A DNA stretch of 64,000 nucleotides from Synechococcus sp. Tobar12-5m-g (GCF_024345415.1 NZ_JAGQBB010000017.1:1-64000); one strand, 5' to 3'; shown: positions 1 through 64,000, numbered from the stretch's first letter. Notes: a model not told the origin generated them from the sequence alone. Numbers and translations: made by a program.

Positions 1-28
1 TGGAAGCGGGCCAGTCCCCAAACATGGT

Positions 29-56
29 GAGATCAGGCTCATTCCAGCCTGATCTC
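29..56. terminator. Perfect 11-bp hairpin downstream of the PKS operon
   Basis: Arms 29-39 and 46-56 are perfectly complementary around a 6-base loop. It lies about 70 bases past the stop of the last PKS gene on the minus strand, so it is well placed as an operon terminator. No T-tract follows it in either direction, so it may instead be an mRNA-stabilising stem or a repeat. A smaller hairpin with the same core CAGGCTCATT lies at 54435-54451. Confidence 0.45.
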
Positions 57-127
57 TGCTGAAATAGTCCAATCCGAACAATTGGTGGACCGCGACTGGC
101 TATGCGGACGTGTTGTCCAGAGCTTCC

Positions 128-3100
128 CTAGCTTTCCCGCAGTTGACGTACCAAGTCTTCCACCGGCATAGCCTCAACCTCCGAGAGCTTCTGATTCCAG
201 TCGTCCTTGGCGTCAACCCCTGCAAACGAAGCCACCGAAGACCGCTGTTCTGTCTGTGCCAGCGACGGCTCACTCAGGAAAAGCACCTCGGAGAGGAAGT
301 GATCCACCAAGTCATCCACCGTGGGCTTCTCGAAAACAAGCGATTCGGATAGCGACACGCCAATGTTCTTCTCCAACAGCACATTGAACTCGAGCGCCAT
401 CAGCGAATCGAGCCCCATGTTGAAGAGCGGCTCTGACGCATCAATCTGATCAGCCTCGGCAAGGCCCAGCACCTTGGCCAGCTGCTCCTGCACGAACGTT
501 CGGAGCACGGCTCGGCGTTCCATGGTCGGGGTGGCCTGCAGGACGGCAAGAAAGGCGGGAGGGCCAGAATCCCCGCCGGGTGAAGCACCGGATTCGCCGC
601 CTGCCAGCAGGTCGGCCAGGAAGGCCCTCTGGCCCCGGGGAGCCTGACGGGCCAGGCGCTTCCAGTCGTTGCGCAGCACGGCCACGCAGCCGCGAGAGCT
701 CCTGCCCAACAGACTCTCCAGCGCCACCAGGCAGCCCTCCGGTGGCAGCAAACCCACGCCCAGCGCCGAGAGCCGCTGGCGATCCCGACCACCCATGGCC
801 GCGGCCATGCCCTCCCCCTGCCAGGGGCCCCACTGGATCGCCAGGCGGTGGCCAGCGGCAGTCCGGCAGGCGCCATCGAGCGCCCCATTGGCGGCGCCAT
901 AGCCGCTCTGGCCAGGCGAGCCCAGCAAGGAGGCCATCGAGGAGAACGCCACGCCGAAACCGAGCGGCTGCTGCGCCAGGGCCGCCTCGATCGCCATCCA
1001 GCCGTTGACCTTGACGGCCAGGGCCGCCGCCAGGCGTGCCGGCGTCTGGCCATCCATCAGGCCATCATCGAGCTGGCCCGCTGCATGGAAGAAGCCCCGA
1101 ACAGGGCGCTCCACACCGCTGAGGCCAAGCCGCAACCGATCAGCGGCATCCGCCGCCGCCAGATCGATCGCCAGGCGATGCAGGCGCACCCCCCGCTGCT
1201 CCAGGCTCTCCAGCAGGTCAAGGGCCGTCGCTGAGGGGTCCTCCAGGGAACGGGACACCAGCACCAGCTCCTTCGCTCCCTGGTCCACCAACCAGGGCAG
1301 CAACTGCCGGCCGATCCCGCCCAGGGCTCCACTCACCAGGTAAGCCCCCTCGGCGTCGACCCCCAGCGCCGCGGGCCGGGGTGGCTGGGTGATCACCACC
1401 TTGCCGGTGTGGCGGGCCTGGGCCATCAGCCGGAAGGCCTCGACGCTGCGCTCGATCGGAAAAACGGCGACCGGCAAGGGGGTGAGCCGGCCGTCGCCCA
1501 GCTCGTCGATCAGCCGCACCAGGAGCTCCCGCACCAATCCCGGCGTGGCGGCCGCCACCTCCAGCAGGTCGAAGGGCAGGTAGCGGGCATCGGGGCGCCG
1601 TTCCCGGGCCTCCTGGCGGCTCCAGATCTCGATCTTGCCAAGCTCGATGAAGCGCCCCCCCTGAGCCAGGGCGCGGAAGCCGGCATCCACCGCCTCGCCC
1701 TTGAGGCTGTTGAGCACCACATCGACGCCGCGGCCGCCGGTGTGGGCCAGCACCTGATCGGCAAACTCCAGGCTGCGGGAATCGAACACCGCCTCCACCC
1801 CCTGCTCCAAAAGGCCCGGATGCTTCGCGGCGCTGGCGGTGGCCAAAATGCGGGCGCCGCAGCGGCGAGCCACCTGCAGGGCGGCCTGGCCCACACCGCC
1901 GGCGGCCGCATGGATCAGCACGGTTTGGCCCGGCTGCAACTCCGCCAGTTCCACCAGCCCGTACTGGGCGGTGAGGAAGGCGGTGGTCACGCTGGCGCCC
2001 ACCACCGGGTCCATGGCCGCCGGCAGCGGCACCACCAGCTCGGCGCGGCAGCAGACATGGCTGGCCAGGCTTCCCACCGCCAGGGCCGCCACCACCGTCT
2101 GGCCGACCAGCTCATGCGGCACCCCCGCGCCAACGGCCACCACCTGGCCGACACACTCGCCACCGAAGGGCACCTGGGCCTGGGCATCGATCCCCAGTTG
2201 GCGGCTGTAGGCCCGCAACAAGCCAAGGGCATTGAGCACGTCGCGGAAATTCAGGCCGGTGGCCGCCACCGCGATCGCCACTTCCCCCGGGGCCGGCTCC
2301 TGGGCGGCCAGGGGTTCGGGCCGCAGGCTCTCCAGCATCCCGATGGACGCCGTGGTCCAGCGGAAACGATCGGGAGGCAGGGGCATCATGCGCTCGCAGC
2401 GGGCGGTGCCGTTTTGCCAGGCGATCGACCCTTCCTGCTCCGCCAGGGCCCAGAGCAGGGGCCAATCCGCCGGGCCGGGAGCCAGGGTCCGATCCTGCGG
2501 CAGCCACAGCCGGCTCCAGCTCAGCTGGCCCTGCTCCAGGGCCGCGGTTTTGCTGAATGCCTCGAGGGCACCCTGGACCGGACCATCCCCCTCCAGCACC
2601 AGCCAGATCCGACGGGGCTGGGGGGAGCGCTTTGGGTCGCTGCCGAGCTGCTGGGCCAGGGCCAGCAGGGCCTCCAGCGCCTCCTGCAGGGAGATCCTGC
2701 CCAGATCTGGCCAGAACACCACCGGACCAGGACCAGGCACCAGCTCCCCCAGGCCAAGCCGGCGAGCCATCGGGCCCTCCTGGGCCGTCCAGGCCAGGAA
2801 GGAGGCGGCCTGGTCGTCGCTGGCCCCCACCAGCCAGGGGGCCTGGGGCGGGCGAACCGGCACCGGCTGGGGCTCCGTCGGCAAGCCGGTCCAGACGCTA
2901 TGGAACAACCAGTCCGCCGGATTGTCATCACGAGAACTCGCTTCCTCCGGCAGGGGGAACAGCCAATCCAGGGCCTGGCGGGGAAGACGCCGCAGCCGGA
3001 AGCCACCGATCCAGCCGATCAGAGCCTCCTGGGGGGCCATGGACGGATCCAGCACCAGCAGGTCGGCTTCCACGAAGGCGGCTTCGTCGTTGGCAACGAG

Positions 3101-6100
3101 CCGCACCTGGACCTGCAACCGATCGGGCAACGGCAGCCGGGCCAACCAGAGGCGATCGAAGCCAACGGGAAGGAAGACCTGGCCGGCTGCCGCGCTGGGA
3201 TCAAGGGTGGCCGCCACCGCCTGCAGGCAAGCGTCGAGCAGGGCCCAGTCTTTGGCCCCCTGGGGGCGCTCAAGCTCGGCCCAGGCCAGGCCCTGCTCCT
3301 GACGGAGGCCAACCACCCCCCGGAAGGTGGGTCCGTACACCAGACCGATGCGCTCCAGGGCCGCGTAGAAACCCGCCAGCTCCACGGCTGGGGCCGTGGT
3401 GGGACAAGCGCTGGGCTCGAACGGCGGCTGAATCGGCTCTTCCGCGGAAGCGGGTGAGCGACCACGGCCGTGGAAGCTCCACTGGGGGGCACTTGAACCG
3501 GCCGCGCCGGCGGCATCGGTCAACTCCAGGCTGTGAAATTCCAGGCACTGGCTCACCAGCCCCTGGTTCCCATGGCCCTGGGACCCAGGCCCTTCGCCCA
3601 TCACCAGCTGCAACCGCACCGGGTTCTGGCCAAGCTTGAGGGGGCGCTCCAGCTCCAGCCCTTCGATGGCAAGAGGGCGCCCCTGCTCCTGGAGCTCCTG
3701 CAAGGCCAGAACCAGGAAGCCAGCGGCGGGGAACACCACCTGATGGCGGAGGGCGTGGTCGGCCAGGTCGGCCGGTCGATCGGCGCGCAGGAGGATCTCG
3801 AAGCGCTGCTCACGGCCACCCGGAAGGTCGAGCCGCTGCAGCCGTGCTGGCTCCTCCGCAGCGAGCCCTGCTCCAGCCGCAGCGCCGCCAGCTCCGATGC
3901 GCGCTACCACCTGCGCGGCGGACCCAAAGACATGGTGGAGCCAGAGGCTGGCCGGTTCCTTCGACTCCCCCAGCACCGGCCACCAGTAACGCTGCTTCTG
4001 GAATGGATAGCCCGGCAAACCAACGGAGCGGTGGGGGAAGGGCCGGTGGAAGCCACGCCAATCGACCCGGTGGCCCTGGCAATGCAGATGGGCCAGGCTG
4101 GTGAGCATGACGCGGACATCCTCTTGGCCGGGGCGCAGGCTGGGCCACCAGGCCAGGGCCGGATCCGGGAGGCACTGACGCCCCATGCCGGTCAGGGTGG
4201 GACGCGCTCCGATCTCCAGAAAGGTCTGGGCGCCCTGGGCCGCCAGGGTGTCGATGCCCCGGGCGAACAGCACGGGACGAATCAGGTGATCGCACCAATA
4301 GGAGGGCTGGACGATCTCCTCCCCCGCCAGCCGGCCGGTGAGGTTGCTGACCAGGGCTTGGCGGGGGGGCTGGAAGTGAAGCTGGCTGAGCTCCCGCTCG
4401 AAGGCCCCTCGCATCGCCGCCATGGCGGGGGAGTGGAAGGCATGGCTCACCGCCAGGCGATGGACCGCATACCCCTGGGACTGGGCCTGGAGCTCGAGGC
4501 GATCGAGCTCCTTGAGCGGCCCGGACACCACGGTGTTGGCGGGACCGTTGCGGGCGGCCACCGTGAGCTGCGGATGCTGTTGCAGCAACCGATCGACCTG
4601 GTCGGCCGTGGCCAGCAGGGCCACCATGCCGCCGCCAGAGGGCAGCTCCTGCATGAGGCGGCCCCGGGCCACCACCAGCCGCAGGCCGTCTTCGAGGCTG
4701 AACACCCCCGCCAGATGGGCGGCCACCACTTCGCCGACGCTGTGGCCCATCAGCAGATCAGGCCGGATTCCCCAGCTTTGCCAGAGCTGGGCGAGGGCGT
4801 AGCCCACCACGAACAGGGCCGGTTGGGTGTAGCGGGTCTGGTTGAGGGCGTGGGCGGCGGCGGCCTCCGCGCCTGCTGGCGGATAGAGCACCTCAGCCAG
4901 GGGCTGGGGCAGGAGCGGGTCGAGCAGGCGGGTGCAGGACTCGAAAGCCTCCCGAAAAACGGGATGGTGTCGGATCAGCCCTTCGGCCATGCCCAGGGTC
5001 TGGGATCCCTGGCCGGTGAACAGGAAGGCGAGCTTGCCGGGGCGGCGGGCGGCCTGACCCCAGGTGATCCCCTGGGGCTCTTCACCCGCAGCGAAGCCAT
5101 CGAGCTGCTTCAGCAGGACGGCCGGATCCTGGGCAAGGCAGACCAGCCGGCGCGGGAGCTGGCTGCGCCGCTGGTTGGCCGTGGCGCAGACATCCGCCAA
5201 GGGCGGACGACCCGGCTGCCGCATCCACTGGCCCAGCGACGCGGCCTGCTGCCGCAGGGCCGCGTCGGTGCGGGCCGAGAGGCACAGCAGCTGAAGGGGC
5301 AACGGCTTCAAGGCCCGGGGCGGCTTCCCGCCGGACTGCTCCGCTGCCGCCTGGGTGGCTTCGCCGAGCACCACGTGGGCGTTGGTGCCGCCGAAACCGA
5401 AGGAACTGACCCCCACCACGGCCGGGCGATCCGCTTGCGGGAACGGCTCCAGGCAGGTCTGGACCCTGAGCTTCAGCCCCTTGAAATCGATCGCGGGATT
5501 GGGGCTGTGGCAATGGAGGCTGGCGGGAAGCTGCCGGTGATGGACGCAGAGGGCGGCCTTGATCAGCCCCGTGATCCCTGCGGCGGTTTCGCCGTGGCCC
5601 AGGTTGCTCTTCACCGAGCCCACCCTGCAGGGCTCCTCCTCCGGCCGGCCTTCACCGAGCACGGTGCCAAGTGCCCGCAGTTCCACCGGGTCCCCCTGGC
5701 GTGTTCCAGTGCCATGGGCTTCGACGTACTGCGCAGTGGCCGGATCGATGCCGGCCCGCTGGAACGCCTGGCGTACACAATCCACCTGGGCGCGCAGGTT
5801 GGGGGCCACCATGCCGTTGCTGCGGCCGTCGGAATTGATCGCCGTGCCGTGGATCAGGGCGTAGATCAAGTCACCGTTGGCCCGGGCCGCCGAGAGGGGT
5901 TTCAGCAGCACCGCCCCGGCCCCTTCGGAGCGCACATAGCCATTGGCGCTGGCATCGAAACTCTTGCAGCGACCATCGGGGGAGAGCAGACCGGCCTTGC
6001 AGAAGCCCATCTGGATGGCGGGGCTGATCAGGGCCTGCACCCCCCCGGCCAGGGCCGCCACCGACTCGCCGCGCCACAGGCTCTCGCAGGCCAGATGCAC

Positions 6101-6691
6101 CGCCACCATTGAAGAGGAGCAGGCGGTGTCGACCGTGAAGCTCGGACCCTTGAAGTCGAAGAAATAGGAGAGACGGTTCGCCGCGATTGAGCCGGTATTG
6201 CCAGGCAGCAGGAAGGGCTCGTTGTCGGGAACGGCATAGCCTTCCTTGGAAACCCACATAAATTCCCTATAATCCGATGTGGAAATCCCGATGAACACCC
6301 CCACCGCCTGACCGCGAACCGCCTCCAGGGGCTGGCCCCCGTCTTCGAGGGCCCGCCAGGCCACCTCCAGCAACAGCCGTTGCTGCGGATCCATGGAGAT
6401 TGCCTCCCGGGGCGAGATGCCGAAGAAAGCCGCGTCGAACTGGTCGATGCCCTCAATGAAGCCGCCGTGCCGCACGTGCTGATGCAGGGGCCGCTGGGGA
6501 TCAGGATCGAAATGGAGGGCCAGGTCCCAGCGCTCCGGTGGCACCTCGGTGATCGCATCCCGGCCCTGGATCAGCAAGTCCCAGAAATCCCCAGGTGAAT
6601 CCACGCCTCCCGGCAGGCGGCAACCCATCCCCACGATGGCAATCGGCTCAGGTGAACGTTGAGCCAAGGAATCGCCGTTGCTCATGCGCAT
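128..6691 (-). CDS. Type I polyketide synthase, KS-AT-DH-ER-KR-ACP (HglE-like)
   Basis: A complete, fully reducing PKS module of 2187 aa. Domains seen: KS about 16-445 with Cys191 in TACSSS, HGTGT at His326 and KSNLGH at His366; AT about 553-880 with GQGSQ, Ser651 in GHSVGE and HAFHS at 750-754, the signature of malonyl-CoA specificity; DH from about 970 with His979 in a variant HxxxHxxxxP motif; ER with AAAGGVGQAA; KR with FSSMASLLGSPGQSGYGAAN; ACP with MGLDSLMALEF and phosphopantetheine Ser2096; then a helical tail. No thioesterase or reductase is present, so release must happen elsewhere. The start ATG sits directly against the stop of the upstream PKS gene, so the two are probably co-translated. 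An ATG two codons later is an alternative start. The all-reducing domain set predicts a saturated chain. HglE-type is inferred from domain set and KS sequence. Confidence 0.93.
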   Translation of the reverse strand: MRMSNGDSLAQRSPEPIAIVGMGCRLPGGVDSPGDFWDLLIQGRDAITEVPPERWDLALHFDPDPQRPLHQHVRHGGFIEGIDQFDAAFFGISPREAISMDPQQRLLLEVAWRALEDGGQPLEAVRGQAVGVFIGISTSDYREFMWVSKEGYAVPDNEPFLLPGNTGSIAANRLSYFFDFKGPSFTVDTACSSSMVAVHLACESLWRGESVAALAGGVQALISPAIQMGFCKAGLLSPDGRCKSFDASANGYVRSEGAGAVLLKPLSAARANGDLIYALIHGTAINSDGRSNGMVAPNLRAQVDCVRQAFQRAGIDPATAQYVEAHGTGTRQGDPVELRALGTVLGEGRPEEEPCRVGSVKSNLGHGETAAGITGLIKAALCVHHRQLPASLHCHSPNPAIDFKGLKLRVQTCLEPFPQADRPAVVGVSSFGFGGTNAHVVLGEATQAAAEQSGGKPPRALKPLPLQLLCLSARTDAALRQQAASLGQWMRQPGRPPLADVCATANQRRSQLPRRLVCLAQDPAVLLKQLDGFAAGEEPQGITWGQAARRPGKLAFLFTGQGSQTLGMAEGLIRHHPVFREAFESCTRLLDPLLPQPLAEVLYPPAGAEAAAAHALNQTRYTQPALFVVGYALAQLWQSWGIRPDLLMGHSVGEVVAAHLAGVFSLEDGLRLVVARGRLMQELPSGGGMVALLATADQVDRLLQQHPQLTVAARNGPANTVVSGPLKELDRLELQAQSQGYAVHRLAVSHAFHSPAMAAMRGAFERELSQLHFQPPRQALVSNLTGRLAGEEIVQPSYWCDHLIRPVLFARGIDTLAAQGAQTFLEIGARPTLTGMGRQCLPDPALAWWPSLRPGQEDVRVMLTSLAHLHCQGHRVDWRGFHRPFPHRSVGLPGYPFQKQRYWWPVLGESKEPASLWLHHVFGSAAQVVARIGAGGAAAGAGLAAEEPARLQRLDLPGGREQRFEILLRADRPADLADHALRHQVVFPAAGFLVLALQELQEQGRPLAIEGLELERPLKLGQNPVRLQLVMGEGPGSQGHGNQGLVSQCLEFHSLELTDAAGAAGSSAPQWSFHGRGRSPASAEEPIQPPFEPSACPTTAPAVELAGFYAALERIGLVYGPTFRGVVGLRQEQGLAWAELERPQGAKDWALLDACLQAVAATLDPSAAAGQVFLPVGFDRLWLARLPLPDRLQVQVRLVANDEAAFVEADLLVLDPSMAPQEALIGWIGGFRLRRLPRQALDWLFPLPEEASSRDDNPADWLFHSVWTGLPTEPQPVPVRPPQAPWLVGASDDQAASFLAWTAQEGPMARRLGLGELVPGPGPVVFWPDLGRISLQEALEALLALAQQLGSDPKRSPQPRRIWLVLEGDGPVQGALEAFSKTAALEQGQLSWSRLWLPQDRTLAPGPADWPLLWALAEQEGSIAWQNGTARCERMMPLPPDRFRWTTASIGMLESLRPEPLAAQEPAPGEVAIAVAATGLNFRDVLNALGLLRAYSRQLGIDAQAQVPFGGECVGQVVAVGAGVPHELVGQTVVAALAVGSLASHVCCRAELVVPLPAAMDPVVGASVTTAFLTAQYGLVELAELQPGQTVLIHAAAGGVGQAALQVARRCGARILATASAAKHPGLLEQGVEAVFDSRSLEFADQVLAHTGGRGVDVVLNSLKGEAVDAGFRALAQGGRFIELGKIEIWSRQEARERRPDARYLPFDLLEVAAATPGLVRELLVRLIDELGDGRLTPLPVAVFPIERSVEAFRLMAQARHTGKVVITQPPRPAALGVDAEGAYLVSGALGGIGRQLLPWLVDQGAKELVLVSRSLEDPSATALDLLESLEQRGVRLHRLAIDLAAADAADRLRLGLSGVERPVRGFFHAAGQLDDGLMDGQTPARLAAALAVKVNGWMAIEAALAQQPLGFGVAFSSMASLLGSPGQSGYGAANGALDGACRTAAGHRLAIQWGPWQGEGMAAAMGGRDRQRLSALGVGLLPPEGCLVALESLLGRSSRGCVAVLRNDWKRLARQAPRGQRAFLADLLAGGESGASPGGDSGPPAFLAVLQATPTMERRAVLRTFVQEQLAKVLGLAEADQIDASEPLFNMGLDSLMALEFNVLLEKNIGVSLSESLVFEKPTVDDLVDHFLSEVLFLSEPSLAQTEQRSSVASFAGVDAKDDWNQKLSEVEAMPVEDLVRQLRES

Positions 6692-11582
<4,891 letters not shown>

Positions 11583-11590
<8 letters not shown>

Positions 11591-12689
11591 GGAGCAAGTA
11601 TTCCATGACCTTCTGGGGATCGGAATGCAGGGCGCACTCCCGGTAGCGATGCCGCAACAGCTGATAACGGTCAGGATCGGCCAGCCAGGCTCCCACAACC
11701 GCCGCCAGGTCACTGGCGCTATGGATGGTGGTTTCGAGCCCTCGGTCGCGGAAGAACCGCAGGGCCAAAAGCTCCTGGGGCATGGTGCCCCCTAGGTGGT
11801 GAAAGATCAGGGGACAGCCCAGCATCAGAGCTTCTGTGGCGGTGCGGGCTCCAGGCCGGCTGACCATCGCCCAGCAGCGGCGATAGAGGGCAGCCATGGC
11901 CTTGGGTTCCTGGAAATCCATGGCCGTGACAGCCAGGTCTGGGTGGCGAGCGGTCCACTCCTCCACGGCTTCCTTCACTTCCCTGCGGCGTCCGCACAGG
12001 GCCACCACCTCCAGTTGACCCGCCCAGGGGAGCAGCTGCTCCAGAAGGGCCAGATGACTGTTCGCGCCGTTCGAACCTGACCCGAGCACAAGGAGAGGAG
12101 ACCCATCAAGGGTAAGCGGTGCTGGGCCACCCCCATGGAAAGGCACCGGGAGGAGCGGGCCCAGCACGTTGATGCGCTCCTGGGGATATCTCCGCTTCTT
12201 TGCCTCAAGAGCCACAGCCTCGGTGATAGCCCAGAAGCCATCGGCCGCGCGGGTTACCCAGTTGCGGGTGAAGCCGAAGCCACCATCGACTTCCGTGCAA
12301 CAGACGACGCAGCGTAGGTGCGGCCCGACGATGTGCTTTGCCAGATCGAAATGACCGCGGTTGGTGTGGGGATGGGTGGAGATCAGCAGATCCGGACGGA
12401 ATCGGCGCAGCTCCTGAACGAAATGGCCACGGCCGATCAGGACGGTGCCGGGCTTGGTGAAATCTTCGGTTTCCAGGATTCGCCAGTAGATCTTGTGGAG
12501 CCAGGGAGCTTTCGTCTGAATCCAATTATAGAGATTGGTCGCGTCGTCATAGTAGGCACAGGTGTCTTCGTGGAAGAGGACCGCTACATCCACGCGGGGA
12601 GTCTGAAGACCAAACCACTCAACCAGGGCATTCGCGGCCGCCTGATGAGCGGTGCCTGCCCTGGAGGTGAGAATCAGAACGCCCATCAT
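11583..12689 (-). CDS. MGDG-synthase-like glycosyltransferase, family GT28
   Basis: 368 aa. The N-terminus (VLILTSRAGTAHQAAANAL, 4-22) matches the MGDG synthase N-terminal domain, and the following segment with YNWIQTKAPWLHKIYW fits the same fold. The C-terminal nucleotide-sugar half shows VLGSGSNGANSHLALL and SRPGARTATEALMLGCPL (277-294). These enzymes move a sugar from a UDP-sugar to a lipid at the membrane. Lying between an exporter and two PKS genes, it most likely glycosylates the reduced polyketide alcohol. The first ATG (12689) overlaps the MFS stop as ATGA, which fixes the start; the stop overlaps the next PKS start by 8 bases. The sugar donor cannot be read from sequence. A role in ordinary galactolipid synthesis is possible but less likely given the operon. 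Confidence 0.85.
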
Positions 12690-13960
12690 ACAAGCGTCGC
12701 AGGAAGGCTTCCCTGCCGCTTGATTTTTTCCGACTGCCACACAAGAACCACCAGCAACAGCCAACCCACCACAAAGATTCCAATCGCCATCGCTCGACCG
12801 GCGGAGAAACCCATCGTTTCCTTGATCCAGATGGGCCAGAGGCTCCAGGACATCGCCGGCTGCACCAGGCGATCGACGACAACGGCGCTGCTGAAAAACG
12901 CCGACAGCCGGGCGCCCCATTCCAGGGCGAAACGCGCCGCGAACAGTCGCGGCTGCTGGTCAAGGGTGATCGCCGCTTGCCAGAGGCACTGGAGGGCGGC
13001 CCCGACGATGGGAACGCCTGCTGAGAAAAGGGCAAGGCCAGCAAACCAGATCATGGGGAGCTCCTCGAACACCACCAACCCAGCCCCGATCAGGATCACG
13101 CTCTGAACCGCCAGAGCTGAAAGAAGCAGCAAGGCCCAGCGGCGATGTTGCACCGCTTGCCAAGCGATCATCCCGAGTCCATACCCCCCTGCCCCAACCG
13201 CGAGGGCAACACTGAGTCGTGATGCACCCATGGCCGTGACCACCCAGGCGGGGAATAGAAGGTCGCAGGCCGCCAACGCGAAGGCCACGGTGGTGCCAAG
13301 CAAGAGGAGTGGCCGGGTCGAGGAGCTTGCCCAGAGCTCCGCTACTCCAGCCCGCAGGCCAGGCACCCAGACCTGACGAGGCCGAAGCGGGGCGAGGGCC
13401 ACCCGGGGCCAACGGACCAGGGCCACACACGCCAGGGCCACCAAGCAGGTGGCGCCGTCGAGGACCAGCGCCCCCGGGAGGCCGCCGATCCCCGCCAGGG
13501 TCGCGCCAAAGATAGGGGCAGTGGCCATCACCAGTCCCTCGCCATTGGCAAACAGGCCGTTGGCCCTGCCCAGTTGCTGCGTCGGAACCATCTGGGGGAT
13601 GAGGCTCGCGAAGCAAAGCACCAGCGTGGCTTCCGCCACCGCTGCCAGGGACAGCAGAGCCAGGATGAACGCCAGCGGAACAGCCTGGCGCATCAGGGCA
13701 ACGGCCAACAGCAGCGTGACGGTTCCGCCAAGGCCGTTGGCGATCAGCATCACGCGGCGCCGGGGCCAGCCGGCCAGCCTTCGACCCAGCAAGGGAAGGG
13801 CGAGCAGCTTGGCCAGCAGGATGACGATCGCCACCGTCGCAAAGCTGGAGAGTTGGCCATCCCGCTGGAACAACCACAGCCCGAGCGCATAGAGGCTGGT
13901 CTGGGTTCCGAAGTTCGAGACCAGCTGACCTGCCCAGAGGATGGTGAAGGCATTGGGCAA
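12686..13960 (-). CDS. MFS transporter, probable exporter
   Basis: 424 aa, about 12 hydrophobic segments, with MFS loop features such as [13 protein letters not shown] after the second segment. It resembles MFS_3 / enterobactin-exporter-type proteins. It is the first gene of the PKS operon and overlaps the glycosyltransferase by 4 bases (ATGA), so it probably exports the glycosylated polyketide or an intermediate. The only usable in-frame start is TTG at 13960, because a TAG precedes it at about -30 and the nearby ATG is out of frame. It is divergent from cysS, with 84 bases between the start codons that must hold both promoters. Confidence 0.85.
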
Positions 13961-13982
13961 AGCAGGCGCTTCCCACGGGGCC

Positions 13983-13996
13983 GGATCCTAGGTACC
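13983..13996. promoter_or_regulatory. Near-palindrome in the MFS/cysS divergent promoter region
   Basis: GGATCCTAGGTACC is centred on CCTAGG and symmetric except for two inner base pairs. It lies in the 84-base gap shared by the divergent PKS operon and cysS, so it could be an operator. There is no other evidence. Confidence 0.2.
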
Positions 13997-14044
13997 AGCA
14001 AAGGTCGCGCCCTACGGTGCCGGAACGGACACCTCCGCTCCCCC

Positions 14045-15553
<1,509 letters not shown>

Positions 15554-15614
15554 GGCTGAGGCTGGCCCTGAGACAGCGGGGGAACAGATCCAGCAGCTGC
15601 CCAACGCCGATAGC

Positions 15615-16118
15615 GTGGAAGCCACCACAACCCAGCCACGTCAGACCCGCCGGGAACAGCCACCGCTGCTCGATCTGCCTGGGGTCCTCACCCTGATGGT
15701 CGGCACAGTCCTGGCCCTGATCGCACTCTTCTCCAGCGACGACCATGTCGACCTCTTCCGCCAGCAGCGCCTCGAGCTACCCCAGCTGGCCGGCGTCTGG
15801 CTCATCGCTGGGTCCCTTCCGCTCCTTCTTGTCGATGCTCAACTGGCGACCCGTCGCCGATTTAGAGCGGAGAGAACAGATCGCCGAGAGCAGGATTCAG
15901 CAGCTCAAGAGCGAACAAGAGCAGCTGAAGAGCGAGCGAATGCAGATCGAGAGCGACTGCGTGCGGATCGAGAACGAGATCGCGCGACTGAAAGAGCTCA
16001 ACGCCAAACTCGCTGCGCTCTGGCCCAGCTCCAGCACCAGCTCGACCCCACCGACGACTCCCGCCAGCGACTGCGCGCCGTGATCGCCTTGCTGCGGGAG
16101 TACGGCGAGCTGGGGTAG
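15615..16118 (+). CDS. Small membrane protein with long charged coiled coil
   Basis: 167 aa from GTG. Two hydrophobic stretches (about 24-43 and 59-73) precede a long region rich in Glu, Arg, Ala and Gln that should form a coiled coil, with a C-terminus containing LQHQLDPTDDSRQRLRAVIA. Similar E/R/A-rich repeats occur in many cyanobacterial hypothetical proteins. No function can be assigned. Oddly, the central part (about 15850-16010) has better codon use, and an equally good coiled coil, in the +1 frame (15745-16083). Two compensating frameshifts in an ancestor, or a sequence error, are possible. Confidence 0.6.
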   Translation: MEATTTQPRQTRREQPPLLDLPGVLTLMVGTVLALIALFSSDDHVDLFRQQRLELPQLAGVWLIAGSLPLLLVDAQLATRRRFRAERTDRREQDSAAQERTRAAEERANADRERLRADRERDRATERAQRQTRCALAQLQHQLDPTDDSRQRLRAVIALLREYGELG

Positions 16119-16130
16119 GCGATGGTCGAT

Positions 16131-16168
16131 CCGGGGCTTGCCTTCTGAGCCGGGGTTTGCCGTCTGAG
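16131..16168. repeat. 19-bp imperfect tandem duplication
   Basis: 16131-16149 and 16150-16168 are adjacent copies differing at two positions. It lies between the convergent ends of the coiled-coil protein gene and the next small gene. Confidence 0.6.
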
Positions 16169-16180
16169 TCCGTCGGGAGC

Positions 16181-16399
16181 TCACTCCCCCGGCGAACCGG
16201 TCGGGCCCTTGCCGGCCATCAGGGTCTCGATCCGGCGGATGCGCTTGACCGTGGTTTGCCACACCTCGCGGCGGAAGGACTCCTCGGCGGGGCAGGCTTC
16301 CACCAGTGCCTCGATGGGCTCGCCCCGTTCGAAGGCATCCCAGAGTTCCCGCTCCAGCCGGGCCCGCTCGATGAAGTTCCAGCGCTTCAGCCAGAGCAC
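16181..16399 (-). CDS. Conserved-looking small protein of unknown function
   Basis: 72 aa, charged and mostly helical, with Trp/Arg/Glu-rich text such as WNFIERARLERELWDAFERG and ESFRREVWQTTVKRIRRIE. The amphipathic, low-complexity-free composition looks coding, and the opposite-strand alternatives do not. It resembles small hypothetical proteins of picocyanobacteria, though I cannot name a family. It converges on the coiled-coil gene and is divergent from dxr, with which it shares a 95-base upstream region. Confidence 0.6.
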   Translation of the reverse strand: MLWLKRWNFIERARLERELWDAFERGEPIEALVEACPAEESFRREVWQTTVKRIRRIETLMAGKGPTGSPGE

Positions 16400-16494
16400 G
16401 GCGGACCGGCAGGGGCCTCCAGTGTGACGCCCACACCCCGGCCCATGCGGGGGCCTGGCGCTGATGGGAGACTGGCGTCCATCGACGGAGCTTC

Positions 16495-17757
16495 GTGGTG
16501 AAGGCGATCAGCGTGCTGGGCTCCACCGGCTCGATCGGCACCCAGACCCTGGAGCTGGCCGAGGAGTTCCCGGATCGCTTCCAGGTGGTGGCCCTCACCG
16601 CCGGCCGCAACCTGAGCCTGCTCACCGAGCAGATCCAGCGCCACGCCCCCGAGGTGGTGGCGCTGGCCGATGCCGCCCTGCTGCCCGAGCTGCGCGCCCG
16701 CCTCGATGCCCTGGAGCCCGCCGCCCGGCCCACCCGGCGGCCCGAGCTGCTGGGGGGCAGCGAGGGTCTGTGCGCCGCCGCCGCGTGGCCCACGGCGGAG
16801 CTGGTGGTGACCGGCATCGTCGGCTGCGCCGGCCTGCTGCCCACCCTGGCGGCGATCCACGCCGGCAAAGACCTCGCTCTCGCCAACAAGGAGACCCTGA
16901 TCGCCGCAGGTCCGGTGGTGTTGCCGGAGCTCAAAAAAAGCGGCAGCCGCCTGCTGCCCGCCGATTCCGAGCACTCCGCCATCTTCCAGTGCCTGCAGGG
17001 CACCCCCTGGGCCGACACCGCCCGCCTCTCGACCGGCGTGCCCACCCCGGGCCTGCGCCGCATCCAGCTCACCGCCTCCGGTGGCGCCTTCCGCGACTGG
17101 CCCGCCGCTGATCTCGCCAAGGCCACCGTGGCCGACGCCACCAGCCACCCCAACTGGAGCATGGGCCGCAAGATCACCGTGGATTCCGCCACCTTGATGA
17201 ACAAGGGGCTGGAGGTGATCGAGGCCCATTACCTTTTCGGCCTGGGCTTCGACCAGATCGAGATCATCATCCACCCCCAGAGCATCATCCACTCGATGGT
17301 GGAGCTGGCCGATTCCTCGGTGCTGGCCCAACTGGGCTGGCCCGACATGAAGCTGCCCCTGCTCTACTGCCTCAGCTGGCCCGAGCGCCTGGGCACCCCC
17401 TGGCGCCGGCTCGATCTCACCGAAGTGGGCACGCTCAGCTTCCGTGCCCCCGACCGGGCCAAGTACCCCTGCATGCAGCTGGCCTACGCCGCCGGCCGCG
17501 CCGGTGGCACGATGCCGGCGGTGCTCAACGCCGCCAACGAGCAGGCCGTGGCCCTCTTCCTGGAGGAGCGCATTCCCTTCCTGGCGATTCCAGAGCTGAT
17601 CGAGCGGGTCTGCGATCGCCACCGGCCCGACCTGCAGGCCGATCCAGCCCTGGACGACGTGCTGGCCGCCGATGGCTGGGCACGGATGGCGGTGCACGAG
17701 GCTGCCGCCACGATGGTGCCTGCCTCTGGCGCCACGGCCCAGCTCCTGCCCCGCTAA
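16495..17757 (+). CDS. dxr: 1-deoxy-D-xylulose 5-phosphate reductoisomerase
   Basis: 420 aa. It makes 2-C-methyl-D-erythritol 4-phosphate with NADPH, the committed step of the MEP isoprenoid pathway that supplies carotenoids, phytol and quinones. NADPH motif GSTGSIG at 9-15; [11 protein letters not shown]; substrate and metal motifs [40 protein letters not shown] and [11 protein letters not shown] are all present. The start is GTG at 16495 (an adjacent GTG follows). It ends 3 bases before the next gene, so they are probably co-transcribed. Confidence 0.96.
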
Positions 17758-17760
17758 GCC

Positions 17761-18129
17761 ATGGCGATCGCCCATCACCTGCTGCTCTGCGCCACGCCCA
17801 GCAAGCCACTGTGTGGGGATCCCGCCGTGGGGGCCGCCAGCTGGGAGCGGCTCAAACAGCTGGTGCGGGAGCTGGACCTGGAAAATCCGGCCCGGGCCGG
17901 CGGAATCGTGCTGCGGGGCAAGGCCGATTGCCTGCGGATCTGCGGCGGCGGCCCGGTCCTGCTGGTCTGGCCGGAGGGAATCTGGTATGGGGGCGTGACG
18001 CCGGAGCGGATCGAGCGGATTGTGCGGGAGCACATCCTTGGCGGCACCCCGATCGAAGCCTGGATTCTCAGGCGCACGCCGTTTGACCAGGCTGCCGTTC
18101 CAGTTGCTGGCGCAGCCACTGGGCCGTGA
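17761..18129 (+). CDS. Thioredoxin-like [2Fe-2S] ferredoxin-family protein
   Basis: 122 aa. The spacing of cysteines (C10 and C18 region in LLLCATPSKPLCGDP, then KADCLRICGGGP) is that of thioredoxin-fold [2Fe-2S] ferredoxins. The flanking text GPVLLVWPEGIWYGGVTPERIERIV is typical of the cyanobacterial members. It is probably an electron carrier; the partner is unknown. It starts 3 bases after dxr, and its last 62 bases overlap the end of the convergent hydrolase gene. Confidence 0.8.
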   Translation: MAIAHHLLLCATPSKPLCGDPAVGAASWERLKQLVRELDLENPARAGGIVLRGKADCLRICGGGPVLLVWPEGIWYGGVTPERIERIVREHILGGTPIEAWILRRTPFDQAAVPVAGAATGP

Positions 18130-19102
18130 GCTGGTCCGACCAGCTGCCACCGGGGGCGTGAAAACCGTTGTGACCGCCACCGGGGGTCAGCACAACCTCA
18201 AGCGCGTCTTCCCGGGCCTCGAACGCACGCCCTCCCTCCCGCCGGCCGGCCAGGGCGACGGCGGGGGCGGCCGGAACCCAGGGGTCATCGAGGGCGTGGA
18301 TCAGCAGGCTCGGCGGCAGGGAAGGCGCAGACTCCAGCAGTCCGGGCAGCGGACTGGCCTGGGCGTAGTAGTCATCCACCGAGGCGAAGCCCCAGCGGGG
18401 CGCGGTGATCAAGGCGTCGAAGCCGCGGATGCTGCGCACCTGGGCCAGGGCACGCCGCTCGGCCGGGCCGAGAGCCTGGGGATCGGCAAGGGTCTGGCGC
18501 CGCAGGCTGCGCAGCAACCAGCGCTCATAAAGCCGGTTGCGGGGCCGGCCGATCGCCGCCGAGCACGCCGCCAGGTCGAGCGGACTGCTGATCGCGACCA
18601 GCCCATCCAGCATCCGTTCCCCCTGCTGGGCGGCTCGCACCCCGTTCAGGAACACGGTCCCGCCCAGGGAGAACCCAACCCCGAAGAGCGGCCGCCCATC
18701 CGCCAGCTGCCGGGCTCGCCGCAGGGCCGGGGCCAGGTCTCCGTTGCAGCGGGCCGCGTAGGTGCCGGGGGCCAGGGAGCGGCCGGCGCCGGCCCCCCGC
18801 AGATTCAGGCGCAGCACCGCAAAGCCCGCCGCCTGCAGGGCCAGGCCCAGGCGGCGCACCCCGGTGGCCTGGCTGGAGCCCCCCAGGCCATGAAGCAACA
18901 CCACCAGGGCGTGGGGCTGAACGCCCGCGGGACGATCGAGCAAGGCCAGCAACTGTTCGCCCTTCCCGATCGGGATCCGATGGGCCACCCCCCGATCGGC
19001 GGGGAAGCGGGGTCCCTGCAAGGTGTCCCGCAGGGTCTGCAGATCGGCGCCCCACCAGGGGGGCCGGGGCCGAAAGGGCGGAACCTCAACCGCATCAGGC
19101 AT
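18068..19102 (-). CDS. Alpha/beta hydrolase, YheT family
   Basis: 344 aa. Catalytic features: oxyanion text LLHGLGGSSQATGVRRLGLA, nucleophile elbow GVGFSLGGTVFLNG, acid in HALDDPWVP, histidine in GGGHNGFHAPGG. YheT proteins are esterase-like hydrolases of unclear substrate. The start ATG at 19102 overlaps the stop of the upstream SDR gene (ATGCCTGA, 8 bases), which supports it over upstream in-frame starts and implies coupling. The 3' end overlaps the convergent ferredoxin gene by 62 bases. Confidence 0.9.
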   Translation of the reverse strand: MPDAVEVPPFRPRPPWWGADLQTLRDTLQGPRFPADRGVAHRIPIGKGEQLLALLDRPAGVQPHALVVLLHGLGGSSQATGVRRLGLALQAAGFAVLRLNLRGAGAGRSLAPGTYAARCNGDLAPALRRARQLADGRPLFGVGFSLGGTVFLNGVRAAQQGERMLDGLVAISSPLDLAACSAAIGRPRNRLYERWLLRSLRRQTLADPQALGPAERRALAQVRSIRGFDALITAPRWGFASVDDYYAQASPLPGLLESAPSLPPSLLIHALDDPWVPAAPAVALAGRREGGRAFEAREDALEVVLTPGGGHNGFHAPGGSWSDQLTAQWLRQQLERQPGQTACA

Positions 19103-19799
19103 GGGCAGCAGCCTGGGGTTGCCCCTGCAGCCACTCCGCCAGGCCGATCGGCGCCACATCCGGGCCGCTGGTGATCTCGATGATGCGGCCGGACGCAGCG
19201 GGAACCTGGAGGGCATCGAGGCAGACCCGGGCCACCAGGCGCCGCGGGATGCTGTTGCTCTCCTGCTGATCCGGGCCGCTGAAGCGAATGCCTTCGGCCT
19301 CGAGGTTCTGCTCCGTTTCCTTGAGCCCGCCGGGTCGCACCACCGTCCAGGCCAGGCCACTCTCCTGAAGCCAGCGCTCCCCCAGCCGCTTCCAGAGCAG
19401 GATCAGGCCGAACAGGTTGAGGGGATGGAAGAGGCGGCCGCTGCACAGGGAACTGACCAGCACCACCCGGCCCACCCCGGCGGCGCGGCAGGCGTCGATC
19501 TGGGAGCGCATCGCCAGGGCGTCCACCTGCAGAGGGCCGCTCAGGTCGATCGAAGGGCGCGCCCCGGTGGCGATCACCAGGACCTCCACCCCCTGCAAAG
19601 CCCGCTCCAGGGCTGGCTGGTCGCCAAGCTCAAGGCGGATCAGCTCGGCCCCCTCCAGGCCAGCCGGAACCAAGGAGCTGGGCCGCACGATCGCCCTGAC
19701 CCGATAACCCCGTCCCAGGGCCTCCTGCACCACCCGCCAGCCGGTCTTTCCCGAGGCGCCGGTGACGGCCAGCATGCCTGGATTGGAAGGATCGGTCAT
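19095..19799 (-). CDS. NAD(P)-binding atypical SDR protein
   Basis: 234 aa. N-terminal Rossmann motif AVTGASGKTGWRVV and a later VVLVSSLCSG / TVVRPGGL pattern place it among NAD(P)H-binding atypical short-chain dehydrogenases, such as plant and cyanobacterial Tic62-like proteins. No Tyr-x3-Lys catalytic pair is obvious, so it may bind nucleotide without being a classical reductase. It is coupled to the downstream YheT hydrolase by an 8-base overlap. Confidence 0.85.
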   Translation of the reverse strand: MTDPSNPGMLAVTGASGKTGWRVVQEALGRGYRVRAIVRPSSLVPAGLEGAELIRLELGDQPALERALQGVEVLVIATGARPSIDLSGPLQVDALAMRSQIDACRAAGVGRVVLVSSLCSGRLFHPLNLFGLILLWKRLGERWLQESGLAWTVVRPGGLKETEQNLEAEGIRFSGPDQQESNSIPRRLVARVCLDALQVPAASGRIIEITSGPDVAPIGLAEWLQGQPQAAAHA

Positions 19800-19916
19800 G
19801 GAAGATCAGAAGACAGGGTCCAGTTCTCAGGGTTCACCGTCAAATCCATCTGCCTTGGATCAATCAGGTGTGTCAATCATGGCATCGGCCCGTAACTCCG
19901 CCGCGGATGGTCCGCC

Positions 19917-19946
19917 CTTCCTTCCCCTTCCTTCCCCTTCCTTCCT
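19917..19946. repeat. Pyrimidine-rich tandem repeat, 10 bp x 3
   Basis: CTTCCTTCCC is repeated three times (last copy imperfect) about 120 bases upstream of the SDR gene start, in the gap between that gene and the glycosyltransferase. The template-strand polypurine tract could alter local DNA structure or arise by slippage. Confidence 0.7.
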
Positions 19947-20055
19947 CCTGAGCAACTACTGCCGGCATCTCAGTCATGGGCATCTTGCCTTCGGATTTAC
20001 AACTGAGCCGCCTTGCCCGATCTTGCCTAGGCCAACTCAGGCCCACGCATCCAAC

Positions 20056-21129
20056 CTAATCTGTGGCACAGGCTGGCTCCTTGCTCACCTCAAGAAGCTT
20101 CTGGAGGCGCCGCTTGCGACGAGGCGTCAGGATCAATGATCCGTCTTCCGTGACAACGTGGTAACTGGCCAACGCCTGCAACCAACTCTGGGACTCCTCA
20201 GAACTTGGAGCGCCTGCAGCCTTGGTGCGCAGAAAGATCTCAACGGCCTGGGCAGGAAGATTGGTCCATGCATCGCCAATCCAAGGCTTCGGGCTTGTAA
20301 CAAAGTGCAAGATTTTTGCAAAGCCAAGGCCGGGGTCGGAGAGAAAGTTGGCAGGGAGATAGAGGGGCGTCACGTTCCAGAGAGGGGAAAGAAAATGAAT
20401 CGAACCAGCGAGAACGACATTCATGACATCCTGATCCTGGAGACGCAACGATAGGCCTTTGGCCAGAATTTTATCTCGCCCACGAATCAATTGATCAGCA
20501 ATCGCCTCACGTCGCCAAACCTCCAGCGACAAGACGAGGACACCGGTATTGAAAACCTCGCCTCGGCGCGTTGAAACTCCTAACGCCCTCAGGTGGGGAC
20601 GATAGAACAGGAAATAGGTTGATGGCTGACAGGCAGCGAATGGCATGTCGGGCGCTGCAGCAACGGCGACTCCTTCCGGGAGTTGGTCAATTAGCAGACG
20701 GAGGTCATCTTGAATGATGAGGTCCGTATCAAGGTAGATGACTCGATCAAGGCTGGATGGCAGGAGCTCTGCCAAGAGCCAACGTCCGTAGAACGCCGCA
20801 GCGTTGCCTTGGCAGCCCACGTTGTACGTTTGCAAGTGGGGGAAGCGGGAAGCGGATAGCTCGCCGAGCCAGTAGGTCACACAGGGCAGCCCGTGGCGCG
20901 CAGCCTCACTGGCCACGCGCGCTGGAAAGCCGCTGTCCGAGCCAAAGCAGACGAAGTGGACCGTTGGCGCCGGTGGGGCAGTGTGGCGCGCAATGGACCA
21001 GAACAGGGATGGGAGATGGGGCTCGACCGACGCGTCTGCACAGTGGCAGAGGTGCAGGTCAGGGACGGATGGCATAAATCGCTGATGCAGTGACGACGTT
21101 CGGAATGCAGTCGTTGATCCGTAGGCCAT
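20056..21129 (-). CDS. Glycosyltransferase family 8
   Basis: 357 aa from the first ATG, or 339 aa from ATG 21075 (MPSVPDLHL), where the family similarity begins. The DxD metal site is in RVIYLDTDLIIQDDL, followed by AAAPDMPFA, EVFNTGVLVLSL, QDQDVMNVV and the C-terminal KILHFVTSPKPW. This order is that of LgtC/glycogenin-type retaining enzymes. It probably adds a hexose to a surface glycan or lipid. It stands alone, with long gaps either side and no obvious operon partner. No Shine-Dalgarno decides the start. Confidence 0.88.
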   Translation of the reverse strand: MAYGSTTAFRTSSLHQRFMPSVPDLHLCHCADASVEPHLPSLFWSIARHTAPPAPTVHFVCFGSDSGFPARVASEAARHGLPCVTYWLGELSASRFPHLQTYNVGCQGNAAAFYGRWLLAELLPSSLDRVIYLDTDLIIQDDLRLLIDQLPEGVAVAAAPDMPFAACQPSTYFLFYRPHLRALGVSTRRGEVFNTGVLVLSLEVWRREAIADQLIRGRDKILAKGLSLRLQDQDVMNVVLAGSIHFLSPLWNVTPLYLPANFLSDPGLGFAKILHFVTSPKPWIGDAWTNLPAQAVEIFLRTKAAGAPSSEESQSWLQALASYHVVTEDGSLILTPRRKRRLQKLLEVSKEPACATD

Positions 21130-21514
21130 CGATTCGGCGTACAGGAGGCGGCAGCGTTATGCCGCGAAAAGCTATGAGGCGAGCCCGTGAACCCTCCAAG
21201 GAGGAACTACTTTAGGCGCATGACCACCAATCGAAGACGAACCTGGCGAAAGGCCTGATCAATTCGTTTGCAATTGATCGTACTCGATTCGAGGGAAGTT
21301 CAGGTGGGTCCTTGAATCACTTGCCCAGAACAGGACCGATGGTTGGCCGGGTTCCTCACACAATCGGGCGCCTGATTCAGGTCATTGATAAAAACCCTTG
21401 CGCAGGAATTCAACGGCCTCAGACAGTTGAATTGAGGGGCCAAGGCAAAGTCTGGGGGGAAAGGCTGCCCATGGCCCGGTTTCGGCCGCACAATGACGGC
21501 CTGGATCCCTGGCC
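21130..21514. other. 385-base gap without a convincing gene
   Basis: Lies between the divergent GT8 and helicase genes. It contains a self-complementary CCTCCAAGGAGG near 21197 and a short Arg-rich frame (23 codons from GTG about 21187) that does not look like a conserved protein. Promoters for both flanking genes must lie here but no clear -35/-10 pair is visible. Confidence 0.5.
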
Positions 21515-22984
21515 ATGGCCTCCCCCTCCTTCGACCTGGCCCCGCGCCGCTCACCGACGGGGGGAACGCCACTTGGGGGATCGCCGCCAGGCCCCAGGCC
21601 GCGTCAGTGGCAGCTGCGGCTGATCGAACTGCTGCGGCGCCGGCTGGAGCGAAGCGGAGCCGATGGCGAGGACGTGCTGATCCATGCCGGACCCGGAGCC
21701 GGCAAGACGCTCGGAGCCCTGCTCGCCTTCCAGCGCCTGCAGGGGGAAGGACGGCTCAGCCACCTGCTGGTGTTCTGCCACCGCAGCTCCATCGCCGCCC
21801 AGTGGCGCGCCGCCGCCAGCCAGCTCGGCCTCAACCTCGGCGATTGGCCCCTGGCCTCTGCCGATCCGGCCAGCGGCGCCGGACTGCTGCTCAGCTACCA
21901 GGGCGCGGCCCGCCAGATCGAGAGGCTCGAGCGGGAGCTGAGCTGGACCGCCAGCGCCCGGGTGCTGGCGGTGGCCGATGAGGTGCACCACCTCGGCATC
22001 GATCCGGAGGAACCGGAGGCCGCCGTCTGGGGCCAGGCCTTCCAGCTGCTCAGCCAGGGCTGTGTCCTGCGGCTCGGGCTGAGCGGCACCCCCTTCCGTG
22101 CCGACAACCTGGCCTTCCGCGCCGCCCGGCGCCACAGCCAATGGGAGCGGGGAGAACTGGTGGAGCGGATCGCCGCCGATCTCACCGTGGAGCCACGCCA
22201 GTTGATCGCGGCCGGGGATGTGCGCCCCCTGGAGTTCCGCTTCCAGGATGGCTGGGTCGACCACGGCCGCCTCGGCGACACCGAGCGCTCCGCACTCTCG
22301 GTGGAGCTGCGCGAGAGCTGGCGCGCCCGCAACCTGCGGCGGGCCATCCAGCCTGGCGATGCCAGCAGCATCGCCCTGCGGGTGCTGCTCCAGGCCCAGC
22401 GCCGCCTCGACAGGTTGCGCGCCACCGAGCACCCGGAGGCGGGCGGGCTGGTGATCGCCCGCGACATCGCCCATGCCAGGCGAATCACCGGCCTGCTCGA
22501 GGAGGAGGGGGATCGGGTCGTTCTGGTCCATTCCCAGGATCCCGAAGCGGCCACCCGCCTGCAGGCGTTCCGCCAGGGAGAAGCCAAGTGGCTGGTGAGC
22601 ATCGACATGTGCGCCGAGGGGTTCGACGCCCCCCGCCTGCGGGTGGTGGCCTACCTGTCCACGGTGGTGACCCGCAGCCGCTTCCTCCAGGCCATCACCA
22701 GGGCGGTGCGGATGGAGGCCGGTCGCTGCGGCCTGGAGGGAATCCCGCGCCAGGCCTCCTACGTGTTCGCCCCCGCCGATCCGCGCCTGATCGCCTTTGC
22801 CCGCACCTGGTCGGTGGCGGAGCCCTACCAAATCCGGCCAGCGGCGATTCCCACGGACGCGGTCGCTGCTGGTGGCGCCAGTGGCGGCACCAGCCTTCCC
22901 CTCCAAGCCCTGGCCGAGGGTGTCGGCGAGGTCATCCGGCTGCGGGGGCCGGAGCTGCCGCGCTTCCTGAGCCGCCCTGCCTGA
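21515..22984 (+). CDS. SF2 DEAD/DEAH-type helicase
   Basis: 489 aa. Motif I GPGAGKT (59-65), motif Ia HRSSIAAQW, motif II DEVH (156-159) in ADEVHH, motif III region SGTPFR (191-196), and C-terminal helicase motifs around LVSIDMCAEGFDAPRL and FLQAITRAVRM. It is an ATP-driven nucleic-acid translocase of the SF2 type (RecG/RadD-like arrangement) with no extra nuclease or HRDC domain. The role is unknown; DNA repair and phage defence are both possible. It is monocistronic as far as spacing shows; a small gene starts about 115 bases after it. Confidence 0.88.
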   Translation: MASPSFDLAPRRSPTGGTPLGGSPPGPRPRQWQLRLIELLRRRLERSGADGEDVLIHAGPGAGKTLGALLAFQRLQGEGRLSHLLVFCHRSSIAAQWRAAASQLGLNLGDWPLASADPASGAGLLLSYQGAARQIERLERELSWTASARVLAVADEVHHLGIDPEEPEAAVWGQAFQLLSQGCVLRLGLSGTPFRADNLAFRAARRHSQWERGELVERIAADLTVEPRQLIAAGDVRPLEFRFQDGWVDHGRLGDTERSALSVELRESWRARNLRRAIQPGDASSIALRVLLQAQRRLDRLRATEHPEAGGLVIARDIAHARRITGLLEEEGDRVVLVHSQDPEAATRLQAFRQGEAKWLVSIDMCAEGFDAPRLRVVAYLSTVVTRSRFLQAITRAVRMEAGRCGLEGIPRQASYVFAPADPRLIAFARTWSVAEPYQIRPAAIPTDAVAAGGASGGTSLPLQALAEGVGEVIRLRGPELPRFLSRPA

Positions 22985-23085
22985 TCCCCCTGGCAGCGGT
23001 CACACCATTGCCGTTGAAGAAAAAATGCGAAGTTGCGCGCAACAACCAGGCAGGTGATCGAGGCTGTCGCCAGCCTGATCCACCC

Positions 23086-23109
23086 TCGGGGCAGGACCAT
23101 GGGCCAGGC
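23086..23109. repeat. 24-bp exact direct repeat, copy 1
   Basis: Identical to 63635-63658. It contains GGGGCAGGACCATGGG, i.e. a possible ribosome site plus ATG, and in both places it reads RGRTMGQA in an open frame. Confidence 0.85.
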
Positions 23110-23353
23110 GTCTCTCCATCGCGTGCTTGCGGCCCAGGTGAGCTGGGCGTCAGCTCGAATCGCCGCCCTCGACGGCCACGAACGCTACGAAGACAGCTTT
23201 GCGCTCACCGAGGAGTTCCGCGAGTGGATCCTCTGTGTGGACGACCATCCCGGTCGGCTCGAAGCCCTCCTGGCTCCCTTGCCTCCCTTGCGGCGACGAG
23301 CGGAGTGGCCCCCGGGCGAGCCACGCCAGCCGGAAGGATTCATCGAGTCCTGA
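23099..23353 (+). CDS. Small hypothetical protein
   Basis: 84 aa from ATG 23099, with AGGA four bases upstream; the frame stays open upstream to a TTG at 23033. The product is acidic/helical (LAAQVSWASARIAALDGHERYEDSF, quoted in parts at 10-20 and 21-34) with a Pro/Arg-rich end. I do not recognise it. The start lies inside a 24-bp sequence repeated at 63.6 kb. A hairpin begins at the stop codon. Confidence 0.45.
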   Translation: MGQASLHRVLAAQVSWASARIAALDGHERYEDSFALTEEFREWILCVDDHPGRLEALLAPLPPLRRRAEWPPGEPRQPEGFIES

Positions 23354-23380
23354 CCCTGAGGGCACACCCTGAAGGTCAGG
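23349..23380. terminator. Imperfect hairpin at the end of the small gene
   Basis: 23351-23362 pairs with 23367-23378 with two mismatches around a CACA loop, and CCTGACC/GGTCAGG forms the base. The stop codon lies in the stem. No T-tract follows, so function as a terminator is uncertain. Confidence 0.35.
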
Positions 23381-23472
23381 CCCAGCCCAGACCCGCGCCC
23401 CGCTGGACAGCCACCCGCCGCCAGCGGCCTTGGTGCCCTAGGCTCAACTCATACTCACTCCGCTTAAGCCCG

Positions 23473-24870
23473 ATGACGGTCGAGAATCCCACCGCTGACC
23501 AGCCGCCGGTGGAAAACCTGGTGATCGTCGGCTCCGGCCCGGCCGGATACACCGCTGCCATCTACGCCGCCCGCGCCAATCTCAGCCCCCTGCTGATCAC
23601 CGGTTTCCAGGATGGCGGCATCCCCGGGGGTCAGCTGATGACCACCACCCATGTCGAGAACTATCCCGGCTTTCCCGATGGCATCCTCGGCCCCGACCTG
23701 ATGGACCGGATGAAGGCCCAGGCGGAACGCTGGGGAACCCGGCTGGTGGAGGCCGATGCCGAGGCGATCGATCTGTCCCAGCGTCCCTACCGGGTGCGCG
23801 TCGAGGGCGAATGGGTACAGACCCAGGCCCTCATCCTGGCCACCGGCGCGAGCGCCAACCGGCTCGGCCTCCCCCAGGAGGAGAAGTTCTGGAGCCATGG
23901 CATCAGCGCCTGCGCCATCTGCGACGGGGCCACCCCCCAGTTCCGCAACGAGGAACTGGCCGTGGTGGGTGGGGGCGACTCCGCCTGCGAGGAGGCGGTG
24001 TACCTCACCAAGTACGGCAGCCACGTGCACCTGATCGTGCGGCGCGATTCCCTGCGGGCCAGCGCCGCCATGGCCGATCGGGTGCTGGCCAACCCCGCCA
24101 TCACGGTGCACTGGAACCGGGCCCTGGTCGACGTCAGCGGTGACGACTGGCTCAGCAGCCTCACCCTGGGCGATCTCAACGGCGGCTCCAGCCTGGAGTT
24201 GCCGGTGCGCGGCCTCTTCTACGCGATCGGCCACACCCCCAACACCCGCCTGGTCCGTGACCAGCTGCAGGTGGATGCCAAGGGCTATCTGGTGACCACC
24301 CCCGGCCAGCCCGACACCAGCTGCGAAGGGGTGTTCGCCGCCGGCGATGTGGCCGATGCCCAGTGGCGCCAGGGGATCACCGCGGCGGGCAGCGGCTGCC
24401 AGGCCGCCCTGGCGGCGGAGCGCTGGCTGAGCCACCACGACCTGGCCGTGACCGTGACCCGCGCGGCGGTGGAGCCCGAGCCGGCCGGCGAACCGGTCGC
24501 CACGCTGGTGAGCGATGCCGAGAATTTCGATCCGGCTGCGCTCTGGCAGAAAGGCGGCTTTGCCCTGCGCAAGCTCTACCACGAGAGCGACAAGCCCCTG
24601 TTGGTGGTCTACACCTCGCCGAGCTGCGGCCCCTGCCACGTGCTCAAGCCCCAGCTCAAGCGTGTGCTGGGCGAACTGGGTGGCACCGCCCTCGGCGTCG
24701 AGATCGACATCGAGGCCGACCAGGAGATCGCCGTGCAAGCGGGAGTGAACGGCACCCCCACCGTGCAGCTGTTCTTCCACAAGCAACTGAAACAGCAATG
24801 GAAGGGCGTCAAGCAGCGCAGCGAATTCCGCAGCGCCATCGACACCCTCTTGCTGACACCGGTGCGTTGA
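23473..24870 (+). CDS. ntrC: NADPH-thioredoxin reductase/thioredoxin fusion (NTRC)
   Basis: 465 aa. The reductase half has an FAD site VIVGSGPAGYTAA (17-29), redox pair Cys147/Cys150 in SACAICDGA, NADPH motif GGGDSACEEA and the second FAD motif VFAAGDVAD. A thioredoxin domain follows with active site CGPC (385-388) in SPSCGPCHVLKP and the cis-Pro NGTPTVQ. NTRC uses NADPH to reduce 2-Cys peroxiredoxins and other targets, linking NADPH to redox control in the dark. The stop TGA abuts the stop of infA on the other strand (TGATCA). The symbol refers to NTRC, not the nitrogen regulator NtrC. Confidence 0.93.
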   Translation: MTVENPTADQPPVENLVIVGSGPAGYTAAIYAARANLSPLLITGFQDGGIPGGQLMTTTHVENYPGFPDGILGPDLMDRMKAQAERWGTRLVEADAEAIDLSQRPYRVRVEGEWVQTQALILATGASANRLGLPQEEKFWSHGISACAICDGATPQFRNEELAVVGGGDSACEEAVYLTKYGSHVHLIVRRDSLRASAAMADRVLANPAITVHWNRALVDVSGDDWLSSLTLGDLNGGSSLELPVRGLFYAIGHTPNTRLVRDQLQVDAKGYLVTTPGQPDTSCEGVFAAGDVADAQWRQGITAAGSGCQAALAAERWLSHHDLAVTVTRAAVEPEPAGEPVATLVSDAENFDPAALWQKGGFALRKLYHESDKPLLVVYTSPSCGPCHVLKPQLKRVLGELGGTALGVEIDIEADQEIAVQAGVNGTPTVQLFFHKQLKQQWKGVKQRSEFRSAIDTLLLTPVR

Positions 24871-25140
24871 TCAGCGTCGCCGCGGGCCGCCGGGGCGGTT
24901 GCCGCCCGGGCGCGGGCCGGTGGTGCCCACGTTGCGCTCCCGGTAGGTGATGCGTCCCCGGGTGAGGTCGTAGGGGCTGATCTCAACGAGCACCTTGTCC
25001 CCGGCCAGCAGCTTGATGCGGAACTTGGTGAGCTTGCCGGCGGCGCGGCAGAGACACTGGTGACCGGAGGGCTGATCGAGGGTGACCAGGTAGAAGCCGT
25101 TGCCCTGTTCCTTCTCGATCACACCCGAGGTTTCGATCAT
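24871..25140 (-). CDS. infA: Translation initiation factor IF-1
   Basis: 89 aa, S1/OB fold: MIETSGVIEKEQGNGFYLV, CRAAGKLTKFRIKLLAGDKV, VEISPYDLTRGRITYR. The C-terminus is extended with RPGGNRPGGPRRR, longer than the about 72 aa of typical bacterial IF-1. IF-1 occupies the ribosomal A site during initiation. It is a single gene, tail-to-tail with the NTRC gene with no base between the two stops. Confidence 0.93.
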   Translation of the reverse strand: MIETSGVIEKEQGNGFYLVTLDQPSGHQCLCRAAGKLTKFRIKLLAGDKVLVEISPYDLTRGRITYRERNVGTTGPRPGGNRPGGPRRR

Positions 25141-25240
25141 GCGCGGCTGGTGCTCGATTCAGACAATCCCTTCACCATAAATTGGCGCCTCGCCACCTCA
25201 GCGGCGACTAGGGTCAGCGTCGGCCTGAACCAAAAGCATT

Positions 25241-25339
25241 TTGATCGCCCCCCCCCTGTCGTTGGACCTTGGCCTGCTGCTGATCTCCATCGGGGTGGTG
25301 AACCTCTGGAAAGCCCGCCAGAACGGCAGCGCCAGCTGA
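25241..25339 (+). CDS. Possible 32-aa single-pass membrane peptide
   Basis: From TTG 25241: a short Pro-rich start, then LDLGLLLISIGVVNLWKARQ and a polar end, the pattern of a one-helix membrane protein. It stops 18 bases before the reading frame of the pseudouridine synthase in the same frame. High-GC sequence can give such frames by chance, and the start codon is weak. Confidence 0.35.
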   Translation: MIAPPLSLDLGLLLISIGVVNLWKARQNGSAS

Positions 25340-25357
25340 CGCTGCCGGCCTCCCGCC

Positions 25358-25984
25358 CTGACCACCCTCCTGTTCCACAAGCCCTACGGCGTGCTCAGCC
25401 AGTTCACGGCCGAACCAGCCAGCCGCTGGAGCAGCCTCGCCGGTTTCATCGCCATCCCCGGGGTCTACGCCGCCGGCCGCCTCGACGCCGATAGTGAAGG
25501 GCTGTTGCTGCTCACCAGCAACGGCGCCCTGCAGCAGCGACTCACCGATCCCCGCCGGGGCCACTGGCGCCGCTACTGGGTGCAGGTGGAGGGGACTCCC
25601 AGAGCCAGCAGCCTGGAGGCCCTCCGCTCCGGGTTGATCGTGCAAGGGAAGCGAACCCTGCCGGCCCGGGCCGCCATCCTGAGGGATCCACCCCAGACAC
25701 CACGGGATCCGCCGGTTCGCCACCGTCTCACGGTTCCGACCAGCTGGTTGCAGCTGGAGCTATGCGAAGGACGGAACCGCCAGGTGCGCCGCATGACGGC
25801 GGCGGTGGGCCTGCCCACCCTGCGGCTGATCCGCAGCGCCATCGACCTGATGGACGGGGAACCGGCCCTCAGCCTCAGCGGGTTGGAGCCGGGTCAGTGG
25901 CGCCTGCCGAGCGAGCGGGAAAGCAAACGGCTGCAAGCGCTGTTGCGCCGATCAGAATCCCATTCCCCGGGCCCTGGCGGGTAG
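25358..25984 (+). CDS. RsuA/RluE-type pseudouridine synthase
   Basis: 208 aa from CTG 25358. Catalytic Asp is in GRLDADSEGLLLLTSNGAL; the C-terminal KH-like element LCEGRNRQVRRMTAAVGLPT is typical of the RsuA/RluB/E/F family, which isomerise uridines in rRNA. The conserved N-terminal text LLFHKPYGVLSQFTAEP begins before the first canonical start (GTG 25391). An in-frame TGA at 25337 blocks anything longer, so only CTG codons (25358 or 25370) would include it. It lacks an S4 domain, like RluE. It converges on the next gene. Confidence 0.87.
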   Translation: MTTLLFHKPYGVLSQFTAEPASRWSSLAGFIAIPGVYAAGRLDADSEGLLLLTSNGALQQRLTDPRRGHWRRYWVQVEGTPRASSLEALRSGLIVQGKRTLPARAAILRDPPQTPRDPPVRHRLTVPTSWLQLELCEGRNRQVRRMTAAVGLPTLRLIRSAIDLMDGEPALSLSGLEPGQWRLPSERESKRLQALLRRSESHSPGPGG

Positions 25985-26001
25985 GGAGGCTTGGCCAGGG
26001 G

Positions 26002-26217
26002 TCAGCCGATCACCTTCTGCAGCTCCCGCGCCGTCTGGAGTTGGCCGTAGTAGTAGTTGGCGCGGGAGCGCCGATCGGCATCCTCCAGGGAATCGAAGGC
26101 ATCGAAGCCCACGGTGAGCCAGAGTTCATGGCCGCAGATGCGGTTCAGCTCCGCCACCGCCTCCTGCTCGAGGTTGGCGAGCCGGCGCTGCAGGTTCTTG
26201 ATCTGGGCAATGGACAT
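26002..26217 (-). CDS. Conserved-looking small protein, unknown function
   Basis: 71 aa from ATG 26217 (MSIAQIKNLQRRLANLEQEA). An N-terminal coiled-coil-like helix is followed by CGHELWLTVGFDAFDSLEDA and RSRANYYYGQLQTARELQKV. The frame runs on upstream to 26289, but that part is low-quality. The well-structured sequence argues for a real gene. It follows ycf39 by 88 bases and may be co-transcribed with it. No function can be given. Confidence 0.65.
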   Translation of the reverse strand: MSIAQIKNLQRRLANLEQEAVAELNRICGHELWLTVGFDAFDSLEDADRRSRANYYYGQLQTARELQKVIG

Positions 26218-26305
26218 GGCAGGGCTGGGCAGGGAAGGATCGGAACTCGGCGGGGACGTCGCCCGGCGAACGCACGGGGCGAGAGCCATAGTACATCTGA
26301 ACTGA

Positions 26306-27268
26306 TCAGAAGGGGAGCTTCTTCTTGACGTCCTTGGCCAGGTCCACGTCCATCTCCCGCAACCGCTTGAGGATCGTGCCGAAGTACTCCTTCAGGTAGT
26401 CCTCCAGGTGGGTCGTGGCCGCCGGGTCGAGATCGAAGGCCGCGTAGCTCTCCTGCATCGGCGCCTCCAGGCTGACGCCGCCGCCCGTCACCTCGGCGAA
26501 GGCCAGACGCTCGGCCACGTTCACACCCGGCTCGAAGAAGGAGGCGAAGGCCTGCATCATCCGAATCAGGACCGGCCGCACCCGGAACACCCGGGCCGGC
26601 TTGCCGCTGTACTTCTCACAGAGCTGGGTGAGCTCGCCGGTGTTCCATGCCTTGGGTCCAACCACGGGATAGGCGTGCTGGATCGTGGCCGGGTGATCCA
26701 GGGCCGCCACCGCAAAGCGGGCCACGTCCTGGGTGTTCATGTAGGCGATGGGGGTCGGCGTGCCACTCACCCACACCGTCTGGCTCTCCAGCACCGGCAT
26801 GGCGAACTGGCCGATCACCCCCTGCATGAAGGCCACGCAGCGCAGGATCGTGTAGTCGAGGCCCGAGCCGATCAGGGCCTGCTCGGTGCAGTACTTGATG
26901 TCCATCAGCGGCACGTTGCGGTGCTTCTCGGCGTCGAGCAGGGAAACAAAGACAAAGCGCTGGACGCCCGCCTGCAGGCAGGCCTGGATCAGGTTGAGCT
27001 TGCCGGTCCAGTCGATCGTGTAGATGCTTTCGCTGTCGGTCGCCCGAGCCGTGGCCGCATCGATCACCGCATCCTGGCCCTCCAGGGCATAGAGGAGGCT
27101 GTCCGGTTCGAGCAGGTTGCCCCGGGTGAGCTCGCAGCCCCATTCCTGCAGAAACGCGGCCTTGCGGGGTGAACGAACCATGCAGCGCACCTGGTGCCCC
27201 TGATCGAGGGCGCGGCGGGCGATCTGGCGACCGAGGGTTCCCGTGGCGCCAACGACCAGAACCTGCAT
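26306..27268 (-). CDS. ycf39: Ycf39/HCF244-type photosystem II assembly protein
   Basis: 320 aa atypical SDR: MQVLVVGATGTLGRQIAR at the N-terminus, MVRSPRKAAFLQEWGCELTR, YCTEQALIGSGLDYTILRC and the long C-terminal part with AFASFFEPGVNVAERLAFAE are all typical of Ycf39. Ycf39 binds high-light-inducible proteins and helps deliver chlorophyll to newly made D1 during PSII assembly (family knowledge). It lies 58 bases after petM on the same strand. Confidence 0.92.
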   Translation of the reverse strand: MQVLVVGATGTLGRQIARRALDQGHQVRCMVRSPRKAAFLQEWGCELTRGNLLEPDSLLYALEGQDAVIDAATARATDSESIYTIDWTGKLNLIQACLQAGVQRFVFVSLLDAEKHRNVPLMDIKYCTEQALIGSGLDYTILRCVAFMQGVIGQFAMPVLESQTVWVSGTPTPIAYMNTQDVARFAVAALDHPATIQHAYPVVGPKAWNTGELTQLCEKYSGKPARVFRVRPVLIRMMQAFASFFEPGVNVAERLAFAEVTGGGVSLEAPMQESYAAFDLDPAATTHLEDYLKEYFGTILKRLREMDVDLAKDVKKKLPF

Positions 27269-27326
27269 GAACCACCGGCATGGAGGGGGAGCCTAGGGCT
27301 GCGGCCGGGGGCGACGCGGGCGCTGC

Positions 27327-27425
27327 TCAGTCTTTCTGGAGCTTGAGCAGAACCGCGCCGCCGACCAGGCCCACCGGAATCAACACCCAGAAGATCGCTG
27401 CGATGCCGAAGATTTCAGAGGCCAT
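27327..27425 (-). CDS. petM: Cytochrome b6f complex subunit PetM
   Basis: 32 aa, one membrane helix: [20 protein letters not shown], then a Gly/Ala/Leu stretch and LKLQKD. This length and sequence are those of PetM (subunit VII), a small stabilising subunit of the cytochrome b6f complex in the thylakoid membrane. It lies between trm1 (17 bases after its stop) and ycf39, all on the minus strand. Confidence 0.92.
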
Positions 27426-27443
27426 GACAGGTGGCGGCAAGAG

Positions 27444-28472
27444 CTACCCATTGTGCGCCCCCGCCACCTCCAGCACCACGGCCAAGGGGGCCTCCGTGCG
27501 CAGCTGGCCCGGCATCACGCCGCTGACGGCGGCAGACCAGCCCGCCGCCCGCAGCGCTTCCACCAGAGCAGCCATCCCCGGGGGGCCACGCCCCAGCCTC
27601 CGGCCGATCTCCGCCGTGGGCCAGCTGCGGGCCGGTAGGCCCCCATCCGCCGCCAGGGCGGCGTGGAGCCGCGCCGCTGCCCGGCAGAGGCTGGGGTCCT
27701 CAGCCGGGACGGCCATCGCCACCAGGGTGGGGCCGTGCTGCAGGGGCCCGATCCAGAGCGGTCCGCTCACCGCCAGGGGCCGATCCGGGCCGCAACAGCC
27801 CGCCCAACTGCGCAGGTTCACCAACGGCTGCACCTGTTGATCACCGCAGCGGTGGCAGTAGGCCACCATCCCCAGCTGGTTCTCCTCCCCGGGCTCAAGG
27901 CGACGCCGCAGGCGCACCGCCGTCCGGAAGGTGCGCCCCTCGCTGAAGCTGAACAGGGGCTCCACCCCCCGGCCCATGGCCCAGGCCGTCCGGGCGATCA
28001 CGCCCAGCTGCAGCCGCAGGGCCAGCTCCCAGCTGGCCGGATGGGCCCGGGCCGCCGCCCCCAGCAGCCGGATCGCCGCCGGCCGGTCATGGCCGGTGGG
28101 GGAGCGACCGTCGGTGCTGGCCAGGTAGAGCACGCCGCCGAAGCCGACGGCCTCCAGGGCCAGGGGCAGGAGGGCGGTGGGGCAACCGAAGGCATCGAGG
28201 TCGACCAGCTCGAACCGCTCCTCCCTAATCAGACAATCGGCCAGCAACTTCTGGGCGGTGAGGCAGGTCACCCGCAACGGCACCACCGGCCGCAGCCGCA
28301 GGGGGGCGAGGTTGGCCTGCAGCAGGGGCAAGCGGTCGGGATCGGCGTCGTTGGCCCAGACGGATGCGGCTGCCGCCTCCTGGCCATAGCGCAGGGCGCG
28401 GATGCCGCAACCGGCCATCAGATCCAGCACCCGCAGCGGGCCCCGGCTCGCCAGGTGGCGCGCCAGCAGCAC
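27444..28472 (-). CDS. trm1: Trm1-type tRNA (guanine-26 N2) dimethyltransferase
   Basis: 342 aa from GTG 28472. SAM-binding VLDLMAGCGIRALRYGQEA, acidic ANDADPDRL, catalytic region VDLDAFGCPTALLP, and a cysteine cluster CHRCG...GCCGPD in the C-terminal half fit Trm1, found in archaea, eukaryotes and some cyanobacteria. The expected N-terminus reads on upstream in frame (YCEASARLRLGAGFFQAASR, 28491-28550), but between the upstream in-frame TGA (about 28635) and 28472 there is no ATG, GTG or TTG. The true start is therefore uncertain, and the canonical one would remove conserved residues. Confidence 0.88.
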   Translation of the reverse strand: MLLARHLASRGPLRVLDLMAGCGIRALRYGQEAAAASVWANDADPDRLPLLQANLAPLRLRPVVPLRVTCLTAQKLLADCLIREERFELVDLDAFGCPTALLPLALEAVGFGGVLYLASTDGRSPTGHDRPAAIRLLGAAARAHPASWELALRLQLGVIARTAWAMGRGVEPLFSFSEGRTFRTAVRLRRRLEPGEENQLGMVAYCHRCGDQQVQPLVNLRSWAGCCGPDRPLAVSGPLWIGPLQHGPTLVAMAVPAEDPSLCRAAARLHAALAADGGLPARSWPTAEIGRRLGRGPPGMAALVEALRAAGWSAAVSGVMPGQLRTEAPLAVVLEVAGAHNG

Positions 28473-28614
28473 ACCCAGGTCCCGGGCCGGCCGCGAGGCG
28501 GCCTGGAAGAAGCCAGCCCCGAGGCGCAGTCGCGCTGATGCTTCGCAATAGTGAGTGGAGTCCTGCGTGGGTTCTGCTCCCTTGGTGACGACCCTGCTCC
28601 AGCCTGTCGCAACG

Positions 28615-29547
28615 ATGGGCGCCGATTGGGGCCGTCAGGCGATCTGGCACTGGCGGGGCCTGGCCTGCCACTGGCGGGTGCTGGGGGATCCTGGCCACCC
28701 GCCCCTGCTGCTGCTGCACGGCTTCGCCTGTGGTTCCGGCCACTGGCGCCACACGGCCGGGCCCCTGGCAGCGGCCGGTTGGTGCGTATACGGACTGGAT
28801 CTGATCGGCTTCGGCGGCTCAGCCCAACCTGCACTCAGGCTCGACAACCGGATCTGGGCCCGCCAGGCCCGGGCTTTCCTGGAAGAGGTGGTCCAGGCTC
28901 CCGCCGTCCTGGTGGGCCATTCGCTCGGCAGCCTGGTGGCCCTCAGCTGCGCCACCTTCTTCCCGGGCTGGGTGCGGGCCGTGGCGGCCGCCACCCTGCC
29001 CGATCCCACACTGTTGATCACCCTGCCGCGGCGGCGCGCCCCCTGGCGGCGGCGCCTGAAACGGCTGGTGGTGACCCTGCTCTGCCGGCTGTTGCCCCTG
29101 GAGCTGCTGGTGCCGCTGATCGCCCGCACCCCACTGCTGGATCTGGGCCTTCAATCGGCCTACAACCGGCCGGTGATCGGGGATCGGGAGCTGCATCAGC
29201 TGATCGCCAGACCAGCCCGGCGTCCCACCGCCGCCTGGGCCTTGCGGGGCATGAGCATCGGCATGGCCCTTCGGCCGCGGGCTGCCACCGCCGCGGCGCT
29301 GCTGGATCGCATGGGCCAACCCCTGCTGGTGCTCTGGGGCGGGGCCGACCGGCTGGTGCCGATCGAGGTGTCGCGGCAGCTGGCAAGGCACAAGCCCGAT
29401 CTGGAACTGGTGGTGCTCGATGGCATCGGCCATTGCCCCCAGGATGAGGCCGCCGGCCCATTTGTTGGGCTGCTGCTCGACTGGCTGAGCCGCCTCCCGG
29501 CCCCGGCCCCAACCGGGCCGCGGCCACCCCTGAAGGCGGCCACGTAA
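28615..29547 (+). CDS. Alpha/beta-fold hydrolase
   Basis: 310 aa from ATG 28615 ([10 protein letters not shown]); a GTG at 28555 would add 20 residues. Oxyanion [10 protein letters not shown], nucleophile elbow [14 protein letters not shown], acid in WGGADRLVP and histidine in GIGHCPQDE make a complete triad. A basic patch [13 protein letters not shown] precedes a hydrophobic cap. It is of the general haloperoxidase/lipase-like type; the substrate is unknown. Divergent from trm1; ilvN begins 26 bases after its stop. Confidence 0.88.
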
Positions 29548-29573
29548 TTTGGGTGCTGGCGAGCGCTGCGGGC

Positions 29574-30104
29574 ATGAAGCACACCCTTTCGGTGCTGGTC
29601 GAAGACGAATCCGGTGCCCTCAGCCGGATCTCCGGGCTGTTCGCAAGGCGCGGCTTCAACATCGAGAGCCTGGCGGTCGGCCCGGCCGAGCGCCAGGGGG
29701 TCTCACGGCTGACGATGGTGGTCGAAGGCGACGCCTCCACCCTTCAGCAGATGACCAAGCAGCTCAACAAGCTGGTCAATGTGCTGAATGTGATCGACCT
29801 CACCACGATTCCGGCGGTGGAGCGGGAGTTGATGCTGTTGAAAGTGGCGGCGCCACCGGAGCGGCGCTCGGAAATCCTCGACCTGGTCCAGGTGTTCCGC
29901 GCCAATGTGGTGGATGTGGCCGACAACGCCCTGATCCTCGAAGTGGTGGGGGACCCCGGCAAGCTCGTGGCGATCGAGCAGATCCTCGAGGCCTACGGCA
30001 TCCTGGAGATCGTTCGCACGGGCCGGGTTGCCCTGGAGCGGGCTTCCGGGGTGAACACGGCCTTCCTGAAGGTCACCGCCTCCGACAAGCGGGTGCCGGC
30101 CTGA
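29574..30104 (+). CDS. ilvN: Acetolactate synthase, regulatory small subunit
   Basis: 176 aa from ATG 29574 ([20 protein letters not shown]). An N-terminal ACT domain with [16 protein letters not shown] is followed by the C-terminal ALS small-subunit domain ([31 protein letters not shown]). This subunit stimulates the catalytic subunit and confers feedback inhibition by valine in branched-chain amino acid synthesis. The catalytic subunit is not in this window. Confidence 0.95.
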
Positions 30105-30131
30105 AGCTCCGCCAATGGTTTGCCCTTGAAC

Positions 30132-30842
30132 TCAGGGTTTGCCCTTGATCAGGGTGCCGCCCTCCACCAAGGTGGCCGTGATCAGCCGGTCGCCCTGCCG
30201 GATCTGATCCACCACCTCCATGCCTTTCACCACCCGGCCGAACACCGCATAGCGGCCGTCCAGCTCCACCAGCGGCCGCAGGGCGAAATAGAACTGGGCG
30301 CTGGCGGAATTGGGGTCGGCCGAGCGGGCCATCGCAATCGCGCCCCGTTCGTGGAGCAGCTTCAACTTGCCGAGCTGGGTGGGATCGAGCAACTCCTGGC
30401 CATAGCGGGGGTCAGCCTCCCCCTTCAGCCCGATTTCCAGGGGGATGGTGCGTGGCTGGCCCGTGGCTGTGTCGATGAAGCCGCCACTTCCATAGAGGCT
30501 GGATGACACCTTCGGATCGGCGCTCTGGGGATCGCCACCCTGAACAACGAAGGGGGAAGGCTCCCGCACCACCCGGTGGAACACCGTGTTGTTGTAGGTG
30601 CCGCGGCGCACCAGATCGACGAAGTTGCCGGCGGTCAGCGGGGCCGCCTCTCCGATCAGGGACACCTGAATCTCGCCACGGCTGGTCTTGAGGGCCACCA
30701 GGGCCCTGCCGCTCAGGCACGGGGTGGTGGCGGTGGCACAGCCGACACCGGCCTTGCCTGGATCGGCAGCGCAGGCGGTGAGGCCAACCGGCGCGAACAG
30801 CAACAGCGCCAGCAGGAGGACGCGGGTGAGGGGAACGGCCAT
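30132..30842 (-). CDS. Cyclophilin-type peptidyl-prolyl isomerase, lipoprotein
   Basis: 236 aa from ATG 30842. The signal peptide [20 protein letters not shown] ends in a lipobox LTAC, so the mature protein should be a lipid-anchored Cys protein outside the plasma or in the thylakoid membrane. The cyclophilin domain shows [28 protein letters not shown] and [14 protein letters not shown]; the active-site Arg (FHRV) is present. It probably isomerises Xaa-Pro bonds of exported proteins. It begins 5 bases after ycf4; a TTG at 30851 is a less likely start. Confidence 0.92.
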
Positions 30843-30847
30843 GCCGA

Positions 30848-31435
30848 TCAAACGCCCTCCAGGGGAACCTTGAGGAAGCGGGCCAGCTCGGCGCCGCTCT
30901 GCTCCAGCTGGGCCAGGGGCAGGGGCTCACCCACCCGGGTCAGCGGCAGATCGCGGCGCCCCTGAAGACGCAGGGCCAGGCGTCGGCGGGGATTGAGCCC
31001 GTCGCGCACGTCCACCTTCACCGCCTGGATGTCCCGCAGGGGGATGTCGATGGAAATCCGTTGGCGAAAGCCCCGGCGGCTGATCGTGGCGGTGCCCGTG
31101 GCCTGGTCGAAGCGGTTGCTGCCCGAGCCCAGGTCGATGGCGATCACTCCCCACAGATAGGAGGCCAAAAGCAGGGCCGCCAGGCCGTAGGCCCCCATCA
31201 CCAGCCCCTGGGGAACCCAGGCGAGGGCGGCGGGGTGACCGATCGGCAGCAGGTCGATGCCCAGGCGGCTGGAAAGGCTGGTGAGCAGGAAGCCTGCGCC
31301 ACCGGCGCTCACCGCCGCCGCCACCACCAGGTTCGACGGTCGCCGGGATCCCAGCACGGGTTGATCGAGCAGCTGGGAGGTGTTGCCGGCCGGGGGCCGG
31401 GGCGGCGAGGCGGCCGAGGAAGGGACCGAAGCCAT
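30848..31435 (-). CDS. ycf4: Photosystem I assembly protein Ycf4
   Basis: 195 aa from ATG 31435; upstream in-frame starts would add a basic tail not expected in the family. A disordered N-terminus, [20 protein letters not shown], two membrane helices (the second [20 protein letters not shown]), then [21 protein letters not shown] are diagnostic of Ycf4, a thylakoid scaffold for PSI assembly. Divergent from psbD with 222 bases between. Confidence 0.93.
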
Positions 31436-31600
31436 GGCGGGCATGGGGGAGCGATGTTCTGCCATCTTCGCCTTCCCACCGCGAGGCCGTGCTCGGGGGC
31501 GTTGCAACCCCGCAGCGGTGAATGGGAAGAAATGCTTAAAGCCCAGCCATGGGAAGCCATGTCAGGCCGTTGCGACCAGTCCCGGCCTCCCCTCGAACGT

Positions 31601-31609
31601 TGTTACGAT
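31601..31609 (+). promoter_or_regulatory. Candidate extended -10 element for psbD
   Basis: TGTTACGAT has TG, one base, then TACGAT, the extended -10 pattern, about 50 bases before the psbD ATG. No matching -35 is visible at normal spacing. Weak assignment. Confidence 0.3.
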
Positions 31610-31657
31610 CGCCGGGTCTTACATCAAGCAGCGGGTTCTCCACCTGCCTATGCACCC

Positions 31658-32716
31658 ATGACGATTGCCCTAGGGCGCGCGCCGGCGACACGGGGATGGT
31701 TCGATGTCCTCGACGACTGGCTCAAGCGCGACCGGTTTGTTTTTGTCGGCTGGTCCGGCCTGTTGCTGTTCCCCACCGCTTACCTGGCGTTGGGCGGCTG
31801 GCTGACCGGCACCACCTTCGCCACCTCCTGGTACACCCACGGCATCGCCAGCAGCTACCTGGAGGGCTGCAACTTCCTCACCGCCGCCGTCAGCACCCCC
31901 GCTGATGCGATGGGCCACAGCCTGCTGCTGCTCTGGGGCCCGGAAGCCCAGGGTGACTTCGTGCGCTGGGTGCAACTGGGCGGTCTCTGGCCGTTCGTGG
32001 CCTTGCACGGTGCCTTCTCCTTGATCGGCTTCATGCTGCGCCAGTTCGAGATCGCCCGGCTGGTGGGAATCCGCCCTTACAACGCGATCGCCTTCTCCGG
32101 GCCGATCGCCGTGTTCGTGAGCGTGTTCCTGATCTATCCGCTGGGCCAGAGCAGCTGGTTCTTCGCTCCCAGCTTCGGTGTGGCGGCGATCTTCCGCTTC
32201 CTGCTGTTCCTGCAGGGCTTCCACAACTGGACGCTGAACCCCTTCCACATGATGGGGGTGGCCGGCATCCTGGGCGGTGCGCTGCTGTGCGCCATCCACG
32301 GCGCCACGGTGGAGAACACCCTGTTCGAGGATTCCGAGCAGGCGAACACCTTCAAGGCGTTCGAGCCCACCCAGGAGGAGGAAACCTATTCGATGGTCAC
32401 AGCCAACCGCTTCTGGAGCCAGATCTTCGGGATCGCCTTCTCCAACAAGCGCTGGCTGCACTTCTTCATGCTGTTCGTGCCGGTGATGGGTCTGTGGACC
32501 AGCAGCATCGGCATCATCGGCCTGGCGCTGAACCTGCGGGCCTACGACTTCGTGAGCCAGGAGATCCGCGCCGCCGAGGACCCCGAGTTCGAGACCTTCT
32601 ACACGAAGAACATTCTTCTCAATGAAGGTCTGCGTGCCTGGATGGCACCGGCCGACCAGCCCCATGAAAACTTCGTCTTCCCTGAGGAGGTCCTGCCCCG
32701 TGGTAACGCTCTCTAG
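31658..32716 (+). CDS. psbD: Photosystem II D2 protein
   Basis: 352 aa, the standard D2 length. [35 protein letters not shown], the chlorophyll and iron ligands in the [15 protein letters not shown] region, and [19 protein letters not shown] identify D2, one of the two PSII reaction-centre subunits binding QA. The C-terminus [12 protein letters not shown] is complete. The last 17 bases overlap psbC, the classic cyanobacterial and plastid arrangement. Confidence 0.98.
32684..32690 (+). promoter_or_regulatory. Ribosome binding site of psbC inside psbD
   Basis: GAGGAGG lies 9 bases before the GTG at 32700. It decides the psbC start within the overlap with psbD and rules out the in-frame ATGs further upstream. 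Confidence 0.8.
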
Positions 32717-34088
32717 TCCCTCCCTTGTCGCCGTCGGCGGCAAGGACCTCGACTCCACCGGATATGCCTGGTGGGCCGGTAATGCCCGCCTGATCAATCT
32801 CTCCGGCCGTCTGCTCGGGGCCCACGTGGCCCACGCCGGCCTGATGGTCTTCTGGGCCGGCGCGATGATGCTGTTTGAAGTGAGTCACTTCAGCTTCGAC
32901 AAGCCCATGTACGAACAGGGCCTGATCCTGTTCCCCCACGTGGCCACCCTGGGCTATGGCGTCGGCCCCGGTGGTGAGGTCACCAGCCTCTACCCCTTCT
33001 TCGTGGTGGGGGTGTTGCACCTGATCAGCTCGGCTGTGCTCGGCCTGGGCGGCCTGTATCACGCCTTGCGCGGCCCGGAGATTCTGGAGAACTACTCCTC
33101 CTTCTTCTCCCAGGACTGGCGTGACAAGAACCAGATGACCAACATCATCGGCTACCACCTCATCTTGCTCGGTGTCGGTGCCCTGCTGCTGGTGTTCAAG
33201 GCGATGTTCTTCGGCGGTGTGTACGACACCTGGGCGCCTGGCGGTGGCGACGTGCGGATGATCACCAATCCCACCTTGAGCCCGGCCGTGATCTTCGGCT
33301 ACCTCACCGCCGCACCCTTCGGAGGCGAGGGCTGGATCATCGGGGTGAACTCGATGGAGGACATCATCGGTGGCCACATCTGGATCGGCCTGATCTGCAT
33401 CTTTGGTGGCATCTGGCACGTGATCACCAAGCCGTTCGGCTGGGTGCGACGCGCCTTCATCTGGAACGGTGAGGCCTACCTGAGCTACAGCCTGGGGGCC
33501 CTGAGCCTGATGAGCTTCATCGCCTCCACCTACATCTGGTTCAACAACACCGCCTACCCCTCTGAGTTCTACGGGCCCACCAACGCCGAATCCTCCCAGG
33601 CTCAGAGTTTCACCTTCCTGGTGCGTGACCAGCGCCTCGGCGCCAACATCGGATCGGCCATGGGCCCCACCGGCCTGGGCAAATACCTGATGCGTTCACC
33701 CACCGGTGAGATCATCTTTGGCGGAGAAACCATGCGCTTCTGGGACTTCCGCGGCCCCTGGCTCGAGCCCCTGCGTGGTCCCAATGGCCTCAGCCTCGAC
33801 AAGCTCCAAAATGACATTCAGCCCTGGCAAGTGCGCCGGGCCGCTGAATACATGACCCATGCCCCGAACGCGTCGCTCAATTCCGTGGGCGGCATCATCA
33901 CCGAACCCAACTCGGTGAACTTCGTGAACGTGCGTCAGTGGCTTTCGGCCACCCAGTTTGTTCTGGCCTTCTTCTTCCTGGTGGGTCACCTGTGGCATGC
34001 GGGACGGGCCCGCGCCGCGGCCGCCGGTTTCGAGAAGGGCATCGACCGCAAGGCCGAACCAACCCTGGCGATGCCCGATCTCGACTGA
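32700..34088 (+). CDS. psbC: Photosystem II CP43 chlorophyll protein
   Basis: 462 aa from GTG 32700. [40 protein letters not shown], the six-helix antenna with many His ligands, the large lumenal loop ending in [20 protein letters not shown] (contains the Arg near the Mn cluster), and [20 protein letters not shown] are all present. It binds chlorophyll a and passes energy to the D1/D2 core. It overlaps psbD by 17 bases and ends before a strong terminator. Confidence 0.98.
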
Positions 34089-34124
34089 GTCGTGCCTCGA
34101 ATTGATTCCTCTGAGGATCGATCC

Positions 34125-34150
34125 AACCCCCGGCCCTGCGGGGGTTTTTT
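34125..34150 (+). terminator. Rho-independent terminator after psbDC
   Basis: An 8-bp perfect stem AACCCCCG/CGGGGGTT with a 6-base loop (34133-34138) is followed directly by a run of T to 34150. It lies 37 bases after psbC. Confidence 0.9.
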
Positions 34151-34178
34151 CATGGTCAACGCCACGGGGTTGGCCTGA

Positions 34179-34775
34179 TCACTCCAGCAGCCAACGGCGC
34201 ACCAGCGGAAGGCTCAGTCCGATCACATTGCTGAAACAACCCTCAATCCGCTCCACCATCAAACCGCCGCGGCCCTCAAGGGCAAAGCCGCCGGCACAGA
34301 GCAAGGGCTCACCACTGGCGACATAGGCCTCGATCTCCACCTCTGTCAAGGCGGCGAACAGCACCCGGGTGGTCACCGTGGCAAGCAGGGGTGCCGCCAG
34401 GGGGTTCTCCCCCCTGAGCAGGCAATGGCCGGTGTGGAGCTCCCCCCAACGGCCCGCCATCCGTCGCCAGCGCCGGCTCGCCTGAGCAGCATCGCCGGGC
34501 TTGCCGAACACCTCCCCCTCGAACTCCAGCACCGAATCGCAACCCAACACCGGGTGCCCGGGCCGCCCGCCAGGGGCTGCGGCCCCGAGGGCAACCACGG
34601 CCGCCGCCTTCGCCTCGGCGAGCCGCTGCACCAGCTGGCGGGGGTCGCGGCAGGCCGCCGCAGCGGCGATCGCCTCCTCATCGACGCCGCTCACCTGGAC
34701 GCGGTGGGGAATAGCCGCTTGCTGGAGCAGGCGTCGGCGTGCCGGTGAAGCGGAGGCGAGCAGGAGGGGCTGCAT
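34179..34775 (-). CDS. maf: Maf-family nucleotide pyrophosphatase
   Basis: 198 aa from ATG 34775 ([20 protein letters not shown]). The SxSPRR-type signature, here [10 protein letters not shown], plus [29 protein letters not shown] and [20 protein letters not shown] are Maf motifs. Maf proteins hydrolyse non-canonical nucleoside triphosphates such as dTTP/UTP or m7GTP. It is convergent with psbC, separated by the terminator, and divergent from the next gene. Confidence 0.93.
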
Positions 34776-34856
34776 CAGAATGGCCTCTCGAGTGGTTGAA
34801 CGGTGGCTCCCATCCTGCGTCGCGTCCGCTCCTGACCGTCCGGGAGAATCAGAACC

Positions 34857-35234
34857 ATGGACCTGGAGACCCCCCCCAACGACGGCCGTTCGTTCAGCCG
34901 GGCCGCCAGCGCCCTGCGCTGCCTGCCGTTCCGACGGGCCTTCTACGCCCTGGTGCAAGGGGAGGCGATCAGCAGCGAGGCCCTCTGCGACCGCCCCGAC
35001 TGGCGCAGCTTCTGCTTTCTGTCGATGGGTCCACAGCGGGTCGAAGACCACTTCATCTGGCTGATCCGGCTCGGGGTGCTGCGCCGTGAGGTGGACGGCC
35101 AGGGGCTGACCGATCGGGTTCGGCTGACACCGATGGGGCGCCAGTTGCTCGCCGGCTTCCCCGAGGAAATCCCCCGGGCCGGCCTGGCCGAGCGGATCCA
35201 CCAGAATCTGCGCCGCCACCGGCCCCGTCTGTGA
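34857..35234 (+). CDS. Npun_F0494-type winged-helix-like protein
   Basis: 125 aa. The segment [40 protein letters not shown] and the wing-like [14 protein letters not shown] resemble the small cyanobacterial Npun_F0494 family, with a winged-helix look. DNA binding is plausible but not shown. Its last 4 bases (GTGA) overlap the cobyric acid synthase start, so the two are coupled. Confidence 0.75.
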
Positions 35235-36775
35235 ACAGCGGCCAGCCAACGCACCCTGGGGCGCTGATGGTGCTCGGCACCAGCAGTGGCGCCGGCAAAT
35301 CCCTGATGACCGCGGCCCTCTGTCGGGTGCTGCGGCGACGGGGCGAGGTCCCGCTGCCCTTCAAGGGCCAGAACATGAGCCTGAACGCCTGGGTGGATGC
35401 GGCCGGCGGCGAGATGGCCTACAGCCAGGCCCTTCAGTCCTGGGCGGCGGGGCTGGAGCCGGAAGTGGCGATGAACCCGGTGCTGCTCAAGCCCCAGGGC
35501 GACAACACCAGCGAGGTGATCCACCTGGGGCGTTCGGTGGGCATCGCCCGCGCCGAGCACTACTACCGCGACTGGTTCCGGCCGGGCTGGGCGGCGATCC
35601 GCACAGGATTGAGCAGCCTCAGGACCTCCCATCCCAGCGGACGGCTGGTGCTGGAGGGGGCCGGCAGCCCGGTGGAGGTGAACCTGCAGGCCCGCGATCT
35701 CACCAACCTGCGCCTCGCCCAGTTCCTGCGGGCCCGCTGCCTGCTGGTGGCCGACATCGAGCGCGGCGGGGTGTTCGCCCAGATCGTGGGCACCCTGGCC
35801 CTGCTGCGGCCGGTGGAGCGGCCCCTGATCAAAGGGATCCTGATTAACCGCTTCCGCGGCCGGCGAGAGCTCTTCGATGAAGGCCGCCTCTGGCTGGAGC
35901 GGCAGACGGGGATTCCGGTGCTGGGGGTGATGCCCTGGCTCGATGAGCTGTTTCCCCCCGAGGATTCGCTCGATCTGCTGGAGCGGCGCGCCCGCAAACC
36001 CGACGCGGAGCTGGAGATCGCCGTGGTGCGCCTGCCGTCGATCAGCAACTTCTCCGATTTCGATCCGCTCGAAGCGGAACCCAGCGTTCGGCTGCGCTGG
36101 ATCAGGCCGGGCGAGCCCCTTGGACAACCGGCCGCCGTGATTCTGCCGGGCAGCAAGCAGACCCTCCGGGACCTGTCGGCGCTGCAGGCCAGCCCGCTGG
36201 CCGACGCATTGCGGCATCACGTCGAAGGGGGAGGCCATCTGTTCGGAATCTGTGGCGGCCTGCAGATGCTGGGGCAGAGGCTGCACGACCCAGAGCGCCT
36301 GGAAGGAAGCGGTGCGGACGCTGCCGTGGAGAAAGGGCTGGGCTATCTGCCCTTGGACACCCGCTTCGGCGGCGCGAAAGCCTTGCGCCAACGACGCAGC
36401 AGGGCCCTTTGGCCTGGCATCGCCGCCGCCGAACTGGCCGGCTTCGAGCTCCACCGGGGGGTAAGCAACTGCACCGATCCCCAGGCCTGCCACCCGCTGG
36501 CGGAAGCAGATGGCCTGGGCTGGTGGCGAAGCGGCCGGTGCGAGATGGAGGGAACGGAACCGTGCGGAAGCGTGGCAGGCACCTATCTGCATGGAGTGTT
36601 CGACAATGGCCCCTGGCGCCGAGGCTGGCTCAATCACCTGCGTGCCGGCCTGGGCCTGGCCCCCCTCAACGAGCTGGTACCCGATCACGCCAATCACCGC
36701 GAGCAGCTACTGGATCGCCTCGCTGATGCGTTCGAGGCCCATGTGAACCTGCTGCCCCTGTTGGGCCGAGATTAG
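35231..36775 (+). CDS. cobQ: Cobyric acid synthase
   Basis: 514 aa. N-terminal P-loop [50 protein letters not shown]-terminal glutamine amidotransferase domain with nucleophile Cys in [12 protein letters not shown] and His in [10 protein letters not shown]. It amidates the b, d, e and g side chains of adenosylcobyrinic a,c-diamide using glutamine and ATP in (pseudo)cobalamin synthesis. GTG start coupled to the upstream gene. Confidence 0.96.
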
Positions 36776-37063
36776 GCTGCATCGAACCGGCAGCTCCGGG
36801 TGTCAGGCATTGCCCCAGACCGCTTTTTTCAATGGCGCGAGCATCAGCCTGCAGCCTTCCAGTCAGGCCCAGCGCACCCCGGCCGTGACAACCCGATCAA
36901 CTTCAGCCAAACCAGGATCGGGTCGTGCTCAGCAAAACCACCTTTCCGGCATTGAAAACGCTGGGGGAGCAGGCTTGACTGATCGTTCTGATCTTGCCTT
37001 GGTGAGCAGCGATGCCGCCGCGCTGCTGGGCCCCTCCTCCTTCGAGCTGGTGGCCTGAACGGC

Positions 37064-37306
37064 ATGGGGCAGGAGGTGCTCATACAGTGGCCCAACGGCC
37101 AGACCAGCCGGGTGGATACCGGTGTGGCCTGGCTGGAGGCCGCCCGCAGAGCCGATCAGGCCATCCCCACCGGCTGCCTGGGGGGAAGTTGTGGGGCCTG
37201 TGAAATCGAGGTGAACGGCCAGGTGGTGCGCGCCTGCATCAGCGCCGTGCCGCCGGCGCGCAGCGGTCAGCTGCAAGTGGATTTAGCCAGTGATCCCTAC
37301 TGGTGA
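37064..37306 (+). CDS. Small [2Fe-2S] ferredoxin-like protein
   Basis: 80 aa. The cluster motif TGCLGGSCGACEIEVNGQVV followed by RACIS has spacing C-x4-C-x2-C-x11-C. That is closer to the 2Fe-2S domains of xanthine dehydrogenase/CO dehydrogenase small subunits than to photosynthetic ferredoxin, where the last Cys is about 29 residues on. Probably a one-electron carrier of unknown partner. It follows cobQ after a 288-base gap in which I see no clear gene. Confidence 0.85.
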   Translation: MGQEVLIQWPNGQTSRVDTGVAWLEAARRADQAIPTGCLGGSCGACEIEVNGQVVRACISAVPPARSGQLQVDLASDPYW

Positions 37307-37323
37307 AGCACGTCGCCCTGGCT

Positions 37324-37491
37324 TCAGGCTGCGGCCTGCGGCAGCTCCCCTTCCACCAGGAACGACTCCCGGGGAAAGCGATGCACCGTCCCATCGTCAT
37401 GGCACAGAAAAGAGGCGTGATCACCCGTTGACCTCCGTTGACCTCGCAGGTGAACTCCACTGGATCGAAGGGTGTAGAGCCCAGGGGCCAT
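37324..37491 (-). CDS. Possible 55-aa hypothetical protein
   Basis: From ATG 37491 (MAPGLYTLRSSGVHLRGQRR), then HASFLCHDDGTVHRFPRESF and a short acidic end. The compact beta-like sequence looks more like protein than noise. It follows mnmA by 29 bases on the same strand. A perfect 10-bp tandem repeat (37426-37445) lies inside it. No family recognised. Confidence 0.4.
   Translation of the reverse strand: MAPGLYTLRSSGVHLRGQRRSTGDHASFLCHDDGTVHRFPRESFLVEGELPQAAA
37426..37445. repeat. 10-bp perfect tandem duplication
   Basis: CGTTGACCTC occurs twice in direct succession, inside the small putative gene after mnmA. Confidence 0.8.
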
Positions 37492-37520
37492 GGAAAACTC
37501 GCGAGCGGATCCTCGCTGGA

Positions 37521-38684
37521 TCAACCCTGCTGGATCAGCCCACCCCCCAGCAGCAGGTCACTGGCGTAGAACACCGCCGCCTGCCCCGGTGCAATCGAGA
37601 ACTGTTCCTCTTCGAACTCCAGCCGGCCGCGAAAGGGCCGCTCTGCGGCCTGATCAGCGGCCGTTGCCGGCAGGGGTGTGAGCAGGGCCCGCACGGGCCC
37701 ACTGCGATAGCGCACCTGCACCTCCAGGTCCAGAGGCTCGGTGGGGGGATCGATCGACACCCAGTTGATCGCTCCCACAACGCAGCTGGAGCGGGCGGCT
37801 TCGGCGCGGGGGGCCACCACCACCCGGTTCAGGGCGGCGTCAAGCCGCACCACATGCAACGGCTCGCGCCAGGCAACCCCGAGCCCCTTGCGCTGGCCGA
37901 TCGTGAAGTGCTCAAGGCCGTCATGATGGCCGATCACCGTCCCGTCCGCCAGCACGATCTCCCCCTGCCGAGGGGGCAGGTAGGCATCCAGAAAGGCCTT
38001 CATCGAGCCGTGGTGATCGGCCAGGCAAAGGTCCTGGCTTTCCGGCTTGTGGGCCGTGCGCAGCCCCTGCCGCTCCGCCTCGAGGCGGGTGTCCGCCTTG
38101 GTGATTTCCCCGAGCGGAAACACCAGCCGCCCCAGCACATCCTGGGGCAGGTCGTAGAGGAAGTAGCTCTGGTCCTTGCTGGCATCGAGGCCCCGCAAGA
38201 GCTGGGTGCGGCCGTTGGGGCTCTGCTCTGCCGAGCGCAACCGGGCGTAGTGACCGGTGGCCACGCGCGCGATGCCTCGTTCCGCCTTGGCCCAATCGAG
38301 CATCGGGGTGAACTTCACCTCCCGGTTGCAGCGGGAGCAGGGCAGGGGGGTGACGCCGCCGGCGTAGCCCTCCACCAGGAAATCGACGATCTGCTCCTGG
38401 AAGTGTGCGCGGGAATCCACCACGTGGTGGGGAACCGCCAACTGCTCGCAAAGGCCGGCCGCATCCACCAGCCCCTCGGCGCAGCAGCTGCCCTTGCCGC
38501 TCATCAGCCAGAGGGTGATCCCCTCCACCTGCCAGCCGGCTTCCACCAGAAGGGCAGCGCTGAGGGAACTGTCGACGCCGCCGGAGAGGCCCACGGCCAC
38601 CCGATGCTCGCCCGGCCAGGCGCGCAACCGCTCGATCGCCGCGGCCGTGGCGGGAGGGGCGGGGGCGGAGACGGAACGGGTCAC
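37521..38684 (-). CDS. mnmA: tRNA-specific 2-thiouridylase MnmA
   Basis: 387 aa from GTG 38684. PP-loop [18 protein letters not shown], catalytic cysteines in [14 protein letters not shown] and [11 protein letters not shown], and [19 protein letters not shown] fit MnmA. It thiolates U34 of tRNA-Lys, -Glu and -Gln using ATP and persulfide sulfur. The frame is open far upstream across the opposite strand of nnr, but homology begins at this GTG. Divergent from nnr with 51 bases between. Confidence 0.95.
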
Positions 38685-38735
38685 AGCGGAGGGCCTCGAC
38701 GCGGAAACGAAGCGGCCTGCGACAGAACTCCCATC

Positions 38736-40382
38736 ATGGAACCAGCCCGCGCCGCCCTTGCCGTGCCCCCCTGGCCCGCCCGTGATGCCGCCCACCTTCT
38801 GGTGCACTCCGACCAGATGGCGGCCCTTGAGGCGGAGCTGTTCGCCAGCGGGCTGCCCATCGAGGCCCTGATGGAGAAGGCTGCCCTGCAGATCAGCCGG
38901 CGGCTGCTCGCCGAGCCGGCCCTGCTGGCTGGGGGGGTGGTGGTGCTGGTGGGACCCGGTCACAACGGCGGCGATGGGCTGGTGGTGGCCCGGGAGCTGC
39001 ACCTGGCCGGCATCGACGTGACGCTCTGGTGCCCCTTCGAGCGCCGCAAACCGCTCACGGACGCCCACTGGCGCCACGCCCTCTGGCTGGGCCTGGCGTG
39101 GAGCACCACCAGCCCGGATCCAACCGACCCCCGCCTCTGGATCGATGCCCTGTTCGGCATCGGCCAGCACCGCCCCCCCGGGGAGGCGATCGAGCGCCTG
39201 CTGGCAGCCCGCCAGCTGGAGCGGCCCGGCCACCTGGTGGCGATCGATGCGCCCACCGGCCTCTGCGCCGACAGCGGTCGGGTGCTGGGGGGCGCTGCCG
39301 CCTGCGCCAGCCGCACCTTCTGCCTGGGGCTGCGCAAGCAGGGGCTGGTGCAGGACAGCGCCCTGGCCTGGGTGGGGGAGCTGGAGCGTCTCGACCTGGG
39401 ACTGCCGGCCGCCCGGCTCAACGCCCTGCCGGCGGACCAGCCCCTGGGCCTGACGGCGGCGGATCTGGCTTCCGCCCCCTGGCCCAAGCCCCCCCCGGCG
39501 GCGGCGAAGTACGGGCGGGGCCGTTTGCTGGTGGTGGCCGGCAGCAACGCCTATCGCGGCGCTGCCCTGCTCAGCCTGCTGGGGGCAAGCGCCAGCGGTT
39601 GCGGCAGCCTGCGGGCCGCCGTGCCGCTCCCGGTGGCTGAAGGCCTCTGGGCCGTGCAACCCCACGTGGTGGCGCACCGTGCCCTGGCCAGCACAGGCTC
39701 CGGGGGCCTCTGCCTGGCGGCTCTGGGGGAAGCGGGCGCCCTGGATCGCCTCGACGCGGTGCTGCTCGGCCCGGGCATCGGCGGCGCCAACGTCGGCGAT
39801 GGTGAGGATGCAGCCGATCAATCCCTGGCCTGGCAGGCGCTGCAGGCGTTTGGTGGCCTGCTGGTAGTCGATGCCGATGGACTCAACCGCCTGGCCGCCG
39901 GCGCGGCGGGCAGGCCTGGCGAGGCCTGGCTGCGGGGGCGCCGGGGTGCCACCTGGCTGACGCCCCATGCCGGCGAGTTCGCCCGGCTCTTCCCTGACCT
40001 GGCGGGGGAGCCGCCGCTGGAAGCCGCCGCCGCCGCCGCCGCCCGCTCTGGTGCCACCGTGCTGCTCAAGGGGGCCCGCAGTGTGGTGGCCGCGGCCAAT
40101 GGCCGCCGCTGGCAGCTGCTGGAGGCCGCCGCCCCGGCCGCCCGCGCCGGGCTGGGGGATGTGCTGGCAGGCTATGCCGCAGGCCGTGGAGCCACCGGTG
40201 GTATCGAACCGGAGTGTGGCCAGGATGGGGAGCTGCTGGCGGCCGCCGCCCTGGAGCATGCCCAGGCCGGCCTGCAGTGCTGCCGGATGTTCGGCGCCGG
40301 CGCCGCCACGCCCCAGGCGATCGCCGCCCGGCTGTCCCGGCAACTGTTCTGTTTTGCAAGCAAGGCCGTGAAAGGTTGTTGA
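38736..40382 (+). CDS. nnr: Bifunctional NAD(P)H-hydrate epimerase/dehydratase
   Basis: 548 aa. N-terminal YjeF/epimerase domain with [14 protein letters not shown] and [21 protein letters not shown]-terminal ADP-dependent dehydratase with [36 protein letters not shown] and the [13 protein letters not shown] signature (family GTGDVLxG). It repairs hydrated NADH/NADPH. Divergent from mnmA, and followed by a hairpin and the sigma factor gene. Confidence 0.95.
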
Positions 40383-40394
40383 AAACACACCCCA

Positions 40395-40411
40395 CCAGGC
40401 CAATTGCCTGG
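40395..40411. promoter_or_regulatory. Inverted repeat upstream of the sigma factor gene
   Basis: CCAGGC and GCCTGG flank CAATT, 27 bases before the sigma factor ATG. It could be an operator, a 5'-leader stem or a weak end signal for nnr; no T-tract follows. Confidence 0.35.
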
Positions 40412-40437
40412 AGATTGGCAAAACTTTTCGGGTTTTC

Positions 40438-41367
40438 ATGGCTGTCGCCAGTCTTCAGTCCCGGGACAGCGGCCGCAGGCGCAGGACGGATTCAATCCAT
40501 TGGTACCTGACCTCGATCGGCCGCGAGCCGCTGCTCACCCCGGCTGAGGAAATCGAACTCGGCAACCAGGTCCAGACGATGATGCGCCTGCTGGAGGGCG
40601 ACGAACCGGCCGAAGCCCCCGGCAAGCACAACCAGGTGATGCGGGTCGGCCGCCGGGCCAAGCAGCGCATGATCAAAGCCAACCTCCGGCTGGTGGTCAG
40701 CGTGGCCAAGAAGTACCAGGGCAAAGGGCTTGAGCTGCTCGACCTCGTCCAGGAGGGTTCCCTGGGGCTCGAGCGGGCTGTCGAGAAGTTCGACCCCACC
40801 CGGGGTTACAAGTTCTCCACCTATGCCTTCTGGTGGATCCGCCAGAGCATGACCCGGGGGATCGCCTGCCAGTCGCGCACGATCCGGCTGCCCGTCCACC
40901 TCGGTGAGCGATTGAACGCCGTTCGCCGCGTCAGCCTGGAGCTGGCCCAGAAGCTCGGGGCGATGCCCAGCCGCCTGGAGATCGCCGAGGCGATGGCGAT
41001 TCCGATCGAGGAGCTCGACGGGCTGTTACGCCAATCTCTCACCACCTCCAGCCTGGATGCTCCCGTGAATGGCCAGGACGGCCGCAGCGCCCTGGGTGAT
41101 CTGATCGCCTGCCCAGCCAGCCAGGAGCCCCTCGAGCTGATGCAACAGGCGATGGACCACGACCAGCTGCAGCAGTGGCTCGGCCAGCTCTCGGCCCAGG
41201 AGCGCCAGGTGCTTGACCTGCGCTTCGGCATCAACGGAGCCCAGCGCAGCACCCTGGCCGAGATCGGTCGGTTGATGGACGTGTCCCGTGAGCGGGTGCG
41301 GCAGGTGGAATTGAAGGCTCTGCAGAAACTGCGCAGCCTGTCCGAGTTGTGCTCAGTGGGCCCCTGA
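40438..41367 (+). CDS. Group 2 (RpoD-like) sigma factor
   Basis: 309 aa. Region 1.2 ([20 protein letters not shown]), region 2 ([55 protein letters not shown]), region 3 and region 4 ([34 protein letters not shown]) are complete. There is no region 1.1, so it is a non-essential-type group 2 factor as used by cyanobacteria for stress, circadian or nutrient responses. Which Sig letter it corresponds to cannot be told. It converges on pdhA with 19 bases between stops. Confidence 0.93.
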
Positions 41368-41386
41368 GAGGTCAGTGCTCGGCTTA

Positions 41387-42475
41387 TCAGTCTTCTGCCC
41401 AGATGAAACGGGTGAGTTCGGTGGGATCGGGCTCGGGGGCCGCCAGGGCAAAGCTCACTGAATCGGCCACCTCGGCATCGATCTCGGTTTCAATCGCCTT
41501 GAGTTCCTCGGCGCTGGCCAACCCGGCGCCGATCAGCTGGGCCGCCAGGGCCTTGATCGGATCCCGCTGGGCCCAGAAGGCCTTCTCCGCTTCGCTGCGC
41601 AGTTCGTCGGGATCGGCCAGGGAGTGGCCGCGGAACCGATAGGTGAGGCACTCCAGCACCGTGGGGCCATCACCAGCCCGGGCCCGCTCGATCGCCCGCT
41701 GGGCGGCGGCGCGCACCGCCAGCACGTCCATGCCGTCGACTTCCTCCCCCGCCATGCCGAAGGCGGCAGCCTTGCGCCAGATCTCCGGCTCGCTGGTGGC
41801 CCGTTCGTGGGCCATGCCGATCGCCCACTTGTTGTTCTCCACCACGAACAGGATCGGCAGCTTCCAGAGCGCCGCCATGTTCAGGCATTCGAAGAACTGG
41901 CCGTTGTTGCAGGTGCCGTCGCCGAAGAAGGCCGCCGTGACGGAATCGCTGCTGGCATCACCGAGGGCGTCGCGCTTGTAGCGGCTGGTGAAGGCGGCGC
42001 CGAGGGCCACCGGAATCCCCTCGCCGATGAAGGCGTAGCCGCCCAGGAGGTGGTGCTCCCTGGAGAAAAGGTGCATCGAGCCGCCGCGACCCTTGCTGCA
42101 ACCGGTGGCCTTGCCGAACAGCTCGCTCATCACCTCCCGGGCGGGCACGCCGGCACTGAGGGCGTGCACGTGATCGCGGTAGGTGCTGCAGAACCAGTCG
42201 TGCTGGGCCTTCATGGCCTTGATCACGCCGGTGGCCACCGCTTCCTGGCCGTTGTAGAGATGCACGAAGCCAAACATCTTGCCCCGGTAGTACATCTCGG
42301 CGCATTTGTCTTCGAAGCGCCGGCCCAGGGTCATGTCGCGGTAGAGCATCAGGCCCTCCTCACGGCTCACCGTGAGCGGAGCGGCCGTGAAGGCCGCCAG
42401 CCGTTGGGCGTGGCTGCCGGCGGCCTCGGCAGCCATCGTTTCCGGGGGGAGCTTGAGCGCGAACTCCTGGGTCAT
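41387..42475 (-). CDS. pdhA: Pyruvate dehydrogenase E1 component, alpha subunit
   Basis: 362 aa from ATG 42475 ([20 protein letters not shown]). Thiamine diphosphate site [20 protein letters not shown]...[24 protein letters not shown] and the phosphorylation-loop-like [16 protein letters not shown] are typical. With E1 beta, E2 and E3 it converts pyruvate to acetyl-CoA, which feeds fatty acid and polyketide synthesis. The partner subunits are not in the window. Confidence 0.96.
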
Positions 42476-42601
42476 GACTGGAGTGGCCTGGACTTCAGGG
42501 GCCGACTGTACGGGGTCCAACCATCGGAAGGAGTCAAAACCGATGCTGCTGCCTACACTCACCTCCAACATCACCCGAGACGGGACTGGGAGTCGCTGCG
42601 G

Positions 42602-44500
42602 TTGGAACTTCCGATCGACCACTACCGCCTGCTCGGGGTCAGCCCCTCCTCCGATGGCCAGAACGTGCTGCGCACCCTGCAGCAACGGCTGGACAATCCC
42701 CCCGGCCAGGGCTTCAGCCACGAGGCGCTCCAGGCCAGGGCCGAGCTGCTGCGGGCCAGTGCCGACCTGCTCAGCGACGAGGAACGGCGGAACGCCTACG
42801 AGGCCGATCTGATCGCCTTCGAGGGCAGTGGCGGCGCCGGGGCGCCGGGCCTGGATGTGCCCATCTCCAAGGAGGTGGGAGGCTTGCTGTTGCTGATGGA
42901 GGCCGGCCAGCCCCTGGACGCGTTCGAAACCGCTCGCCACAGCCTCCAACCCCCCCAGACCCCGGCCCTGGGCAGCAGCCGTGAAGCCGATCTCACCCTG
43001 CTGGTGGGGCTCACCTGCCTCCATGCCGCCACCGATCTGCGGCGGGAGCGGCATTTCGAGGCCGCCGCTTCCCTGCTGCTGCAGGGCAGACAACTGCTGC
43101 AGCGCATGGGCCAGGCGCCGGAGCAACGCCGCCAGCTCGACCACGAGCTCGACAACCTCCTGCCCTTCCGGGTGCTGGACCTGCTCAGCCGTGACCTCAC
43201 TGCCACCGCGGAACGGCAGGAGGGCCTCCGCTGGCTCGAGGTGCTGGTCAAGAAGCGCGGCGGCCTGGAGGGGGACGGGGATCCGGAGCTGCCCCGCCAG
43301 GAGTTCCAGGCTTTCTTCAAGCAGATTCGCCAGTTCCTCACCGTGCAGGAGCAGGTGGATCTCTTTGGCCGCTGGGCGAAGGAAGGCTCCGCCACGGCGG
43401 AATTCCTGGCCAGCTACGCCCTCACCGCCTCCGGCTTCGCCCAGCGCAAGCCGGAGCGGATCGCCGCGGCCCATCAGCGGCTGACCCACAGCGGCCATCC
43501 CGGCGTCGGCCCCTACCTGGCCTGCCAGCACCTGCTGCTCGGCCAGATCGAAGCGGCCCAGGCCACCTTCTTGAGCACGGCCGACCAGGACCTGCGCCGC
43601 TGGGCCGAGCAGCAAAGCGACGATCCCCTCGCCCAGCTCTGCGCCTACTGCCGGGATTGGCTGTCGCGGGAGGTTCTGCCGGGCTACCGCGACATCGAAA
43701 CCGATGCCGACCTGGATGCCTACTTCGCCGATCGCGACATTCAGTCCTATGTGGAGGGGCAGGATCGATCCCCTGGCACGACCGACTGGCCAGGCCCCCT
43801 GGGACCGGCGCCCGGGGCCCAGGGGGATTCGCCCGATCCGCTTGGCCTGGATCCAGCACCGAAATCACCGCAACCGAAGGCGAGGCCAGCGACCCAACGC
43901 CGTCCTGGGCGCAAGTCCGGCTGGCTGATCCCGTCGGCCCTCGGCCTCGCTGGCGCCGCTGTGGCCGGGGGCGCCTGGTTTGCCTTCAGGCCGCTCAACC
44001 AGCCCCCTGCGCCCCCCAAGGCCACCGCTTCCCTCAAGCCCGCAGCAGCGCAGCCTGCCAAGCCCCCTTCCGCGCCACCAGCGGCGGTGATCCCCGCCAC
44101 CGGCCCCCTCCGGGCGATCGACCCCAGCGAGGCCGAAATCAAGGGCCTGCTGGAGGCCTGGTTGAAGGCCAAAGCGCAGGTGCTGGCCGGCCAGTCCCCC
44201 GGCCGGCCGCTGGCTGAGCTGGCCCGCCCGGCCCTGGTGGACGGCCTGCAGGCCGAGGCACGCCGGAACGCCAGCCGGCGGGAGCAGCAGAGGGTGAAGG
44301 CCGAGGTGGAGCAGCTCGCGGTGATCAGCAGCAGCCCGAAACGGATTGAAACCACCTCCAAGCTGCTCTACAGCGAGCAGACCACCAACGCAGCCGGCAC
44401 GGTGGTGAGCCGCACCGCTCCGATCGAGCTGAGCAACAGTTACGTGTTCGCCCGGGACGACGGCATCTGGCGGCTGGCGGCCTGGCGCCCCCGCCGTTGA
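42602..44500 (+). CDS. ftn2: Ftn2/ARC6/ZipN-type cell division protein
   Basis: 632 aa from TTG 42602 ([20 protein letters not shown]). A divergent J-domain-like N-terminus (YRLLGVSP ... [14 protein letters not shown]), a long helical repeat region, one membrane helix near residue 450 ([20 protein letters not shown]), a Pro/Ala linker and the C-terminal IMS domain ([26 protein letters not shown] at the end) match cyanobacterial Ftn2, the FtsZ-ring membrane anchor. No ATG fits; family alignments support the TTG. Divergent from pdhA. Confidence 0.9.
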
Positions 44501-44579
44501 GGGCCCTCGGAGCGGTCGCTTTTTAGGATCCAGAGGCGGCAGGCCCTCCAGCCTCCGCCCCACCGCCCGGTCCGCCCCC

Positions 44580-46058
44580 ATGTTCGACGAGCTTTCCCAG
44601 CGTTTTGAAGACGCCGTCAAGAGCCTGAGGGGACAGGACACGATCACCGAGGGCAACGTCGATGGGGCGCTCAAGCAGGTGCGGCGCGCCCTGCTCGAAG
44701 CCGATGTGAGCCTGGAGGTGATCAAGGGCTTCATCGCCGATGTGCGTCAGAAGGCGATCGGAGCCGAGGTGGTGCGGGGGGTCAGCCCGGATCAGCAGTT
44801 CATCCAGCTGGTGCACCAGGCGCTGGTGGAGGTGATGGGGGGTGCTAACGCTCCCCTGGCCCGGGCCGAGACCGCCCCCACCGTGATCCTGATGGCCGGC
44901 CTGCAGGGGGCGGGCAAAACCACCGCCACCGCCAAGCTCGGCCTGCACCTCAAGGAGCAGGGGCGCCGGGCCCTGCTGGTGGCCGCCGACGTCTACCGGC
45001 CCGCGGCGATTGACCAGCTGCAGACCCTGGGGAACCAGATCGGCGTGGAGGTGTTCAGCCTCGGGGCCGATGCCAAACCGGAGGACATCGCCGCCGCCGG
45101 CGTGGCCAAAGCCCGCGCCGAGGGCTTCGACACCGTGCTGGTGGACACCGCCGGCCGGCTCCAGATCGATGCCGCGATGATGGAGGAGATGGTGCGGATC
45201 CGCGCTGCAGCCCAGCCCGATGAGGTGCTGCTGGTGGTGGATTCGATGATCGGCCAGGAGGCGGCCGAGCTCACCCGCGCCTTCCACGACCAGGTGGGAC
45301 TCACCGGGGCCGTGCTCACCAAGCTCGATGGCGATTCCCGCGGAGGTGCGGCCCTCTCGATCCGCCAGGTGAGCGGGGCGCCGATCAAGTTCATCGGCAC
45401 CGGCGAGAAGGTGGAGGCGCTGCAGCCTTTCCACCCGGAGCGGATGGCCAGCCGCATCCTCGGCATGGGCGATGTGCTCACCCTGGTGGAGAAAGCCAGC
45501 AAGGAGGTGGAGCTGGCCGATGTGGAGCGCATGCAGCAGAAGCTGCAGGAGGCCTCCTTCGATTTCTCCGATTTCGTTCAGCAGATGCGCATGATCAAGC
45601 GCATGGGCTCCCTGGGCGGGCTGATCAAGCTGATTCCGGGGATGAACAAGCTCGATGACGGCATGCTGAAGCAAGGCGAAGCTCAGCTGAAGCGGATCGA
45701 GGCGATGATCGGCTCGATGACCGAGGCCGAGCGCAAGCAACCCCAACTGCTCGCCGCCCAACCGTCCCGCCGGCGGCGCATCGCCGCCGGCAGCGGCCAC
45801 AGCCCGGCGGAGGTGGACAAGGTGCTCGCCGATTTCCAGAAGATGCGCGGCTTCATGCAGCAGATGACCCGCGGCGGCGGCATGCCCGGCATGGGCGGAC
45901 TGCCAGGGCTCGGTGGTGGTTTTCCCGGAATGCCCGGAATGCCGGGGATGATGGGCCAGGGAGCTGCCATGGCGGGGGCGTCGGGGCGCGGTGCGGGCGC
46001 CGGCCCCCGGAAGACCAGCCGACCGGCCAAGAAGCGCAAGGGTTTCGGCCAGCTTTGA
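44580..46058 (+). CDS. ffh: Signal recognition particle protein
   Basis: 492 aa. N domain, G domain with GLQGAGKTT (107-115), DTAGRLQID and TKLDGDSRGGA, then the methionine-rich M domain (MQQKLQ, MIKRMGSLGGLIKLIPGMNK, GGGMPGMGG). It binds signal sequences with 4.5S RNA and GTP for co-translational targeting to plasma or thylakoid membranes. The tail GRGAGAGPRKTSRPAKKRKG is basic. rpsP and phoH follow, a common cyanobacterial order. Confidence 0.97.
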   Translation: MFDELSQRFEDAVKSLRGQDTITEGNVDGALKQVRRALLEADVSLEVIKGFIADVRQKAIGAEVVRGVSPDQQFIQLVHQALVEVMGGANAPLARAETAPTVILMAGLQGAGKTTATAKLGLHLKEQGRRALLVAADVYRPAAIDQLQTLGNQIGVEVFSLGADAKPEDIAAAGVAKARAEGFDTVLVDTAGRLQIDAAMMEEMVRIRAAAQPDEVLLVVDSMIGQEAAELTRAFHDQVGLTGAVLTKLDGDSRGGAALSIRQVSGAPIKFIGTGEKVEALQPFHPERMASRILGMGDVLTLVEKASKEVELADVERMQQKLQEASFDFSDFVQQMRMIKRMGSLGGLIKLIPGMNKLDDGMLKQGEAQLKRIEAMIGSMTEAERKQPQLLAAQPSRRRRIAAGSGHSPAEVDKVLADFQKMRGFMQQMTRGGGMPGMGGLPGLGGGFPGMPGMPGMMGQGAAMAGASGRGAGAGPRKTSRPAKKRKGFGQL

Positions 46059-46148
46059 CGGCGGGCATCAGCCTGGATGCCAAGAGTTCCCTTGGCCGCT
46101 GATGGCTCCTGTAGAGTCGTGGGCTGGAAATCCAATGACAACGCCACA

Positions 46149-46565
46149 ATGATCAAGCTCCGCCTGAAGCGGTTCGGCAAAAAGCGGGAAGCGAGCTTCC
46201 GCCTCGTCGTCACCAACAGCACCTCCCGCCGGGATGGCCGTCCGCTTGAGGAACTGGGCTTCTACAACCCCCGCACCAAGGAAACCCGCCTTGATACCGA
46301 AGCGATCCGGGTGCGCCTCAGCCAGGGTGCCCAACCCACCGACACCGTGCGCTCCCTGCTGGAGAAAGGTGGCCTGATCGAGAAAACCATCCGTCCCGGC
46401 GAAACCGTCGGCAAAGCCAAGCAGGCCGCTGCCCGGGAAGCCCTGATCCAGCAAGCGGCCAAGCAAGCCGCCGAGGCCAAGGCAGCGGCCCTTGCCGCTG
46501 AAGCTGCTGCCGCTGAAGCCGCCCAATCGGCCCCCGAACCCGAACCGGTCAGCGCCGAAGCGTGA
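46149..46565 (+). CDS. rpsP: 30S ribosomal protein S16
   Basis: 138 aa from ATG 46149. [30 protein letters not shown] and [18 protein letters not shown] are S16. After about residue 95 it has a C-terminal extension of some 40 residues made almost only of Ala, Glu, Lys and Gln, ending [10 protein letters not shown]; many bacteria lack this. The stop overlaps the phoH start as GTGA. Confidence 0.97.
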
Positions 46566-47569
46566 GCGTCCGGCCGATGGCCGGATCTGAGCGGATTGCT
46601 TCCTTCTCGATCAATCTCCCCGATCAGGCCGCCGCGCTCGCCCTGGCCGGCCAAGCCGAATCCACCTTGCGTCGGCTGGAAGCTCTCACCGGCGCCAGCT
46701 TTGTGCTGAGGGGGCTGCGGTTGGTGATCCAGGGGCCGCCGGCCCAACTCGAGCGGTCCGCCGCGCTGGTGGAGCTGGTCCGGCCGCTCTGGGTGGAGGG
46801 CCAGGCGGTGGCGCAGGCCGACCTCCAGACGGCCCTGGCGGCCCTCGACACAGGCCGTGGCGATCAGCACCGCGAACTCAGCAGCCAGGTGCTGGCTCGC
46901 AGCACGAAGGGCAAGCTGCTGCGGCCCCGCACCGAAGCCCAGCGGGCCTACGTGGAGGCAATCGAGCGCCATGACCTCACCCTGGCGATCGGGCCCGCCG
47001 GCACCGGCAAAACCCTGCTGGCCACCGTGCAGGCCGTGCGGATGCTGCAGGAGCGCCGCGTCGAGCGCCTGGTGCTCACCCGGCCCGCCGTAGAGGCCGG
47101 CGAGCGCCTTGGCTTTCTGCCCGGCGACCTGCAGCAGAAGGTGGACCCCTACCTGCGGCCCCTCTACGACGCCCTGCATGAGCTGCTGGGGGCGGAGCGC
47201 ACCAGCGCGATGCTGGAGCGGGGTGTGATCGAAGTGGCGCCCCTGGCCTACATGCGCGGCCGCACCCTGGAAGGCGCCTTCGTGATCGTCGACGAGGCCC
47301 AGAACACGACAGCCACCCAGATGCGCATGGTGCTCACCCGGCTGGGGGAGCACTCCCGCATGGTGGTCACCGGCGATCCCAGCCAGGTGGACCTGCCCCG
47401 CCACCAGGTCAGTGGTCTGGCCGAAGCCGTTCGGGTGCTGGCGGGGGTGGAGGGGGTGGCGATCTGCCCGCTCACCGACGCCGATGTGGTGCGCCACCCC
47501 GTGGTGCAGCGGGTCGTGCAGGCCTATGCCCGCTTTGACCAGGACCGGGCGGCGGCGGACAACAGATAG
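46562..47569 (+). CDS. PhoH family ATPase
   Basis: 335 aa. Walker A GPAGTGKT (144-151), Walker [24 protein letters not shown] and a preceding KH-like N-terminal domain ([20 protein letters not shown]) match PhoH/YbeZ, which works with YbeY and ribosomes in RNA processing. GTG start overlaps rpsP by 4 bases, so it is translationally coupled. Confidence 0.94.
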
Positions 47570-47607
47570 GGAGATCCACACTCCACACCCCCAGCCACGC
47601 TGTCAGG

Positions 47608-48360
47608 ATGGGCAAGTTCGATCCAAGAGCCATGCCGGCCAGCAGCAATTTCCAGGAAGCGATCCGCGAGGCCCAGCAGGGGGCCTTGGTTGGTCCCAAT
47701 GTGGTCAACAAGGCCCTGCCCTACGTGGGCGGCGGCATGGTGCTCACGGCAGCCGGCGTGGTCGGTGGCCTGTCGATGATCGGCAGCCCGATCTTCATGC
47801 CCCTGTTCTGGGTGTCGTTGATCGGCAACTTCATCCTCTTCTTCGTCGCCCAGAACGCGGCGATGAAGGGCAACAACGGAACCGCCCTGCCGATCCTGGC
47901 GGCCTACAGCCTGATCACCGGCTTCACCCTCAGCGGCATCGTGGCGCTGGCGATCGGGACCGCCGGCATCGGGGCGATCGGCACGGCCGCCCTGGCCACC
48001 GGCATCACCTTCGTGATCGCCTCGGTGGTGGGGCGCAACATGAGCGACAGCCTCGGCCAAGCCCTCAGCGGCGTGGTCGGCCTCGGCATCCTCGGGCTGC
48101 TGATCGCCATGGTGGTGCAGATCGTGGGCGGGATCTTCATTCCAGGCTTCGGCGGCAACGGCTTCGAGTTGCTGATCGCCGGCTTCGGCACGGTGCTGTT
48201 CGTGGGAGCGGCCTTCGTGGACTTCTACACGATGCCGCGCACCTACAACGACGATCAATACCTGGCCGGCGCCCTGGGGATGTATCTCACCTACATCAAC
48301 CTGTTCATCTTCATCCTGCGCCTGATCATCGCCCTCAACGGGGGCGGTCGCAGGGACTGA
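47608..48360 (+). CDS. Bax inhibitor-1/YccA family membrane protein
   Basis: 250 aa, seven hydrophobic segments, beginning [20 protein letters not shown] (an in-frame ATG at 47632 is an alternative). The C-terminal [20 protein letters not shown] and FIFILRLI are BI-1 family hallmarks; bacterial members act as pH-sensitive calcium leak channels or protease regulators. Followed by a strong terminator. Confidence 0.9.
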
Positions 48361-48418
48361 AGCCTGAGTCAAGGCTCAAGACACCGGGACCGGGCCAGCA
48401 CTTCCAGACTCAGCCATG

Positions 48419-48443
48419 GCCAGGGAGTGTTCCCTGGCTTTTT
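48419..48443 (+). terminator. Rho-independent terminator after the BI-1 gene
   Basis: Perfect 8-bp stem GCCAGGGA/TCCCTGGC with loop GTGT, followed by TTTTT (48439-48443). It separates the ribosomal/phoH block from the polysaccharide region. Confidence 0.92.
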
Positions 48444-48500
48444 CATGTTGGAATGCCTCCCATCTCAGGACTCCAGGCAGTCCTGGTCCAACCGCATCCC

Positions 48501-49616
48501 ATGAGCAAAATCGCCCTGATCACAGGCATCACCGGCCAGGACGGCAGTTACCTCACCGAGCTGCTGCTGGAGAAGGGCTATGAGGTGCATGGCATCAAGC
48601 GGCGGGCCAGCAGCTTCAACACCAGCCGGATCGACCACCTCTACCAGGATCCCCACGAAAGCGATCCCCGCCTGGTGCTCCACTACGGCGATCTCACCGA
48701 CTCCACCAATCTGATCCGGATCGTGCAGCAGGTGCAGCCCGATGAGATCTACAACCTCGGCGCCCAGAGCCATGTGGCGGTGAGCTTCGAAAGCCCGGAA
48801 TACACCGCCAACGGTGATGCCCTCGGCACCCTGCGCATCCTCGAAGCCGTGCGCATCCTCGGCCTTACCCACAAAACCCGCATCTACCAGGCCAGCACCA
48901 GCGAGCTCTACGGCCTGGTGCAGGAGATCCCCCAGAAGGAAACCACCCCCTTCTATCCGCGCAGTCCGTATGGGGTGGCCAAGCTCTACGCCTACTGGAT
49001 CACGGTGAACTACCGCGAGGCCTATGGCATGTATGCCTGCAACGGCATCCTGTTCAACCACGAAAGCCCCAGGCGCGGCGAAACCTTTGTAACCCGCAAG
49101 ATCAGCCGCGGCCTGGCCCGCATCGATGCCGGCCTCGACCAGGCCCTGTTCATGGGCAACCTCGATTCCCTGCGGGACTGGGGCCATGCCCGGGATTATG
49201 TGGAGATGCAGTGGCGCATGCTGCAGCAGGAGGCACCGGAGGACTTCGTGATCGCCACCGGCCGCCAGGAGAGCGTGCGGCGCTTCATCGAGCTCTGCGC
49301 CCTGGAACTGGGCTGGGGGGGGATCGAGTGGAGCGGCGAGGGCCTGGGAGAAACCGGCCAGCGCGCCGATACCGGTGCCATGGTGGTGCGGATCGACCCC
49401 CGTTACTTCCGCCCGGCCGAGGTGGAAACCCTGCTGGGGGATCCCACCAAGGCCCGCGAGAAGCTGGGCTGGACCCCCACCACCACCCTTGAGGAGCTGG
49501 TGGCGGAGATGGTGGCGGCTGATGTGGAAGAGGCCTCCAAGGAGGCCACCCTGCGACGCGAAGGCTTCACGGTGGTGGGCTCGATGGAGAATCCGCCGGC
49601 ATTGGTGAGGCCGTGA
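48501..49616 (+). CDS. gmd: GDP-mannose 4,6-dehydratase
   Basis: 371 aa. NADP motif [75 protein letters not shown] (YxxxK), and [16 protein letters not shown] are Gmd signatures. It forms GDP-4-dehydro-6-deoxy-mannose from GDP-mannose, the branch point to GDP-L-fucose, GDP-rhamnose and GDP-perosamine. First gene of the nucleotide-sugar block; fcl follows after 28 bases. Confidence 0.97.
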
Positions 49617-49644
49617 GCGGCCATTTAGGCCAGGGAGGCAGGGA

Positions 49645-50631
49645 ATGGTGCTGATCACCAAAGCGGATCGGATCTTTGTGGCAGGCCACCGGGGCATGGC
49701 GGGCAGCGCCATCTGCCGGGCCCTGGAGGCCAGGGGTTACACCAACCTGCTCACGGCTACCCGCCAGGAGCTGGATCTGCTTGACCCGGCGGCGGTGGCG
49801 GCCTGGTTCGCCGCCAAGCGGCCGGAGGTGGTGGTGCTGGCGGCGGCCAAGGTGGGCGGCATCCTGGCCAACGCCACCTACCCGGCCGACTTCCTGCTGG
49901 AGAACATCAAGATCCAGAACCATGTGATCGAGAACGCCTGGCGCCAGGGCGCACGGCGGCTGTTGTTCCTGGGCAGCAGCTGCATCTATCCCAAGTTCGC
50001 CGAGCAACCGATCCGGGAGGAGGCCCTCCTCACCGGCGCCCTGGAGCCCACCAACGCCTGGTATGCGATCGCCAAAATCACCGGCATCCAGCTCTGCAGG
50101 GCCCTGCGTCAGCAGCACGGCTTTGACGCCATCAGCCTGATGCCCACCAACCTCTACGGACCGGGCGACAATTACCACCCCACCAACAGCCATGTGCTGC
50201 CGGCCCTGATCCGCCGCTTCCATGAAGCCAAGGAAGCTGGGGCCCCCAGCGTCACCTGCTGGGGCAGCGGCTCGCCGCTGCGGGAGTTCCTGCACGTGGA
50301 TGACCTGGCCGATGCGGCGGTGTTCTGCCTGGAGCGTTGGCAACCCTCCATCACCCCGGCGGAACCCGATCCGCTGCAGTTCCTCAACGTGGGCACCGGC
50401 GTCGATCTGCCGATCCGGGAGCTGGCCGCCCTGGTAGCGGAGGCCGTGGGCTATCGGGGCGAGATCCTCTGGGACCGCAGCAAACCGGATGGAACTCCCA
50501 AGAAGCAGCTCGATGTGAGCCGTCTCGCCGCCCTGGGCTGGACAGCGAAGATCCCCCTGGCCGAGGGGTTGCGCCGCACCGCCGAGGCCTACGGCCGGGA
50601 CTCCGAGCTGGCCAGCCTGCAGCGGCAATGA
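49645..50631 (+). CDS. fcl: GDP-L-fucose synthase
   Basis: 328 aa. RIFVAGHRGMAGSAICRALE, KVGGILANATYPADFLLENI, FLGSSCIYPKFAEQPI, ALEPTNAWYAIAKI (YxxxK) and NLYGPGDNYHPTNSHVLPAL are diagnostic. It epimerises and reduces the Gmd product to GDP-L-fucose with NADPH. Its stop overlaps the galE start as ATGA, so the pair is coupled. Confidence 0.97.
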   Translation: MVLITKADRIFVAGHRGMAGSAICRALEARGYTNLLTATRQELDLLDPAAVAAWFAAKRPEVVVLAAAKVGGILANATYPADFLLENIKIQNHVIENAWRQGARRLLFLGSSCIYPKFAEQPIREEALLTGALEPTNAWYAIAKITGIQLCRALRQQHGFDAISLMPTNLYGPGDNYHPTNSHVLPALIRRFHEAKEAGAPSVTCWGSGSPLREFLHVDDLADAAVFCLERWQPSITPAEPDPLQFLNVGTGVDLPIRELAALVAEAVGYRGEILWDRSKPDGTPKKQLDVSRLAALGWTAKIPLAEGLRRTAEAYGRDSELASLQRQ

Positions 50632-51713
50632 GGGTTCTGGTCACCGGCGGGGCGGGCTACATCGGCAGCCACGCGGTGCGGGCCCTGCAGCGGGCCGGCC
50701 ACCAGCCGGTGGTGCTTGACAACCTGGTGTACGGCCACCGGGCTGTGGTGGAGGATGTGCTGCGGGTGCCGCTGGTGGTGGGCCAGGTGGGCGATCGGGC
50801 CCTGCTCGATCAGGTGCTCAGCGGCTCCCATCCTGTCCTTGCCGATGGCAGCACCGCCGGAGCATCGATCGACGCGGTGCTGCACTTCGCCGCCTACGCC
50901 TACGTGGGGGAATCGGTGCTCGACCCCGCCCGCTACTACCGCAACAACCTGGGGGACACCCTCACCCTGCTCGAAGCTCTGATCGCCCCAAGCCCGGGCA
51001 GCGATTCCGCCGAGCGGGAGGCCCCGATTCCGATCGTGTTCTCCTCCACCTGCGCCACCTATGGGGTGCCGGACCAGGTGCCGATCACCGAGGACACACC
51101 CCAGCGACCGATCAATCCCTACGGCCGCAGCAAGTGGATGGTGGAGCAGCTGCTCGCCGACTTCGGCCGCGCCTACGGGCTGCCGAGCGTGATCTTCCGC
51201 TACTTCAATGCGGCCGGCGCCGATCCAGCCGGCGACCTCGGCGAGGACCACACCCCGGAAACCCACCTGATTCCGCTGGTGCTAGATGCCCTCGCCGGCC
51301 GCCGACCCGACGTGAAGCTGCTCGGCGACGACTACCCGACCGCCGATGGCAGCTGCATCCGCGACTACATCCACGTCAGCGATCTCGCCGATGCCCATGT
51401 GCTCGGCCTGGAGCGGCTGATGGGCCAGGGGAGCCCCGGGGCGCCTCGGCCCCAGGCACCCCTCATCTACAACCTCGGCAACGGCGCCGGCGCTTCGGTG
51501 CGGCAGGTGATCGCCGCCGCGCGGGCGGTGACGGGCCGGGATCTCACGGTGACGGTGCAGCCGCGCCGAGAGGGCGACCCGCCGGAACTGGTGGCCAGCG
51601 CCCGCAAGGCCAAAGAGGAGCTGGGCTGGCAGCCGTGTTACCCGGAGTTGAGCACGATCCTGCGGCACGCCTGGGCCTGGCATCAGCGCCGCCACGGCCT
51701 GGCGGTGGGGTGA
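50628..51713 (+). CDS. galE: UDP-glucose 4-epimerase
   Basis: 361 aa from the ATG overlapping fcl. RVLVTGGAGYIGSHAVRALQ, LHFAAYAYVGESVLDPARYY, VFSSTCATYGVPDQVPITED, NPYGRSKWMVEQLL (YxxxK), RYFNAAGADPAGDLGEDHTP are typical. It interconverts UDP-glucose and UDP-galactose (or the N-acetyl forms), supplying galactose for the surface glycan. It has a 15-residue insert near SPGSDSAEREAPI compared with the usual enzyme. Confidence 0.94.
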   Translation: MRVLVTGGAGYIGSHAVRALQRAGHQPVVLDNLVYGHRAVVEDVLRVPLVVGQVGDRALLDQVLSGSHPVLADGSTAGASIDAVLHFAAYAYVGESVLDPARYYRNNLGDTLTLLEALIAPSPGSDSAEREAPIPIVFSSTCATYGVPDQVPITEDTPQRPINPYGRSKWMVEQLLADFGRAYGLPSVIFRYFNAAGADPAGDLGEDHTPETHLIPLVLDALAGRRPDVKLLGDDYPTADGSCIRDYIHVSDLADAHVLGLERLMGQGSPGAPRPQAPLIYNLGNGAGASVRQVIAAARAVTGRDLTVTVQPRREGDPPELVASARKAKEELGWQPCYPELSTILRHAWAWHQRRHGLAVG

Positions 51714-52153
51714 AATGGACAAGAATCGTTCTGATCGGAAAAAATAGAAGGAATTGCCAGCCTGCCTGATCCAGTCACCACAGAGCAAGCCAGTCAGTAC
51801 CAAAAGCATCATCATGAACACTGCTTGGCCGATTTCCAAGTTCAGCCCATCCATTCCCATGAATTCCCCAAGAAACAGTCCCTAGTTGTAGGATGGTAAA
51901 GAGGCTGCTTGAGCCCTGCTCGCGCCCAATCACAGCCCCAAGCCATTCCTATGCCTAATTGATTGCACTGTTACCTGTTCATTTGATTCGCGCTGAGAAG
52001 ATGACGTCAAAGAATAGCATCGCCAACGCTTGGCTCATCCACCAATCAATGGGACAGGGATTGCCGAAATCACCTCATCCTCGTCTAAAGATTACCGGTC
52101 ATTGATAGTAACCATAGGCACAGCATTGCAAAGGTCCATTGAGCGTCTGCACC
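51714..52153. other. 440-base AT-richer gap without a gene
   Basis: Lies between galE and the ABC transporter. Markedly less GC-rich than the sequence to its left, with no credible reading frame, hairpin-plus-T terminator or clear promoter. It marks the boundary where the core-like composition ends. Confidence 0.5.
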
Positions 52154-54106
52154 ATGTTTAAGCAAGCGATGTTCCGTCTTCTGCCAAACAGCCTGAGGAG
52201 GACCCTTCGCACCCAGGCCACCTTGGTGCTGGCGCCGTTCATTGAAACGCAACCGGCACCGAAGTTGATCCGGGCAACCGCCCGCGAGCAATGGAAGCTG
52301 ATCATGTTCAATTTCGGCACCAGCCTGCTGGAAGCGTTCAGCGAAGGGGCCAGCCTGGCGGTGATCTTTCTGGCGGTGGACCTACTGAGCAACCCGATGG
52401 CTTCGGATGGAAGCACGGGCATGAACTGGTTGGCAAATCCGCTTGTTGGGCGTTTCCCGAAACTGGTGGAAATGCTCGCGGGAATGCCGCACACTGCGAT
52501 CATCCTGGCCCTGCTTGCCCTCGCTGTGCTGCTGCAGGCCATCCAAAGCCTCACCCGTTACTTGAATGGGGTAACCGTGGCCTATTTCAGCGCCCGATGC
52601 ACTGCCTTGGTCACGGCAAAAATCCACAGCCAGATCCTCAGCCTCACCTACCCATGCTCCAGCAGCTATACGGTGGGTGATCTCACGGATTACGCCGCGG
52701 TGGGTTCCCAGGCGGTCAGCGTCCAGATCACCCAGAGCAGTCAACTCCTGTTGCAGATGCTGCTCACGGGCGTCTATCTCACGGTCCTGATTTCCCTTTC
52801 GCCTTGGTTGTTGCTGCTGGCAGCTGGCGTGGCATTAGCCATCACCCTGCTGCAGAAGCAGTTGCTGCCTCGTATCGGCAGGCAAGCAAACCGGGTCACC
52901 GATAGCCAGCTGGCGATCAACACATTGATCACCGAAGACTTTCAGGGCCTGCGGCTGTTGCATACTAGCGGTCAACTGGAAGCTGCTGATCAGGCAGTCC
53001 GACACCAGATGTGGGAAATGGAGTTAGGAATGCGACGGCAGAGCCAACTGATGAACATCATCGGGCCCGTTTCGTCATTTTTGCCGATTGCCGCGATCGC
53101 CTTGATCGCCGGGCTGAGCCTGTCCGTGTTCGGAGCACGGGGCACTGGCGTGCTGCCCAGCCTGGTCACCTTCGTGTTGACCCTGCAACGATTGAATGTG
53201 CGCCTTGCAGGCATCGCCAGCACCTTCAACAGCATCGCCGAGAACAGCGGCAGATTCAAACGGCTCAACCAGATCCTTTCCCCCGAAGGCAAGCAGTTCC
53301 GACGCCAAGGTGGGATTCCCTTTGAAGGGCTTCGTAATGAAGTTTGGCTGCAGGAAGTGGGGCTGCAATATGCGCCAGACTTGCCTCAAGCCCTCAAACA
53401 GATCACCTTGAAACTTCCCAAGGGGCACACCGTGGCGCTGGTGGGAGCAAGCGGGGCTGGCAAGAGCTCGATCGCCGATCTGCTGGTGGGGCTCTACGAG
53501 CCCACAGAGGGTCGGATACTGGTTGATGGCACTGATCTTGCCACGTTGAACCTACAAAGCTGGCAGCAACAGATTGGTGTGGTGAGCCAGGACACCTTCC
53601 TTTTTAATGCCTCTATAGCGAAGAATATCGCCTTTGGCTGCCCCCGGGCAAGCCATAAAGACATCGAAGTCGCCGCTGAAGTGGCCCAGGCTGCAGGGTT
53701 CATCAACCTGTTACCGAAGGGATACGACACCCTGGTAGGAGAGCGGGGCTACAAGCTCAGTGGCGGCCAGCGGCAACGGATTTCCCTGGCCCGGGCGATC
53801 CTGCGAAACCCGGAATTGCTGATTCTTGATGAAGCCACGAGCGCCCTCGACAGCCAAAGCGAACGGCTGGTCCAGGAGGCCATCGAGCGTTTCGAGAGGG
53901 AACACACTGTTTTAGTGATCGCCCACCGCTTAAGCACGATCGTGAACGCTGACCAAATCTGCGTGATGGACCATGGCAAGATCCTGGAACGGGGTCACCA
54001 TCAAGAGCTTCTTGAACGGGATGGGCATTATTCCGTTCTTTGGAAACAGCAAGCCTGCCTTGAAAATGAGACGCCACGTATCCAGTTACCATCATCATCA
54101 ATTTGA
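52154..54106 (+). CDS. ABC exporter, fused membrane and ATPase domains (MsbA/HepA-like)
   Basis: 650 aa from ATG 52154 (a TTG 15 bases earlier is less likely). Six hydrophobic segments in residues about 50-330, then an ATPase domain: Walker A GASGAGKSS (431-439), LSGGQRQRISLARAIL near 535, Walker B LLILDEATSALDS, and H-loop VIAHRLSTI. Such half-transporters work as dimers and export lipids or lipid-linked glycans. The length and polysaccharide context also fit HepA of heterocyst envelope polysaccharide; the substrate is not decided by sequence. Confidence 0.9.
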   Translation: MFKQAMFRLLPNSLRRTLRTQATLVLAPFIETQPAPKLIRATAREQWKLIMFNFGTSLLEAFSEGASLAVIFLAVDLLSNPMASDGSTGMNWLANPLVGRFPKLVEMLAGMPHTAIILALLALAVLLQAIQSLTRYLNGVTVAYFSARCTALVTAKIHSQILSLTYPCSSSYTVGDLTDYAAVGSQAVSVQITQSSQLLLQMLLTGVYLTVLISLSPWLLLLAAGVALAITLLQKQLLPRIGRQANRVTDSQLAINTLITEDFQGLRLLHTSGQLEAADQAVRHQMWEMELGMRRQSQLMNIIGPVSSFLPIAAIALIAGLSLSVFGARGTGVLPSLVTFVLTLQRLNVRLAGIASTFNSIAENSGRFKRLNQILSPEGKQFRRQGGIPFEGLRNEVWLQEVGLQYAPDLPQALKQITLKLPKGHTVALVGASGAGKSSIADLLVGLYEPTEGRILVDGTDLATLNLQSWQQQIGVVSQDTFLFNASIAKNIAFGCPRASHKDIEVAAEVAQAAGFINLLPKGYDTLVGERGYKLSGGQRQRISLARAILRNPELLILDEATSALDSQSERLVQEAIERFEREHTVLVIAHRLSTIVNADQICVMDHGKILERGHHQELLERDGHYSVLWKQQACLENETPRIQLPSSSI

Positions 54107-54434
54107 GCCAAGGCTTTCCCTCTTCCCTGCTCTGCCCCTAAGATCTGCCGAGCCAATCAGCCCTCGGAACTTGCCTTGATCCAGTGGCTCTAGAGGCGGA
54201 TCTTGATACCCGGTGTGAATCGGAAGGCGTTCATGTCTTGATCGTCTCAAGAGGCAGCCCAGTTGCTAGCCATCCTGCAGAGCCATCTCCTGGCCATTCC
54301 ACTGAGCTTAAACGAATTGCCAGTACACGACAGGCACTGCTCTGTGCCCTGGAGCACTGTGCGGTGGAAGTGATGCGCACCGCACAAGATGAGGACGTTC
54401 AGCACTCGACCTTACGTTGAACCCGATATGGTTC

Positions 54435-54451
54435 CAGGCTCATTTAGCCTG
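54435..54451. repeat. Small hairpin resembling the one at 29-56
   Basis: CAGGCT/AGCCTG around CATTT. It shares CAGGCTCATT with the window-start hairpin and lies just before the ATG of a broken frame. Confidence 0.4.
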
Positions 54452-54456
54452 AGGCG

Positions 54457-54720
54457 ATGGCCAACCAAAACCTGTCCACCCTCCAGGAGATGAGGTAGGT
54501 GCTGCATCAGCGCTTCGAGGCGGAATTTCAGAGGCGCGTTCAGGCATCTCTGGCAGCCACGGCTTCGAGTGCTGATGGATCCGGTGATGATGGATACGAG
54601 GCGTGGCTGCTCGGCTCCAAGGCCCGCCGGTGCCCCGGATCGTATGGATCAATCACTCGCCGAAAACCCCAGCATGGTGGTTTTTACATGACTGGAGCGG
54701 ACGGAAATCCTCATACTTGA
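54457..54720 (+). pseudogene. Possible broken small gene with in-frame TAG
   Basis: ATG 54457 reads MANQNLSTLQEMR, then TAG, then GTG continues in frame for 73 codons (HQRFEAEFQRRVQASLAATA...). The two parts read as one sensible helical N-terminus, so a nonsense mutation is a fair guess. Family unknown. Confidence 0.3.
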
Positions 54721-54806
54721 GGTGCCCTAATGTAGGCATGCTTCCAGACTGGATTCTTGGCCACATTCATTTTAATTTCGTCGCTCAACTACTTAATTAG
54801 CTGCCC

Positions 54807-55580
54807 ATGAAGTTCCGCTCAAGAGTTTTTTCGAAACTTAGCATTCATTATCTAAGGATTACCAAGTACATTTTGCGACGTATGGGCTATCGCGTAGTCC
54901 CTACTGGTCTCGGCTATTTTGATGCAGCAGCTGTCATCGAGGAGGCGAAGAAGAGGGGATTATCCATATGCGAGTATCTTGAAGAATCAAATTTAGGTTC
55001 TGTCGGAAGCAGAAGGGACTTGGTTGTTGGACTTATTGAGCAATGTCATTTGCAAAGTAATGTGGATTCGATTCTAGAAATAGGCTCGGGGACTTGTATG
55101 TTCCTTGAAAAGCTTATCAAGTCGGATAAGCCCGTATCTGTAGATATGTATGAACCTGATATTCCGTGGCTTTCATATGGAAAGCAAGCAATTTCAAGCC
55201 TGGGAATCAAGGTCAATGCCTGGCCTTCGGATGGCCGCTCACTAGATCGAACGGCCAGCCAGAGTATTGACAAAGTGTACGCACACGGGGTTTTTGTATA
55301 TACTACTGCCTTAAGAACATGTGGATACTTCATGGAGGCTTCGAGGGTTCTTAAGAGTGGAGGATTGTTTATATTTGACGTTTTTATCGCAGAGAAAGCA
55401 ATCTGTGAGGTTATCGAAAGGTTTCGTCTTTCCAACCCTGATGGATATGATTTTCCTGTTTTTATGCATTCAAATTGGATTACAAGTGCGGCTCACTCAT
55501 GCGGATTTGAGATCATTAATCGCTTTGATACACCCTATCATGGGATAAACACAACTTACTTCATTCTTCAAAAGAAGTAG
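54807..55580 (+). CDS. Class I SAM-dependent methyltransferase
   Basis: 257 aa. SAM motif I is VDSILEIGSGTCMFLEKL; an acidic VSVDMYEPD follows, then SIDKVYAHGVF and VLKSGGLFIFDVF. The substrate is unknown, probably a sugar or glycan given neighbours. Codon use is AT-rich, unlike the core genes, which suggests transfer. First gene of the mosaic part of the polysaccharide region. Confidence 0.8.
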   Translation: MKFRSRVFSKLSIHYLRITKYILRRMGYRVVPTGLGYFDAAAVIEEAKKRGLSICEYLEESNLGSVGSRRDLVVGLIEQCHLQSNVDSILEIGSGTCMFLEKLIKSDKPVSVDMYEPDIPWLSYGKQAISSLGIKVNAWPSDGRSLDRTASQSIDKVYAHGVFVYTTALRTCGYFMEASRVLKSGGLFIFDVFIAEKAICEVIERFRLSNPDGYDFPVFMHSNWITSAAHSCGFEIINRFDTPYHGINTTYFILQKK

Positions 55581-55628
55581 CTTGCAGTACACTCTGTCTG
55601 TTGCAATCACTCCCCTTTGGGCATTGTT

Positions 55629-56072
55629 ATGAAATCCCCCTATTTTAGTCAGGTTGTACATTGCGGGAGGACCCTGGCTTTGATACTTGGATCTCAGTTT
55701 AAGGACGACGGAATTTGTTTTTTTACTCCTGGAGATTTCACCCAGCAGCTCGGGTACATGAACCGCCCCGAGGGCTACGTGATCCCCCCCCACGTTCACA
55801 ACCCCGTGGCTCGCGAGGCTCAGTTCACCAAGGAGGTGCTCTTCATCAAATCCGGCAAGGTGCGGGTCGATTTCTACAATGACGACCAGACCTACCTCGA
55901 AAGCCGCATCCTCGAAACCGGCGACGTGATCTTGCTCGCCTACGGCGGCCATGGCTTCGAGATGCTAGAACCAACCGAGATGATCGAAGTGAAGCAAGGT
56001 CCCTATGTAGGCGACCAGGACAAAACCCGCTTCGAAGGCGTCCGTGCCGATCAAACCGTGATCAAGCCATGA
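55629..56072 (+). CDS. Cupin-domain protein
   Basis: 147 aa from ATG 55629 (an upstream TTG at 55617 is possible). Cupin metal-site text GYVIPPHVHNPVAREAQFTK with HxH, KEVLFIKSGKVRVDFYNDDQ and LLAYGGHGFEM. Possibly a sugar isomerase/epimerase or regulatory cupin of the WxcM/FdtA kind. The gene is chimeric in composition: 14 of the first 36 codons end in G or C, against 36 of the next 40, with the switch near 55737. The stop overlaps the next start as ATGA. Confidence 0.8.
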   Translation: MKSPYFSQVVHCGRTLALILGSQFKDDGICFFTPGDFTQQLGYMNRPEGYVIPPHVHNPVAREAQFTKEVLFIKSGKVRVDFYNDDQTYLESRILETGDVILLAYGGHGFEMLEPTEMIEVKQGPYVGDQDKTRFEGVRADQTVIKP

Positions 56073-56814
56073 ACCAGCCCTTCGATGCCAGCACTCTCTA
56101 CTACGACCTCCTCTACCAGCAGAAAGACAGCGCTGCCGAAGTCAACTACGTCGACCAGCTGTTGCGGCGCCATGGCATCCCCGGCACCTCACTGCTGGAA
56201 TTCGGCTCTGGCACCGGCCGCCACGGCTGCCTGCTGGCCGAGCGCGGCTACCGCGTACATGGGATCGAGCGCAGCGACGCCATGGTGCAGGCCGCCCAGC
56301 AGGCGCCCGGCTTCACCTGCCAGCAGGGCGACATCACCACCACCCGTCTGAGCCAGCCGGTGGATGCGGTGATCTCCCTGTTCCATGTGCTCAGCTACCA
56401 AACCAGCAACGCCGCCGTACAGGCCACCTTCGCCAACGCCGCCCACCACCTCCCCAGAGGTGGCCTCTTCCTGTTTGACGTCTGGTACTCTCCCGCCGTA
56501 GCAGCCCAGCAACCCGAGGTTCGCATCAAGCGCATCTCCACCCCAGATCTGGCCATCACCCGCATCGCCGAACCCACCATCCACCCCAACGACAACAGGG
56601 TGGACGTGCACTACACCTTTTCGCCCAGCACACCGGCAGCGGGGAGCTGCACACCTTCAACGAAACCCACCCCATGCGCCACTTCTCCTTGCCGGAACTC
56701 GACCTGTTCGCCGAAGCGACCGGATTTGATCGCCTCTGCGCCGAAGAATGGCTCGAGGGAGATCCGCCTTCGGCGGCCACCTGGGGCGTATGCCTGGTGC
56801 TGCGCAAGCAATGA
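56069..56814 (+). pseudogene. Class I SAM methyltransferase with a frameshift
   Basis: The N-terminal about 187 residues show SLLEFGSGTGRHGCLLAERG, GFTCQQGDITTTRLSQPVDA, ISLFHVLSYQTSNAAVQATF and LPRGGLFLFDVWYSP. After HYTF, at the run TTTT 56628-56631, the original frame turns to nonsense. The -1 frame continues as AQHTGSGELHTFNETHPMRH and WLEGDPPSAATWGVCLVLRK, ending at TGA 56812-56814. That stop overlaps the next ATG as ATGA, which supports the shifted frame as genuine. One missing T would explain everything; programmed slippage is possible but unproven. GC-rich throughout. Confidence 0.8.
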
Positions 56815-57938
56815 GCGATTTCATCCCAGTCAACGAGCCCGTGATCGGCGATCGTGAGAAAGAGCTGGTGATGACGTGCCTCAACACCGGCTGGATCTCG
56901 TCAGAAGGACCGTTCGTGAGCCAGTTCGAGGAATCATTCAGCCGCCGCGTTGGCCGCAAACACGGCGTGGCCTGCTCCAACGGCACCGCAGCCCTCGACC
57001 TGGCCGTAGCTGCCTTGCGCCTCGGCCCCGGCGATGAGGTGATCCTGCCCACCTTCACGATCATCTCCTGCGCCGCCGCCATCGTGCGCGCCGGCGCCAC
57101 CCCCGTGGTGGTCGACGCCGATCCCGTCACCTGGAACATGGTGCCCGAGCAGGTGGCCGCCGCTGTCACCCCCCGCACTGCCGCAATCATGGTGGTGCAC
57201 ATCTACGGCCTGCCCGTGGATATGGACCCAATTCTCGAGCTGGCCGAACGCCACCAGCTCGCCGTGATCGAAGACGCCGCCGAACTGATCGGCGGCACCT
57301 ACAAGGGCCGCCCCTGCGGCTCCTTCGGGCACATCAGCACCTTCAGCTTCTACCCCAACAAGCACATCACAACTGGCGAAGGCGGCATGGTCGTCACCGA
57401 CGACCATGCCCTTGCCGACCGCTGCCGATCACTGCGAAACCTCTGCTTTCAACCTAAGCAGCGGTTTGTGCATGAGGAGTTGGGCTGGAATTATCGGATG
57501 ACGAATCTGCAGGCGGCACTTGGGTTGGGGCAGCTGGAAAGCCTAGACCAAGCACTAGAAAAGAAACGCAGCATTGGTCACGAATATACTAAGTTACTAA
57601 GCAAAGAAGACGCCCTGCAGCTGCCACATGAAAATACTGTCTACGCCCAAAATCTCTACTGGGTCTTTGGCGTTATTCTTAAAAACCCAAACACAAGTGC
57701 CGGGGAAATAATGGGCAAACTTGGTACTGTCGGGATAGGAACGCGCCCATTCTTTTTCCCTATACATAAGCAACCAGTTTTCCTGGCCCATGGCCTATTC
57801 ATCAATGAGATCCTTCCAATCGCTGAAATGCTATCAACACAGGGTTTTTACCTGCCTAGCGGCCTTGCACTCACAACCCAACAAATCAATGTCATTGCAC
57901 CACAGCTTCTCAAGCAATGCACACCCTACCCTGACTAA
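56811..57938 (+). CDS. DegT/DnrJ/EryC1 (perosamine-synthase-like) aminotransferase
   Basis: 375 aa. MSDFIPVNEPVIGDREKELV, NTGWISSEGPFVSQFEE, ACSNGTAALDLAVAAL, IEDAAELIGGTYKGRPCGSF and the PLP lysine in TFSFYPNKHITTGEGGM are typical of NDP-sugar 4- or 3-ketose aminotransferases such as GDP-perosamine synthase. With Gmd upstream it could aminate GDP-4-dehydro-6-deoxy-mannose. The last third (from about 57540) turns AT-rich, so the gene is a composition chimera. Confidence 0.88.
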   Translation: MSDFIPVNEPVIGDREKELVMTCLNTGWISSEGPFVSQFEESFSRRVGRKHGVACSNGTAALDLAVAALRLGPGDEVILPTFTIISCAAAIVRAGATPVVVDADPVTWNMVPEQVAAAVTPRTAAIMVVHIYGLPVDMDPILELAERHQLAVIEDAAELIGGTYKGRPCGSFGHISTFSFYPNKHITTGEGGMVVTDDHALADRCRSLRNLCFQPKQRFVHEELGWNYRMTNLQAALGLGQLESLDQALEKKRSIGHEYTKLLSKEDALQLPHENTVYAQNLYWVFGVILKNPNTSAGEIMGKLGTVGIGTRPFFFPIHKQPVFLAHGLFINEILPIAEMLSTQGFYLPSGLALTTQQINVIAPQLLKQCTPYPD

Positions 57939-58010
57939 GAGGCCCCCTTATCAACACTTCAGCCAACCACCAAGCAGGCAAAACCAAAGATTCATCACCA
58001 ACTATATTTC

Positions 58011-59123
58011 ATGATGCAAGCGTTATTGGTTGCTAATTTTAACTGGGCTGGTATATCAACCCCACTAATTAATACCGCTGGGTTTCTTCTTGATGAAGGC
58101 TGGTCTGTCAAGATTTTTGCCATATGCCCTGATTTTGGGCGTTTCCCATTTCCAAAAGACATTGAAAAACGGGCTCAGATCATAGCATTTTTTCCAACGA
58201 AAAGATCTCTTCAGCTTGGGTACATTTTAACCGCATTGCGTCTTTTTTCTGAAGCAAGGAAGAGCAGTCTAACTTTTCTGTTCGATGCCGAAGCTCTTCT
58301 CAACTTCCTGCCAATTCCCGGCAAACGAAGTAGCGCTACTATATACTATTCCCTGGAATTCTATGAACCTAAAAAGAGATTTGCTAGATCAAGAAAACAA
58401 CTTGAAAGAGTATTGGCAAATAACTGCAGTGGCACTATTACTCAGTCCGGCATGCGTGCTGCATTTTTAAAACGTCAAGGCATCAGAACAGATATTTGGA
58501 TAGTTCCAAACTCTCCCCGTGGCCCCTACCTAGGAAACCAACAGAGCTTTTCATTAAGCTGGGATGAAACATCCACAGCCAAGTTTGTATTACTCTGCAT
58601 AGGCACGCTAGGCTATGAAACAAGAGTAGACGAGATCTTGTCATGGTACTCAATCAATCAAGCTTGTTGCTCACTTCTATTGCATGGCTGGTTTGTCTCG
58701 GATGATGTAAAATCAACTGCCATGAAAATAGCATTCAACAACAAGGAGTCTGTGCGTATATCAACTGACCTGAAAGACGAAGTCGAAAAATGGAGCATTT
58801 ATGAGAAATGCGATGCCGTGTTTGTCGGGTTCTCATCTAAAAGTCCTAATTATCAACTAGCCGCAGGATCAGCAGGAAAACTCTATGACGCAATTCGAAC
58901 CGGCAAGCCTGTTATCGCTTTAAACTCACCCGGAATGAGGGATATTGTGGAAAAACTTGGCATCGGGGTTGTAGTCAACAGAATTTACGATTTGGGCGAC
59001 GCAATTAGACAGATCAAACTAGATCCCAGCTTCTATAAAAGAAATTGCGAAGCCGCTCACAATCACTTTTCTCACGATCAACATCTCAGAAAAGTAGTAG
59101 AAGGAGCCTTGCCAGCAAAGTAA
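58011..59123 (+). CDS. Glycosyltransferase, GT-B fold (group 1-like)
   Basis: 370 aa. N-terminus MMQALLVANFNWAGISTPLI; a donor-binding half with LCIGTLGYETRVDEIL, SIYEKCDAVFVGFSSKSPNY and AGKLYDAIRTGKPVIALNSP, the pattern of GT4-type enzymes. Acceptor and donor unknown. Strongly AT-rich codon use compared with the core genes; probably acquired. Flanked by AT-rich spacers of 72 and 152 bases. Confidence 0.75.
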   Translation: MMQALLVANFNWAGISTPLINTAGFLLDEGWSVKIFAICPDFGRFPFPKDIEKRAQIIAFFPTKRSLQLGYILTALRLFSEARKSSLTFLFDAEALLNFLPIPGKRSSATIYYSLEFYEPKKRFARSRKQLERVLANNCSGTITQSGMRAAFLKRQGIRTDIWIVPNSPRGPYLGNQQSFSLSWDETSTAKFVLLCIGTLGYETRVDEILSWYSINQACCSLLLHGWFVSDDVKSTAMKIAFNNKESVRISTDLKDEVEKWSIYEKCDAVFVGFSSKSPNYQLAAGSAGKLYDAIRTGKPVIALNSPGMRDIVEKLGIGVVVNRIYDLGDAIRQIKLDPSFYKRNCEAAHNHFSHDQHLRKVVEGALPAK

Positions 59124-59275
59124 GCCAAACTCTATATCATTCGACATTTCTTGAAGCCATCACAATGCAAGTCAACAGCCCTGAAAAATCAAGACAACCT
59201 ATGCTTGTTAAGCATATCATACGAATTAACATCTATTATAGAATCACTTTCTAGTGCTGATAAAAAAGTAAAACT

Positions 59276-60160
59276 GTGATCGATCCATCCCGCTACAGCC
59301 TCACCTCCGAGGAACGCACTGCCATCGAACAGCTCCTCGCTGAAGTGGGGCCAGATCCATCCCTAGAACAGATCTGGCAGCTGATGGATCAGGCTTGGCA
59401 GCATTGTGGCTGCGACAACCGTGAGCCCAACCCTGGGCGGCTGGCTGTTTTCTACAGACACCCAATCTGGCTCCTGAACGGGATGTTCATCGAGCAGCAC
59501 AGCATCTCGATGGGCCATCGCCAGGAGATCACCGCCGCTGTTGCCGCCCTGGCACCTCAGAGAGTGCTCGATTTCGGCGGTGGCTTCAGTACACTCGCCC
59601 GCCTTCTGGCTGCAGCCCTGCCCGAGGCGGAGATCAGCATCTGCGAGCCCTACCCGCCGCGCCACGGGATCGAAAGCTGCAAGCCGTTCACCAACATCCG
59701 CTTTGTACCAAACCTCACCAGCCAGAGCGTCGACGTGCTGGTGAGCACCGATGTGCTCGAACACGTCACCGACCCGCTGGCCCTGCTGGCGGCGATGGTG
59801 GATACGGTGCGTCCCGGCGGCCACCTGCTGATCGCCAACTGCTTTTATCCGGTGATCGCCTGTCACCTGCCCTGCACCTTTCACCTCCGCTACAGGTTCG
59901 ATGACTTCTGCCAGGCCTTGGGGCTGGAGTTGCTGGGCCCCTGCGAGGGCAGTCACGCCACCATCTACCTGCGCAGCAGCGTCGTTGAGCCGGATTGGCC
60001 CGGGCTCCGGGCGATGGAGCACCGCTCGCAGCGGCTGTTTGCCTGGCAGGAGTGGAAAGCGAAACACCTGAGCCCCTGGGGGCAGCGGGCTCGCCTGGCG
60101 GTGGCCCAACCACTCCACTATCCGCGCAAGTTTCGCAACGTTATCAGGCTCTCCCGCTGA
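59276..60160 (+). CDS. Class I SAM-dependent methyltransferase
   Basis: 294 aa from GTG 59276. PQRVLDFGGGFSTLARLLAA is motif I; SICEPYPPRHGIESCKPFTN, DVLVSTDVLEHVTDPLALLA, VRPGGHLLIANCFYPVIACH and CTFHLRYRFDDFCQ follow. The role is probably glycan or sugar methylation. Composition becomes GC-rich abruptly at the start codon. A degraded relative of its C-terminal half lies immediately downstream (60354-61054). Confidence 0.83.
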   Translation: MIDPSRYSLTSEERTAIEQLLAEVGPDPSLEQIWQLMDQAWQHCGCDNREPNPGRLAVFYRHPIWLLNGMFIEQHSISMGHRQEITAAVAALAPQRVLDFGGGFSTLARLLAAALPEAEISICEPYPPRHGIESCKPFTNIRFVPNLTSQSVDVLVSTDVLEHVTDPLALLAAMVDTVRPGGHLLIANCFYPVIACHLPCTFHLRYRFDDFCQALGLELLGPCEGSHATIYLRSSVVEPDWPGLRAMEHRSQRLFAWQEWKAKHLSPWGQRARLAVAQPLHYPRKFRNVIRLSR

Positions 60161-60353
60161 ACATCCTCCACGTCAACCAATCAGATATCAGCGGTGGCGC
60201 CGCCCGTGCCCCTACCGCATTCACCGCAGCCTGGTGAATCACGGCGCTGCCCATGGCCTGCAATCACAGATGCGCGTGATCAGCCAGCAGTCCGATGACC
60301 CAACCGTGACCGGAGGCCTGCCGTTGGCGATGCGCCCAATCAGACGCCGCCTT
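60157..60353 (+). pseudogene. N-terminal remnant of a glycosyltransferase
   Basis: Reads NILHVNQSDISGGAARA, then, after a one-base deletion near 60209, YRIHRSLVNHGAAHGLQSQM and RVISQQSDDPTVTGG. This matches the N-terminal pattern of the intact glycosyltransferase at 62037 (HYNPVDNHGGAARAAFRIVR). The expected start is now CTG (60157) overlapping the previous TGA, where ATGA would be usual. The rest of the gene is missing and the frame runs into methyltransferase-like sequence. Confidence 0.7.
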
Positions 60354-61054
60354 TATCCCCGCCACGGCATCGAAAGTTGCCGGTCTTTTGCGAACATTAA
60401 CTTCGTTTCTGAACTCCCTGCCAGCTCCTACGACGCTTTGGTCTGCACTGATAAACTGAGTACGTTCAGGATCCGTTCGCTTTGCTTGAGCAAATGGTGA
60501 GTGCCGTCAGCCGGGGCGGGATTCTGGTGATCGCCAACTGAATTCATCCCGTGATTGCTTGTCATCGTTCCTGCACATTTCACTTCCGCTACAGCCCCGA
60601 TCGTTTTTGTCAGGAACTGGGTCTGGTGGTGGAGGGAGCATCTCCCGGCGGCCATGTTGTGTTCTGTCGGCGTGCATGCTTCCTAGATCCCAACTGGTCA
60701 GGATTACGCCGCATGGAGAGGCGTTCACGGCTCGCGTTTCCTCTTAAGGAGTGGAAGCGGCATCATCTCCTCGCCCTGGCAACGGCGGTCAAGCGAATTG
60801 ATAAGTCATCATTGAAGACAGCTAATTTTAATGAATTCCTAAAGTTTAACTCTTTTTCATCATCAAGGCTTGAGAGACTTTTGCCTGCTCTGCGTTGTAC
60901 AGTGCTGCAAAATGGTGCAATTTACTTTGTCCAGTGGATTATTTCAGGATATGAATTAGTGATAACTTCTTTGAAGCCTAGCTATTCACATAGCCTCGAT
61001 ATTTGTGTTGATAACCTCTCGCCAAAAGAATTAGTCGGTCGCATTTGGCTATGA
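60354..61054 (+). pseudogene. Degraded methyltransferase, paralogue of 59276-60160
   Basis: YPRHGIESCRSFANINFVSE and SSYDALVCTD parallel the intact neighbour (PRHGIESCKPFTNIRFVPN). A one-base deletion near 60462 shifts to EYVQDPFALLEQMVSAVSRG, then ILVIAN followed by TGA (60538-60540, where the intact gene has a Cys codon), then HPVIACHRSCTFHFRY and PDRFCQELGLVVEGASPGGH. After about 60790 the sequence becomes AT-rich and unrelated to the intact copy (SLKTANFNEFLKFNSFSSSR). The final 168 codons from GTG 60551 stay open and stop at 61052-61054, overlapping the next ATG, so a short product is possible. Confidence 0.75.
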
Positions 61055-61998
61055 TGAAAATGTACCTTATAGTCTCCATCCCTCCTATACTTCGGTGCGT
61101 TCAGTATGCCAGTGCGGATAATGATAGCCTTCAGAATCTTGCAATTCAGTCCTGGAAGGACTCAGGATTCACTCCCTTATCCGTTAATACGATAGCTGAA
61201 CTCAATCGATACCCTGAGCATGCCCAAGAGCTGGCCAGAATGGGGGTTGATTGTTTTTCCGTTGAAGCACCGAAATTGCCGTATCCAGATTATCTTCCAT
61301 CCTTGCGCGCAGCACTACTGAGAGTTATTGCAGCTTTCCCAGAATCCTTAATTGCCGTTACAAATGCCGACATAATCTTTAATCTTTCTGAATCGGGATT
61401 GACAACCTTGCGGCTTTTAGGCGAAGCGAATTGTCTTGTGGCGCACCGTACTGACATCGATTCTCTAGGCCATAAGCCAACCCTTGCTGATCAGTCTATT
61501 GTAGCTGAAGGCAATCCATCTTTCTTTGGAAGTGGAATTGATTTTGTTGCAGCTAAAGCCTGCTCATTCAGTACAACATTGGATTGTTTATCCGGTGACT
61601 TGATACTTGGGCTGCCATGGTGGGATCTGTTTCTGCCACTTGCATTAGTCGCCTCTAATCATAATCTGAACCATCTTGATTCAACTCAGTTTCTCCACTT
61701 CCGCCATTCTGATCGCTGGGAAGAAAAATGGTGGAATCTTATTGGCAAGAAATCCTCTAGATTTTTTTACTTAGCAGTCAGAAGAAATGTTATGGAACCA
61801 CCCATTCGCAAGTGGATTGATGGATACTTGAGAGCCTCAACACCTCTTCGTGCTCTTAGGGAAACGGTGCGGAGGTTAAAATGTCGATTACGTGCTTTTG
61901 CATTGCAAAAACAATACGTGCAGAGCTTGGATCCACGTCTCCTTGACATTGTTTATCTCACTGAGAGCCTAGTCTGTATTCCTCCCCAGATGCACTAA
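61051..61998 (+). CDS. Protein of unknown function in the glycan region
   Basis: 315 aa from ATG 61051, which overlaps the preceding stop (ATGA). Text such as FPESLIAVTNADIIFNLSES, GSGIDFVAAKACSF and DLILGLPWWDLFLPLALVAS, with a NAD motif before a hydrophobic strand and a GLPWWD block, recalls GT-A-type glycosyltransferases. I do not recognise a family. AT-rich. A glycosyltransferase role is inference from context. Confidence 0.65.
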   Translation: MMKMYLIVSIPPILRCVQYASADNDSLQNLAIQSWKDSGFTPLSVNTIAELNRYPEHAQELARMGVDCFSVEAPKLPYPDYLPSLRAALLRVIAAFPESLIAVTNADIIFNLSESGLTTLRLLGEANCLVAHRTDIDSLGHKPTLADQSIVAEGNPSFFGSGIDFVAAKACSFSTTLDCLSGDLILGLPWWDLFLPLALVASNHNLNHLDSTQFLHFRHSDRWEEKWWNLIGKKSSRFFYLAVRRNVMEPPIRKWIDGYLRASTPLRALRETVRRLKCRLRAFALQKQYVQSLDPRLLDIVYLTESLVCIPPQMH

Positions 61999-62036
61999 TC
62001 TACTCTAAATGATCCAACAATTGTGAATTACCGCCT

Positions 62037-63368
62037 GTGATTAAAGTTCAGCACTACAATCCTGTCGACAACCACGGGGGCGCAGCTCGAGCTGCATTTC
62101 GCATTGTTAGAGCCCTAGTAGCATGTGCGAATGCTACAGATATTGAAGCTTCTATGCGTGTGATTAGAAAGTATTCAGAGTGCATTGACGTGATTGGTGG
62201 ATCTCCTCCGGTTTCGGTAACAAAACGCATTGCCGCCAAGGCTGAAAGACTTGGGCGCAGATTTTTAGTATCTCAAGGTGATCCGTTTAAGTCTCTAAAT
62301 CCAAGCACCCTTGATTTGTGCATCAACAAGTCTGCTTTTAATTTTGAGATCAATCAAGCTTCTGTCGATGTTCTTCATCTTCATTGGCTTGGTAACTACC
62401 TAGGTGTGGATTCACTTTCTATCGAAGAGATCGGCCGCCTCAGCAAACCTGTGGTCTGGACCCTTCACGATCAGTGGGCCTTCTGCGGCGCCGAGCACTA
62501 CGTGACTCCCCCGCCGGCCGTGGATGAGCGATTCGCCGAGGGATATACCGCCGCCAACCGGCCGTCTCACGAATCCGGCCCCGATCTCAATCGCCATACC
62601 TGGGAGCGCAAACGCCGCTCCTGGCAGCGGCCCATGCACATCGTCTGCCCCAGTACCTGGCTGGCAGACTGCGCCCGCCGCAGCGCCTTGATGCGCAGTT
62701 GGCCGATCACGGTAATCCCCTATCCGATCGATCTCAAGGTTTGGGCACCATGCGATCAGGCTCAGGCCCGCAGGCTGCTCGGTTTGCCGTTGGATCGCCG
62801 CCTGGTGCTGTTCGGTGCCATCGGTGGCACTGGCGACCCGCGCAAGGGTGCTGATCTGCTGTTGAAGGCCCATGGCCACCTCAAAGCCACTGCCACGGGC
62901 ATCGCGCTGGAACAGCTCGAGCTGGTGATATTCGGCCAAAGCCGGCCAGCTGAACTGCCTGATCTCGGCTTTCCCGTTCACTACAGCGGCCAGCTCCACG
63001 ACGACATCAGCCTGCGGCTGCTCTATGCCGCCGCCGATGTGTTCGTGATCCCCTCGCGCCAGGACAACCTTCCCAACACCGGCATCGAAGCCCACGCCTG
63101 CGGCACGCCCGTGGTGGCCTTTCGCACCGGCGGACTGGTCGACATCGTGGAGGACCGGATCACTGGGGCTCTGGCTGAGCCGTTTGATCCGGCATCACTG
63201 GCAGCGGCCATCGCCTGGGTGCTCGACGATCCCCAGCGCCGCAGGAAGCTCGGCGTCGCGGCCCGGCAACGTGCCGAGCGACTATGGGAACCGGCGCGGA
63301 TCGCGGGGCTGTATGCGGAGGTGTACAGGCAGGCAGTGGCTGCGGCCTCGCCAGCATCAATCTTCTGA
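62037..63368 (+). CDS. Glycosyltransferase family 4 (WcaC-like)
   Basis: 443 aa from GTG 62037. N-terminal HYNPVDNHGGAARAAFRIVR, VDVLHLHWLGNYLGVDS, VVWTLHDQWAFCGAEHY; C-terminal GAIGGTGDPRKGADLLLKAH, LYAAADVFVIPSRQDNLPNT and GIEAHACGTPVVAFRTGG (the E-x7-E nucleotide-sugar motif). It adds a hexose to a lipid-linked glycan at the cytoplasmic face. Third-position G/C jumps from 6 of 20 codons before 62430 to 16 of 20 after it, so the two halves differ in origin or history. No further gene follows on this strand. Confidence 0.87.
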   Translation: MIKVQHYNPVDNHGGAARAAFRIVRALVACANATDIEASMRVIRKYSECIDVIGGSPPVSVTKRIAAKAERLGRRFLVSQGDPFKSLNPSTLDLCINKSAFNFEINQASVDVLHLHWLGNYLGVDSLSIEEIGRLSKPVVWTLHDQWAFCGAEHYVTPPPAVDERFAEGYTAANRPSHESGPDLNRHTWERKRRSWQRPMHIVCPSTWLADCARRSALMRSWPITVIPYPIDLKVWAPCDQAQARRLLGLPLDRRLVLFGAIGGTGDPRKGADLLLKAHGHLKATATGIALEQLELVIFGQSRPAELPDLGFPVHYSGQLHDDISLRLLYAAADVFVIPSRQDNLPNTGIEAHACGTPVVAFRTGGLVDIVEDRITGALAEPFDPASLAAAIAWVLDDPQRRRKLGVAARQRAERLWEPARIAGLYAEVYRQAVAAASPASIF

Positions 63369-63448
63369 TGCCGCCACTGCGGCACTCGACGCCCCGAACT
63401 CTGAGGCAGTGCTTAAACTGAGCGCCGTTAGTCTGCTGATCACGTTGA

Positions 63449-63607
63449 CGCCAACCGGCAGCGAGACAGCAGGCCCGCACCAGTGAGCGGGTCCACCAGC
63501 TGAATCAGTTTGCTTGGAGAGCCGGGGACGGGAAGGTGCTCGACAGCTCCAGTGGCTTTCGCATGCCTGGCCTGCAGTGGCAACTGGAGGAGAACTGGGC
63601 GGGGTGA
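63449..63607 (+). pseudogene. Fragment of a Uma2-family (DUF820) nuclease-like gene
   Basis: The open stretch reads ERVHQLNQFAWRAGDGKVLD then SSSGFRMPG before diverging and stopping at 63605. The W..GDGKVLDSSSGFRMP pattern is typical of the Uma2 core (a strand with FDSSTGFRLP). No start codon or C-terminal half is present, so it is a remnant. Based on a short match only. Confidence 0.4.
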
Positions 63608-63634
63608 AACCATGCGTCAATGGTTCGGCGAACT

Positions 63635-63658
63635 TCGGGGCAGGACCATGGGCCAGGC
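63635..63658. repeat. 24-bp exact direct repeat, copy 2
   Basis: Identical to 23086-23109 and read in the same relative frame (RGRTMGQA) inside a 25-codon open frame 63612-63689. Confidence 0.85.
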
Positions 63659-64000
63659 ACGCTTTCAGGATGCATCTTTAGGAGGTTGAAGCGGGGACCC
63701 TGCCCCACCAACTGATCTGAGCGCTGCCGACCTTCAACATCAGCAGAGCACCCGCACCCCGGCAAGAACATGTATACCATACTACATTTCGAAGGTTACC
63801 CAGATCAACCTGATCATCATCTGGGATGATTGAACTAAGCGAGAACCATCGCCAAGGTCGCCGTCATTGCAAGAAGTCCCGATCCAAGACTTCCCCTCAC
63901 GGGCTGGAGGAAGCAACCTCTGGATCTACTGTGGTGACGTGTTGAAAATCCTTTGATCGCGACGACAACCATGGAGCGCGAGCCATTGACCTGCAGGGGG

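What the first reader, a model, noticed from the sequence alone, without database searches (positions are those of the whole stretch)
128..13960. Compact operon for a reduced, glycosylated and exported polyketide lipid in a unicellular-type cyanobacterium
Seen: MFS, GT28 (MGDG-synthase-like), KS-KR-ACP-reductase and KS-AT-DH-ER-KR-ACP genes on one strand, overlapping or abutting. Known: heterocyst glycolipids are made by Hgl PKS proteins with HglB thioester reductase and a glycosyltransferase. Inference: this operon makes and exports a glycosylated long-chain alcohol, using fewer, fused proteins and a different glycosyltransferase class. The rest of the window looks like a picocyanobacterium, where heterocysts do not occur, so the product would be a new membrane or surface lipid.
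Basis: partly seen in the sequence, partly recalled or inferred. Interest (0 to 1): 0.85.

Follow-up and report, generated by a model that had tools for sequence, protein, structure and literature searches.

The report
Picocyanobacterial operon for exported glycosylated polyketide alcohol
Some tiny free-living cyanobacteria, including relatives of the ocean's most abundant photosynthetic cells, carry a compact, conserved and apparently undescribed set of genes that probably builds a fatty-alcohol-like polyketide, attaches a sugar and exports it; it probably makes a glycolipid like that of heterocysts but with unrelated chain-building enzymes.

Summary
The operon is real and intact: MFS, GT28 glycosyltransferase, PKS-A (KS-KR-ACP-thioester reductase) and PKS-B (KS-AT-DH-ER-KR-ACP), overlapping or abutting on the minus strand. 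It is conserved. In a survey of 299 genomes of its order, 33 carry the PKS-B ketosynthase and 30 the GT28; 28 carry both, nearly always adjacent. The usual form is one fused protein, KS-AT-DH-ER-KR-ACP-TR; a mostly marine group including Prochlorococcus has lost the AT and gained a GT2, a hydrolase-like gene and a P450. Among 386 genomes across the phylum, the GT28 occurs only in the window's own family. Ketosynthase trees place both PKSs with modular cis-AT PKSs, well apart from heterocyst-glycolipid/PUFA synthases, so this is not an hgl island. PKS-A carries a CurL-like N-terminal docking peptide in 12 of 12 examples, so PKS-B probably hands its chain to PKS-A. PKS-A would add one C2 unit, leave the beta-hydroxyl and release it reductively, giving an alkane-1,3-diol, which GT28 glycosylates and the MFS exports. 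That is the aglycone type of heterocyst glycolipids, reached by unrelated machinery. No product was measured; chain length, sugar and role are unknown. I found no paper describing the cluster.

The parts
12686..13960 (-). MFS exporter, 424 aa (TTG start as listed; true start not established)
   Evidence: Pfam MFS_1 61 bits; weak resemblance to the Mef/EntS class of efflux MFS; conserved upstream of the GT in most family loci
11583..12689 (-). GT28-type glycosyltransferase, 368 aa, MGDG-synthase/MurG-like
   Evidence: Glyco_tran_28_C above its cut-off, MGDG_synth just below; family profile matches solved bacterial processive diacylglycerol glucosyltransferase 2e-23 and Arabidopsis MGD1 1e-15; predicted fold (pLDDT 88) best matches MGD1, TM 0.72
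6692..11590 (-). PKS-A: docking peptide-KS-KR-ACP-TR, 1632 aa; no AT/DH/ER
   Evidence: catalytic motifs intact
11513..11590 (-). PKS-A N-terminal docking peptide (MVKGLSALQLALLAQKAHDQRQLLQA)
   Evidence: same pattern in 12 of 12 PKS-A loci; aligns with the N-terminal segment of CurL 4mz0
10367..11512 (-). PKS-A ketosynthase
   Evidence: own clade nested among modular PKS ketosynthases
8372..8905 (-). PKS-A ketoreductase (LDD motif)
7934..8128 (-). PKS-A acyl carrier protein
   Evidence: serine motif present
6734..7783 (-). PKS-A terminal thioester reductase
   Evidence: TIGR01746 281 bits, above its cut-off 213; nearest solved structure is the myxalamid terminal reductase MxaA 4u7w, 1e-66; best genome matches HglB-like, 41-45%
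128..6691 (-). PKS-B: KS-AT-DH-ER-KR-ACP, 2187 aa, highly reducing module without release domain
   Evidence: closest solved KS-AT is CurL
5510..6649 (-). PKS-B ketosynthase
4067..5026 (-). PKS-B acyltransferase, GHSVG and HAFH (malonyl-CoA type)
2969..3838 (-). PKS-B dehydratase; catalytic His and Asp kept
1391..2290 (-). PKS-B enoylreductase
818..1348 (-). PKS-B ketoreductase (LDD motif)
299..493 (-). PKS-B acyl carrier protein
131..205 (-). PKS-B C-terminal tail (DDWNQKLSEVEAMPVEDLVRQLRES), candidate C-terminal docking helix
   Evidence: similar tail in the split-form loci L028, L034 and L192, weaker in L186; in fused forms the ACP runs straight into the TR; no match to a solved docking domain, so inferred

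Best explanation
A lipid-like polyketide pathway specific to picocyanobacteria. PKS-B builds a fully reduced acyl chain from malonyl units, on an unknown starter, possibly iteratively. Its C-terminal tail docks on the N-terminal peptide of PKS-A. PKS-A adds one last C2 unit with a malonyl group supplied in trans, reduces only the keto group and releases the chain with its terminal reductase, giving a 3-hydroxy primary alcohol (alkane-1,3-diol). GT28 puts a sugar on the alcohol and the MFS exports the glycolipid. Shown: gene content, domain order, intact motifs, conserved synteny, KS placement, CurL-like docking peptide. Inferred: order of action, 1,3-diol, alcohol rather than aldehyde, sugar transfer, export, location.
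For: Conserved MFS-GT28-PKS neighbourhood; GT28 and PKS-B KS co-occur in 28 of 299 genomes, PKS alone 5, GT alone 2 (this count is not corrected for shared ancestry). In G018 the KS beside the GT28 is truncated and in G151 only a broken GT28 is left, so the pathway decays as a unit in places. The release domain is related to the myxalamid reductase MxaA (alcohol formation: Barajas 2015, title cited in PMC12783407) and to HglB. PKS-A has KR but no DH/ER, which leaves a 3-OH. CurL-like docking peptide on 12/12 PKS-A and on no PKS-B or fused PKS read; class 2 docking is typical of cyanobacterial cis-AT PKS (PMC9113145). Where GT28 is not seen, a GT2 (G142) or, downstream, a sulfotransferase (G072) is present, both hydroxyl-modifying. 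A distant GT28 relative lies beside ACP-FabA and KS genes in Verrucomicrobia.
Against: No product known. Fused relatives lack PKS-A's KS-KR, so a 1,3-diol would need programmed skipping there. A TR can stop at the aldehyde. Three genomes with the split PKS pair (G183, G112, G030) have no GT28 and no obvious replacement next to it. The MFS resembles drug exporters, not known lipid exporters. PKS-A and the mostly marine group lack an AT, so a trans malonyltransferase must be assumed.
Confidence: 0.55

Rival explanations
1. A secreted small metabolite (signal, allelochemical or defence compound): a short reduced polyketide alcohol, glycosylated for self-protection or solubility and pumped out by a drug-type MFS, not a structural lipid.
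For: MFS resembles Mef/EntS-type exporters; patchy distribution, 30-33 of 299 genomes; P450, Rieske and extra GT genes vary between lineages.
Against: GT28 is nearest to membrane-lipid glycosyltransferases; the PKS is a single highly reducing module without methylation or macrocyclisation domains.
Confidence: 0.27
2. A true heterocyst-glycolipid-type (hgl) pathway, inherited or transferred and shortened.
For: TR best matches are HglB-like; the predicted product class is the same as HG analogs of non-heterocytous strains (PMC11804610).
Against: KS tree: Hgl/PUFA ketosynthases form one group (98/96) apart from both PKS families (100/100 each); no ABC exporter or PUFA-type architecture. The genome has a separate PUFA-like cluster elsewhere.
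Confidence: 0.04
3. The TR stops at the aldehyde (two electrons) and the sugar goes on another hydroxyl, or the aldehyde is processed by an enzyme outside the operon.
For: Reductase domains of this superfamily can release aldehydes or alcohols (PMC12783407).
Against: Nearest solved relative is the myxalamid reductase and nearest genomic relatives are HglB-like, both of alcohol-forming pathways; no aminotransferase or aldehyde-using gene in the operon.
Confidence: 0.1

Closest known systems
Heterocyst glycolipid (hgl) islands and the hgl islands of non-heterocytous cyanobacteria making 1-O-hexosyl-3-tetracosanol (PMC11804610)
   Same: PKS chain, thioester-reductase release, sugar headgroup, export; predicted aglycone a long 1,3-diol
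   Different: Ketosynthases from another clade; one or two modular-type PKS proteins instead of PUFA-like subunits; GT28 and MFS instead of an ABC exporter; the non-heterocytous hgl islands lack the hglT glycosyltransferase (PMC11804610)
Curacin-type cis-AT modular PKS (CurL)
   Same: Closest solved KS-AT to PKS-B and closest solved relative of the PKS-A docking peptide
   Different: Stand-alone two-protein or one-protein system with reductive release and a glycosyltransferase; not part of a long assembly line
Myxalamid terminal reductase MxaA (4u7w)
   Same: Closest solved structure to the TR
   Different: Fused to a KS-KR-ACP module here, to a complete reducing module in relatives
MGDG synthase MGD1 and bacterial processive diacylglycerol glucosyltransferase (GT28)
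   Same: GT-B fold and family
   Different: Low identity (16% to MGD1 in the fold match); genetically tied to a PKS; absent from most relatives, so not a housekeeping galactolipid enzyme
Olefin synthase (OLS) pathway
   Same: Cyanobacterial type I PKS making hydrocarbon-like products
   Different: No FAAL, sulfotransferase or thioesterase; reductive release instead

Membership tests
Heterocyst glycolipid (hgl) island | Ketosynthases of the HglE/HglC, PUFA-synthase-like clade | tested here: not met
   Tree of 87 KS rows: Hgl/PUFA one group at 98/96, window KSs in separate clades at 100/100
Heterocyst glycolipid (hgl) island | HglB-type ACP-thioester reductase | tested here: inconclusive
   HglB-like proteins are the best matches outside the family (41-45%), but the TR tree is unrooted and HglB groups with NRPS TRs against this family
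Heterocyst glycolipid (hgl) island | Cluster of at least seven HG biosynthesis homologues (definition in PMC11804610), with hgdBC-type ABC exporter | tested here: not met
   Four genes, exporter is MFS
Heterocyst glycolipid (hgl) island | HglT glycosyltransferase | not tested
   HglT itself was not compared with the GT28
Heterocyst glycolipid (hgl) island | Product is a 1-O-glycosyl-1,3-diol type lipid | not testable with these tools
   Predicted from domain logic only; needs lipidomics
Olefin synthase | FAAL-ACP loading and sulfotransferase-thioesterase release | tested here: not met
   Pfam scan shows neither
Type I cis-AT PKS, CurL-like | KS in the modular cis-AT clade, cis AT, class-2-like docking | tested here: met
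   AT is in PKS-B only
GT28 / MGDG synthase-MurG superfamily | Glyco_tran_28 profile and MGD1/MurG-like GT-B fold | tested here: met
   Glyco_tran_28_C above cut-off; MGD1 and MurG among the best fold matches
Monogalactosyldiacylglycerol synthase | Transfers galactose to diacylglycerol | not testable with these tools
   MGDG_synth Pfam 23.4 bits, under its cut-off of 25 for the window protein

The most novel reading that the evidence does not exclude
Picocyanobacteria, including streamlined Prochlorococcus, independently evolved heterocyst-glycolipid-like 1-O-glycosyl-alkane-1,3-diols with a modular-type PKS, a GT28 and an MFS, giving an unrecognised class of exported envelope glycolipids (and potential lipid biomarkers) in the most abundant phototrophs; one branch lost its AT and works as a trans-AT single-module synthase.
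Probability: 0.3. Interest if true: 0.82.

Novelty: new variant of a known kind. Interest (0 to 1): 0.62.

Why it matters
Picocyanobacteria are thought of as poor in polyketides, and 1,3-diol glycolipids are read in sediments as signs of heterocysts and nitrogen fixation. A second, unrelated route to such lipids in abundant non-fixing picocyanobacteria would be a new lipid class and could confuse a biomarker. A one-module PKS that releases an alcohol for glycosylation, existing in fused, split and AT-less natural versions, is also a compact system for studying PKS evolution and engineering.

Tried and rejected
1) hgl membership: rejected by the KS tree. 2) OLS: rejected on domains. A sulfotransferase search meant to fetch an OLS ketosynthase gave no hit inside a PKS-sized frame, so OLS was not in the tree. 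3) PKS-A as a duplicate of PKS-B: rejected, the KSs lie in different clades. 4) GT28 as a housekeeping galactolipid enzyme: rejected, absent from 269 of 299 genomes of the order. 5) Missing P450 and hydrolase-like partner genes elsewhere in the window's genome: hydrolase-like gene not found, only a 31% P450. 6) Structure of the hydrolase-like partner: model weak (pLDDT 72), only faint alpha/beta-hydrolase similarity. 8) Literature searches for picocyanobacterial PKS clusters found no description of this one, within an open-licence library only.

Full report
CHECK OF THE OBSERVATION. Pfam and NCBIfam give MFS_1 for 12686-13960; a GT28 C-terminal domain with borderline MGDG_synth for 11583-12689; KS-KR-ACP-TR for PKS-A; KS-AT-DH-ER-KR-ACP for PKS-B. 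The PKS-A frame is open from 11713, but its true start is most likely ATG 11590, which overlaps the GT stop; the GT ATG overlaps the MFS stop, and PKS-B begins directly after the PKS-A stop. All active-site motifs are present: KS Cys-His-His, AT GHSVG with HAFH, DH His and Asp, ER and KR cofactor loops, KR LDD, ACP Asp-Ser, TR TGATGFLGA and YxxxK. The contig begins at window base 1, 127 bases past PKS-B, so the 3' side is unknown here; in the sister genome (L028) two ORFs without Pfam match follow. The upstream neighbour is divergent cysS, also in the sister genome.

CONSERVATION. A search of 299 genomes of the order with the GT28 found it in 30; full-length copies are 48-80% identical. Mapping twelve domain queries on 26 neighbourhoods, and on 36 named ones from a scan of about 85,000 species genomes, showed MFS-GT28-PKS again and again. 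Named carriers include Synechococcus sp. CS-1325, Cyanobium usitatum, Cyanobium sp. FACHB-13342, Synechococcus sp. 8F6 and several Prochlorococcus single-cell genomes. In 386 genomes across the phylum the GT28 family appears only in the window's own family. Searching the 299 genomes with the PKS-B ketosynthase gave 33 carriers (counted): 28 with GT28, 5 without; 2 have GT28 fragments only. Of the five, G142 has a GT2 upstream, G072 ends at a contig edge upstream and has a sulfotransferase downstream, and G183, G112 and G030 have no glycosyltransferase adjacent; G030 is broken by a transposase. G018 has an intact GT28 and a truncated KS, and G151 a broken GT28.

THREE ARCHITECTURES. (i) Fused: KS-AT-DH-ER-KR-ACP-TR in one protein, Pfam-checked in L030, usually followed by a GT2, a hydrolase-like membrane protein and a P450. 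(ii) Fused without AT: KS-DH-ER-KR-ACP-TR, Pfam-checked in L042, with GT2, hydrolase-like gene and P450 downstream. In the KS tree the AT-less rows form one branch (100/98), consistent with a single loss. (iii) Split: PKS-A plus PKS-B, as in the window. Nine genomes of the survey have both ketosynthases; some have a Rieske oxygenase between them.

WHAT THE KETOSYNTHASES SAY. In a maximum-likelihood tree of 87 ketosynthase rows, PKS-B/fused KSs form one clade (100/100), PKS-A KSs another (100/100) nested among cyanobacterial modular PKSs, and Hgl/PUFA-type KSs a separate group (98/96). The closest outside KSs to PKS-B (57-60%) include a PKS with a complete DH-ER-KR set and an aminotransferase end (G309) and a free-standing KS beside an AMP-binding-ACP loader (G508). 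PKS-A is therefore a recruited module, not a copy of PKS-B.

RELEASE. All family TRs, split and fused, form one clade (100/100), so the reductase is common to every architecture. The best matches in other cyanobacteria are ~500-residue HglB-like proteins, several 14 kb from an Hgl-type KS, and the best solved structure is the myxalamid terminal reductase, known for primary alcohols (Barajas 2015, cited in PMC12783407). This favours alcohol release; the rooting of the TR tree does not show descent from HglB.

ORDER OF ACTION. PKS-A is the upstream gene but carries the release domain, so it must act last. PKS-A begins with a 26-residue peptide containing the pattern ALQLAL(L/I)AxxAxxxRxLLxAEPIAVxG, with small variations, in 12 of 12 loci, which aligns with the N-terminus of CurL, whose docking pair is grouped with class 2 (PMC9113145). 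No PKS-B or fused PKS read has it. PKS-B of the split form ends in a short, probably helical tail (roughly WxxKLxxVxxLxxDDLxRQLR in WIN, L028, L034 and L192, weaker in L186) where fused forms run on into the TR. The tail matches no solved docking domain, so the pairing is inferred.

MECHANISM PROPOSED. PKS-B makes a saturated chain; PKS-A extends once, with malonyl supplied in trans, reduces the ketone only and releases by TR, giving an alkane-1,3-diol; GT28 glycosylates; MFS exports. The genome has stand-alone and PKS-embedded phosphopantetheinyl transferase domains to activate the ACPs. Non-heterocytous strains with hgl islands make tetracosane-1,3-diol and its glycosides (PMC11804610), so the predicted product class exists in cyanobacteria, made by other enzymes. 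That paper's main text does not mention Cyanobium or Synechococcus.

GLYCOSYLTRANSFERASE. The family profile matches the bacterial processive diacylglycerol glucosyltransferase and MGD1; the predicted structure (pLDDT 88) best matches MGD1 (TM 0.72). Two Verrucomicrobia carry a 32-35% relative next to an ACP-FabA protein and, in L087, a KS and a second glycosyltransferase, an independent link of this GT branch to dedicated acyl-chain synthesis.

LIMITS. Nothing here shows the product, its chain length, its sugar or where it goes. Iteration of PKS-B is assumed. The co-occurrence count does not correct for shared ancestry. Novelty rests on the open-licence literature held here; a genome-mining tool would be expected to flag the PKS as type I, and a description outside this library could exist.

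Noticed in passing
G000 contig C1, 52.5-66.1 kb (L006:5494-19134) and L007: A second lipid-type synthase in the same genome: NMO-type ER-KS-AT-ACP-ACP, KR-DH, KS-AT-DH-PPTase (PUFA/Hgl-like), followed by phosphodiesterase, TauD-like, esterase, condensation-domain and alpha/beta-hydrolase genes; its first KS is 75% identical to one in another cyanobacterial family (G306).
   Followed up: partly
L036, L040, L042-L050, L052, L074, L082, L085: A mostly marine branch (Prochlorococcus and Synechococcus) has lost the AT from the PKS and must use a malonyltransferase in trans; the tree fits one loss.
   Followed up: partly
L034:510-1634, L044:12244-13437 (alignment A2): Conserved ~375-residue membrane protein with an invariant GHSSG motif and no Pfam family, beside the P450 in most carriers but not found in the window's genome.
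   Followed up: partly
L087:7785-12393, L088:7766-11149: Verrucomicrobia carry a distant relative of this GT28 next to ACP-FabA and KS genes: possibly another undescribed glycosylated acyl-chain cluster.
   Followed up: partly
L190:8161-9297 (G072): Fused PKS followed by a sulfotransferase, suggesting a sulfated headgroup in that lineage.
   Followed up: no
L037 and L192 (G169:C5): Operon nearly identical to the window's in its MFS, PKS-A and PKS-B, but the GT28 between them is reduced to remnants while an intact, only 59% identical GT28 lies about 10 kb upstream next to a HisS-like gene.
   Followed up: no
L064, L065, L070: One lake MAG (ZE-13nov19-117) carries three different versions of the operon, both fused and split; it may be a mixed bin.
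   Followed up: no
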